From Colwellia sp. (GTDB lineage: Bacteria; Pseudomonadota; Gammaproteobacteria; Enterobacterales; Alteromonadaceae): DNA of 44,510 nucleotides. Location of the stretch: contig JALJPA010000011.1 in NCBI GenBank assembly GCA_022969215.1, positions 1 to 44,510 on the forward strand, given 5' to 3'. Each line of letters starts with the position of its first letter. Positions within the stretch are counted from its first letter, which is position 1. Both the position numbers and the translations under genes were made by a program. Below the pieces are notes generated by a model, which did not search any database, had not been told where the DNA came from, and was given only the letters and a program-made list of their open reading frames with translations. Shown here piece after piece: positions 1 through 44,510 of this stretch.

Positions 1-1
1 T

Positions 2-313
2 ATCGGCGGTGATTATAAACAAAGATCGGGCAAATACGCCAATATGGCAACGTTAGACCAAGAGCAATGGCGTACGGTTGATACCGGCCAACACGGCTTA
101 AGAACAGCAATGCGATGTGAAGAATTGTTATGTATTGCGACAGGAAAAAACAGCAATGATATTTCCTTTGATGGCGGCACGACTTGGCGTATATTAGCCA
201 ATACTACTGCAGAAAAAAATGACCAAGGCTTTTATACTTTAGCCAGTAACCAAAACTTATTTTTAGCTGCCGGAGCTAAAGGAAAAATTGCCATCTATTC
301 ATTTCGTCAATAA
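2..313 (+). CDS. 3' end of a BNR/Ycf48-like beta-propeller protein (partial)
   Basis: The reading frame is already open at base 2 and runs to TAA at 311-313, so this is the C-terminal part (about 103 residues) of a gene that begins before the window. The ATG at 44 is only an internal methionine. The sequence carries an Asp-box-like stretch, FDGGTTWR, followed by a blade-like NLFLAAGAKGKIAIYS strand pattern. This is typical of sialidase/BNR or photosystem II assembly factor (Ycf48)-like propellers, which are usually exported in marine gammaproteobacteria. Substrate and partner cannot be inferred from the fragment. Confidence 0.7.
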   Translation: MGGDYKQRSGKYANMATLDQEQWRTVDTGQHGLRTAMRCEELLCIATGKNSNDISFDGGTTWRILANTTAEKNDQGFYTLASNQNLFLAAGAKGKIAIYSFRQ

Positions 314-434
314 TTTGTAAAATTGAATATTATGTTACTGAAGTGCCTGCTAACACGTAATTAGCAGGTGATTTTTGTCTTAGCTTCTATTGTTACTACC
401 TAGAAGAAGCAGGTAAAGGTCGCTCCAGTTACTA

Positions 435-1301
435 CTAACTGAATGCCTTTTTAAACGCCTCTTTATAGCTACGTGATAACTTTAACTTTATTCCTGATTT
501 AAAAAAAACCTCACCATCACCGCTTGGCAGGTAGCTGATACTTTCAATCTCATTATGATTTATAGCATGACTACGATGAATACGACTAAAGCCAAGGCTT
601 TCTATTCGAGTAACGATGTTAGCTAAGGTCGACCGCAACGGATATATCCGCCCTTTACTGTGCAAATTTACATAGTTGCCACAGGACTCTAACCACTCAA
701 TATCAGAGACTTTAACTAAGAACTCCTTATCCAGTTTTTTCACTAAAAAATGTCTCGGTATTTTGTTGTCTTCTTCTTTATTCGCTTGCTCTTCATCCTC
801 CGCTATCGGGCTAGCTTCGCCTTTAATACGAATATAGATGTACTGCACCATATGAAAGATAAAGAAAAAGAACAGATAGCCCCAAGCATCTTTTCTATAT
901 TCATACCAAAGCTCCCTAATAATCGAGCCAAAATCATAGTCACCACCATTAACAAAATAGACCCCTTCACGAATGACAATCATGATAAAAACGTGAGCTA
1001 AAGAGAAAAGGATTGAGCCAATTAAGTGGATTATCAGTTGCTTACTTATGTTTATAAGACGTGGTGGGTAACGCTTTAAAAGCCAAACTATTGCCGGAAA
1101 TAAGCACAAGGTAGCTAACGCACTACTGAACTCCCAAGTAAACGGTTCCCATAACGCAATATCAGGCGATCCATACCTACTGTGTTCCATCCAAACAGTA
1201 GAGGCATTTAAAATACTGTTGATAAATAAATAGGCACTCACTGCAAGGTAGCCATATAAAACTTTGTATTTTTCTATTTGTTCTAATTGGTCGCTATTCA
1301 T
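435..1301 (-). CDS. Membrane-anchored LytTR-family DNA-binding regulator
   Basis: A 288-residue protein. The N-terminal half holds about four hydrophobic segments (near residues 15-32, 52-75, 87-112 and 138-160). The C-terminal part from about residue 182 is a LytTR DNA-binding domain, with FLVKVSDIEWLESCGNYVNLH, the usual RIHRSHAIN segment and SYLPSGDGEVFFKSG. There is no receiver domain, so it is a membrane-tethered LytTR regulator rather than a classical response regulator. The ATG is preceded by GTGGGATAA as a ribosome site. It is divergent from the acyltransferase gene with only about 110 bp between the starts, so the acyltransferase and its own promoter are the natural candidate targets (inference). 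The signal sensed is unknown. Confidence 0.85.
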   Translation of the reverse strand: MNSDQLEQIEKYKVLYGYLAVSAYLFINSILNASTVWMEHSRYGSPDIALWEPFTWEFSSALATLCLFPAIVWLLKRYPPRLINISKQLIIHLIGSILFSLAHVFIMIVIREGVYFVNGGDYDFGSIIRELWYEYRKDAWGYLFFFFIFHMVQYIYIRIKGEASPIAEDEEQANKEEDNKIPRHFLVKKLDKEFLVKVSDIEWLESCGNYVNLHSKGRIYPLRSTLANIVTRIESLGFSRIHRSHAINHNEIESISYLPSGDGEVFFKSGIKLKLSRSYKEAFKKAFS

Positions 1302-1328
1302 TTATCCCACTATTCCACCGTTTATCCC
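1301..1328. promoter_or_regulatory. Direct repeat TTTATCCC x2, possible LytTR operator
   Basis: TTTATCCC occurs at 1301-1308 and again at 1321-1328, a 20-bp period, between the divergent LytTR and acyltransferase starts. LytTR domains typically bind two short direct repeats about two helical turns apart, so the arrangement fits autoregulation. The first copy also overlaps the ribosome site of the LytTR gene, which could explain its sequence without any operator role. Speculative. Confidence 0.25.
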
Positions 1329-1414
1329 TAAAGCCAGTCGGAACAAGCACTAAGGCGTTTTTTAACATAAGTAATTCTTACATACTGCCAGATAAAATCT
1401 TAATGGAGAAAGCC

Positions 1415-2623
1415 ATGACTTACAATAATAATGAACGTCACTATGATATTGACTGGTTAAGAACGTTAGCACTTGGCGTATTAATTTTATACCACGTTGG
1501 TATGTACTATGTAACTGACTGGGGTTGGCATATAAAAAGCGAAGCAACATCGACCATATTACAAGATATTATGATATTAACTAATCCATGGCGAATGTCG
1601 CTGTTATTTTTTATTGGTGGTATTACCTTGGCTTTAGTACAGCCACGATACTCCTCTTGGCACTTGGCTAAATCACGAACGACACGATTATTAATCCCAT
1701 TATTGTTTGGTATGTTTGTTATTGTTGTGCCCCAGATTTACTACGAAGCACTGAGTCAAAACTTAATAAAGCCAGGCTATTTAAACTTTTGGTCTAGCTA
1801 CATCAATCCCAATACTGAGTTATTGCGTGATCACCACACCATAATAGGTTTACTTACCTGGAATCACTTATGGTTTTTACCTTATTTATGGCTATATAGC
1901 CTTTTATTTATCATTTTAACAGCGCCACTTAATAGCTTAGCCAATAGTAAATTACTTAAGAAGGTACCAGCAACATTAGCTTTATCGATGGCTGTTTTAG
2001 GCTTAACTTTTGTCTGGTTAATGCTTCGACAAGACTACCCGCCCACAAATGCATTAATTAACGATTGGTATAATCACGGAAAATACTTGTTAGTTTTCAC
2101 CCTAGGTTATTTCTTTGTCTTACAGAAGTCTTGGTGGCAATTTATTATTGATAAGCGACTAACTTTACTGGTAGTAGCGATTTTAGCTTACATTTTTATC
2201 ATCGCAGACAGACACGATAGCTTTACTTTTCTAGCTAGTCAGTTTGAGACTAACCTAGTTGTTAAACTATTTTATGGCATCATTTTATCAATAAACCACT
2301 GGGCATGGTTATTTTGTGTAGTCGGCTTTGCTGGCTTCTACCTTAACCGCCCAAGTCCAAAGCTAAGTTATGCAACAAATGCAATTTTACCCTGTTACAT
2401 TTTGCACCAGACCTTAATCATTGTTTTCGCCTGGTGGTTAAAACCCTTACTGTTAAATCCGCTATTAGAAGCAATGTTACTGCTTTCAATGACTATTGTC
2501 GGCTGCTTGATTGGTTATGAAGTTATTCGACGGGTAAATGTTTTACGCCTGCTCTGTGGTATGAAAACAGTTAAAAATAAATATTCCATGCAATGGCGAT
2601 TACAAAGTAAACCGCCTATTTAG
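1415..2623 (+). CDS. Acyltransferase-3 family integral membrane protein
   Basis: About 402 residues with ten or so hydrophobic helices. The N-terminus RHYDIDWLRTLALGVLILYH is the hallmark start of acyltransferase family 3 (OpgC/OafA-like) proteins, where an Arg/His pair near the first helix takes part in moving acyl groups across the membrane to sugars or lipids. I chose the ATG at 1415 because GGAGAA sits six bases upstream, while the in-frame ATG at 1403 overlaps that site. It is divergent from a membrane LytTR regulator that may control it. The acceptor (glucan, O-antigen, lipid or antibiotic) cannot be read from the sequence. Confidence 0.85.
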   Translation: MTYNNNERHYDIDWLRTLALGVLILYHVGMYYVTDWGWHIKSEATSTILQDIMILTNPWRMSLLFFIGGITLALVQPRYSSWHLAKSRTTRLLIPLLFGMFVIVVPQIYYEALSQNLIKPGYLNFWSSYINPNTELLRDHHTIIGLLTWNHLWFLPYLWLYSLLFIILTAPLNSLANSKLLKKVPATLALSMAVLGLTFVWLMLRQDYPPTNALINDWYNHGKYLLVFTLGYFFVLQKSWWQFIIDKRLTLLVVAILAYIFIIADRHDSFTFLASQFETNLVVKLFYGIILSINHWAWLFCVVGFAGFYLNRPSPKLSYATNAILPCYILHQTLIIVFAWWLKPLLLNPLLEAMLLLSMTIVGCLIGYEVIRRVNVLRLLCGMKTVKNKYSMQWRLQSKPPI

Positions 2624-2870
2624 CGTATTTTATGGAAAATAGTTATGACAAAGACCTATTCGCCACTGAAGACGCTAAGACTTATACTAGCCCAGACACC
2701 AGTTGCTACTTTTAAAAGCAGGAACTGGCGAGTCATTGACAAGTAATAACCTAGCTTGCTAATGGTGAATGTAGTGCGAATTAAAGCAGCTTCATTTTAA
2801 CGCGACAGTTTAAATCTACTTGGTATAAACTGGCGCGGTCCTAGTTAAATAGAAAAGATTATGTACCCAT
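2624..2870. other. Non-coding gap with weak hairpins
   Basis: No supported gene between the acyltransferase stop and the inverted-repeat element. A weak imperfect hairpin (CGCG..AGTTTA / TAAACT..CGCG) lies at 2801-2837. It has no T-tract and I do not call it a terminator. Confidence 0.4.
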
Positions 2871-3133
2871 ATACTCATGCTACTTCAAAATACCTGTTTC
2901 AGGGTATCTGAGCAACTCATGAGCAAGGCGCATATTTTTATTAATGGTTGTTCCCTTAAAAAAAGGTGCAACGCTGGGGATGAATTGCTCAGTCATCCCC
3001 ACAGGGCGAGTTTAAAAGGCTTATATGCTGCGTTATTGATTTTGACAAGGAACAACCATTCTCTTCAATCAATGCCTTGCATCTAAAGCTTTTAATTCTC
3101 GCTGAAACGAGTATTTCGAGGCAGCATGAGTAT
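2871..3133. mobile_element. MITE-like inverted-repeat element (about 263 bp)
   Basis: Bases 2871-2902 (starting ATACTCATGCTACTTC) and the reverse complement of 3102-3133 (ATACTCATGCTGCCTC) match at 27 of 32 positions, forming terminal inverted repeats. Internally, AATGGTTGTTCC near 2942 is mirrored by GGAACAACCATT near 3052, and a GGGGATGA/TCATCCCC hairpin lies in the centre (about 2977-3001). The whole unit could therefore fold back on itself. No transposase is encoded. The short open frame inside (2877-3086) has no protein character. I associate similar repeats with Colwellia-like genomes (memory, unverified). The right end overlaps the start of the radical SAM gene. Confidence 0.75.
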
Positions 3134-4025
3134 TAATTATATCGAACCGGTATTTCGTCCGCCAAGTGAATGGAAAAGCCTAATATTACAAGTCACTAAT
3201 GGTTGCTCATATAATAAATGCACCTTTTGCGATATGTATACCAGCGAAAACAAAAAGTTCAAACCAAAGAAAATTGAGCAGATTGAAGAAGAAATAATCC
3301 AGGTTGCTAAATCAGGTATCGCCACAAGACGGGTATTCCTTGCTGATGGTGACGCCATGATGTTGCCGTTCAAGCGCTTAAAAGAAATTCTCGAGTTAAT
3401 AAACCTGCATTTACCGCAAGTCGGTAGAGTTTCTAGTTATTGTTTGCCGAGGAATTTGACCAATAAAACGGTAGCACAGCTGGCCGAGTTACAAAGTCTG
3501 GGCCTTAAGCTTATGTATATCGGCTGCGAAAGTGGTGACGATGAGGTACTGGCGCTAATTGAAAAAGGCGAAACTTACCAAAGTTCATTAATTGCCCTTA
3601 AGAAAATAAAGCAAGCGGGCATGAAAAGTTCTGTAATGATTTTAAATGGTCTTGGCGGTCCAGAACTATCTCGCCAACATGCCATCAACTCAGCTAAATT
3701 GATGAATGAAGCGCAACCTAATTATTTATCAACACTGGTGGTGTCATTTCCGTTAGGTGAGTTACGTTTCGCTGAAAAATTTACTCAAGCATCGTTACTG
3801 CCATTTCGCCAGTTAACCCAGCAAGAATTATTTACTGAAATGGAGGTTCTGTTATCCGCGCTCGAGTTAGATAAGACTATTTTCCGCTCTGATCATGCGT
3901 CAAATTATCTCGTGCTCAAAGGCGTATTAGGTAATGATAAAGCAGCACTGCTGAGCCAAGTAAGGCAAGCGTTACAGCAACCCAGTGATGCTAATTTAAG
4001 GCAGGAATGGCAACGAGGCTTGTAA
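3126..4025 (+). CDS. Radical SAM protein
   Basis: A 299-residue protein with the motif GCSYNKCTFCDMY near the N-terminus. Cys27, Cys32 and Cys35 (CX4CX2C spacing) would bind the 4Fe-4S cluster that cleaves S-adenosylmethionine. A conserved-looking IEPVFRPPSEWKS block precedes it, and a GCESGDDEVL segment typical of the SAM-binding barrel follows. This belongs to the uncharacterised COG1032/HemN-like radical SAM group, and its substrate is unknown. The spacing differs from the classical CX3CX2C but is seen in several radical SAM groups. The start codon and GAGG ribosome site (3119-3122) lie inside the right inverted repeat of the upstream mobile element. It is convergent with ribA. Confidence 0.85.
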   Translation: MSINYIEPVFRPPSEWKSLILQVTNGCSYNKCTFCDMYTSENKKFKPKKIEQIEEEIIQVAKSGIATRRVFLADGDAMMLPFKRLKEILELINLHLPQVGRVSSYCLPRNLTNKTVAQLAELQSLGLKLMYIGCESGDDEVLALIEKGETYQSSLIALKKIKQAGMKSSVMILNGLGGPELSRQHAINSAKLMNEAQPNYLSTLVVSFPLGELRFAEKFTQASLLPFRQLTQQELFTEMEVLLSALELDKTIFRSDHASNYLVLKGVLGNDKAALLSQVRQALQQPSDANLRQEWQRGL

Positions 4026-4122
4026 AAACTATTATTGCTGAGTAAAGCAAGCCGGCACAAGTAAGTTATGAGAGTGCAAGCCAGATTGCCTTTCGCCAAC
4101 GATTTGTTGGCTAACGGCACTT

Positions 4123-4172
4123 AAACTAGTTAATTGAACATTGTTAATTGAACATTGTTAATTAACTAGTTT
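4123..4172. terminator. Inverted repeat between convergent genes with internal 14-bp duplication
   Basis: AAACTAGTTAATT (4123-4135) and AATTAACTAGTTT (4160-4172) are perfect inverted copies. Between them the unit TTAATTGAACATTG is duplicated in tandem. It lies between the radical SAM and ribA stops, so a bidirectional terminator role is plausible, but the stem is AT-rich and lacks a proper T-tract. Confidence 0.4.
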
Positions 4173-4771
4173 TAATCAAAAGTAAGTTTATGGCCGGCTT
4201 TGTCTACTTTCGCTTTAAGATAATCTTCATTACCGTCTTTAAGATGAGTAGAGGTGTTGACTTCCTTTGCAACCGTCAGGCCATAATCAATCAATGCTTT
4301 TGCTTTTATCGGGTTATTGGTCATTAATTTTAGCGTGCTGATATTTAACGCTTCAAGCATCTGCCCAGCTTCAGTAAAATCTCTGAGATCATCACCAAAA
4401 CCTAAATGGTTATTCGCTTGGTAAGTATTCATTCCTTCAGATTGCAGCTTATAAGCATCAATCTTATTATACAAACCAATACCGCGTCCTTCTTGGCGTA
4501 GATAAAGTATTACACCACCTTCTTTTGCCATAAGCTCAATAGCTTCATCAAGTTGCTCACCACAATCACAGCGAGAAGAATGAAAGACATCACCGGTTAA
4601 ACATTCAGAGTGAATTCTAACCAGAGGCACTTTTTGTGACTTATCAGCCTGAGCAAAAATCAAGGCAACATGCTCTTTATCAGTAATTAAGCCATTAAAT
4701 GACAGCATTTCTGCTGGAATGTCACTGTTAGAGCCAACTTTTAATGAAATTCTTGTACGTACTTCAGCCAT
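4172..4771 (-). CDS. ribA: GTP cyclohydrolase II
   Basis: A 199-residue protein matching stand-alone RibA length. It converts GTP to 2,5-diamino-6-ribosylamino-4(3H)-pyrimidinone 5'-phosphate, the first step of riboflavin synthesis, in the cytoplasm. The zinc ligands are visible as [16 protein letters not shown] (Cys57, Cys68, Cys70). The catalytic/GTP-binding block [16 protein letters not shown] and the C-terminal [11 protein letters not shown] segment are intact. It stands alone, with no other rib genes beside it. An FMN riboswitch was looked for upstream and not seen; the leader holds only a short hairpin. Confidence 0.95.
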
Positions 4772-4822
4772 AGCTACTACTTATCTACTAACCTAAAATG
4801 AGTTGTTTATTTATCAATTATA

Positions 4823-4842
4823 CCAGCGAATAGCTTCGCTGG
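4823..4842. other. Short perfect hairpin upstream of ribA
   Basis: CCAGCGAA-tagc-TTCGCTGG forms an 8-bp perfect stem about 50 bp upstream of the ribA start and about 200 bp downstream of the cupin stop. It could end the cupin transcript or be a ribA leader stem. There is no T-tract to decide. Confidence 0.35.
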
Positions 4843-5045
4843 CTTTAAGTATAAGGATTATACCGTAAACCTATACACTGGTTAGACCTTTTATCTAAAA
4901 TTTTATTCTTACTTATGCATGCTGCCTATCAGATAGTTATGATAACGATACCCCAGCTCTTGTCGTACCTGACTATTCCTTAAGTATACTTAGGTGTTAG
5001 TAAAGTATAACTTGAATATTGGCTAGGTATTAGCTTGCTGTTTAC

Positions 5046-5399
5046 TTAATCTTTGTTACTCGCTTGAATAATGAGTAATTCAATATCTTGATTACTATCA
5101 TTTAACAAGCCGTGATTGCCGTAAGGTTTATTTAAGATCATATCGCCTTTTACCACCCTCTGCTCTTTGCCTTCAAGAGTCATAAGCCCTTCGCCACTGA
5201 GGATGATATACATCTCTTCATCATTACCATGTTGATGAAGCCCCATTGATGAGTTGGGCGGCATAACTACCCGTAAAGCAAAATCCCAAGTGCCGCTAAG
5301 ATCCTCGCGCTTGAACATTTTTTGAATTTCGATAACACCTTCGCCGCCATGGCTATTTTTATCGGTTATTTTTTCACACGTTATAAAATTTCTAATCAT
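5046..5399 (-). CDS. Cupin-domain protein
   Basis: A 117-residue single-domain cupin. The first cupin motif is visible as GLHQHGNDEEMYIILSGEG (two His and a Glu that would bind a metal), and the second as GDMILNKPYGNHGLLN with a further His. Such small proteins act as metal-dependent isomerases or dioxygenases, or as sugar- or ligand-binding proteins, and the specific role cannot be assigned. It is monocistronic between ribA and the MFS gene, all on the minus strand with gaps too large for a tight operon. Confidence 0.8.
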   Translation of the reverse strand: MIRNFITCEKITDKNSHGGEGVIEIQKMFKREDLSGTWDFALRVVMPPNSSMGLHQHGNDEEMYIILSGEGLMTLEGKEQRVVKGDMILNKPYGNHGLLNDSNQDIELLIIQASNKD

Positions 5400-5541
5400 G
5401 CCTATACCTTATTCCAGAATTTATTAAGGCTTCTATTGAAGCCTTATTGAAAGTATCCGTTGATTACGCCATACGCTAAGGCAAGTATTCATTGCTAAAA
5501 CGGTAACAACCCTGCTTACTCTTCTGTGCAATTCAAACTCA

Positions 5542-6750
5542 CTATGCCACTACACTCTGCTTTTTATTATCCTCTAGGTTGATAAATTGACTAGCAAACA
5601 AGGAAGCCAGAGCAATGGCAGCACCGGCATAGAAAACAAGTGAATGATCATACAGCCATATCAGACCAAAACTGGCGGGAATTACCACTGCAGCAATATG
5701 ATTAATGCTAAAACTTACCGCTGAATTTGAAGCAATATCTTTAGGGTCTGCTATTTTTTGAAAATAGGTTTTTAACGCGATAGCCATAGCAAAAAATAAA
5801 TGGTCAATAACATAAAGCACTGCAGCAATATTTGCAGATTCCACTAGCGCATAACCAACAAATACAATAACTAAGCCAATATACTCTAGGGTTAATGCCC
5901 TTTTCTCGCCTACTCTTGCAATCCAAGCGCCAATTTTAGGCGCTAAGAAAAAGTTAATTACATGATTAATCATATAGAGCAAGGTGATTTGCTGAACGCT
6001 GTAACCAAACTTTTCTACCATTAAGAAACCGGCAAAGACGACAAATATCTGTCGACGCGCGCCCGCTAAAAAGGTCAATAAATAATAGAGGCTGTAGCGT
6101 TTTCGTAAGATTATTTTTTTATGCTGACTATGGGCTATGGTAAATTTTGGCATAACAAAAGCCAGCCACAGGGTCAGTATTAAACCTGTTAAGCCAAAAA
6201 GCAGATACAGCAATTGATAACTTGTCGATAAAAAGCTAAAACCTAGCCAAATTAAGGCATAACAAACTAATGAGGACGCTGATTTAATCGACATCAGTTG
6301 ACCTAATTTCACGGCTGTTTCTTCTTTATCAAACCACTGTAAACTTAATGAAGTATTGACCGTTTCATAATAATGAAAGCCTATAGACATCAATACTGTA
6401 GTAGCATAAAGGCCGTAAATACTGGGAAAAAATCCCGTTATAGCAACACCTATTGATAAAACACACAGGGAAACCAACGCAAAAGTTTGCTCCGCTAAGA
6501 CCAATAAGATAAACACTGCAGTAAAAGCCAAAAATCCAGGGATTTCTCTTAGTGATTGTAATACACCTATTTCAGCACCAGTGAAAGCTGCTTGCTCAAT
6601 GGCAAAATTATTAAGCATTGCCAACCAAGCGGCAAAGGTTACTGACATAACTATGCTGGCAATAACAAGGAAAACAAAAGGTGTTTGCCAACTTTTAGTC
6701 TTACAATTCCCTGCCGAATTAAGTTTATTTTCCGTCGCCTTGGTATCCAT
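5542..6750 (-). CDS. Major facilitator superfamily transporter
   Basis: A 402-residue protein with about 11-12 hydrophobic helices and a basic central loop (HSQHKKIILRKRYS) separating two halves, the usual MFS layout. The start ATG follows GGGAG at good spacing. The substrate is unknown. It is divergent from an AraC-type regulator about 110 bp away, an arrangement like the E. coli nimR-nimT drug-efflux pair, so the AraC protein probably controls this pump (inference). Confidence 0.85.
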   Translation of the reverse strand: MDTKATENKLNSAGNCKTKSWQTPFVFLVIASIVMSVTFAAWLAMLNNFAIEQAAFTGAEIGVLQSLREIPGFLAFTAVFILLVLAEQTFALVSLCVLSIGVAITGFFPSIYGLYATTVLMSIGFHYYETVNTSLSLQWFDKEETAVKLGQLMSIKSASSLVCYALIWLGFSFLSTSYQLLYLLFGLTGLILTLWLAFVMPKFTIAHSQHKKIILRKRYSLYYLLTFLAGARRQIFVVFAGFLMVEKFGYSVQQITLLYMINHVINFFLAPKIGAWIARVGEKRALTLEYIGLVIVFVGYALVESANIAAVLYVIDHLFFAMAIALKTYFQKIADPKDIASNSAVSFSINHIAAVVIPASFGLIWLYDHSLVFYAGAAIALASLFASQFINLEDNKKQSVVA

Positions 6751-6861
6751 ACTACTCCCGAAAATTTATAAAAGCCTAAATAGCTGATGAGCTAAATAGA
6801 TAGCTTGTTTATCTAGAAGGGCCAGTATATGATCAAGTTCAAGTGACCACATAGGTTAATT

Positions 6862-7677
6862 ATGACATTAAGTTTATCTAAACAGACAAAGTTAAAGTGG
6901 CATCTAGAAAGTCCAAGTAGACTCTACCCAGCACTGCCTCGACCGATAGTATCCACCTCTGGTGAATTTAAGGCCATGACACAAATAGTCAGTCACTCTC
7001 ACCCATGGTCACAGTTGTCTTATTCTTGTCGAGGAGTGATGCATATTGAAACCAGTGCCGGTGTTTTTGTCATCCCACCAGAGCAAGCTTTATGGCTACC
7101 GGCTAAAACCCAACATCAACATTTTTGCAAAAATAGTGTCAGTAACCGTAGCTTGTATATAGACCCGGCATGGAGTGAAGAGCTAGGTAATTCGGTGCGA
7201 ACCTTAACGGTAGATCCCTTATTAAAATCGCTGTTATTAGAAGTGGCTAGCTGGCCTGAACTTTACCAAGAAAACGAGCAAACTAGTCGATTGACGCGGG
7301 TGTTAATCGACAGATTAGCCATAGCGCCGAGTAATGAATTATTTATGCCAACCATCAAGGATAACAGGTTGCTGCCCATCATAGATGAGCTTAATCATGA
7401 TCCAGCCAACAAATTAACCATTGAACAATGGGCCACAAAAGTCGGCGCATCAAGTCGCACCTTAAACCGATTATTTAACAAACATTACGGTATGGGCTTT
7501 AGTCGCTGGAAGCAAAAACTAAAAATATTGAAATCATTAGAAATGCTGAATACCGGTACTCAGCTTACCAATATTGCTTTTGAACTGGGTTATGAATCAA
7601 CCTCTGCTTTTATCACCGGGTTTAAGAAACAACTCGGTTGCTCGCCGAAGAAATACCTATCAAGGGGAATTGATTAA
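6862..7677 (+). CDS. AraC-family transcriptional regulator
   Basis: A 271-residue protein with an N-terminal cupin-like sensor domain (SHSHPWSQLSYSCRG...VIPPEQALWLPAKTQHQ). The C-terminal AraC double helix-turn-helix lies from about residue 178, with TIEQWATKVGASSRTLNRLF and NIAFELGYESTSAFITGFKKQLGCSPKKYL. The Pro/His-rich sensor and length match NimR/YpdC-type AraC regulators that control an adjacent transporter. AGG lies about six bases upstream of the ATG. Its target is most likely the divergent MFS gene. Confidence 0.9.
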   Translation: MTLSLSKQTKLKWHLESPSRLYPALPRPIVSTSGEFKAMTQIVSHSHPWSQLSYSCRGVMHIETSAGVFVIPPEQALWLPAKTQHQHFCKNSVSNRSLYIDPAWSEELGNSVRTLTVDPLLKSLLLEVASWPELYQENEQTSRLTRVLIDRLAIAPSNELFMPTIKDNRLLPIIDELNHDPANKLTIEQWATKVGASSRTLNRLFNKHYGMGFSRWKQKLKILKSLEMLNTGTQLTNIAFELGYESTSAFITGFKKQLGCSPKKYLSRGID

Positions 7678-7945
7678 GCATGTGCTTGGCACTTTCTTAT
7701 TTATTTGGCATCGAGTTATGACCACCTAGAGCAGATTTAACCACACAAATGGGAATAACCAGCTTTTAAAGCATATGACTTAAGTAAAAATAAACAGAAG
7801 TGGTAGCAGATACAAATGCCAAGTTTGCTGAGTAGGCTTGTGTTGCTATTCAACCATAGATTCCGTTAATTAAACGTATTTGAATATCCCAGTGTAAATA
7901 ACCTTGCTATGGTGAGTGATAAATTATAAAAATAATTGGAACATT

Positions 7946-9247
7946 ATGAAAGCTTTATTGAAGGCCTCTACGCTGCTTGGATTAACACTGACGACTCTAG
8001 TATCCGTTCAACTTGCTGCACAAACCCTTGTCATTCACGCGGGTAAAGTATTAACTATTCCTGGGAAAGCACCGTTAACTGAACAAACCATAGTAGTTAA
8101 AGATGGCATTATTACCGCACTTAAGTCTGGCTTTATCCCCGCGAGTAAAATAGCTAATAATGCACAGTTAGTAGATTTATCTACCAGCTTCGTTATGCCC
8201 GGCCTTATGGATATGCATGTGCATTTACAAGGAGAGTTAGGTCCTAAAAATGATAGTGAAAAACTTAAAATGTCTGATGCAGACAAGTTAGTTAAAAGTG
8301 CCTACTTTGCTAAAAAGACCCTAATGGCGGGTTTTACAACGGTAAGAGATTTAGGTGGCAGTGCCGAGCAAAGCTTTGCCTTACGAGATGGTATTGCTAA
8401 AGGCTACCTTCTAGGACCAAGAATAATTGCCGCCGGCAGTAATGTCGCCGTAACAGGCGGTCACGGCGATGTTGATGGTATGAGCCCTGCTCTATTAGAA
8501 ATGCACACAGCAAAAACCGTATGTGATGGCCCTTATGATTGTCGCCGCGCTACCCGCAGGGCAATAAAGTTTGGTGCTGACGTGATTAAGATCACCTCCA
8601 CTGGTGGCGTGTTATCTGATACAAACACAGGTACCGGCCAGCAAATGGCTGATGATGAATTAAGAGAAGTGATAAATTCAGCTCATGCCTTAGGCCGAAA
8701 GGTTGCAAGTCATGCCCATGCGGCAGCAGGTATAAACGCAGCGTTAAGAGCCGGTGTTGATAGTATTGAGCATGGCAGTTACGCTAATGAAGAAAGCATT
8801 AAACTGTTCAAAGAAACGGGCGCTTATCTAGTGCCGACCTTGATGGCTGGTGACACGGTAGTTAATTTAGCAAAAAACACCAATTTTATGTCGCCGGCTA
8901 TTCGTGCCAAGGCCATTCGCGTCGGTGGCGATATGATCGAGAACTTTAAACGTTCATATAAGTCTGGGGTAAATATAGCTTACGGCACTGATAGCGGTGT
9001 TTCTAAGCATGGTAACAATGGTAAAGAAGCGGTACTGATGTTTAATGCTGGCATGACAGCACAAGACATCTTAAAAACAGCGACGGTTAATGCCGCAGAT
9101 TTAATAGGAAAATCTGATTCCTTAGGCACCATTGAAGTAGGAAAAATAGCCGACATTATTGCCATGGATAACAGCCCATTAAAAGACATCGAAGAGTTAC
9201 TTGATGTTGATTTTGTCATGAAATCTGGCGTAATTGTCAAAGAATAA
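7946..9247 (+). CDS. Exported metal-dependent amidohydrolase
   Basis: I start it at the ATG at 7946 (433 residues), which has TTGGA just upstream and opens directly into a signal peptide (MKALLKASTLLGLTL...QLAAQ). The GTG at 7916 would add residues before the signal. The amidohydrolase metal and catalytic residues are all visible: MDMHVHLQ (His91, His93), VIKIT (the bridging Lys near 215), SHAHA (near 256), SIEHGSY (near 275) and GTDSG (Asp near 349). This fits the imidazolonepropionase-related, periplasmic Xaa-dipeptidase or lactonase-like branch with a binuclear metal centre. Substrate unknown. It is monocistronic. Confidence 0.88.
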   Translation: MKALLKASTLLGLTLTTLVSVQLAAQTLVIHAGKVLTIPGKAPLTEQTIVVKDGIITALKSGFIPASKIANNAQLVDLSTSFVMPGLMDMHVHLQGELGPKNDSEKLKMSDADKLVKSAYFAKKTLMAGFTTVRDLGGSAEQSFALRDGIAKGYLLGPRIIAAGSNVAVTGGHGDVDGMSPALLEMHTAKTVCDGPYDCRRATRRAIKFGADVIKITSTGGVLSDTNTGTGQQMADDELREVINSAHALGRKVASHAHAAAGINAALRAGVDSIEHGSYANEESIKLFKETGAYLVPTLMAGDTVVNLAKNTNFMSPAIRAKAIRVGGDMIENFKRSYKSGVNIAYGTDSGVSKHGNNGKEAVLMFNAGMTAQDILKTATVNAADLIGKSDSLGTIEVGKIADIIAMDNSPLKDIEELLDVDFVMKSGVIVKE

Positions 9248-9340
9248 AGCTATGTTAAAATTATTAAGCGCAATAGCTAAGCAGAAGTATTGTTCAAGGG
9301 CTACATACGAACTGACCAAGCAGTTTGATATGGGTTCGGC

Positions 9341-9390
9341 AAAAAAGGCTGACATCCGCTAGAGAAAATAGTGGTCAATGTCAGCCCTTT
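9341..9390 (+). terminator. Hairpin downstream of the amidohydrolase
   Basis: AAAGGCTGACAT (ending 9355) pairs with ATGTCAGCCCTTT (9378-9390). The loop is about 20 nt and the stem is followed by TTTGG. It lies about 100 bp past the amidohydrolase stop and is a plausible though long-looped terminator. Confidence 0.45.
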
Positions 9391-9433
9391 GGTAAACGTC
9401 CTTTACCTGCCCAATGCTAAGTAGCATGGCACT

Positions 9434-9571
9434 TTAATTACTATTTTTCTGGCAATACTGATCGCCATAATAGTTGTTTGAATAATTACAATTAAGCGCC
9501 GGTTTTTTAGCACTAGTTACATTGAAAATAGATTTTATGTTATTAGTTAAATTATTAAATATATTTTTCAT
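9434..9571 (-). CDS. Candidate 45-residue peptide with two cysteines
   Basis: A minus-strand frame from ATG (9569-9571) to TAA (9434-9436), giving a 45-residue peptide. It begins MKNIFNNLTNNIKSIF and ends NYYGDQYCQKNSN. A good ribosome site, AGGTGA, lies six bases before the ATG. Upstream, TTTACT and CATAAT boxes 17 bp apart could form a promoter. The N-terminal part could form a short basic amphipathic helix. The C-terminal part is rich in Asn/Tyr and holds two Cys 13 residues apart. I do not recognise a family. It lies between the amidohydrolase and oxyR. Only the ribosome site and plausible composition support it. Confidence 0.4.
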   Translation of the reverse strand: MKNIFNNLTNNIKSIFNVTSAKKPALNCNYSNNYYGDQYCQKNSN

Positions 9572-9720
9572 TTTGCTTCACCTTGTCTATTTAAGATGAA
9601 GCTATTATGCGCCACTGACGTAGTTCAGTAAATTTAACAATATCGAACATATTCTTCTATAAAACTAAATCACTGAATAGCTGAATCCTAAGTAAGTTAA
9701 AAATAAGCTAGAACTAGCTA

Positions 9721-9780
9721 AACCAAACTAAGCAGAACTAAGCAGAACTAAGCAGAACTAAGCAGAACTAAAAAAAACTT
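9721..9780. repeat. 10-bp tandem repeat at the oxyR 3' end
   Basis: AGCAGAACTA is repeated exactly four times at 9731-9770, flanked by degenerate copies (AACCAAACTA before, AAAAAAACTT after). The last degenerate copy touches the oxyR stop codon. It is a short non-coding tandem array. On the oxyR transcript it would give a T-rich 3' end. Confidence 0.85.
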
Positions 9781-10687
9781 AAGCCAAGCTACATTTATGG
9801 GTCAATTGTTCAGTAAAAATATCTTGCAGCATAGTTAACTCATTGGTTCTGACATAATTGGGCCTGATCACTAAGGCAATGGTTCTATGTGGGCCCGGTT
9901 CATTTAGGTGAATAGCCCTAATTTCTGATTCGTTATAGGTTAGTTGGTCTAAAGCCATTTGTGGCACTAATGTAGTACCAAGCTTACCGGCGACCATTTG
10001 AATTAGGGTATGTAAACTGGCGGAATCAAAATCTGTGTCTTGCTTTTGGTTTTGTAATCGACAAGCGGCCAAGGCGTGTTCCTTTAAACAATGTCCATCT
10101 TTTAACAACATCAGTTTATCAATTTCTAGCTCATCGCTGCTAATTTCCTGAACTTTATCCGGGCATTCATCTTTATGGCAAACCCAATAAAAATCCTCTT
10201 GCCAAAATTCAAAACTCATTAAGCCCTCAATCGGGTAAGGCAAAGCCAATATAGCAGCATCAATTTCGCCTGTGCGCACCTTATCCACTAAAACTTGTGA
10301 TTGATCTTCAATAATTTTTAATTTAAAACTCGGATACTGCTTTCTAACTTCCGGTAAAACTTTAGGTAACAGATAAGGACCAATGGTAGGGATCACTCCC
10401 AGAGTCATAGGGCTAGCAAATGGCTGCTTATCGCTTTGCGCTATTTGTAACAGCTCATCTAATGCTAACTTCACTTTTTTAGCTTTATCTAGTATCAATT
10501 GTCCCTTATTGGTAACTAATACCTGCTTATTATTACGTTCAAAAACAGTAACACCTAACTGTTTCTCAAATTCAGTAATGGCGGTACTTAATGCAGATTG
10601 CGAGACATTACATGCCTCTGCCGCCTTTTTAAAGTGTAAAGTTTTTTCTATAGCTAAGGCATAGTGCAGTTGTTTTAATGAGATCAT
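9779..10687 (-). CDS. oxyR: Hydrogen-peroxide-sensing LysR regulator OxyR
   Basis: A 302-residue LysR-type regulator with the N-terminal winged helix (KAAEACNVSQSALSTAITEFEKQLG) and a substrate domain that includes LLKDGHCLKEHALAACR. Cys200 and Cys209 correspond to E. coli OxyR Cys199 and Cys208, which form the peroxide-induced disulfide, and the GHC context is conserved. OxyR activates catalase and other defence genes when oxidised. It sits back to back with the exported katG gene, and a second catalase follows, supporting the name. A 10-bp tandem array abuts the stop codon. Confidence 0.93.
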   Translation of the reverse strand: MISLKQLHYALAIEKTLHFKKAAEACNVSQSALSTAITEFEKQLGVTVFERNNKQVLVTNKGQLILDKAKKVKLALDELLQIAQSDKQPFASPMTLGVIPTIGPYLLPKVLPEVRKQYPSFKLKIIEDQSQVLVDKVRTGEIDAAILALPYPIEGLMSFEFWQEDFYWVCHKDECPDKVQEISSDELEIDKLMLLKDGHCLKEHALAACRLQNQKQDTDFDSASLHTLIQMVAGKLGTTLVPQMALDQLTYNESEIRAIHLNEPGPHRTIALVIRPNYVRTNELTMLQDIFTEQLTHKCSLA

Positions 10688-10885
10688 ATTTTATATGGCA
10701 ATTTAAAGTTAGCTTTTAATGAACATAGATAAGATTTTAATCATAAATATGAAATTAGTCATCAATTTAACCATGAGAAAAATAGAAGCTTATCTTCAAG
10801 TTAATCAATTTTAAAATATGCTGGATCGCTTTTACACTTAGTGCAACTAAATTTAAGCTACTCATACAGTTAGAGGAATACCCAC
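10688..10885. promoter_or_regulatory. oxyR-katG divergent promoter region
   Basis: A 198-bp AT-rich divergent intergenic region expected to hold the OxyR operator. I see ATAG-containing partial matches (such as ATAGATAAGATT near 10727 and ATAGAAGCTTATCT near 10783) but no convincing full ATAG-N7-CTAT series. Operator position therefore unresolved. Confidence 0.4.
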
Positions 10886-13108
10886 ATGTTTAAAAAAACA
10901 CTGCCTATTGCTGCGGCAATTTCTGTTGCGCTCACATCAATGCTACTACCGGCAACGGCGTTAGCAAGCAACGAAGCAAAAACCAATCAATTTTGGTGGC
11001 CTGAACAACTAAACCTAACACCACTGCGTCAACATGGCGCTGAATCGAATCCTTACGGCGAGCAATTTAATTATGCCAAAGAGTTTGCCAAGCTAAATTT
11101 AGCACAGCTTAAAGAAGATATTCAAACTACGCTTACTGACTCAAAAGCTTGGTGGCCTGCAGATTGGGGACATTATGGCCCATTGATGATACGCATGGCT
11201 TGGCACAGTGCTGGTGTTTATCGTGTGCATGATGGCCGTGGTGGAGCATCTGGCGGACAACAACGATTCGACCCGCTAAACAGTTGGCCAGATAATGCCA
11301 ATTTAGACAAAGCCCGTCGTTTATTATGGCCGGTTAAACAAAAGTACGGCCGTCAACTTTCTTGGGCTGATTTAATGGTACTTTCAGGCAATGTTGCTCT
11401 TGAATCTATGGGCTTTAAAACCTTTGGTTTTGCTGGTGGTAGAACCGATGATTGGGAACCCGATTTAGTTTACTGGGGACCTGAAACAGCCATGCTTACT
11501 GATGAACGTAGAGATAAAAAGGGAAAACTAAAAGGCCCATTGGCAGCAGTAGAAATGGGCTTGATTTATGTTAACCCGGAAGGTCCACACGGTAACCCTG
11601 ATCCGCTGTTAGCTGCTAAAGATATCAGAATGTCATTTGGCCGTATGGCAATGAATGATGAAGAAATAGTGGCATTACTTGCCGGTGGCCATACTTTAGG
11701 TAAAGCTCATGGCGCGAAAAAACCTAACAAATGTGTTGGCGCAGAGCCAGCGGCGGCAAGTATTGAAAACCAAGGCCTAGGCTGGAAAAACAAATGCGAT
11801 AGCGGTGTTGGCGCAGATACCATTACCAGTGGCTTAGAAGGCGCATGGACGGTAACCCCGACAAAGTGGTCATCTAATTACTTAGACAATCTAATGAACT
11901 TTAACTGGGTACTAACAAAAAGCCCCGCAGGTGCAAAACAGTGGATTCCTGACAATAAAGCAGCGGCTAATTTAGTGCCTGATGCTCACATCCCTAATAA
12001 GCGTAACGCACCGATTATGTTCACTACCGATATTGCTTTGAAGGAAGATCCTAGCTTTCGCAAAATTGTTGAGCGTTTTAGAAAAGACCCAAGTCAATTT
12101 GATAAAGCCTTTGCTAAAGCTTGGTTTAAGTTAACCCACAGAGATATGGGCCCTAGAGCAAGATATGTTGGCGCAGAAGTGCCAAGTGAAGTATTAACTT
12201 GGCAAGACCCTATTCCAGCAATAAAACACCCGCTTATTACCAAAAAAGATATCGTCAAACTTAAACAGCAAATTGTTAATTCCGGTTTAACCACCGCTGA
12301 GTTAGTAAGAACAGCATGGGCAGCAGCGTCTAGTCATAGAGTTACTGATATGCGAGGTGGTGCCAACGGTGCTCGTATAAAGCTTGCACCGCAAAATAAC
12401 TGGTCGGTAAATAACCCGAAAGAGTTAAACAAGGTATTAGCTAAACTTGTCACAATTCAGGCGACATACAACAAAAAATCGTCTTCGAGCCAAGTATCAC
12501 TGGCTGATGTAATCGTTTTAGCTGGCGCTGCGGCAATCGAAAATTCTGCCAAGCAAGCTGGCACTCAGGTTACCGTGCCATTTGTTCCTGGTCGTGCTGA
12601 TGCGATCCAAGCGCAAACTGATGTTAAATCGTTTAATTACTTAGAACCGAAAGCTGATGGCTTCCGTAACTTCTTTACCGATGAAAGCTATATGTCACCA
12701 GCAGAAATGTTAGTGGACAAAGCCAACTCACTTGGTTTAAATGTGCCTGAAATGACGGTACTTGTTGGCGGTTTGCGTACGCTTGATGCCAACTATGATG
12801 GCTCATCTTACGGTGTATTCACTAATAAACCCGGAGTGCTAAGCAATGACTTCTTTGTCAACTTATTAGATATGGCTACCGTGTGGAGTAAAGATGAATC
12901 TAAGGTAGGAATTTATCTAGGCCATGACCGCGCTTCTGGTCAATTAAAGTGGCAAGCAACACCGGTTGATTTAATTTTTGGCTCTAACTCAGAATTAAGA
13001 GCCATTGCTGAAGTTTACGCTTCAGACGATGCCGATAAGAAGTTCATTAATGACTTTATTGCCGCTTGGGTTAAAGTCATGCAGTTAGATCGCTTTGACT
13101 TAAAATAG
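10886..13108 (+). CDS. katG: Exported catalase-peroxidase
   Basis: A 740-residue bifunctional haem catalase-peroxidase. Distal residues Arg103, Trp106 and His107 are in RMAWHSAG. The covalent adduct partners are Trp106, Tyr228 ([14 protein letters not shown]) and Met254 (RMAMNDEE). The proximal haem ligand is His269 ([11 protein letters not shown]). The C-terminal non-haem copy of the domain is present, so the length is full. The first 28 residues form a clear signal peptide ([20 protein letters not shown], then ALAS), so this is a periplasmic enzyme of the KatP/KatG2 type rather than the usual cytoplasmic KatG. GAGGAA precedes the ATG. It is divergent from oxyR and presumably OxyR-activated. 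Confidence 0.95.
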
Positions 13109-13167
13109 CGTATAAACAGCGTAAACTTAAAAGAAAGCCCAAATAGAGTTAGGGTTAAGCTTTAACT

Positions 13168-13210
13168 AAAAAGCGAGTAGCTGCCATTGGCAGTACTCGC
13201 TTTTTTATTT
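13168..13210 (+). terminator. Rho-independent terminator of katG
   Basis: AAAAGCGAGTA-g-CTGCCA / TGGCAG-TACTCGCTTTT forms a long nearly perfect stem followed by TTTTTTATTTTTT, about 60 bp past the katG stop. Confidence 0.88.
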
Positions 13211-13284
13211 TTTCAACTTGTCCCGTCCTAAATACGGTAAACACTTTGAGTAGGTCTGATGAGCAAGGCCTTATGTGTAAACTC

Positions 13285-14718
13285 TTATAAACCTAATGCT
13301 GCTTTAATCCCTGCGCCATAAGCAGCATCCGCAGCAGTACAATGTTTAATATGACGCTGCTTTATTTCATCAGACACGTCGTTCATTGAGCCAGCAGTAT
13401 TATCAAACAAGACTTGTTGCTGCTCTGCAGACATTAAGCGGAATAAATCACCTGCTTGAGAAAAGTAATCCTCATCTTCGCGATGATCCCAATGGGCGGC
13501 ATAACCTTGTAAATCTAATGGCGGCTCTGAAAAATCTGGTTGCTCAGCCCACTCACCTTGGCTATTAGGCTCATAACCAATAGTTGCTCCTTGGTTACCA
13601 TCGGTGCGCATTTGTCCATCTCGGTGATAACTATTTACCGGACAGCGCGGGGCATTCACTGGTATATGATTATGGTTTACCCCTAAACGATAACGCTGGG
13701 CATCGCCGTAGGAAAATAATCGTCCTTGCAACATTTTATCAGGAGAAAAACTGATACCCGGAACTACATTGGCAGGGTTAAAAGCAGATTGTTCAACATC
13801 GGCAAAGAAGTTTTCCGGATTACGGTTTAACTCCATAATACCAACTTCAATTAACGGATAATCTTTGTGTGGCCATATCTTAGTTAAATCAAAGGGATGG
13901 TAAGCGACTTTCTTAGCATCCGCTTCCGGCATAATTTGCACCTTTAAGGTCCACTTGGGAAAGTCATTATTTTCAATCGACTCGAATAAGTCTCTTTGAT
14001 GACTTTCTCGGTCTTTACCAACGATGGCTTCGGCCTCAGCGTCGGTTAAATTTTTAATGCCTTGTTGAGATTTCAAGTGAAACTTCACCCAAAAACGTTC
14101 ATTGTTAGCATTGATAAAGCTAAAGGTATGACTGCCAAAACCATGCATATGACGGTAAGTGGCTGGAATACCGCGGTCGCTCATTACGATAGTAATTTGA
14201 TGTAATGCTTCCGGCAGTGAGGTCCAAAAGTCCCAGTTATTAGTGGCACTGCGCATATTGGTTTTAGGGTCACGTTTTACCGCATGATTTAAGTCGGGGA
14301 ACTTTAACGGGTCTCTTAAGAAAAACACTGGCGTGTTATTACCAACTAAATCCCAATTGCCCTCTTCGGTGTAAAACTTAACGGCAAAGCCACGAATATC
14401 GCGCTCGGCATCGGCGGCGCCACGCTCACCTGCTACGGTCGTAAAGCGAGTGAATAACTCGGTTTCTTTACCTATTGCTGAAAATATTTTTGCACGAGTG
14501 TATTTGCTGATGTCATGGGTAACCGTAAACTTACCAAAGGCACCAGAGCCCTTTGCATGCATACGTCTTTCGGGTATTACTTCACGATCAAAATGGGCTA
14601 ATTTCTCTAAATACCAAACATCTTGTAAAAGTTGCGGCCCGCGCGGTCCTGCGGTCATAATGTTTTGATTATCAGCCACTGGGCAGCCAGCGGCTGTGGT
14701 TAGTTTCTTTTTAGACAT
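13285..14718 (-). CDS. katA: Monofunctional haem catalase (small-subunit clade)
   Basis: A 477-residue catalase from the ATG at 14718. GAGG lies nine bases before this ATG, while the upstream in-frame TTG at 14733 is less likely. The distal His54 is in [13 protein letters not shown], Asn is in [13 protein letters not shown], and the proximal haem-ligand Tyr337 is in [14 protein letters not shown]. The length and the [13 protein letters not shown] segment fit clade-3 small-subunit catalases. No signal peptide is seen, so it is cytoplasmic and complements the exported katG next door. It is convergent with katG and probably an OxyR target (inference). Confidence 0.94.
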
Positions 14719-14894
14719 ATTCAAAAACCTCAAACTAAAATGTTAACGGGTTAATTAAACGCCTAATAATTCTAGCTGATATTTATCAACAATCTATTGA
14801 GCTAGCTCAATATTTTATAATTTATTAAGATATTTCATTAGCTATCAGATTTGTAAAGTTGCTAAGTAAAATTTGTACCTATAAAAATTGATGT

Positions 14895-17201
14895 TCAAGA
14901 CAAAGAGCGAAGTTTTTTTGCTGCTAGGTAGTTTTTAAACTGCTCAAAGGGTAAAGGCTTAGCAAAGAAATACCCTTGCCCATATTCACAATTAAGTTGT
15001 TGCAATAGTTGCTGTTGTTGCTCTGTTTCTATGCCTTCTGCGATAACTTTCATCTTCAGTTTATTTGCCATCATAATAATGGCTTCACAAAGGGCAAGGT
15101 CATCACTTTCTGTTACCATCTTTTGTACAAACGATTTATCAATTTTTAGGTAATTTGCTTTAAATAATTTTAAATATGACAGTGAAGAGTAACCGGTACC
15201 AAAATCATCAATCGAAATAGCAATACCTGCGTTATGAATCAATTCAAACATATCATTAATCTTATCGCCTGATTCCATCAATAAGTTTTCTGTTATTTCT
15301 AAAGCAATTGCACCAGGTGCAATACCCTCTTTTTGCAGGCTGACCAGCCAGTTAATAATGTTGCCTTTATCTGCTTGATACTGCAGCGGTGAAGTATTAA
15401 TGCTCAGCTGAAAATCAGGATGAAATTCAGTTCGTAAAGTATCTATGGTTTCAATGGCAGCTTTAAAAACCCAGTCACTGATCTCAATAATTAAACCGGT
15501 CTCTTCAGCGAGTGGAATAAATAGCTCAGGGCTAATAAAACCTTTTGATGGGTGGTTCCAGCGTATTAATACTTCAGCCTTATATATTTCATTGTTTGAT
15601 AAATTAATTATTGGTTGGTAAACCAAGCTAAATTCCTCGTTATCAATGGCCTTTCTTATATCATTAATTAACGCCACTCTATTGTTAATAGCGTCACGCA
15701 TAGAGGCAGTAAAAAATTGGTAATTTTCTCGACCTAAGCTTTTTGCGCTATACATGGCCTGATCAGCATTCTTTAACAAGATATCTATATTGGTAGCATC
15801 GTCAGGGTAAATGGTGACACCAAGGCTACCTGAAGTATGAATGGTCTCCCCTACCAGTGAATAAGGTGTGCTCAACTTGCTAATTATCTTTTGGCAAATG
15901 CTATTGAGCCCTTGTAAGTCAACGAGCTCATTAATAATAACAACAAACTCATCTCCACCTAAACGGGCAACAATATCATTTTCACGCATAACAGATTTGA
16001 TTCGCTTAGCTACTTCGACCAATAGCGCATCACCGACATCATGGCCTAGGGTATCGTTTACATCTTTAAAGTTGTCGAGATCTAAGAAGATAATGGCCAA
16101 TTTCGTCCGCTTTCTTTGGCAAGTTCTCAGTGCTAAAGCTAGGTGTTCTCTCATCATATTTCGATTAGGTAAACCCGTTAACGAATCAAAATTTGCATGG
16201 CGCCAAATGGCTTTATTCGCTTGCACACGTTCAATAGCAATACTGGCAAGTTGAGAGAAATTATCTATTAAGTCAAATTGCTCTTTCGTGGGGCTGCTCT
16301 TTTGTTCATGATAAATAGCAAAGGTACCAATAACGTCACCCGATGAAGAAATTATCGGCTCTGACCAACAAGCGCCTAATTTTGCCTTTGCTGCCAATTC
16401 TGCCCATGGAGCCCAAAAAGCATGAGTAGCAATATCTTCAACAATTACACGTTTACCGGTAAAAGCTGCACTACCACAAGAGCCAACACCTTCACCTATA
16501 GCAACGCCTTCAATAGCTTGGTTATAAAAGTCAGGCAAGGATTGTCCTGCCCCTACAGTCAGGTTAGTTCTTGCTTCGTTGAGTAGTAAAATACTACAGC
16601 GTACCTCTTTAAATTCAAGTTCAGCCGAGCTTACAATTGCGCGCAAAACCTTCTTCAATGAGCTGGAATTTACAATGAGCTCAAGGATTTCATTTCTATA
16701 TCTTGATAATCTTTGATTCGCTTGAATCTTGCTATTGTTAATTTCTACTGTGACAGAGAAAATATAAGCAAAGGCACTAGTGATGGTATATGCCGGTAAA
16801 ATTACCAGCATTAATACCCAATCAGAATCTAGATAGGTATTGATAAAAAAAGTGCTGAAGGAGCAAATAAAGAGCAGCAAGGCAAATAGAGGCCTGAGTA
16901 GATAAAATGCTGCGATGATTAAAGGAAAGGCCCAAAAAGCATAGGAAAAACCTTTCAGAAATAGCAGTAAAATCCAAGTGGCTGATGCAAATACAGCAAT
17001 GATAGTAGCTGATAACTCGACTTTACGAGTTCTATAACTATAGGTAAAAGTAGAAATTAGCATAATGACTAAAAACAGATCTGCCAAAGCGATAAAATAT
17101 TCTTGCTTAAAAATTCGTAAACCGATAATTGGTAATATAACTATTGCAGTTATAGCTGTTGATGAAAGTAACGCTAACTCTTTATTTGTTCTATTTTTCA
17201 C
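14895..17201 (-). CDS. Membrane GAF-GGDEF-EAL c-di-GMP protein
   Basis: A 768-residue protein from a GTG start. In order it has about five or six hydrophobic helices (to about residue 160), a GAF domain (about 187-330, with GAGQSLPDFYNQ and GEGVGSCGSAAFTG), a GGDEF domain (about 345-500) and an EAL domain (about 515-760). The cyclase motif is intact (RLGGDEFVVI) with an I-site RENDIVARLGGDEF. The phosphodiesterase side has EVL in place of EAL but keeps the other key residues (NTS, EITE, DDFGTGYSS, KIDKSFV, AEGIE). It could therefore make and/or degrade c-di-GMP in response to a small-molecule signal at the GAF domain. No adjacent partner is evident. Confidence 0.9.
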   Translation of the reverse strand: MKNRTNKELALLSSTAITAIVILPIIGLRIFKQEYFIALADLFLVIMLISTFTYSYRTRKVELSATIIAVFASATWILLLFLKGFSYAFWAFPLIIAAFYLLRPLFALLLFICSFSTFFINTYLDSDWVLMLVILPAYTITSAFAYIFSVTVEINNSKIQANQRLSRYRNEILELIVNSSSLKKVLRAIVSSAELEFKEVRCSILLLNEARTNLTVGAGQSLPDFYNQAIEGVAIGEGVGSCGSAAFTGKRVIVEDIATHAFWAPWAELAAKAKLGACWSEPIISSSGDVIGTFAIYHEQKSSPTKEQFDLIDNFSQLASIAIERVQANKAIWRHANFDSLTGLPNRNMMREHLALALRTCQRKRTKLAIIFLDLDNFKDVNDTLGHDVGDALLVEVAKRIKSVMRENDIVARLGGDEFVVIINELVDLQGLNSICQKIISKLSTPYSLVGETIHTSGSLGVTIYPDDATNIDILLKNADQAMYSAKSLGRENYQFFTASMRDAINNRVALINDIRKAIDNEEFSLVYQPIINLSNNEIYKAEVLIRWNHPSKGFISPELFIPLAEETGLIIEISDWVFKAAIETIDTLRTEFHPDFQLSINTSPLQYQADKGNIINWLVSLQKEGIAPGAIALEITENLLMESGDKINDMFELIHNAGIAISIDDFGTGYSSLSYLKLFKANYLKIDKSFVQKMVTESDDLALCEAIIMMANKLKMKVIAEGIETEQQQQLLQQLNCEYGQGYFFAKPLPFEQFKNYLAAKKLRSLS

Positions 17202-17412
17202 AGAAAACTTAGCCCTTCAATGAGTGAGAAATCAAATCTTCCTTTAAATATAAATAATAAAAAGACATAATTCAATGGATTAGAGCTACCTTTGCCGATA
17301 TATGAATTTTTTTTTGCTTACCGGGTAATGATGATTAAATGTTATGCGGTTTGCTTTAAAATAAAGCAGGCTTATTACCACTAACCATACTGTTGTTTTT
17401 TGTTTATAAAAA

Positions 17413-17448
17413 AGCCTTCTAGTTGGCGGTTAACCAGAGTAGAAGGCT
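17413..17448 (-). terminator. Rho-independent terminator of the PEP-CTERM gene
   Basis: On the minus strand, AGCCTTCT and AGAAGGCT form an 8-bp stem with a loop containing a GGTTAACC inner palindrome, followed by TTTTTTATAAAC. It lies about 30 bp beyond the PEP-CTERM stop. Confidence 0.85.
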
Positions 17449-17480
17449 GTTATCTGAAAATTTTATACCTTTTAACTAGT

Positions 17481-18269
17481 TTACTGCTTTTTCTTCTTGC
17501 GACGAGATAATCCCATTGCCGCTAGACCTAAACCAATAATACCGAGAGAACCAGGCTCCGGCACAGGCACAGAGTCTTTTGCAGCAAAAGCGACTGAGCT
17601 AGCAATTACCGATAACATTTCATCACTGATAGTATCGTCATAAGCCATGCCGTCATTAATATGAACGACAGTACCACCGTTAACATTGCTATATGAAAGC
17701 AATGGAATACCAGCACCGTCTTCCATCACTACAATAGTGCCATCATTTGCAATAACATCTGAATAAGTATCATTGTCGCCATTGCCTTCGGAAAATGACG
17801 AAGATAATAAACCATTAACTAAATCATGATCTTCATAACCGGCAGAAGCGTTCCAAGCCGCTTCATAGTAATAATTGCCGTTGTAGGTTACTGGCATTAA
17901 AGCCGCTACCGGCTCTTCGATGACATCTTTTCTATCATAGGCATACCATTCAGTGAATATTAAGCCACCGCCACCGGCAACAAAGTCCAAAATAGACTGA
18001 TTAGCGGCAACTGAATCGCCATACTCACCTAAAGCAGAGCCATACTCATAACCATCAAGATACAGAATAACATCGATATCAGCTGGCATAGAACCGTCCC
18101 AGTCATAATAGTTAGTATCACTGGTTACTGTATGGCCAAGACTTTCTAAATACGGACTAATAAATGTTTCAGAGTAATTATCTCCTAACACAAAAATAGC
18201 AGCAGCCTGAGCGTTAGCAGCAGCAACAACTGAACCTGCGGCGATCAAAAATTGTGTCCATTTATTCAT
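17481..18269 (-). CDS. PEP-CTERM sorting-signal protein with a flavodoxin/ThuA-like fold
   Basis: Started at the ATG at 18269 (262 residues), which opens a signal peptide (MNKWTQFLIAAGSVVAAANA). The C-terminus carries the canonical PEP-CTERM anchor: PVPEPGSL, a hydrophobic helix GIIGLGLAAMGL and a basic tail SRRKKKKQ. Such proteins are processed by an exosortase and exported with exopolysaccharide; no exosortase gene is in this window. The body (IFVLGDNYSETFISPYLESLGH, DVILYLDGYEYG, FVAGGGGLIFTEWYAYDR) resembles a class I glutamine amidotransferase-like or ThuA-like Rossmann fold (inference). It is acidic and Tyr/Gly/Asp-rich. A start at 18311 is possible but would bury the signal peptide. 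Confidence 0.8.
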   Translation of the reverse strand: MNKWTQFLIAAGSVVAAANAQAAAIFVLGDNYSETFISPYLESLGHTVTSDTNYYDWDGSMPADIDVILYLDGYEYGSALGEYGDSVAANQSILDFVAGGGGLIFTEWYAYDRKDVIEEPVAALMPVTYNGNYYYEAAWNASAGYEDHDLVNGLLSSSFSEGNGDNDTYSDVIANDGTIVVMEDGAGIPLLSYSNVNGGTVVHINDGMAYDDTISDEMLSVIASSVAFAAKDSVPVPEPGSLGIIGLGLAAMGLSRRKKKKQ

Positions 18270-18629
18270 ATCGGTATATTCCATGAAGTTTTTAATATTT
18301 GCAGAAGCCATTCAAAAAGCAAGAATCGCACCAAAAATAAAATTCACTATATATCAATAACATAGAGATAAAATAGCAAGACTAGGTAAACTAAGTGTTA
18401 AATAGACTGACACTAAACAACCATAACAGGTTAAGAAAACTATCAATTAATGAAGGACTTGGAGTTTTACTCTTAGTAAATCTCTCTAGCGGATACGGTT
18501 ACTAAAGGAAAAATTTAGTCTACCTTAGTTTTTTATTTCTAGTGACTTTTACTAAAAAGTTAAGATAACACCGCCTGTTTACTTGGTTGAGTGTATAGTT
18601 AACTAAAGCTTTTCAACATATTATCTTGT
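18270..18629. other. Non-coding divergent region
   Basis: About 360 bp between the divergent PEP-CTERM and EAL-HDOD genes. It is AT-rich and must hold both promoters, but I see no gene, repeat or clear operator. Confidence 0.5.
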
Positions 18630-19841
18630 ATGAAAAACACCTATATTGCTCGCCAAGCCATATTAAACCATAAGTTGGAAACTATTGGCTATGAGCTATT
18701 TTTTAGAGATAGTCCTGACAATAAGTTTCCAGAAATAGATCCCGATGTCGCCAGCTCTAAATTAATTATCCAAAATCATATTTATGGTGATATACAAACA
18801 TTAAGCATGGGTAAGGTCGCCTTTGTCAATTTTACTGAATACGCTTTAATTCATAAATATCCGTTAATGTTTGATAAAAGCAGCATTGTTATTGAATTGG
18901 TCGGTCATAAAAAACCAACCAAAAACTTATTAAAAATTCTTGGCTATTATCATGGCAAGGGTTACCAAATAGCCTTAACAGAATATGACTTAGAGCGTCA
19001 TTGGGATACGTTATTTCCCTATATAAGCATAATAAAAATAAACTTAGAAAAAATCAATCCCAAACGTATAATTTCTGCCATACCAAGAATGAAACCTCAT
19101 AAGATAAAACTTGCCGCTGAAAGAGTCGAAACTAAATACCAAAGACAAGCACTGGTCGAAATCGGTTTTACTTATTTCCAGGGCTATTTTTATCATCAAA
19201 CAGAAATAATAGCAGGACAAAAAATAACCAGCCAAAAAGCGCAGATGCTGCACTTATTAAGCGAAACCTTTAATACGCCAATAAATTACGACAAGGTGGC
19301 TAAAATTATCAGTCACGATGTCAACCTCACCATAGGTTTATTGAAAATGGTCAACAATGTTTCAACCGGTTCTAAAGTTGAAATCACTTCGCTAAAACAA
19401 GCTGCGGTCTACTTAGGCGACGAGTCTTTGTGTCAGTTTGTCGCTATTTTAGCCTTATCGAATTTAACCTCGGAAACTGCTGATGAGGTGTGCCGACAAG
19501 CACTTATTACCGGAAAAATGATGGTCGAGCTAAGTCATAGTAATAGCTTTCAATCAGTTAGTGAATTTGCTTTTATTACCGGTTTACTCAGTGCCATTGA
19601 ACTGATGTTATCCATGCCTCTTGCAGAAATAATCAAAACCATGCCACTAGCTCCCGCCATTAAACAGGCTTTACTTACAAAAGAAGGCCCTCTTGGCGAG
19701 CTATTAATGTTAACAACAACATTCCTCTCAGGCAGCAATAATAATATTAACCAATTAATTACCAGTCACGCCTTAAACAAGCAAGCCATTCAGCAAGAGT
19801 TTCTCAGTGCTAGCCAGTGGTGTAGTGATTTAGGTATTTAA
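18630..19841 (+). CDS. EAL-HDOD (CdgJ/YuxH-like) signalling protein
   Basis: A 403-residue protein. The N-terminal half (to about residue 200) is a degenerate EAL domain: GYELFFRD replaces the catalytic EALLRW, and the metal-binding DDFGTG is replaced (IALTEYDL), so phosphodiesterase activity is unlikely. The C-terminal half (about 205-395) is an HDOD domain (ISHDVNLTIGLLKMVNNVS, ITSLKQAAVYLGDESLCQF). The EAL-HDOD architecture without activity is typical of regulators of motility and biofilm that act by protein contacts or ligand binding. It is convergent with the histidine kinase gene, with stops 34 bp apart. Confidence 0.88.
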   Translation: MKNTYIARQAILNHKLETIGYELFFRDSPDNKFPEIDPDVASSKLIIQNHIYGDIQTLSMGKVAFVNFTEYALIHKYPLMFDKSSIVIELVGHKKPTKNLLKILGYYHGKGYQIALTEYDLERHWDTLFPYISIIKINLEKINPKRIISAIPRMKPHKIKLAAERVETKYQRQALVEIGFTYFQGYFYHQTEIIAGQKITSQKAQMLHLLSETFNTPINYDKVAKIISHDVNLTIGLLKMVNNVSTGSKVEITSLKQAAVYLGDESLCQFVAILALSNLTSETADEVCRQALITGKMMVELSHSNSFQSVSEFAFITGLLSAIELMLSMPLAEIIKTMPLAPAIKQALLTKEGPLGELLMLTTTFLSGSNNNINQLITSHALNKQAIQQEFLSASQWCSDLGI

Positions 19842-19875
19842 GCTGGTAGATTTTTCTACATTATTCATCATTAAA

Positions 19876-21927
19876 CTAAGTGGACTTTACTGTTAGGGGT
19901 AAAGTGATACAAAACATGATGCCCTTCCCTTGCTTAGGAATACATTGAATATTGCCCTGCATAAGCTGCACCACTAGGTTGTATACTACACTTAGGCCAA
20001 TCCCCAAATTTTTATTCCCCATCTTAGTAGTATAAAAAGGTTCAAAAACATCATTCACAATAGCTGAATCAATGCCTTTACCGTTATCTTGATAAGTAAT
20101 TTCAATGTGGTCATTTACTTTAGCAATATCAATTTCTATTTCTGGGGTTAAGGTCTTTGCAAAAGCATGATCGATAGAATTAGCAATTAGTTGGCTAAAA
20201 ACTTTATTTAAAGCTTCCGGATAGCCTTGTATCACCACCTTGCTGCCGGAGATATTTATCACAGGTTTATCTTGTTTAAGCAACATCAGAATTAAATCAG
20301 TATGCTTAGAGATATGATCGAATACCTCAAACTCTTGTTGTGATTCTGCTTCTAAGTTTGCAGAAATCATTTTAAATTGACTAATTAAACCGGCGACTTT
20401 ACTCATTGAGTTTGATGAAAGCTCACAACCTTTGTTCAACTCAGTCATAAATGAATCTATATCTGACTTCTTAAGCCCTTCCCCTGCAACTAATCTACCA
20501 AAGCATGCCACTCTTTCATGGATATGAGAAACCCCTGTTACCGCTATACCTAAAGGAGTATTTACTTGGTGGGCCATTCTAGAAACTAAAGTCGTTAACG
20601 CAGACATTTTCCCCGATTTAACGAGTTTCTCTTGAGTTTGCTGCAATTGAGTTAAGGTTAAAGATAGATCGGTATTTGATTTTGCGATGACTCTTTTACT
20701 CTTTTGCACAGTCAATAAAAACACAACCAATATGATGACCATACTAAGGCCAAAAATAAGTATTATTTTAGTTTTTTGTCTTTCACTATTAACTTGCAAC
20801 GCTTTAATCTCAGCATTTTTTTCTAACGTTAATATATTAAGATCTTTAGAAATTGCCTCAGAAGTATTGAGGTAACTAGCCAGTTTAGCGCTTGTTTTAC
20901 GTGACACTACTTGTTCTAGGGTTTGCTGATACAGTAGCGATGATTGATAGGCTCTATGGTAGTCTGCTTTACTCGCATATATCTGTCTCTGCAGATCATA
21001 AGCTTTTGATAAACTGGTATTATTATTTTGTGCTATTGCTGCCACTATCACGGCTGCAACCACTTGCTCTGCTAATACAGGTTTATTACTGGCAATATAG
21101 ACCTTAACTAAGGCCAACTGACTAACCAATATGCCCTTAACAAAACCCGCCTGCTCTCTTATTGCTATCGCTTTATTAAAAGCAGCTTCTGCTTTTTGAT
21201 ATTGTTTTTGTTGGTAATAAAGTAACCCAAGGTTCTGATAAGAAAAGGAGGAATGAAACGTCAGCTGATGCTCAAGTCGCATCGCCAGTGATTTTTCTAG
21301 CAGCTCCGCAGATTTTTGATAGTTCTTCACCCCTAAGTAAGCTTCCCCAAGATTGTTATAGGTTGACGCTAAAATAGTCACATTATCATTGGTTATTACT
21401 ATGGCTAGCGCGGACTCTAAATAGCTCACAGCTTGCTTATAAAATCCTAGTTTGATAAAAGCATAACCAACATTACCTTGGCTAATGGCTTGAAAATTGC
21501 TGAACTCGGTAATACTTTTTACTACACCATAGGCCTTTAAGTTAGCGTTCAGTGACTCTTCAATATTATCCATATGCCAATAAACGATAGCCTTGGTATT
21601 GTAGTAATGCCAAAACAATACCTTATCACTTGCTAAGTTGGCGATTTCCTTAACTTCTTCAATGGTTTCAAGTGCTAAGGCATGATGATTTAAGTAAGTG
21701 TTTGCGACCACTTTATGCCTAATGATATTGACTCTTTGCACGGCCGTTAACTGTACTTTGCTCTTTTTGAGCTGCTCTATTACCCTAAGTGCCTGTTCAG
21801 GATCAGCAACAACTAAAGACTCTATGCTGGCTAATTTTTCCAGCAAGATTTTCTCAGTGCTAGCCCAAGAGAAAGAGACTAAAAAGAAAAGTGATAGCAT
21901 TAACAATGTCTGCTTAGTTAGCATCAT
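19876..21927 (-). CDS. TPR-sensor membrane histidine kinase
   Basis: About 683 residues from the ATG at 21927; the frame extends only to a weaker TTG at 21948. A signal peptide (LLMLSLFFLVSFSWA) is followed by a periplasmic TPR array (about residues 90-330, for example YNNLGEAYLGVKNYQKSAELLEKSL and YQNLGLLYYQQKQYQKAEAAF). Then come a transmembrane helix (about 390-412), a short coiled coil, a phospho-acceptor box (MAHQVNTPLG, His near 451) and an ATPase domain (DNGKGID near 614, GNKNLGIGLSVVYNLV near 645). There is no receiver domain, and no response-regulator gene next to it, so it is an orphan kinase. Confidence 0.88.
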   Translation of the reverse strand: MMLTKQTLLMLSLFFLVSFSWASTEKILLEKLASIESLVVADPEQALRVIEQLKKSKVQLTAVQRVNIIRHKVVANTYLNHHALALETIEEVKEIANLASDKVLFWHYYNTKAIVYWHMDNIEESLNANLKAYGVVKSITEFSNFQAISQGNVGYAFIKLGFYKQAVSYLESALAIVITNDNVTILASTYNNLGEAYLGVKNYQKSAELLEKSLAMRLEHQLTFHSSFSYQNLGLLYYQQKQYQKAEAAFNKAIAIREQAGFVKGILVSQLALVKVYIASNKPVLAEQVVAAVIVAAIAQNNNTSLSKAYDLQRQIYASKADYHRAYQSSLLYQQTLEQVVSRKTSAKLASYLNTSEAISKDLNILTLEKNAEIKALQVNSERQKTKIILIFGLSMVIILVVFLLTVQKSKRVIAKSNTDLSLTLTQLQQTQEKLVKSGKMSALTTLVSRMAHQVNTPLGIAVTGVSHIHERVACFGRLVAGEGLKKSDIDSFMTELNKGCELSSNSMSKVAGLISQFKMISANLEAESQQEFEVFDHISKHTDLILMLLKQDKPVINISGSKVVIQGYPEALNKVFSQLIANSIDHAFAKTLTPEIEIDIAKVNDHIEITYQDNGKGIDSAIVNDVFEPFYTTKMGNKNLGIGLSVVYNLVVQLMQGNIQCIPKQGKGIMFCITLPLTVKST

Positions 21928-22168
21928 AAGGCAATAAACCACTAGCAACGGGTATTAGAATTTAATTATAGTAATTAATTGACCGATAAATTGTGCTTTA
22001 GGAAATTTCAGAAAAGAGTGTTCATCACGGCTGAGGCTGACCGAACAAAGAAGGGGGAATGGCTGACTTGGCTTGCAGGTAAACCAATGGCAACCAATGA
22101 GCTTTTGACTCGTTAATTGCTATTCTAGTACAACAAAGACCAAGTCTGCTTTAAAAAAGGGGTAAGAA

Positions 22169-22192
22169 TTGGCTGTATTTAAAAACAGCCAA
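22169..22192 (-). terminator. Putative terminator of the J-domain operon
   Basis: TTGGCTGT and ACAGCCAA pair in an 8-bp stem just past the last gene of the operon. On the minus strand the stem is followed by TTCTTACCCC and then TTTTTT, so the T-tract is displaced. Confidence 0.5.
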
Positions 22193-22197
22193 GGAGC

Positions 22198-23118
22198 TTA
22201 GACTTCATCAGGTCTTAAATAAGCGATATCATCTTCATCGTCGGCATGAAAATCGTAACCACCTTCAAAATCATCATTCAATTCAACCGATAGGGTAATA
22301 GGCAACTCTAATATCTCTTGAATAAAGATGGTAATATCAGTTTGTTGCTTAATGATGCTTTTAAATTCAGAAAAATCTAATAACTCAATTTCTTGCAAGT
22401 AATTTCTAGTAGGTATCGATAGTTGCTCGGTGAGTTTAACGATACAAGTTTGCAATTTATCAAGCAGCACATCTTTTTCTATGCTGATAAGATAAGTGTT
22501 TAACGCTTGATATAAAGAGCTAGTAAACACTTTTTTATCCGAATCAATAAGTAATAATGCAATAGCGCTATTAAGAAATCTTTGCAATTCAAAGGTTAAT
22601 ATATCTTCATCATTCTCAATAAACAATGTATTAGCACTATAGTTCGCGGCAATGCTTTTATAAACATCTAATAGCTTAGCGCTTTTATAGCTTTCTTTCA
22701 TTAAATTGGCATGCATAAGGCTGATATCAGCGGTGTCATTGATGGCTAAAGCATAAGTACTGATCGAAATACCTTCAAAGAATGAAGGTGATACTTTCTT
22801 CAGTTGCGCATATTTAGCCCAGCCCGCTCGAAAGCAATAAACAATGCCTTGAGTTTTTATAATCTCTTTTGCTTTATCCGCATCGTTATCACACAGTTCT
22901 AATAAACCTAAATTGCTAATACCTAGAACAATCTCGCAGCCTTTTTTAATTTGGTCGGCATAAATTATCGATAAGTTATCCGAAGCAATCCGTAACGACA
23001 TATCGATTAATTGTTGTTTGAGCTTAGCTATAAACTCGGGAGAAAAATAGCCATCACTTTCTCCGTCTTTTAAAACCAAAAGTAGAAAAGGATGATTTCT
23101 TAACTCTGCTATTTTCAT
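22198..23118 (-). CDS. Unknown acidic helical protein, last gene of the J-domain operon
   Basis: A 306-residue protein I do not recognise. It lacks a signal peptide and transmembrane segments, so it is cytoplasmic. Most of it is predicted by eye to be helical (for example FLNSAIALLLIDSD, VLLDKLQTCIVKLTEQL). It ends in a strongly acidic tail with ELNDDFEGG and HADDEDD. AGGA precedes the ATG. Upstream, 49 bp separate it from a 215-residue partner, and all four genes of the cluster run the same way. A remote link to the DUF6178-like helical-repeat proteins is a guess only. A client-, scaffold- or assembly-related role with the J-domain protein is inferred from context. Confidence 0.7.
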   Translation of the reverse strand: MKIAELRNHPFLLLVLKDGESDGYFSPEFIAKLKQQLIDMSLRIASDNLSIIYADQIKKGCEIVLGISNLGLLELCDNDADKAKEIIKTQGIVYCFRAGWAKYAQLKKVSPSFFEGISISTYALAINDTADISLMHANLMKESYKSAKLLDVYKSIAANYSANTLFIENDEDILTFELQRFLNSAIALLLIDSDKKVFTSSLYQALNTYLISIEKDVLLDKLQTCIVKLTEQLSIPTRNYLQEIELLDFSEFKSIIKQQTDITIFIQEILELPITLSVELNDDFEGGYDFHADDEDDIAYLRPDEV

Positions 23119-23167
23119 TAATGAATCCTAGTTATATAAAGCTGTATGGTAATATATTTTTTAAATT

Positions 23168-23815
23168 CTACAGTGGCGCAAACATATCATCAGTGTCTAT
23201 TTCCACTGAGGTTACTCTTTGTTTATTGGCATTATCTTTCAACGCTTTTTCGACGTTTGCTAGCGTGCCATTGCTACTTACTACCATAACTTCACGATAG
23301 GCATCTTCATCTAATGATTTAATTTTCATTAGCAGCTCTTCGATACTGCCAGATGTTTGCTCTTCGTCTTCTTCAATTTCAGAGAAATCATGACCAACAA
23401 ACGGCAGAGACAAATATAATAGGCCAAAGTCATCTTCAACAATGGCTTTTAATACTTCTAACTGTTTTTCTTCATCATCGGTAGAAAGAAAAATTTGTGA
23501 TAATAAACTGTGTGCTTCAGTTTGCGCACAAAACACATGATCTTCATCCATATTCTGCCAATAAGACGGCTCAACATTTAATAGCTGTTTAATCGACTCG
23601 GCATCCATTAACCAGGTAGCGATAGAAGGAATGGTGGCATCGTGCTCTCTAACAATTTTAGCCACGGTTAAAATATCCATCTCGGTTAATACCGCCATCA
23701 TGGTTTCATCACCATGTTCTGCAGCAATAGCCTCTAATGAAGTACCTGCGCGTCTACCGCTTTGTTGTGCTATTTCGATAATATCAGTAGCCAGAATGAG
23801 TGCGTTTTTTGTCAC
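23168..23815 (-). CDS. Unknown helical-repeat protein of the J-domain operon
   Basis: A 215-residue cytoplasmic protein from a GTG start (23813-23815) preceded by AGGA. The body consists of repeated short helices reading like an alpha-solenoid (EHGDETMMAVLTEMDILTVA, ATWLMDAESIKQLLNVEPSYW, EKQLEVLKAIVEDDFGLLYL). An acidic linker follows (SEIEEDEEQTSG), then a further helix region. No enzyme motif is visible. The style resembles DUF6178-like or FliG/MgtE-like N-repeats, but I cannot assign it. It lies 49 bp upstream of the 306-residue gene and 73 bp downstream of the 153-residue gene. Confidence 0.7.
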   Translation of the reverse strand: MTKNALILATDIIEIAQQSGRRAGTSLEAIAAEHGDETMMAVLTEMDILTVAKIVREHDATIPSIATWLMDAESIKQLLNVEPSYWQNMDEDHVFCAQTEAHSLLSQIFLSTDDEEKQLEVLKAIVEDDFGLLYLSLPFVGHDFSEIEEDEEQTSGSIEELLMKIKSLDEDAYREVMVVSSNGTLANVEKALKDNANKQRVTSVEIDTDDMFAPL

Positions 23816-23888
23816 GGTTATTCCTTAAAAAGTCTTTGTATTTGTTATTAGATGCCTAATTCAATTCATTAGGACAATTCACTTTTTA

Positions 23889-24350
23889 CTAGTAGTTCTC
23901 ATCAAAATCATCTGATGAATAATCATCAATTTGCTCATAATCATCCGCTACAGCTTTTAAAGGTGTCGCATCATAGCGGTTATAAAAATGAATAACTAAC
24001 ACAGCAATTTTTAAATCTTGTTCACAATCGTTCATCATTTCGCTTATGCAGGCTCTGGCATCCGCATGTACACCAACGAATGGTTTTACCTCTGCCCAAG
24101 AAGGCTCATTGCTTAAGTCGACTAAGGCCAAATTTTTACTATCAATTCTGATTTTGGTGGTTATAGCCATAGCTAACTGATCAACCATACCGGTAAATAG
24201 TGAAGGCATAGCCTGTAACTGGACAAATAGATTATCTAAATAAATAGATAATAATTCAGGATTTTCAGGATCCGTTAACGAGGTCATATTTTCTAAATAC
24301 ATAGAAAAATCGTCGGTTAAATAATCAGGTATATTTTTGTCAGATTGCAA
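23889..24350 (-). CDS. Unknown small acidic protein of the J-domain operon
   Basis: A 153-residue protein starting at TTG (24348-24350) behind AGGA. It has no signal peptide. It is helical and acidic, with a very acidic C-terminal tail rich in Asp/Tyr (DDYEQIDDYSSDDFDENY). A conserved-looking core, HADARACISEMMNDCEQDL, contains two Cys. I recognise no family. It is the second gene of the cluster, between the J-domain gene and the 215-residue gene. The three unknown products share acidic composition and helical character, which suggests they work together (inference). Confidence 0.65.
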   Translation of the reverse strand: MQSDKNIPDYLTDDFSMYLENMTSLTDPENPELLSIYLDNLFVQLQAMPSLFTGMVDQLAMAITTKIRIDSKNLALVDLSNEPSWAEVKPFVGVHADARACISEMMNDCEQDLKIAVLVIHFYNRYDATPLKAVADDYEQIDDYSSDDFDENY

Positions 24351-24450
24351 AGGTTGTTTCCTAGCTACATGTGTTAAAAGTTGTGTGTGTTCAAATTAAG
24401 AGTTTTGTGTATTTTCTATGTGAGATATTGGCTGGTGTTTAGCTCAACGC

Positions 24451-24483
24451 CTAACTTAATACCTAACTTAATACCTAACTTAA
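24451..24483. repeat. 12-bp tandem repeat carrying in-frame stop codons
   Basis: CTAACTTAATAC occurs twice plus a nine-base part copy. On the minus strand each unit is in frame with the J-domain gene and holds a TAG, so the gene ends in a run of three in-frame stops (LS-stop, VLS-stop, VLS-stop). Confidence 0.8.
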
Positions 24484-24735
24484 GGCATTATGCCAAAAGG
24501 AATCAGCAACCTCTCGGGGATCCGTAATAATGGTATAGTTACTTTTCAAATACAAAGCACGCTTTTTAGGATCCGAAATAGCATCATAGGACTTTTGAAT
24601 TAATTGAAACTTTTCTCCATCCTCAACACTTGTAGTTTTATCTGGGTGATATTTATTCGCGAGTTTTCGATAGGCTTTTTTGATCTCGATGGTCGTCGCA
24701 TCTCTACCTACACCTAACTGTTCAAAGTGATCCAT
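24475..24735 (-). CDS. Stand-alone J-domain (DnaJ-like) protein
   Basis: An 86-residue protein that is almost entirely a J domain. Helices II and III flank an intact HPD motif ([15 protein letters not shown]), followed by [20 protein letters not shown]. No Gly/Phe linker, zinc domain or client-binding domain is present, so this is a class III J-protein that would recruit and stimulate an Hsp70 (DnaK) for a dedicated client. It heads an apparent operon with three unknown acidic proteins, which are the obvious candidate clients or partners (inference). Confidence 0.88.
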
Positions 24736-25085
24736 ATATTTACAACTACCTCTGGTTGAAGTTTTACCTTAACAACATCATTATATTTACTTATTTGCCC
24801 TTGAAGAACAACATGAGCATTATTAAAACCCTCATCTAAGCCCCTGATAACAGTTTGCTAAAATGCATAGTTGCGCCAAACATAATAACCAAACCTAGGT
24901 CAAGCACCATAGAGCTAACGGTTAGGGGTATTTTAATCTAATCAAAACATTCTTGCTAACGTTTTTTCATGGTGAATTTACTCATTAACGCTATTATCTG
25001 CCACTTGATTGCTGATAATATCTGACTACCCTTGATAAGTTAAAATACTTTCAACAACTTGAATTAAAAACATAAGATATTTTAT
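24736..25085. other. Non-coding divergent region
   Basis: About 350 bp between the J-domain gene (minus) and the cyclophilin gene (plus). It presumably holds both promoters. I see no gene, repeat or clear operator. Confidence 0.5.
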
Positions 25086-25745
25086 ATGAATAATAACAAA
25101 AACTTTATTGCTAGCCTTTTTCTATTACTCACGTTAACTGCTTGTTTTGGCGGTGACCCCGCAATAGAAAAAGCTGATAGTTTTATTACTAAGCAAGCAA
25201 TAGATAAAACAGATATAAGGTGGAAAACCACCTTAACTAAGCCGCCATTACTTACCTTCACTCAAGGTAAAGATTATTTTTGGGATCTGCAAACAAATCA
25301 AGGCAAGCTCACTATCAAGCTATTAACCGATTCTGCACCTATGCATGTTTCTAGTACCATTTACTTAACGGAACTTGGTTTCTATGATGAATTGATTTTT
25401 CATCGTGTTATCCCCGGCTTTATGGCACAAGGTGGTGACCCTACAGGTACTGGTGCTGGTAACCCTGGTTATAAGTATGATGGCGAATTTGACGGTGAAG
25501 CAAATCATAGCGAAGCGGGAACATTAAGCATGGCAAATTCTGGCCCTGGTACCGATGGCAGCCAATTTTTCTTAACCTTTAAAGCGACGCCTTTTTTAGA
25601 TGGCAAACACACTGTTTTTGGTAAAGTTGTTGAGGATGAAGATGACAGCTTAACTAAAATTGAAGCGTTAGGCAGTAGAAGTGGCAGAACCACAGAAGTG
25701 GTTAAAATTATTAAAGCAACAATTCGTATCGAAAATAGCAAATAA
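25086..25745 (+). CDS. Lipoprotein cyclophilin-type peptidyl-prolyl isomerase
   Basis: A 219-residue protein. The N-terminus is a lipoprotein signal ([13 protein letters not shown]; lipobox LTAC with Cys20), so it is membrane-anchored and faces the periplasm. The cyclophilin domain (about 65-215) shows [19 protein letters not shown] (catalytic Arg in FHRV), [17 protein letters not shown] and LDGKHTVFG, all intact. It would catalyse cis-trans isomerisation of prolyl bonds in exported proteins. It is monocistronic, followed by a strong hairpin. Confidence 0.93.
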
Positions 25746-25767
25746 ACAGACTTTTCTTTATCGTTTT

Positions 25768-25805
25768 AGCAGGTTTAAGCTCCACTTTTGGAGCTTAAAC
25801 CTGCT
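25768..25805. terminator. Perfect 16-bp hairpin after the cyclophilin gene
   Basis: AGCAGGTTTAAGCTCC-actttt-GGAGCTTAAACCTGCT is a perfect 16-bp stem with a 6-nt loop about 20 bp past the stop. Neither strand has a T-tract directly after the stem, so it may be a terminator variant or a transcript-stabilising structure. Confidence 0.6.
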
Positions 25806-25908
25806 TGATGTCGCGGTCGTTATAGTGGCGACAAGATGAAATAGGGAACGATCAATAAGCGGCTAACTAAATAATATAAAGATTCAGGTAAACTCCTAGG
25901 CTAACTGG

Positions 25909-26670
25909 CTACGGAGTAATACCATACTTTTGCATTATTTTATTATATTCTCCGGATGCAACTAACTTATCTAACAGCATATTCATCGTAGTAACACTAA
26001 GGTTGGTGTTTTCCCTGAGCAAAATGGTGTGTTGGTATTCTTGATCCATTTTAGTGGCGATCAAAAGCTCAGACTTTGCCGAAGGATTATCAAGCAGGTA
26101 TTTATCTAAGAAAGACTTTGTCACTATGGCGATATCCATTTTCCCCCATAACACCAAATGAACATTCACCCTTTCATCAGACGATAGTTGTATATCGAAC
26201 TTTGACCTTAAAAAATTAGGATCAGAATTGAAGTCGGCAAAATTATAGTGGTAACCCAACATAGCTGAAATTGATTTTTTCTTCAGGCTATGGAAATAGT
26301 CTTGTTGCTTAGCTTTACTTTTTAGTGCTATAAAAACGTCTCCGCCCTTAAAAGGTAATTTAATTTCTACAATAGCAATATCCTGCCAGCCCCATACTTT
26401 TCTTTCAAAAAATAACAGATCAAATCGACCTTGTTGAAAGAAAACATACCTTCTTCTTGAGCTGGTTAAGACCAATTTAAAATGGTATTCATGCTGAATT
26501 TTATTTAATGAGTTAATGAGATCAAGTGTTATACCAGAGATGTTACCTTGACTGTCTTGTTCAATAAATGGCGGAGAAAGGTAACCGCCAACATTCACAT
26601 CTTCAGCGGCAGAGAGGCTACCACAATAAAGGAGTATTAAAAATGGTACTGCAATTAATTTGGTTAACAT
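25909..26670 (-). CDS. Family-3 periplasmic solute-binding protein
   Basis: A 253-residue protein with a signal peptide (LIAVPFLILLYCGSLSAAE) and the fold signature of SBP family 3 / transporter-like sensors (VGGYLSPPFIEQDSQGNISGITLDLINSL; VHLVLWGKMDIAIVTKSFLDKY). It has no permease or ATPase genes next to it, so like many Alteromonadales single-gene members it may be an orphan binding protein rather than part of an ABC importer. AGGA lies before the ATG. Ligand unknown; amino-acid-like ligands are usual for the family. Confidence 0.82.
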   Translation of the reverse strand: MLTKLIAVPFLILLYCGSLSAAEDVNVGGYLSPPFIEQDSQGNISGITLDLINSLNKIQHEYHFKLVLTSSRRRYVFFQQGRFDLLFFERKVWGWQDIAIVEIKLPFKGGDVFIALKSKAKQQDYFHSLKKKSISAMLGYHYNFADFNSDPNFLRSKFDIQLSSDERVNVHLVLWGKMDIAIVTKSFLDKYLLDNPSAKSELLIATKMDQEYQHTILLRENTNLSVTTMNMLLDKLVASGEYNKIMQKYGITP

Positions 26671-26876
26671 TGCATTCCTGATTTATTGGCATAAGACGCC
26701 TGTTCACCGACACTTCTATACCATCATTTTATTTACGATTAAATAGTTAATTATAGACACTGGTACTACAGTAGTTTCCTAAAAGATCATTTATTTTAAC
26801 AATACTAGCTCTATGCTGATATTAAATAACAAGCCGAGCCTTGCCTAAGAATAAGGTCTAAAAATAGCAGGAAAGA

Positions 26877-27719
26877 TCAGGCGGTAGACTTTAACTCAAT
26901 GGTATTGGTAAATAACCTTGGATCTAAAATTTTATCCAGCATGGCTGGATCAGGTAAACAATCGTCATCAACATAGTCAATATAATCCGCCGCCGAATCA
27001 AACACCAAAATATCAAAGGCTAATCTATCTTTTCCATAGCGACCTCGATGGATCATATCCGCTGAAAAAACTAGCAAGTCGCCCACAGCTAAGTGAATTT
27101 TTTTACCGGTAGCTAGCGCATCACTACTCACTCTACCCTGCTCTTCTTGGCGAACATTAAACTCCTCTTCATTATCCCAGCGTTTATGGGAACCAGGTAC
27201 TAGCTCCATGCCAAGTTCATCAAATAAAGGCACACGAAAGTGTACAACTTGTGTCTCATGCATAATTCTTTGCTGCGCTTCCAGATCATGATCATATTGG
27301 CAATCTCGATGCCAAAAATCTTTTTGCAAGGGGCTAACTGGATTGAAAAATAGTTGCGTGTTCATAAAATTGGCTTTGTTGGTAATAATATTATCAACCA
27401 ACGCCATTATTTTTTGTGAACTGATAAAGTTAAAAAGTTTGAGCCTATCCTCAGGGGCTAAATACTGACTGCCGGTAATTAAAGAAGAATTAAACGCTTC
27501 CTCCTGATAGAAATCAAAATTGTCTTGTTTCCATAACTGATGAAATTTTAAGATGACTTCTCTAAGTGCAGAGATTTCAGTGCGAGTAAAGTAATCTCTA
27601 ATAACAAAGTAACCGTGCTCTTTATACTCATTATTTATATGCTTATTGCTTATTTCGCTACTTTTTATTTCGGTACAACTTACCTGACTGCTATCAAATT
27701 CTTTGGCGCTAGCTTCCAT
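26877..27719 (-). CDS. Phytanoyl-CoA dioxygenase (PhyH)-family oxygenase
   Basis: A 280-residue Fe(II)/2-oxoglutarate-dependent oxygenase-like protein. The iron ligands are visible: His137 and Asp139 in FWHRDCQYDHD, and His224 in FSADMIHRGRYG, followed by Arg232 (DRLAFDI), which would bind 2-oxoglutarate. VPGSHKRW is a typical PhyH segment. It is likely to hydroxylate a small molecule, but PhyH members act on lipids, ectoine and secondary metabolites, and context does not choose. It is monocistronic, with a 20-30 residue N-terminal extension. Confidence 0.85.
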   Translation of the reverse strand: MEASAKEFDSSQVSCTEIKSSEISNKHINNEYKEHGYFVIRDYFTRTEISALREVILKFHQLWKQDNFDFYQEEAFNSSLITGSQYLAPEDRLKLFNFISSQKIMALVDNIITNKANFMNTQLFFNPVSPLQKDFWHRDCQYDHDLEAQQRIMHETQVVHFRVPLFDELGMELVPGSHKRWDNEEEFNVRQEEQGRVSSDALATGKKIHLAVGDLLVFSADMIHRGRYGKDRLAFDILVFDSAADYIDYVDDDCLPDPAMLDKILDPRLFTNTIELKSTA

Positions 27720-28217
27720 TTACACTTATTACCTTTTTAACTTTTGTTACTAAGTAAATATTTTATTAAGCTTTACTTACCAAGCTTTTCTTTACCAACA
27801 TAGCAACGAATTATGACAAAGGTATTCTACCAATCCCCTTTAAAAAACGCCAAAACAATCCCGAAAAAAAACCATAGTGAAGTTGTTTATCTCCCAGAAG
27901 AATGCGACTAAATATAAAACCACACCATTGTATAACAGTGGATTCAAAACAACTAAAAACCAACTAATCACTGATAGGTTATTATTCTAATGCGATTAAA
28001 AAACAAACCATTGACTCACTAGAGCAATCACCCTAATATGCACAAAAATAAAGCTACCATCGATAAGTAAGTCTTATCGAACAAGCGGTTTTTACTAAAT
28101 AATTTAAGCCTATAACCCTGATGACTTTATAATTACAGCTTTGTTTGGCTTTTTAAAAGCGGAGCAAAATACCAATTTTTAACTTTTAACTTTTAACTTT
28201 TATCAACGAGACTAACA
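27720..28217. other. Long AT-rich non-coding region
   Basis: About 500 bp upstream of the PhyH gene with no supported coding sequence. Just before the small ORF at 28218 is a short tandem TTTTAACTTTTAAC array (near 28180-28200). Confidence 0.5.
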
Positions 28218-28352
28218 ATGAACACTTCACTATATAACAACCCTTGCTACACCGCTAAAGAACTCAGCAACAAAAAGCACCTTCCTGTTCTGACACAAAA
28301 ACAACCAGCCAAGTTTCATAGCTGGTACAGTGGTAAACAATTCCAACACTAA
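28218..28352 (+). CDS. Candidate 44-residue peptide
   Basis: ATG at 28218-28220 to TAA at 28350-28352, giving a 44-residue peptide beginning MNTSLYNNPCYTAKEL and ending SWYSGKQFQH. It is basic (several Lys/His) with one Cys. The ribosome site is weak (ACGAGA). A GC-poor inverted repeat and then a very strong hairpin follow it (28366-28397 and 28421-28467), so it would sit in its own small transcript. I recognise no family and support is limited to frame and context. Confidence 0.3.
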   Translation: MNTSLYNNPCYTAKELSNKKHLPVLTQKQPAKFHSWYSGKQFQH

Positions 28353-28365
28353 CGAATTGCTGACC

Positions 28366-28397
28366 AAGTTGATCTCTAAGTAAATTAACTTGGTAAA
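28366..28397 (+). other. Weak inverted repeat
   Basis: ACCAAGTT and AACTTGGT flank an AT-rich loop just downstream of the small ORF. It is possibly a weak attenuator but lacks a T-tract. Confidence 0.3.
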
Positions 28398-28420
28398 CGG
28401 CTTTACTAAAAGGTAAAGTT

Positions 28421-28470
28421 AAAGGGGTCGGTAATAAATGATTGCATCATTTATTACCGACCCCTTTTTT
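28421..28470. repeat. 22-bp perfect hairpin, terminator or REP-like palindrome
   Basis: The arms at 28421-28442 and 28446-28467 are perfect inverted copies (core AAAGGGGTCGGTAATAAATG) with a 3-nt loop TGC, followed by further T residues. The AAAGGGGTCGG boundary resembles the ends of REP-like palindromes linked to RAYT transposases in marine gammaproteobacteria (from memory). It would also act as an efficient terminator in either direction. Confidence 0.75.
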
Positions 28471-28690
28471 GTTTTTTAATAGAGTCATTTTTACTTTTCA
28501 TAAATAATCGTGCGATGAGGTATAATTATTTTAATCGATTAGTTGAACTCATCTAGCTAACATAGCTAACATAGCTAGCGTAAGTAAAGTAAGCTAACCT
28601 CATCAACCACAGAGATAAAAAGCAATCAATCAGAAACTCCTCGCTGTAAAGAAGTCAATACCAGTAGATCCTTCAGCTGTAGATACGCAA

Positions 28691-29803
28691 CTTAAAATTG
28701 CTAGTTTTAATTTGTTCAATTACCTAGAGCCGCCCAATGCTTTTTATGAGTTTGAGCGCATTTATAGTGCCGCGCAATGGGTAAAAAAGCAAAACTGGAT
28801 TACTGACTACTTAGGTGAATACCAACCTGACATCATTGGTTTTCAAGAAGTTTTTAGTACTGAGTCGTTAAAAGAATTAGTCGCCGCGCAAGGCTATGAT
28901 TATTTTTCCGTGGTTGCTCAACCCCAAGTCCTTGATGACTTTATTTATCGAAGTCCTGTCGTCGCCATCGCCTCTCGTTATCCTATTGTAGAGGTTGATG
29001 CGGTAAAGCCAGACTTAACACTTGCACAAACATTAGGCTTAACCAGTGAATTTTCTTTTAGCCGAAAAGTGATCAGAGCGACCATTGATGTACCTCATAT
29101 AGGTAACTGCGATTGTTACGTGGTGCACTTTAAATCGAAGCGTTCAATGATTGAATTCGATGAAAAAAAGCAAAGTCTGTCCCCAGAAAAAAACATTATT
29201 GAAAGCCTAAAAGCACAAGTAGCGGGTGGTTGGGGCTCAACTATACAGCGTGGTAGTGAAGCAACTTTATTAATGATTGAGATGATAGCGCGACGTGAAG
29301 CTACGGGCCAGCCGATGATATTAATGGGCGATTTTAATAATAACTTAACCGATGGTGTATTAAGTCATTTACTAACCAACACCTTACGTTTTGTCTCACG
29401 CATTAACCGTGATGCCTATCTGGCTAAGTATTGTTTAAATGACGCCTGGTATTTATTTCAAAAAGCGCTAACTAATGAGCCTAATGATACGGGTGAAGAT
29501 GGTAAAAATACTGAAAGTGAAGCAACTATTGCTAAAAATCTAGAAGCGACTCTAGAAGTTAGGCAAGAAATGAAGCGGGCAGAAAAACGAGTACGTACAC
29601 CAACACATTATTTTGGTGCTAGCAGCTCAGTGCTTGATTACATCTTATTATCATGTGAATTTGATGCCAGTTATCATGACAGTCTCTATCAAGTCAGTGA
29701 CTATGATACTTACGACCGCCATTTAATTAACCCTATTTTCGACCGAGATGGCGAAAGTACCGATCACGGCATTGTATTAATAACATTAACGCTAAGAGCA
29801 TAA
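28691..29803 (+). CDS. Endonuclease/exonuclease/phosphatase-family protein with no recognisable start codon
   Basis: The conserved frame is clear from 28691 (LKIASFNLFNYLEPP). It carries EEP-fold catalytic motifs: Asn in ASFN, Glu in IIGFQEVF, VVHFKSKR, MGDFNNN and the final STDHGIVL. It is about 371 residues from the conserved N-terminus. The oddity is that between the upstream stop (28616-28618) and this block the frame contains no ATG, GTG or TTG. The first usable start, TTG at 28712, would remove the first beta-strand and the metal-binding Asn. Translation may begin at an atypical codon such as ATT or ATA, or the 5' end is damaged. Substrate (nucleic acid or phosphoester) unknown. Confidence 0.8.
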   Translation, partial: LKIASFNLFNYLEPPNAFYEFERIYSAAQWVKKQNWITDYLGEYQPDIIGFQEVFSTESLKELVAAQGYDYFSVVAQPQVLDDFIYRSPVVAIASRYPIVEVDAVKPDLTLAQTLGLTSEFSFSRKVIRATIDVPHIGNCDCYVVHFKSKRSMIEFDEKKQSLSPEKNIIESLKAQVAGGWGSTIQRGSEATLLMIEMIARREATGQPMILMGDFNNNLTDGVLSHLLTNTLRFVSRINRDAYLAKYCLNDAWYLFQKALTNEPNDTGEDGKNTESEATIAKNLEATLEVRQEMKRAEKRVRTPTHYFGASSSVLDYILLSCEFDASYHDSLYQVSDYDTYDRHLINPIFDRDGESTDHGIVLITLTLRA

Positions 29804-29895
29804 AGGCTAATACTATTAGCTGATGTAAAGTTATTAACTAAATTGATGTGGAATTATAGTTTCCTGCACGGGTTATATATTTATTCTCTGTCTTA

Positions 29896-30546
29896 TCAAA
29901 CCGTTGCAGCTAAGCCCGCAGCAACAAAAACCACTGCTGAAATTCTATCAAGCACATTGGTCTCGCTAACACTTATCAAACGAGCCGCGACCACTTTTGC
30001 CAAACCGCCATAAGAAATTTTACATAAAAAATCGACAAAAAACCAAGTCACTACAATCGTTATTAATTGCTCTGTATAGCCACGTTCCGTGTTAATAAAT
30101 TGTGGTAAAAAAGCGACAAAAAATACGATATCTTTGGGGTTAGTGATACCCAACATAAAGCTTTTAAAGAATAAGTTGCTATCAGGCTTAAGCTCATTTT
30201 CCTCAGCTAGTGCTAACGATTGGTTACCACCTGCTGCTTTTACCTTTCCATTTTCCTTCCCTTTGGCAGAAAACCATAAACTTACGCCAAGATAGACTAA
30301 ATAAGCCGCGCCCAGATATTTTATAACATTGAATAAGATTTCAGAGGCCGTAATAACCGCGCCTAAGCCTAGAGCAGAAACCGTAATTAAAATTGATGAG
30401 GCAAGGCTACCGCCTAAAATAATCGGCAGTGATTTTTTCATACCGTAGTTAATAGTACTATTGATCATCAATAAAGTTAGCGGACCAGGAATAGCAATAA
30501 CCACAGCAATAGTGAAGGCAAAGATCAGCCAAGTATTAAAATCCAT
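29896..30546 (-). CDS. LysE-family exporter
   Basis: A 216-residue membrane protein with about six hydrophobic helices and the LysE/RhtB signature IPGPLTLLMINSTINYG near the N-terminus, plus FFKSFMLGITNPKDIVFFVAFLPQF mid-sequence. Such proteins export amino acids or related small molecules from the cytoplasm. A central basic/acidic loop (SAKGKENGKVKAAGGNQS) is longer than usual. AAGGAAATT precedes the ATG. It is adjacent to, but not clearly in an operon with, the PhnA gene. Confidence 0.88.
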   Translation of the reverse strand: MDFNTWLIFAFTIAVVIAIPGPLTLLMINSTINYGMKKSLPIILGGSLASSILITVSALGLGAVITASEILFNVIKYLGAAYLVYLGVSLWFSAKGKENGKVKAAGGNQSLALAEENELKPDSNLFFKSFMLGITNPKDIVFFVAFLPQFINTERGYTEQLITIVVTWFFVDFLCKISYGGLAKVVAARLISVSETNVLDRISAVVFVAAGLAATV

Positions 30547-30644
30547 AATTTCCTTTAATTTTTTGAAGAAGTTTCAACGCCCGCGTGATAAAGAGCGCTA
30601 AGTCATTAATGCAATAAATGAGTCAGTGCATAAATGAGTGAATG

Positions 30645-30977
30645 TTAAGCCTTTTTCACTTTATCAGCTTTAATAAGCATGTCGCCGTAACCATCCATTT
30701 TACAATCAAGAGGATGGTCACCCTCAAGCAAGCGTCTTATTGTCGCTTTAGTACCTATTTTAAGTACGATTGAGCTGCCCTTTACTTTAAGGTCTTTTAC
30801 CAAGGTTAACTTATCCCCTACCGCTAATTTATTGCCGTGAATATCTTTAACGATTAACTCATCATCATTTTCTATTGGGTCCCACTCACAATTACATTCT
30901 GGACAAATAAATAAAGACTGGTCTTGATAAACATATTCTGATTGGCATTTTGGGCAAGGAGGTATGGTTTCACTCAT
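30645..30977 (-). CDS. yjdM: PhnA/YjdM-family zinc-ribbon protein
   Basis: A 110-residue protein matching PhnA (YjdM): an N-terminal zinc ribbon (CPKCQSEY...CPECNCEW) and the conserved C-terminal [19 protein letters not shown]...[19 protein letters not shown]. Despite the old name, alkylphosphonate use is not established for this family. It is monocistronic. Confidence 0.9.
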
Positions 30978-31027
30978 GATTTATTACTTTTATAGTTAGT
31001 TTTTAATTTATTTTTTATTAAGTAAGG

Positions 31028-31297
31028 TTAGGGTCTGTTGATCTTTCAGGGTTAAAGTTTATTCAATTTAAAAACGGGCTTAATCGCGGCGCGAGCTTTG
31101 TATCATAGTTATTCTATTAAAAAAGCGAGCAACAAGGAGTAAGTTCGTTTTAAATGAACCCAAAGGGCAGCACTTGTTTGAAATTTATACGGCGTTATCG
31201 TATGTTCATGTAGCTAGCTACACTTCACATGCTCTGCCTTGCCTAAATATAAAACATGTTGTTGTAAAAGTAATCTCAAAAGATCAACAGACCCTAA
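31028..31297. mobile_element. MITE-like inverted-repeat element (about 270 bp)
   Basis: A perfect 19-bp terminal inverted repeat: TTAGGGTCTGTTGATCTTT at 31028-31046 and its reverse complement at 31279-31297. The interior has no open frame of protein character and no transposase. I recall very similar ends (AGGGTCTGTTGATC) in repeats of Shewanella/Colwellia-like genomes (unverified). It lies between the PhnA gene and the helicase gene and appears complete. Confidence 0.78.
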
Positions 31298-31427
31298 TTG
31301 CACTATAGCTATTTTATCAGTCATGGCGGTAGATGCTATGGCTTATCGGTGAATAGTTAACATAGGCTTTGATTGCCTGTTTCACATCGTGGTGGAATTA
31401 TATTTTTTGTTAAAGGTAAGAATAAAC

Positions 31428-31448
31428 AAAGGGGCATGAAGCCCCTTT
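31428..31448 (-). terminator. Rho-independent terminator of the helicase gene
   Basis: AAAGGGGC-atgaa-GCCCCTTT forms an 8-bp GC-rich stem with a 5-nt loop, followed on the minus strand by GTTTATT, about 30 bp past the helicase stop. Confidence 0.75.
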
Positions 31449-31480
31449 TATTATAGTTAGTGTTTATAGCTAAGCTATAC

Positions 31481-33016
31481 CTAAGCGATTGCTAGGTCTA
31501 GCTTAGCTATTTCGGTTATCAAATTACTAACCCTAGGTAGTAAACCTCTAATTGATTGGTTTTCAGCATGAAGCAGCTCAACTAATTTAGTACAGCTATC
31601 AACTAATGCATCACTGTAGGCAAACCCTATCAGCGCCACTATCTTAACCATAGCGAGCTCATCAAGCATCTTGCTAGCTTCGTCTTGCTGTTCATAAACG
31701 ATATTAACTAACTCGATAGTACTGACGAATTTTTCCATTCTAGGGTTAAGCCTGACTAACGATGCAGCCCGCCTGCTAGCACTTCGAGCAATAAGCTCCT
31801 TGCTGGCAACTAACTTAGGCTGAATAATACGAGTACGCTTAACAGGTGACTTTCTTTTGACAGTCTTACGCTCTATTGATTCATTGTAGCTGAACTCACC
31901 ATCAACAAATTGAGCTATATTGGTGACACTTAATCGCTCTGACATTATCGCTGCAGACTTAGCCGTTTTACGGGTGAAATCTCGATAGTCTTCAGCAAAA
32001 CCATGGGTAGAGATACATTGAGCTAAATCCAGAATTAACGCATTAGCCTTACCCTTAGATGCACGTAAACACCTGCCGATAATCTGCAAATACAATCTTA
32101 AAATCTTGGTAGGTCGCGCTAAAACCACGCAATCAGTAGCAGGATCATCAAAGCCAATGGTCAGCATAGACATATTGATGATTAGCCTAACGTCGTTTGA
32201 TTTATATCTACGTATGCTTTCATCATTATCACTACCTGAGCGCTGCGAGTGAACAATTTCATGTTGAACATTGAGTAATTCAAACGCCTCAGATAACGCC
32301 TCAACATGTTTAATGGAGTTAGCAAATAACATAACCTTGCGGCCATGAGAAAGTGCATCATCAACGGTTTGTTGTGCAACTAACGAGCAATGTTCCAGTA
32401 AGATACAGTCTAAACCTGAAACACTAAAGTCACCTCGGTACATCTTAACAGCACTATAATCTATCTCTTGCGCTAGGCTAGGTACTTTGTAAACCGGTTT
32501 GGCTAATTCGCCCAATTCAATCAGCTGTTTAGTTGTCGTCTCTTCAATCAATTTCATCGACTTATCAATATAAACACCTAACCTATCGATGGGTGTAGCC
32601 GTGAGACCAATAATCAAATCAGGTGATAAGTCTTCGCGCATAGCGATATAAACGCCGCCCATGCAGCCAACATGGTATTCATCTCGTAGCAGTACATCAC
32701 ACTTTATATTTAGATGCTTTCTGCGAGCAAAAGACTGCTCCATTACTAACGTCACATCACCGCCAGCTATATAGGTGTAGCCAGATTTGACCACGCTAAC
32801 CGTCAAGCCATTAGAGGTCAGTGTGTGTAATAACTGCGGAATTAATGCCGCATTACGCAAACTAACCACGACATGTTTGTCGGATAATGCTTGGCACAAT
32901 TTAAGGATACAGATACTCTTACCGCCACCCGTAGGTAGTGCGATAATGGAGTTTTCTCCAGCACCAATGGCCTTACTAACGCTGTTAATCTGATAATCTT
33001 TGTCTAATATCTGCAT
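31481..33016 (-). CDS. SF2 DEAD/DEAH-like helicase with DEYH box
   Basis: A 511-residue superfamily 2 helicase. Motif I is ALPTGGGKS (26-34), motif II is RDEYHVG (DEYH, 112-115), motif III is LTATP (139-142) and motif VI is QIIGRCLRAS. The core ends near residue 345, and a C-terminal extension follows with a lysine/arginine-rich region (ERKTVKRKSPVKRTR) and helical leucine-rich segments. The compact size and DEYH box resemble phage-type and mobile-element helicases (inference). No partner nuclease or methylase is adjacent, so it is an orphan. An inverted-repeat element lies about 180 bp downstream. Confidence 0.85.
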   Translation of the reverse strand: MQILDKDYQINSVSKAIGAGENSIIALPTGGGKSICILKLCQALSDKHVVVSLRNAALIPQLLHTLTSNGLTVSVVKSGYTYIAGGDVTLVMEQSFARRKHLNIKCDVLLRDEYHVGCMGGVYIAMREDLSPDLIIGLTATPIDRLGVYIDKSMKLIEETTTKQLIELGELAKPVYKVPSLAQEIDYSAVKMYRGDFSVSGLDCILLEHCSLVAQQTVDDALSHGRKVMLFANSIKHVEALSEAFELLNVQHEIVHSQRSGSDNDESIRRYKSNDVRLIINMSMLTIGFDDPATDCVVLARPTKILRLYLQIIGRCLRASKGKANALILDLAQCISTHGFAEDYRDFTRKTAKSAAIMSERLSVTNIAQFVDGEFSYNESIERKTVKRKSPVKRTRIIQPKLVASKELIARSASRRAASLVRLNPRMEKFVSTIELVNIVYEQQDEASKMLDELAMVKIVALIGFAYSDALVDSCTKLVELLHAENQSIRGLLPRVSNLITEIAKLDLAIA

Positions 33017-33478
33017 GCCATACCACTCGGATTCGTTCTTGTATTAGTGTTACTACTGTCTTTTTATATTTATTTTTATAGTTAAATCAGTAAGTTCTAC
33101 GTCTAGTTTTACCCTACACGTAAGCTTTCTATCTTATGACTCCTATGCGGTGCATCATCAGCCAAATCGAAAGCGGGCACTATTATATACTGAAAAGCTG
33201 TCGAGATGCACAATTCAGCAATTCATTTTTTTTATTGGAGTTAACTCAATTACTTGGCGTTTTATTTTCAGTAGCTTAGCCGCGAATTGACCAAGCTTGG
33301 CTGACCTTGGCTAATCTCGGTAATAACACCAATCTATAGTCACTAGATAAAATTCATTCTACGACGAAAAAAATGTTAAGAAACTTTTCACTACCAAGGT
33401 AAGCATTGCTTCTTACCTTTATGCTCGCTAGTCTATTAACTAACCCTTGTCATAATAAAATATAAAAATATAAAGATT
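33017..33478. other. Long non-coding divergent region
   Basis: About 460 bp between the helicase (minus) and cytochrome (plus) starts. AT-rich, no supported gene, repeat or operator. Confidence 0.5.
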
Positions 33479-34594
33479 ATGTCCTTATTTTTCCAAAGAA
33501 TATTACTCGCTGGCTGCTTGATAGGTTTATTAGGTTTTATTGCGCCTAGTGAATTATTTGCTCAAGATGCTGAGTTAGGCACTCTACCACCACCAAGAAA
33601 ACTAACGGAGCCCCAAGCTAAGCTTGCTTCAAAAAACTACCAAAAATATTGTGCCTTATGCCACGGCGCAGACCGACAAGGTCATGTCAATGATCATGCG
33701 CCATCGCTGCGCAGCAAAAGCTTATTTGAATCCGGTGTTCCGCACGCTATTTTAAGACCGATGTCTTATGGCAGAAAAGGCACGGCTATGGGCGGTTACC
33801 TTGATGAAGTTGGCGGGCCGATGACGCTAGCTGAAACCTGGGACTTAACCTATTGGTTATTTGAGCAAGCAGGAGTTCAGCGCTTAAAGCTATCAACTAA
33901 TCCTGTTCATGGTGATATTAAACGCGGTGAGCAAGTCTATTTAGCAAACTGTACCAGCTGTCATGGGGTTCAAGGCGAAGGTATTACGGCTCCTGCGCTA
34001 GGTAATCAATCTGCCCTTGCCCACAACACCGATGAATTTATCCGTCATGCCATACAAAATGGTCGACAAGACACACCAATGCAGCCCTTCAAAGATAAGT
34101 TATCACCTCAAGACATCAACAATATTACCGCTTTTTTACGCAGTAAAGCACTCGGCTGGAAAGAAGAAAGAACCATACTTAAAGCACTGCCAACACCTGA
34201 GCAATACGTTATCAACAAAAATGGTGATGACCCAAACTTTACTTTGCAAGATGGCATGTACGTATCATCAAAAGATTTAAACGCCGCCTTACTGGCAAAA
34301 AACAAAATGGTACTGCTTGATACACGTGTGCCTTCGGTTTGGCAAACCGCACATATAGAAGGTTCTATTCCTTTTCCCTACTATGCGGATCTGGCTGAAA
34401 CCGTGGCAGGCATTCCCAAAGATGTGCAAATTATTGCTTATTGTTCTTGCCCGCGTGCCGCAGCAGATTACACCATTAAAAAACTAAGAGATCGTGGCTA
34501 CACCCGCACCGCAGTTTTATGGGAAGGCGTTTTTGGTTGGATGAATTTAGGTTATCCAGTAATGCGTGGCGATATTGAAACTATTGGTGACTAA
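33479..34594 (+). CDS. Exported dihaem cytochrome c with C-terminal rhodanese domain
   Basis: A 371-residue protein. A signal peptide (about 1-28, to FAQD) is followed by two c-type haem sites, CALCH (58-62) and CTSCH (158-162), with Met-rich segments that can provide axial ligands. A rhodanese-like domain (about 255-365) then follows, with DTRVPSVWQTAHIEGSIPF and an active-site loop YCSCPRAAA (Cys322 and Cys324). It is therefore a periplasmic electron carrier fused to a sulfurtransferase-like domain, suggesting redox chemistry on sulfur species (inference). It is monocistronic, between the helicase and the PilZ gene. Confidence 0.88.
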   Translation: MSLFFQRILLAGCLIGLLGFIAPSELFAQDAELGTLPPPRKLTEPQAKLASKNYQKYCALCHGADRQGHVNDHAPSLRSKSLFESGVPHAILRPMSYGRKGTAMGGYLDEVGGPMTLAETWDLTYWLFEQAGVQRLKLSTNPVHGDIKRGEQVYLANCTSCHGVQGEGITAPALGNQSALAHNTDEFIRHAIQNGRQDTPMQPFKDKLSPQDINNITAFLRSKALGWKEERTILKALPTPEQYVINKNGDDPNFTLQDGMYVSSKDLNAALLAKNKMVLLDTRVPSVWQTAHIEGSIPFPYYADLAETVAGIPKDVQIIAYCSCPRAAADYTIKKLRDRGYTRTAVLWEGVFGWMNLGYPVMRGDIETIGD

Positions 34595-34609
34595 ACTATT
34601 GGTAACTAA
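34575..34609 (+). repeat. 15-bp tandem duplication adding a second in-frame stop
   Basis: The end of the cytochrome gene, AAACTATTGGTGACT, is repeated as AAACTATTGGTAACT. Because 15 is divisible by three, the duplicate supplies a second in-frame TAA (TIGD-stop then TIGN-stop). Confidence 0.7.
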
Positions 34610-34760
34610 AAGAGTTGTAAGGCTGATATTGTCAGCCTACTCTCGTGTGCATGACATAGCTCACTTGATTTTTTGAGTTGGTTATTTTTTGACTACTTAA
34701 CCTAGACTCTGTTTAAGAGATAGTTAATTTATTGAAATATAGCTGCTAGAGAAATATTTA

Positions 34761-37268
34761 TTAAGCAGTGGTCAGCTTACTTACATTAGCGTTGCTGATC
34801 ATCTCAATTGCGATGTCAGTTAAATCAGTAACTTCTCCTATGCCAATAGTGTTTTCTAATTGCACTTCAAGATCATGAGCTAGGTCTTTATTCAAACTCT
34901 TTAAATAACTTATCTCGTCACGATAATGCATATTCTGAGCTTTATTACTTTTTTTCAATTCAATCTTTAAAATCGCTGGCTGGCCAAGGCTAGCGACCTT
35001 ATTAGTATATTCTTGTAATTGAGACGACTTCTTTAATACCGCTAAATCACGATACCAAAATGAGTACTCTTCATTTTCATTTTTATCTTTAGGCAAAACA
35101 AGAATGTAGAAAGCACGGGCAGGTAAATCTTGGTAAGCGAGCACGGCGATGATTGATAAACATGACTCTCTAAATTTCTTATTACTCAACAAATTGAGAA
35201 TAAGATTTTCACTGCTCTCATTTTTATAAATAAGATGTTTAAGCGCGGAGTTACCACTAAAGCTTGCTGCATTAATATATTGTTGATGCTTAGTGGCTTT
35301 CAAGTAGAAAGGAATAGAAAAATGATTATGCGCATATATATTTCTCATCGCTTTCTGCAAGCCATAAATACGACTGCCTCGCTTACCACACGCTTCAATG
35401 GTATCAATATGCTGATATAAATACTTTCTTATGGCTCGACAAGCTAAATGCTTACTTTCAATAGTGTTCATTAATAACCGCACTGCGCCATGACCGTCAT
35501 AACCCAGTACAATATATTTTTGTTTTTTAAGCCTACGCTCTTGCTCAATAAAAGGCACCGTTAATTCAATTTCGACTTCTTCCCCTGCTTTGAATTTAGT
35601 TTCTTTAGCTAGGTTGACTAATAAACCCTGAATAGATATGTTTTGCGTCTCACCCGGAATATTTACTACCACATTATTACTGCGTGTTATTGCCATTTTA
35701 AACGATAAAGCGAAGCGATCTTCACTTCTTGATTCATCATTTTCAGCGGTTACTATCTCAGTTTCAGCAAGATCATCAACCGTACTAAGTTGGAAGCGTT
35801 TTGGTAATAAGCTATCTAATTCAGTCACCTCACCATTTATTGGTTGATAGATAGTTTCGTACAAACTGCTTATATCTGAAACTGTGATCATGTGATCGCA
35901 GTCACTAATCACGTCTAACGCAGCTTTAGGAGGAGCCCTATTTAATACCGCCATTTTAGGATGAACATGACAAGGCAGTGCTGATGGTACATAAGCATCT
36001 TCTTTAGCATTAATATAAGACGACGATATTTTAACCACTCTAAAGAGACCGTTTTTGAAATAACGATTAAATACCGCTTTAACACTTTCATCATTAACAA
36101 ATTCGTCGTACCAAATGAGTGAGTAGCTGAAGGTGTCTTTATAACTAGACTTTAATAAAAATGCATATTTCTCAACAGCATTACTTTTATTCAACGCATG
36201 CTGAATATCTTTATGGCCAAGCAACATGGGTAAATAAAAATTTTGTTTTTTATCGCTAAAAAAGTCCCATAATTGGTCATTACCTGACGTTTTCATTGCT
36301 ACTTTTGCATGCCATACATCCTTATTTTTATAACAAAGTAGCGGAATGTCATGGGTTTTATTTAGGTATAACTGCTCATAACCTTTAGAGGTTATCGAGT
36401 CAAATAGTGGTTTGATAAAGAGGTCTGTCGGGCCGATTATGGCTCGTTTTTTTTGCATTAAGTAATGAAAAAACAAAATACGCATTTGTTTATCGGTTAA
36501 TGGCGTGGAGAATTTTAACAGGTATTCGAAGTTATTATTTACTGAGGAGCTTTGACTATCTATGATCTCAAATCCCAGCTCGAGTTCTTTATCAAAATCT
36601 ATTGCTTTATCATGGTCATATAACCATAAATATACTTTGTTAGATTTTATATGCTCAATTTTATTTAACGTCTTAATAATAACTTTTCGGTTATTCATTT
36701 TTTCAATGCTAGCGGTTATACCAACAGTTTTCTTTCCTTGGGAGGTCATGCCCATAATTGGATTGAGAAATACTTTACAAGAAGAGTTAAGTGTCTTTAT
36801 TTCATGAACTATTCTATTTTTATTTACGAGGGGTTTCGGCTCAGTTTTATCTATTGTGAACGTTGAAACTTTACTGCTGTTTTCATTTCCATTCGAGATT
36901 TTACTTTTATTAGCTGCTCTCTGTCGTGCATTTTCAATAACTTCATGATAAATAGCTATGGTGTAAAGGCTTTGATATTCCAGTAGTTTTTGATTAAAAA
37001 ATGCTTTACCTGCTGAATCAAGATAATGGTTAATTTTGTTGTGTTTAACAATTTCACAATCGGTAAAATACACACGTAAATCAATTGATTTAGTTGCTTG
37101 CTGAGCAAGCTTTTTGATTTCATTTTTAACGGCAAGATGTTGACCGCTACTTTCTTCTGGCAGCAGTTTTTGAACAAGGTACTCGAGTCTGTCATTGCTC
37201 GCATAAGGAACTAAACTTAATATTTGTTTTGTAAACTTTGCTAAGTGAGGACTTATTGTACTGCTCAT
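34761..37268 (-). CDS. Large PilZ-domain protein
   Basis: About 835 residues from the ATG at 37268, which is preceded by AAGGTG; an upstream in-frame GTG at 37280 lies in that site. The PilZ domain lies in the central third (EDRFALSFKMAITRS then TQNISIQGLLVNLA, the D/NxSxxG box), which would bind c-di-GMP, although the first Arg motif is less clear. The long N- and C-terminal regions (about 500 and 220 residues) are helical and carry no catalytic motif I recognise. No signal peptide. With the GGDEF-EAL and EAL-HDOD genes it makes three c-di-GMP-related genes in this window. Confidence 0.8.
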   Translation of the reverse strand: MSSTISPHLAKFTKQILSLVPYASNDRLEYLVQKLLPEESSGQHLAVKNEIKKLAQQATKSIDLRVYFTDCEIVKHNKINHYLDSAGKAFFNQKLLEYQSLYTIAIYHEVIENARQRAANKSKISNGNENSSKVSTFTIDKTEPKPLVNKNRIVHEIKTLNSSCKVFLNPIMGMTSQGKKTVGITASIEKMNNRKVIIKTLNKIEHIKSNKVYLWLYDHDKAIDFDKELELGFEIIDSQSSSVNNNFEYLLKFSTPLTDKQMRILFFHYLMQKKRAIIGPTDLFIKPLFDSITSKGYEQLYLNKTHDIPLLCYKNKDVWHAKVAMKTSGNDQLWDFFSDKKQNFYLPMLLGHKDIQHALNKSNAVEKYAFLLKSSYKDTFSYSLIWYDEFVNDESVKAVFNRYFKNGLFRVVKISSSYINAKEDAYVPSALPCHVHPKMAVLNRAPPKAALDVISDCDHMITVSDISSLYETIYQPINGEVTELDSLLPKRFQLSTVDDLAETEIVTAENDESRSEDRFALSFKMAITRSNNVVVNIPGETQNISIQGLLVNLAKETKFKAGEEVEIELTVPFIEQERRLKKQKYIVLGYDGHGAVRLLMNTIESKHLACRAIRKYLYQHIDTIEACGKRGSRIYGLQKAMRNIYAHNHFSIPFYLKATKHQQYINAASFSGNSALKHLIYKNESSENLILNLLSNKKFRESCLSIIAVLAYQDLPARAFYILVLPKDKNENEEYSFWYRDLAVLKKSSQLQEYTNKVASLGQPAILKIELKKSNKAQNMHYRDEISYLKSLNKDLAHDLEVQLENTIGIGEVTDLTDIAIEMISNANVSKLTTA

Positions 37269-37807
37269 TAGTCGTTGCACCTTATCTTTTTACATGAACA
37301 TCTTTGAACATATTTTAAAATATTCAAATCATATATTTAGGTCAGGTTGTTGCGATACAATAATATTTACGGCTAATAAATTAAGCCTTCATTATTCCGT
37401 ATACGTTAATAAATGATATTTTTAGATTGAATAACATTTACCAGCCAACATTCACTTTCCCACAAAGTAGTCAATCCGACAAAACAGCCTATTTTTAAGC
37501 TCAAAAAAAACAAATCATCATCAGTTTGTCTCAAGTCTAAACATAGTTCCATAAAAACTGTGCATTTATTGCACTGAGTCAGATTAAGCTTTTCACCGGC
37601 TTAGGTCAACAATGCCTATAAAAAAGCCAGCACAATTAAATAGCGATTTGTAAAATTAAAAAATGCTTTTTTACTTTACTTCTTTTGTTAATTATACATT
37701 TTTTTTACTTGTTGTTACTATTTTGTTAACTTCAAATGGTTAACAAAAAACAATACTATTAAATTTATTATTTTAATTATTAATAAGTAATGTCATCAGA
37801 GGAAGTT
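37269..37807. other. Long AT-rich non-coding divergent region
   Basis: About 540 bp between the PilZ (minus) and DUF885 (plus) starts. Strongly AT-rich near 37660-37790. No gene or clear operator seen. Confidence 0.5.
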
Positions 37808-39634
37808 ATGGTTAAAAAAATATTTAAATGGCTTGGAGTTATGCTGCTTACAGTAATAGTGGTTGCTGGCAGTTTCGCCGCTTATGAATGGAATGCTGAT
37901 AAACCCTTGAGGTTTCGATCTTTTGTCGATCGAGAAGTATTAAAAATGGCCTTTGAAAGCCCTGAAACATTAACCTCTTTAGGTTTTTTGGAATCAGTGG
38001 GCATCACTGGACATAATGGTAAACTTGATGACGCAAGCCTTGCTAAAGCCGATGAATTATTTGTTAAGTTAAAGCAAGTACATAAAACACTTAATTCATA
38101 CCAAGATGACAGTTTAAGTGAGGCAGATATTCTTTCTAAAGAAATTGCACTTTATTTACTGGATCTTGCCAAAAATTCTGAACGGTTCCGCTATCATAGT
38201 TACCCAGTAAACCAGCTGTTTGGCATACAAAATGGTTACCCAAGCTTTATGGAAGCTCAACACCAAATTCATAGCAGCGATGATGTTGAAAACTATTTAT
38301 CGCGTTTAATGTTAGTGAAGGGTAAATTCACTCAAGAACTCGAAGGAATAAGGTTGAGGGAAGAAAAAGGAATTATTCCACCCTTATTTGTGATTGAGCG
38401 TGTACTTGAAGAAATGAACACTTTTGTCGGTAAACCAATAGAGGAAAATATTCTCTATACCTCGTTGGCGAAAAAGATGATTGAAAGCGGTAATATTAGT
38501 AATGATGAACAAGTTAAATTGCTAGCTAAAGCGAAAAGTAATATTAATGATTATGTGCACCCAGCCTATAAATCATTAATTGACTACTTTACTAATTTAA
38601 AATCAAAAGCAACTAATGACGACGGTTTCTGGCGCTTACCTAACGGCGAGGAAGCCTACATAAACTCGTTAAAATTCTTCACCACTACCGATTACACACC
38701 TCAATATATTCATGATATTGGCTTAAACGAAGTAAATCGTATCCAGTCAGACATCATGACTATTCTTAAAGAGCAAAACTATGATGTTGCTCAAGGCTTT
38801 AGTGTCGCTATAGAAAATTTAGCTGCGCAAGAGAGCTTTTATTACGAAGACAGTGATGCTGGCCGGGCACAAATACTGGTTGATTATCAAAAAATTCTTG
38901 ATGAAATAGATACCGGTTTAGACTCTGCATTTAGAATTCGCCCTAAAGCGGGCATGGAAGTTGTTAGAATTCCTGAGTTTAAAGAAAAAACCGCACCAGG
39001 CGCTTATTATCAGCAGCCAGCCATTGATGGTAGTCGTCCAGGGCGATTTTTTGCGAATTTATATGATATTAAAGCGACCCCTAAATACGCAATGCGAACA
39101 TTGGCTTATCATGAAGGTATTCCTGGCCACCATTTTCAAATCGCGGTTGCTATGGAATTAGAAGGCTTACCACTATTTAGAAAGTTTTCCCCTTTTACCG
39201 CTTATGTAGAAGGTTGGGCGCTGTATAGTGAATACCTTGCATGGGAAATGGGTTTTCAAGACGACCCTTTCGATAATATTGGCCGTTTGCAAGCTGAGCT
39301 ATTTAGAGCAGTGCGCTTAGTGGTTGACACCGGGATTCATTATAAAAGATGGACCCGAGAGCAAGCTATTGATTACATGAAAGAGAATACCGGTATGGCA
39401 CAATCTGATGTTGTTTCTGAGATTGAGCGTTACATTGTAATGCCCGGCCAAGCTACGTCATATAAAGTGGGGATGATGAAAATTTTAGACTTACGAGAGA
39501 AAGCAAAACTCGCGCTGGGAAATAAATTTGATCTACGAAATTTTCATGATGTAGTGTTAAAAAATGGTGCTGTTCCTCTTAATATTCTGGAACGTTTCAT
39601 TGATGATTATATAGCAGAGACGTTGACGCAGTAG
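37808..39634 (+). CDS. DUF885-family zinc-peptidase-like membrane protein
   Basis: About 608 residues from the ATG at 37808, which has AGAGGAA just upstream; an in-frame ATG at 37790 lacks a ribosome site. One N-terminal hydrophobic helix (VMLLTVIVVAGSFAA) anchors it to the inner membrane with the rest in the periplasm. The DUF885 metallopeptidase-like motif HEGIPGHH (about residue 435) and a downstream YVEGWALYSEYLAWEMG with the second zinc-ligand Glu are intact. The family is likely to be zinc-dependent hydrolases, but no substrate is known to me. It is convergent with the DUF5610-like gene. Confidence 0.88.
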   Translation: MVKKIFKWLGVMLLTVIVVAGSFAAYEWNADKPLRFRSFVDREVLKMAFESPETLTSLGFLESVGITGHNGKLDDASLAKADELFVKLKQVHKTLNSYQDDSLSEADILSKEIALYLLDLAKNSERFRYHSYPVNQLFGIQNGYPSFMEAQHQIHSSDDVENYLSRLMLVKGKFTQELEGIRLREEKGIIPPLFVIERVLEEMNTFVGKPIEENILYTSLAKKMIESGNISNDEQVKLLAKAKSNINDYVHPAYKSLIDYFTNLKSKATNDDGFWRLPNGEEAYINSLKFFTTTDYTPQYIHDIGLNEVNRIQSDIMTILKEQNYDVAQGFSVAIENLAAQESFYYEDSDAGRAQILVDYQKILDEIDTGLDSAFRIRPKAGMEVVRIPEFKEKTAPGAYYQQPAIDGSRPGRFFANLYDIKATPKYAMRTLAYHEGIPGHHFQIAVAMELEGLPLFRKFSPFTAYVEGWALYSEYLAWEMGFQDDPFDNIGRLQAELFRAVRLVVDTGIHYKRWTREQAIDYMKENTGMAQSDVVSEIERYIVMPGQATSYKVGMMKILDLREKAKLALGNKFDLRNFHDVVLKNGAVPLNILERFIDDYIAETLTQ

Positions 39635-39667
39635 TTTTTCAGCAATTACTTCTTGTAGAAATAGTTT

Positions 39668-39706
39668 AGCAGCAGAGTAAGATTATTTTTAATTTACTCT
39701 GCTGCT
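39668..39706. terminator. Bidirectional terminator between convergent genes
   Basis: AGCAGCAGAGTAA and TTACTCTGCTGCT are perfect 13-bp arms around a 13-nt AT-rich loop, between the DUF885 and DUF5610-like stops. ATTATTT follows on the plus strand. Confidence 0.75.
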
Positions 39707-39728
39707 ATTATTTAAGCAATAACCTAAG

Positions 39729-40346
39729 TTATTCTTCCTTTTTCTTACTAAAAGAATCGACAAAAGACTGCAATCCCTGTTGAACTAACTCATAGGTTTT
39801 ATCAATATTAGTGGCAATATCTCCTCCTAATACTTTTAAAGCACCAAGAATATCTTTGGCTTCAGCAAAACCTTGGTCTATGCCGCTACTGATAATATCA
39901 ACAAAAGCCGTTAATGATTCTTCTTCATTCATTTCTGGATGTTGCTCTCGGTAAGAAGCTAGGAACTGGGTGCTAAAAGCAACAATACGCTCTGCCGTCG
40001 CTTCGGGGCCAAAATCTATACCGGATTCATAAGCCTCTTCAACGTTACTATCAACGCCTCCCGCTTTAAGCGCTTCATTTATTCCCTGTAAAGCAGTTTT
40101 TAATAGCAGGGACAGTGGTTGGTCGCCGATTGATTTACTGAATTTTAGTGAAGATTCAATAATGGCGGCGTTAAGTTGCTTTTTCTGGCTGACAGAAATA
40201 GGCTCTTTAACCTCTGTCATTTTTTTATCCTGGGCAATACCCGGTACTTGCTGCCCCATGGCGCCGCTGTCTTTTTTATCCTGCGCTTTTGCTAACGAGC
40301 GAACATCTTGGTTAAATCTCGCATCAGGGTTAATTGATGAACTCAT
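39729..40346 (-). CDS. DUF5610-like cytoplasmic protein
   Basis: A 205-residue protein, mostly helical, with no signal peptide or membrane segment. The segment SIGDQPLSLLLKTALQGINEAL followed by FGPEATAERIVAFSTQFLAS matches the DUF5610 pattern I remember. The N-terminus (to about residue 55) is a polar, disordered-looking linker rich in Asp/Lys/Gln, and the C-terminus is basic/acidic (SFSKKKEE). Function unknown. It is convergent with the DUF885 gene. Confidence 0.7.
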   Translation of the reverse strand: MSSSINPDARFNQDVRSLAKAQDKKDSGAMGQQVPGIAQDKKMTEVKEPISVSQKKQLNAAIIESSLKFSKSIGDQPLSLLLKTALQGINEALKAGGVDSNVEEAYESGIDFGPEATAERIVAFSTQFLASYREQHPEMNEEESLTAFVDIISSGIDQGFAEAKDILGALKVLGGDIATNIDKTYELVQQGLQSFVDSFSKKKEE

Positions 40347-40629
40347 AATAGCTACCTTAATTTATCAATGTCTATATAAGAAGTATCGGCATGGTGAAGT
40401 ATAACTTAAGCCTTAACTGTATGAATTAAACCCAGCTGGATTAGCCATTAATCACTAAGCTTTTAATTGGTATTTCGCGGTTAGAGCTAAGGCATGCTGA
40501 TAAATAGGGGTATAAAGAAATCCAGTAAATAAAAGTCATCAATAAGAGTAATACATAGAGGTTAGAGCATAATGATTAAATGTACTCAGCCTCTATTTTT
40601 ACTTTTCGATTATATTTATGCTCAATAAA

Positions 40630-41214
40630 TTATTTTCCGAGCATATCCCTTTTTAGATCCTTATCGACCGGGCTAGTACCCAACCAAATTGACAATAATG
40701 CTTGGCGAAAGGCTTCGTTATGAATGCTAATTAAAGGTTTATTATTTTTTAATATATGAACACCGACATTGGGTTCACTGATAAAAGTAAATTGGTCCTG
40801 TTTCTCTATTGGCTGGTCAAAAACAGAAATAAACTCAGTGATATGAGCATCTATTGCTTTGCTATCGCCATCGGAGGCAAGTTTAAAGCCCTGTTCAATT
40901 GAATCCAGCATTCTGGTCGAGGTGATCAAACCGGAAACAATATTCAAACGAATGGCTTTAATACTCTGACTGTTAAGCACTGCATAGCTCTTAGTTGCGC
41001 TTAATCTTTTACTGTTGATTTCTGGTTCACTAAATAGACTTGCCACATAGAGATTGATAAAAAACTTGCTCCGAACCCCCGTCCCTTGTACTAACAGGGT
41101 TTTATCATCAAAACTAATAGACTCAGAAATATCAATATCAGCAACACTTTTGGCGCCAACATTAATGGACAAACTCAAGAGTATAATGGCAAGTGTATTT
41201 ATCAACGGCTTCAT
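40630..41214 (-). CDS. Exported chalcone isomerase-like protein
   Basis: 194 residues from the ATG at 41214, preceded by AGGAAAAATT; the ATG nine codons earlier lacks this. A signal peptide (MKPLINTLAIILLSLSINVGAKS) gives periplasmic localisation. The chalcone-isomerase-like fold signature VQGTGVRSKFFINLYVASLF is clear. Bacterial exported members are not flavonoid enzymes and probably bind fatty acids or other hydrophobic ligands (family knowledge). It is monocistronic, preceded by an AT-rich region. Confidence 0.85.
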   Translation of the reverse strand: MKPLINTLAIILLSLSINVGAKSVADIDISESISFDDKTLLVQGTGVRSKFFINLYVASLFSEPEINSKRLSATKSYAVLNSQSIKAIRLNIVSGLITSTRMLDSIEQGFKLASDGDSKAIDAHITEFISVFDQPIEKQDQFTFISEPNVGVHILKNNKPLISIHNEAFRQALLSIWLGTSPVDKDLKRDMLGK

Positions 41215-41683
41215 AATTTTTCCTAGTAGGTTACAACTCATAAATTGTTAATATGCAGGTATGATTTTTAATCTTTAATTGTTAATTTTTAATTTTTAAT
41301 TTTTACTGCTATTTAAAAGTGAATAATGCATTCAGTTGTTTAAAAATAAGAAATGCAGATTAACAGTCTTAACAACAAAGCGATGTAAAGTATTCCAGCT
41401 AAATCGTTGTAAAGTGTGATGAATTTCATGGTTGGTATGCTGATAGTTTTATTTTGTTAGAAGGAGTGATTAATATTCACCTTTTGTTGAGTTCATCATT
41501 CAACATGACGTTTGCTCTGCTACGTCACTGTGGCGACTACACGAAAAACAACGAGCCCCCCTTTGATCCAACTGGCTAAGTTACTGATTTATGCAACGGC
41601 TGAATTTTGTACATTTGAAAGCTATTTTATTACCTAAAATGCAGTTAGAATAAGCTGGATTTTTACTCAGAAGACATTTTTCC
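41215..41683. other. Long non-coding divergent region
   Basis: About 470 bp between the chalcone-isomerase-like (minus) and TIGR02285-like (plus) genes. It contains an AT-rich TTTTTAATTTTTAATTTTTA run near 41283-41303. No supported gene. Confidence 0.5.
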
Positions 41684-42634
41684 TTGAAGCTATTTCCCTC
41701 ACCACCAATGCTAGCCACGTTCATTAGCATTGCTATTTTTATTAGCGCTTTTTATAGTATTACTCACAGCGCCACAGCGCAAAGTGAGCAAATAAATAAA
41801 AAAGTAGTTAAAGAAAGAATTCTTTGGTTAGTAGAGGACAAGATTGAAAATATAGATCTTTTAGCTAAAACCTCTGCTGAAACGTCAACCGCTTCCTATA
41901 TCGAAAACCTAATCATTCAACAGTTAAAACAATTCAAAAAATATGATGTTCGCATAGTACGAGTGACAGCACCGCGAATAATTAAAACACTTAACAGCAA
42001 TGATAATGCCTGTGTCGCCAATAGAGCGATCACACCAGACCGCAAGGAATACTCGCTTTTTTCAGATCCGCAAAGCTTTTACCTGACCCATAAACTTTAC
42101 CGCTTTAATGCCAAATCCCCTTTACCTAACGAACTATTCAATGCCGAAGGAGAAATTAAAGATCTGCCTAGTGTATTTAGAGCATTACCGAAAAAAATTA
42201 TGGGTATTGCCCAGGATGTATCTTTTGGTAATTTTCTTGACCAGCAAATAAAACAGATAAACCCAGTAAACATCTATTACCGCGGCGGCACTCAGCGAGT
42301 AAGAGCGCTAGGATCAATGTTATATAAATCACGGGTTGATTTTGTCCTAGCCTTACCGGTAGATATAACCCCAAATGAAGCACAAATACCACTACTAGAG
42401 CAATACACCATTGCTGGTGCGCCTCCTTACCTTATTGCACACTTTAACTGTTCAAAAAGTGAATTGGGCCAAGGGGTAATTAACGATATTAATAAAATAT
42501 TAGCCAAGGTTTATCAAACTAAAGACTATTACCAAGCACACAACAAATGGTTTTCAAACAAGCAATTAATCGGCTTACAAACATTTTTAGCTGAAAGGTT
42601 CTCTGAAAAAAAATACCTAGAGCCAACGAAATAA
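41684..42634 (+). CDS. Periplasmic TIGR02285-like solute-binding-type protein
   Basis: 316 residues from a TTG start at 41684; an alternative ATG at 41708 lacks a ribosome site. A signal peptide (ATFISIAIFISAFYSITHSA) is followed by a domain reading like a degenerate family-3 solute-binding protein. The segments ACVANRAITPDRKEYSLFSDP and FGNFLDQQIKQINP are of the type described as TIGR02285 (from memory). No ABC transporter genes are adjacent. Function unknown. Confidence 0.7.
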   Translation: MKLFPSPPMLATFISIAIFISAFYSITHSATAQSEQINKKVVKERILWLVEDKIENIDLLAKTSAETSTASYIENLIIQQLKQFKKYDVRIVRVTAPRIIKTLNSNDNACVANRAITPDRKEYSLFSDPQSFYLTHKLYRFNAKSPLPNELFNAEGEIKDLPSVFRALPKKIMGIAQDVSFGNFLDQQIKQINPVNIYYRGGTQRVRALGSMLYKSRVDFVLALPVDITPNEAQIPLLEQYTIAGAPPYLIAHFNCSKSELGQGVINDINKILAKVYQTKDYYQAHNKWFSNKQLIGLQTFLAERFSEKKYLEPTK

Positions 42635-42662
42635 TACTCACTTTTTAATATTGTGAATAATA

Positions 42663-42703
42663 GCGTCAGAGTAATGTAATTTGAGTGAATTTAACTTTGA
42701 CGC
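42663..42703. terminator. Possible convergent terminator
   Basis: GCGTCAGAGT and ACTTTGACGC form a 10-bp stem with one G-U pair, between convergent genes. The loop is long and no T-tract follows. Confidence 0.4.
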
Positions 42704-42751
42704 CATATATCATCTTTATTACTTTAATAACCTTATAAGTAAGAAAGCAGC

Positions 42752-43474
42752 TTACTCTGGTTTTTTGAATAATAGCGTGAAACGATCTGAGTTACCTCGC
42801 ACGGTTTTTCGTCCAACTTCAAAACGTAATTCGTCATCTGATTTGTAATGTAAGTTAGAGTAATCCACTAAAACAAAACCCGCTTGTTGAATTTCTTTAA
42901 TGGCAAGAACAGGGTCAAAACGACGACCATTTTCATCATTTTTCTTTTGCATATGTCTGCGAGTATGATCGACTACACCATATATTCCGCCAGGTTTTAA
43001 TGCTTTATAAGCCGCTTTGTTTACACTGACACGTTCATTTTCATCAAAGTTATGGTAGTTGCGAAATGTTAATACCGCATCAAGATCGTTTATATTAAAG
43101 TTAAGGTTTTCGAATTCATAACCTTCACTACCGATTAATTTAACTTTATCAAAAGGATTTTGTTTCAACAGTGATTCTTTAAGCCCTTTGGTACCTAGAC
43201 TTAAATAAAATTGTCCCTTATCGCGAAGAGCTGGTGCAAGTAGTTTGGTGTACCAGCCACCACCAGGTACTAATTCTAATACCCTCATATCATCTTTTAT
43301 GCCGAAAAACTGCAACGTTTCCACTGGCTTTCTGTTGCTATCTCGAGCTTTTTCTCTGTCGGTACGTATATCTGACGACATTGCTTGTTTGATACTTTCA
43401 GAAAAGTCTGCGGCAAAAAGTCCTGGAGAAGATAATGTGGTTGCCATTAATAAGGGTAAAAATAATTTTCGCAT
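42752..43474 (-). CDS. Exported SAM-dependent methyltransferase-like protein
   Basis: A 240-residue protein with a signal peptide (LFLPLLMATTLSSPGLFAAD) and a class I methyltransferase Rossmann core. The SAM-binding motif I is VLELVPGGGWYTK, an acidic residue follows further along, and a motif-IV-like DAVLTFRNYHNF and motif-V-like LKPGGIYGVVDHTRR are present. This is the COG4798 group, in which the methyltransferase domain is exported. S-adenosylmethionine is not normally periplasmic, so enzyme activity there is uncertain. GGA lies before the ATG. It is monocistronic and convergent with the TIGR02285-like gene. Confidence 0.85.
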   Translation of the reverse strand: MRKLFLPLLMATTLSSPGLFAADFSESIKQAMSSDIRTDREKARDSNRKPVETLQFFGIKDDMRVLELVPGGGWYTKLLAPALRDKGQFYLSLGTKGLKESLLKQNPFDKVKLIGSEGYEFENLNFNINDLDAVLTFRNYHNFDENERVSVNKAAYKALKPGGIYGVVDHTRRHMQKKNDENGRRFDPVLAIKEIQQAGFVLVDYSNLHYKSDDELRFEVGRKTVRGNSDRFTLLFKKPE

Positions 43475-43967
43475 GAATACTTCCTTTCAATTGTTGTTAT
43501 AAATGTAATCGCAACGCTTATTGCGATTTATTTAACTCGATTGAAGCAAGGTCAGTAAAAATAGTCTTATGATAAATCTATAATTTGCCATTATAGATTT
43601 ATCATAGAAATACTCTGATTAATTTACGTACGATATTTGCTTATAATTTATGTTGAGTTCAGAATTCTGCTTGGGGTTTTGTTTGCCTGCTTGGCAATCG
43701 CGATAGAAAAATATAGTAGACCTAGAATAAATAGTCGGTGCACAACGATGAGACATAACTAGAATATATTTTTTCGTATTTTCAATAACTCCCCACACAT
43801 CGAAACAACATATCATTAACGTTCCATTTATTATTTTTTTACAAAAAAATAAACCTCAAATTAAAGTAAAAAAATCCACTTTATAACTTTATATTTATTA
43901 GTTACTTACGACGCTTTTGTCTTTAAAGACATTTTCACGTTAAACACTATTTCTAGTAAAATAGCTA
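43475..43967. other. AT-rich non-coding region
   Basis: Between the methyltransferase start and the palindrome there is no supported gene. A minus-strand open frame at 43619-43816 has random composition and no ribosome site. A palindrome at 43568-43606 is listed separately. Confidence 0.5.
43568..43606. repeat. Orphan perfect AT-rich palindrome
   Basis: TATGATAAATCTATAAT and ATTATAGATTTATCATA are perfect 17-bp arms around TTGCC, about 95 bp upstream of the methyltransferase start. No gene ends into it, so it is not an obvious terminator. It could be an operator for the methyltransferase or part of a small transcript. Confidence 0.6.
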
Positions 43968-43985
43968 TTTGACAGCGCTGTCAAA
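43968..43985. promoter_or_regulatory. Perfect 18-bp palindrome, NagR-like LacI-family operator
   Basis: TTTGACAGCGCTGTCAAA is perfectly self-complementary and about 130 bp upstream of a secreted chitin-binding protein. The core TGACAGCGCTGTCA matches my recollection of the operator of NagR, a LacI-family repressor of chitin and N-acetylglucosamine genes in Shewanella and other Alteromonadales (unverified). It contains TTGACA, a consensus -35 box, so a bound repressor would block a promoter placed here. A good -10 box is not evident. Confidence 0.65.
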
Positions 43986-44117
43986 TGCATGATAGCTTGA
44001 AATACGCATGAAAAACATACAAAAAACATAAGGCAATACAGGGGCGTTTAAACAACAAACTTCAGGCATTGTCCATGCGGTATTAAAAAAATAATAAATT
44101 AAATATGGGGAATTTGA

Positions 44118-44510
44118 ATGAAACTCAAACAGGCTGGTTTTAAACCGAATAAAACTTTAATTGCCATATCACTTGCTGCAAGCACAGTGATTTCGAGCAA
44201 CGCCTTTGCAGCACAGAGCTGTGAAGGTATCAATGCATATCCAGATTTCCCTCAGGTAGACTGGCAAGGAAATCCTGATCACGCGAATACCGGTGATGTA
44301 ATGCAACATAATGGTAGTGCGTACACTGCTCAATGGTGGACTAAGGCAATTCCAGGTAGTGATAATAGCTGGGCTTTAAAAGATGAATGTACTGGTGGCA
44401 CGCCAACACCTGATCCTGACCCTACACCTGACCCCGAGCCCGAGCCAACACCAGATCCGATTCCTGATCCAGAGCCTACTCCTGAGCCGACACCAGATCC
44501 GATTCCTGAT
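44118..44510 (+). CDS. Secreted CBM5/12 chitin-binding protein, probably a chitinase (partial, cut by window end)
   Basis: 131 residues are visible from ATG at 44118, with GGGGA as ribosome site. A signal peptide (ISLAASTVISSNAFAA) is followed by a carbohydrate-binding module of family 5/12 between two Cys. It has GDVMQHNGSAYTAQWWTK, PGSDNSWAL and an aromatic WW pair, the typical chitin-binding face. A long Pro/Asp/Glu/Thr linker (PDPTPDPEPEPTPDP...) then begins and continues past the window. An N-terminal CBM5/12 plus a linker usually precedes a GH18 chitinase or an AA10 chitin-active monooxygenase, but the catalytic domain is not in view. An upstream palindrome suggests chitin/GlcNAc control. 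Confidence 0.85.
   Translation, partial: MKLKQAGFKPNKTLIAISLAASTVISSNAFAAQSCEGINAYPDFPQVDWQGNPDHANTGDVMQHNGSAYTAQWWTKAIPGSDNSWALKDECTGGTPTPDPDPTPDPEPEPTPDPIPDPEPTPEPTPDPIPD
44448..44510 (+). repeat. In-frame Pro-rich linker repeats
   Basis: The block CCAGATCCGATTCCTGAT occurs twice in frame (near 44452 and at 44493-44510) with variants between, coding PDPIPD units. It is a repetitive linker of a secreted polysaccharide-active enzyme, and a likely site of length variation between strains. Confidence 0.7.

Follow-up and report, generated by a model that had tools for sequence, protein, structure and literature searches.

A divergent, Colwellia-type atcJABC operon and the relation of its AtcC protein to DUF6178

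The closest described relative of the operon treated here is atcJABC of Shewanella oneidensis (SO_1850, SO_1849, SO_1848, and SO_1846), which was described in 2019 and has a role in growth at low temperature (PMC6715715). According to that paper, AtcJ binds AtcC through its tail with a Kd of 7 nM, AtcC in turn binds AtcB, and mutants in J, B, or C have strongly reduced growth at 7 degrees (PMC6715715). A meeting report states further that AtcB contacts RNA polymerase (PMC7871303), and PMC10939069 cites a later Atc study, Weber et al. 2023. HscB-IscU is also reported as a pair in which a class C J protein is dedicated to a partner encoded next to it (PMC6715715), with the difference that HscB relies on an Hsp70 of its own, HscA, and acts in Fe-S assembly. 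The main text of PMC6715715 does not name Colwellia, and a literature search, outside which Weber et al. 2023 fell, returned no paper on the Colwellia-type branch of the system. The system itself is already described, and the Colwellia-type branch is not claimed here as unpublished.

Colwellia is a genus known for cold-loving species. The window, i.e., the whole stretch of 44,510 nucleotides that was analyzed (Colwellia sp., contig JALJPA010000011.1), carries on its minus strand a block of four genes, which the reading of its ORFs gives in the order 86, 153, 215, and 306 aa, followed by a hairpin:

24475..24735, minus strand: atcJ-like gene, 86 aa, ATG start (Pfam DnaJ, NCBIfam AtcJ model, and tail motif)
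23889..24350, minus strand: atcA-like gene, 153 aa, TTG start, acidic C-terminal tail (NCBIfam AtcA and alignment)
23168..23815, minus strand: atcB-like gene, 215 aa, GTG start, helical product (NCBIfam AtcB, alignment, dN/dS, and structure model)
22198..23118, minus strand: atcC-like gene, 306 aa, ATG start, acidic tail (NCBIfam AtcC, DUF6178, and alignment)
22169..22192, minus strand: hairpin immediately behind the last stop codon, a weak terminator candidate (read from the sequence)

The intergenic gaps J-A, A-B, and B-C measure 124, 73, and 49 bp, and the layout of same-strand genes given by the initial annotation of this DNA is thus exact by ORF coordinates. All four frames are real genes under purifying selection, because dN is far below dS when the window is compared with six relatives (dN/dS < 0.2 for every gene); the TTG start of atcA is kept in five of the six relatives checked. 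The three partner proteins had been called acidic and helical; the first holds for all three and the second, as a prediction, for the two that were modeled: the pI values lie at 4.05-4.52 (4.05, 4.20, and 4.52), acidic residues fill 9 of the last 25 positions of the 153-aa protein and 11 of those of the 306-aa protein, the two for which an acidic C-terminal end had been noted, and the AlphaFold2 models of the 215- and 306-aa proteins are all-helical (mean pLDDT 76.4 and 68.1, respectively). The hairpin proposed to end the operon is present (arms at 22169-22176 and 22185-22192), but the term terminator-like is weak for it, because the T run begins about 10 bases past the stem and the output of the terminator scan does not contain it. 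Promoter-like sites (5 found versus 14.3 expected by chance) give no support for promoters.

The four proteins match, in operon order (4/4), the NCBIfam models of AtcJ (66.5 bits, E 2.3e-18, cut-off 150), AtcA (24.9 bits, E 1.5e-5, cut-off 200), AtcB (82.1 bits, E 4.1e-23, cut-off 440), and AtcC (45.1 bits, E 9e-12, cut-off 370), all of them far under the curated equivalog cut-offs of NF050028, NF047888, NF047889, and NF047890. A canonical locus, L067, used as positive control, scored over all four cut-offs, and a second Colwellia-type locus, L064, scored like the window, including a general DnaJ model that outscores the AtcJ model. For the J protein of the window this difference is 73.2 versus 66.5 bits (NCBIfam), and its identity as AtcJ therefore rests on its tail and its neighbors. 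Among Pfam families, the first protein is a DnaJ (75.5 bits), and the other three have no family above cut-off; a search for anti-phage defense systems with PADLOC gave 0 matches for the four proteins. When the J, B, and C proteins of the window were used as blastp queries, each recovered all 8 canonical loci, with identities over the aligned parts of 35-43%, 31-34%, and 23-30%, respectively. In the alignments, identity between the two branches is 35-43% for AtcJ, 18-25% for AtcA, 27-28% for AtcB, and 18-21% for AtcC. The window AtcA found 2 of the 8 canonical AtcA proteins by blastp, and the other 6 canonical atcA genes were identified from their position, with atcJ on one side and atcB on the other.

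Like the S. oneidensis operon, the window block has four genes in the same order and on one strand, a short class C J protein comes first, the three partners are related to AtcA, AtcB, and AtcC, and the atcJ-atcA gap is similar (124 bp in the window, 120 bp in S. oneidensis). The J protein consists of a J-domain at residues 2-62, in which the HPD motif is intact at residues 30-32, as first reported from the sequence, and of a short C-terminal part of 24 residues that contains P73-x7-W81; in its small size, its intact HPD, and its brief C-terminal extension it agrees with the J protein of atcJABC. P73 and W81 are invariant in all 27 aligned AtcJ rows, 19 of them Colwellia-type and 8 canonical (L046 was left out, and the contig of L061 does not include atcJ). 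Weber et al. 2023 reportedly treat a P-x7-W motif in this extension of AtcJ. HscB models match the window protein weakly and through the J-domain, with 20.9 bits at best (NCBIfam).

In the window's genome, which is 87% complete, the AtcJ profile matches three J-domains, one with an internal stop, and the genome has two full-length Hsp70 genes, nearly equal in score. The latter are located at G000:C400:19051-20841 and G000:C381:21962-23752, and the first adjoins a DnaJ-like J-domain match.

Conservation of the block was followed in 20 Colwellia-type loci (18 drawn from the 26 genomes of the genus that have AtcC, and two from family f16) and in 8 canonical loci, fetched from the 19 genomes over the AtcB cut-off. 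The order J-A-B-C on one strand is found in 19/20 Colwellia-type and 8/8 canonical loci; the exception, L061, is cut after atcB by a contig end. The J-domain neighbors are thus conserved in relatives as a block. In one locus (L062, genome G024), atcC is split into two overlapping frames with stops next to full-length atcJ, atcA, and atcB, from either a sequencing error or decay. With that broken locus left out, the A-B and B-C gaps of the Colwellia-type loci are 25-194 and 17-108 bp; in the 8 canonical loci they span -1 to 13 and 9 to 12 bp. A cyclophilin-like and a kinase-like gene, so named by reading of the sequence, flank the operon in some relatives. Of the 20 Colwellia-type loci, 7 have the former and 4 a close homologue of the latter; no close homologue of either was seen in the 8 canonical loci. 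As hints to function they were set aside since they are not conserved beyond some relatives, and the conserved unit is therefore the four genes. In the window, the cyclophilin-like gene, which would encode a lipoprotein, lies at 25086-25745, divergently upstream of atcJ.

Within the genus, 28 of 39 genomes have AtcB, which in one of them is a fragment located at the end of a contig; the 11 that lack it are also those without AtcC, and they include two single-contig genomes, G011 and G036. The operon thus seems to be lost or gained as a unit, and the genus can live without it, because 11 of 39 genomes lack it. In the f16 genus, AtcB was found in 3 of 9 genomes. A plasmid search with AtcB returned one record, from Aeromonas caviae, of 4.9 Mb, with 31% identity over 62% of the protein. 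A class-wide search with the AtcB alignment hit 2 of 321, the window itself and a stop-containing fragment (E 5.8e-4), and the fragment was taken as noise.

AtcB is the most conserved of the four proteins (dN 0.011-0.080 with dS 0.73-1.20, window versus six relatives), and its identity to the window protein is 86-99% across the 20 Colwellia-type loci. This slow evolution would fit a contact with a conserved partner, without proving it. The Colwellia-type protein keeps the AtcB core and the D-x-M-F-x-x-L end and lacks most of the acidic linker, so that the window protein has 215 aa as opposed to about 253 aa in S. oneidensis. At that end (window residues 209-215), four positions are invariant in 22/22 rows; the confidence of the AtcB model is very low there, as might be the case for a short binding motif. 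By sequence, AtcB has no match under E 0.17 among solved structures, and Foldseek with its model gave no match at E <= 0.001.

AtcC diverged further. The alignment across the branches is limited to residues about 10-101 (hhalign probability 95.9), the C-terminal halves have no detectable match, and an acidic tail is present on the Colwellia-type protein, different from canonical AtcC. Because alignment of AtcC between the branches persists in the N-terminal domain alone, our guess is that this domain may be the receiver of the AtcJ tail or of AtcB. Among solved structures, a sequence match of AtcC to IcaR, a TetR-type repressor (E 0.0018, over profile positions 140-247), found no support from Foldseek, which with the AtcC model had no match at E <= 0.001.

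By homology, gene order, J-domain, tail motif, and selection on all four genes, the locus is a divergent atcJABC operon; as judged from the sequences, it belongs to a branch separate from the canonical one. The reading we prefer, with a probability of about 0.82, is that this Colwellia-type operon posts DnaK to a cold-growth target via AtcJ-AtcC-AtcB. Following S. oneidensis, AtcJ would stimulate DnaK through its HPD J-domain and dock tightly on AtcC through the short P-x7-W tail, AtcC would hold AtcB, and AtcB would tie the complex to its target in the cell, reportedly RNA polymerase. In this way DnaK would be posted to a target needed for growth in the cold, with AtcA as a presumed accessory. 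For the window organism, we infer the binding, the target, and the cold phenotype.

A different view was taken in the initial annotation, which regarded the block as a new Hsp70-assisted assembly or quality-control module unrelated to any described system. Its central idea, that a class C J protein is dedicated to partners encoded with it, is sound, and one can see what suggested novelty, as Pfam assigns a family above cut-off to the J protein alone and AtcB and AtcC have no convincing solved or fold relative. Nevertheless, the proteins called unrecognised all match NCBIfam Atc models, though under the cut-offs, and the supposedly undescribed module has its homologs in a known, characterised system, atcJABC of S. 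oneidensis. With four proteins homologous to atcJABC in order, a conserved gene order, and a shared tail motif, an unrelated module is extremely improbable.

A more serious alternative accepts the common ancestry and assigns the Colwellia-type operon another job, in which the AtcJ-AtcC-AtcB-DnaK chain is kept and serves a target or a stress other than cold growth. It arises because the C-terminal half of AtcC and the linker of AtcB differ between the branches. The C-terminal halves of AtcC do not match, the AtcB linker is about 27 alignment columns shorter in the Colwellia-type branch, whose AtcC has the acidic tail, and the split in AtcB is clean: among 148 genomes of the order, 19 are over the cut-off with 458-497 bits, 3 score near 80 bits, and none falls between. 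On the other hand, the J-domain, the tail motif, the core and C-terminal end of AtcB, and the gene order are all kept. Furthermore, AtcB occurs in 17 of 118 genomes of the family sample as one copy each, in either the long, canonical frame (257-260, 6 genomes) or the short one (218, 11 genomes), which is expected if the two forms are equivalents that replace each other. Weighed together, these points make a different job unlikely, and the posting of DnaK to a cold-growth target stays the preferred reading.

The divergent AtcC also connects the operon to DUF6178 (PF19676). A resemblance to DUF6178- or MgtE-like repeats had been guessed for the 215-aa protein, and neither family is among the Pfam matches of that protein; the DUF6178 resemblance is real as a family link, only it belongs to the 306-aa protein. 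The window AtcC reaches 25.3 bits against the Pfam profile, with a cut-off of 25.5 and over profile positions 294-357 of 561 only, and the gathering score, missed by the window, is barely passed by a relative (G014, 25.6 bits). Matches to PF19676 are found in 19 of 26 AtcC proteins (Pfam, E up to 1), the best with 3.6e-7. In a comparison of alignments, AtcC residues 6-127 align with positions 288-405 of DUF6178 (hhalign probability 95, E 3e-8); the DUF6178 alignment was built from 31 of the 33 loci L124-L156, as L126 gave no frame and L127 was set aside. As a control, the reversed DUF6178 alignment gave E 0.81 against the full AtcC set and 0.28 against the Colwellia-type rows. In the other direction, the AtcC profile finds 11 ORF records (10 distinct) in the DUF6178 loci at E <= 0.01. 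The DUF6178 profile matches 20/20 Colwellia-type and 0/8 canonical AtcC proteins, and the canonical rows alone give a weak link (probability 12.8, E 0.002), so that the connection rests on the Colwellia-type rows. What the window AtcC shares both with canonical AtcC and with DUF6178 is its N-terminal domain, about residues 8-110.

As far as these alignments go, the relation concerns one homologous domain and does not make AtcC a member of the family. DUF6178 differs in being found in larger proteins, mostly of 549-633 aa, in Desulfobacterota, and within the fetched DUF6178 loci AtcJ, AtcA, and AtcB have no match; neither do these three match the DUF6178 alignment. The C-terminal half of AtcC does not match the C-terminal part of DUF6178 (E 0.11), and a second, collinear DUF6178 piece appears in 2 of 20 matched AtcC rows. 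The idea that DUF6178 is an AtcB-AtcC fusion, with AtcB as its N-terminal part, was rejected (hhalign E 0.055, probability 1), as was LGL..F[RK]xG as a common signature, since its strict form is present in 5/31 DUF6178 rows (a similar pattern is found in 26/28 AtcC rows).

In Desulfobacterota, 66 of 148 genomes have DUF6178 over cut-off, and in the sample of the window's phylum 1 of 398 does; at E <= 0.001 the latter count is 2 of 398, both Colwellia-type AtcC, one of them that of the window. The Desulfobacterota sample was reached through a 16S probe, with Desulfosarcina widdelii, a member of that phylum, as the center record. Twenty of the 67 Desulfobacterota genomes with a DUF6178 match were searched for an AtcJ-like protein, and none was found, although one with a strongly diverged tail would escape; the J-domain matches there stop short of the tail tryptophan of AtcJ, with one weak exception, a frame of 436 aa in which the match covers positions 4-82 of the 86 in the model. 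Three Atc-carrying genomes, used as control, show full-length AtcJ-profile matches. The shared domain therefore seems to work in Desulfobacterota without a dedicated AtcJ. The 10 proteins that neighbor three DUF6178 genes include MFS transporters, a methyltransferase, metabolic enzymes, and a response regulator, with no chaperone among them. An MFS transporter gene directly adjoins the DUF6178 gene in 3/3 Desulfobacterota loci scanned (L157, L158, and L159). In another genome of this phylum, G645, weak N-terminal and central DUF6178 matches lie on separate contigs, C95 and C108, in frames of 279 and 595 aa.

A tentative extension, which we consider possible and rather doubtful, is that AtcC represents a scaffold domain of wider occurrence and that Atc is a DnaK-recruiting add-on to an older scaffold. 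If this reading is true, the Colwellia-type AtcC forms the link between canonical AtcC and DUF6178, and the AtcJ-receiving domain therefore exists in Desulfobacterota; an AtcC-type domain would then be present in anaerobes inside a larger protein without a dedicated J protein. The link may also serve as a handle on DUF6178, a family for which the literature search found no paper. For Colwellia, the comparison gives a name to a conserved operon in which curated models would recognize a J-domain protein and call the other three products hypothetical, and the divergent branch points to the constrained parts of the Atc network: the tail of AtcJ, the core of AtcB with its D-x-M-F-x-x-L end, and the N-terminal domain of AtcC.
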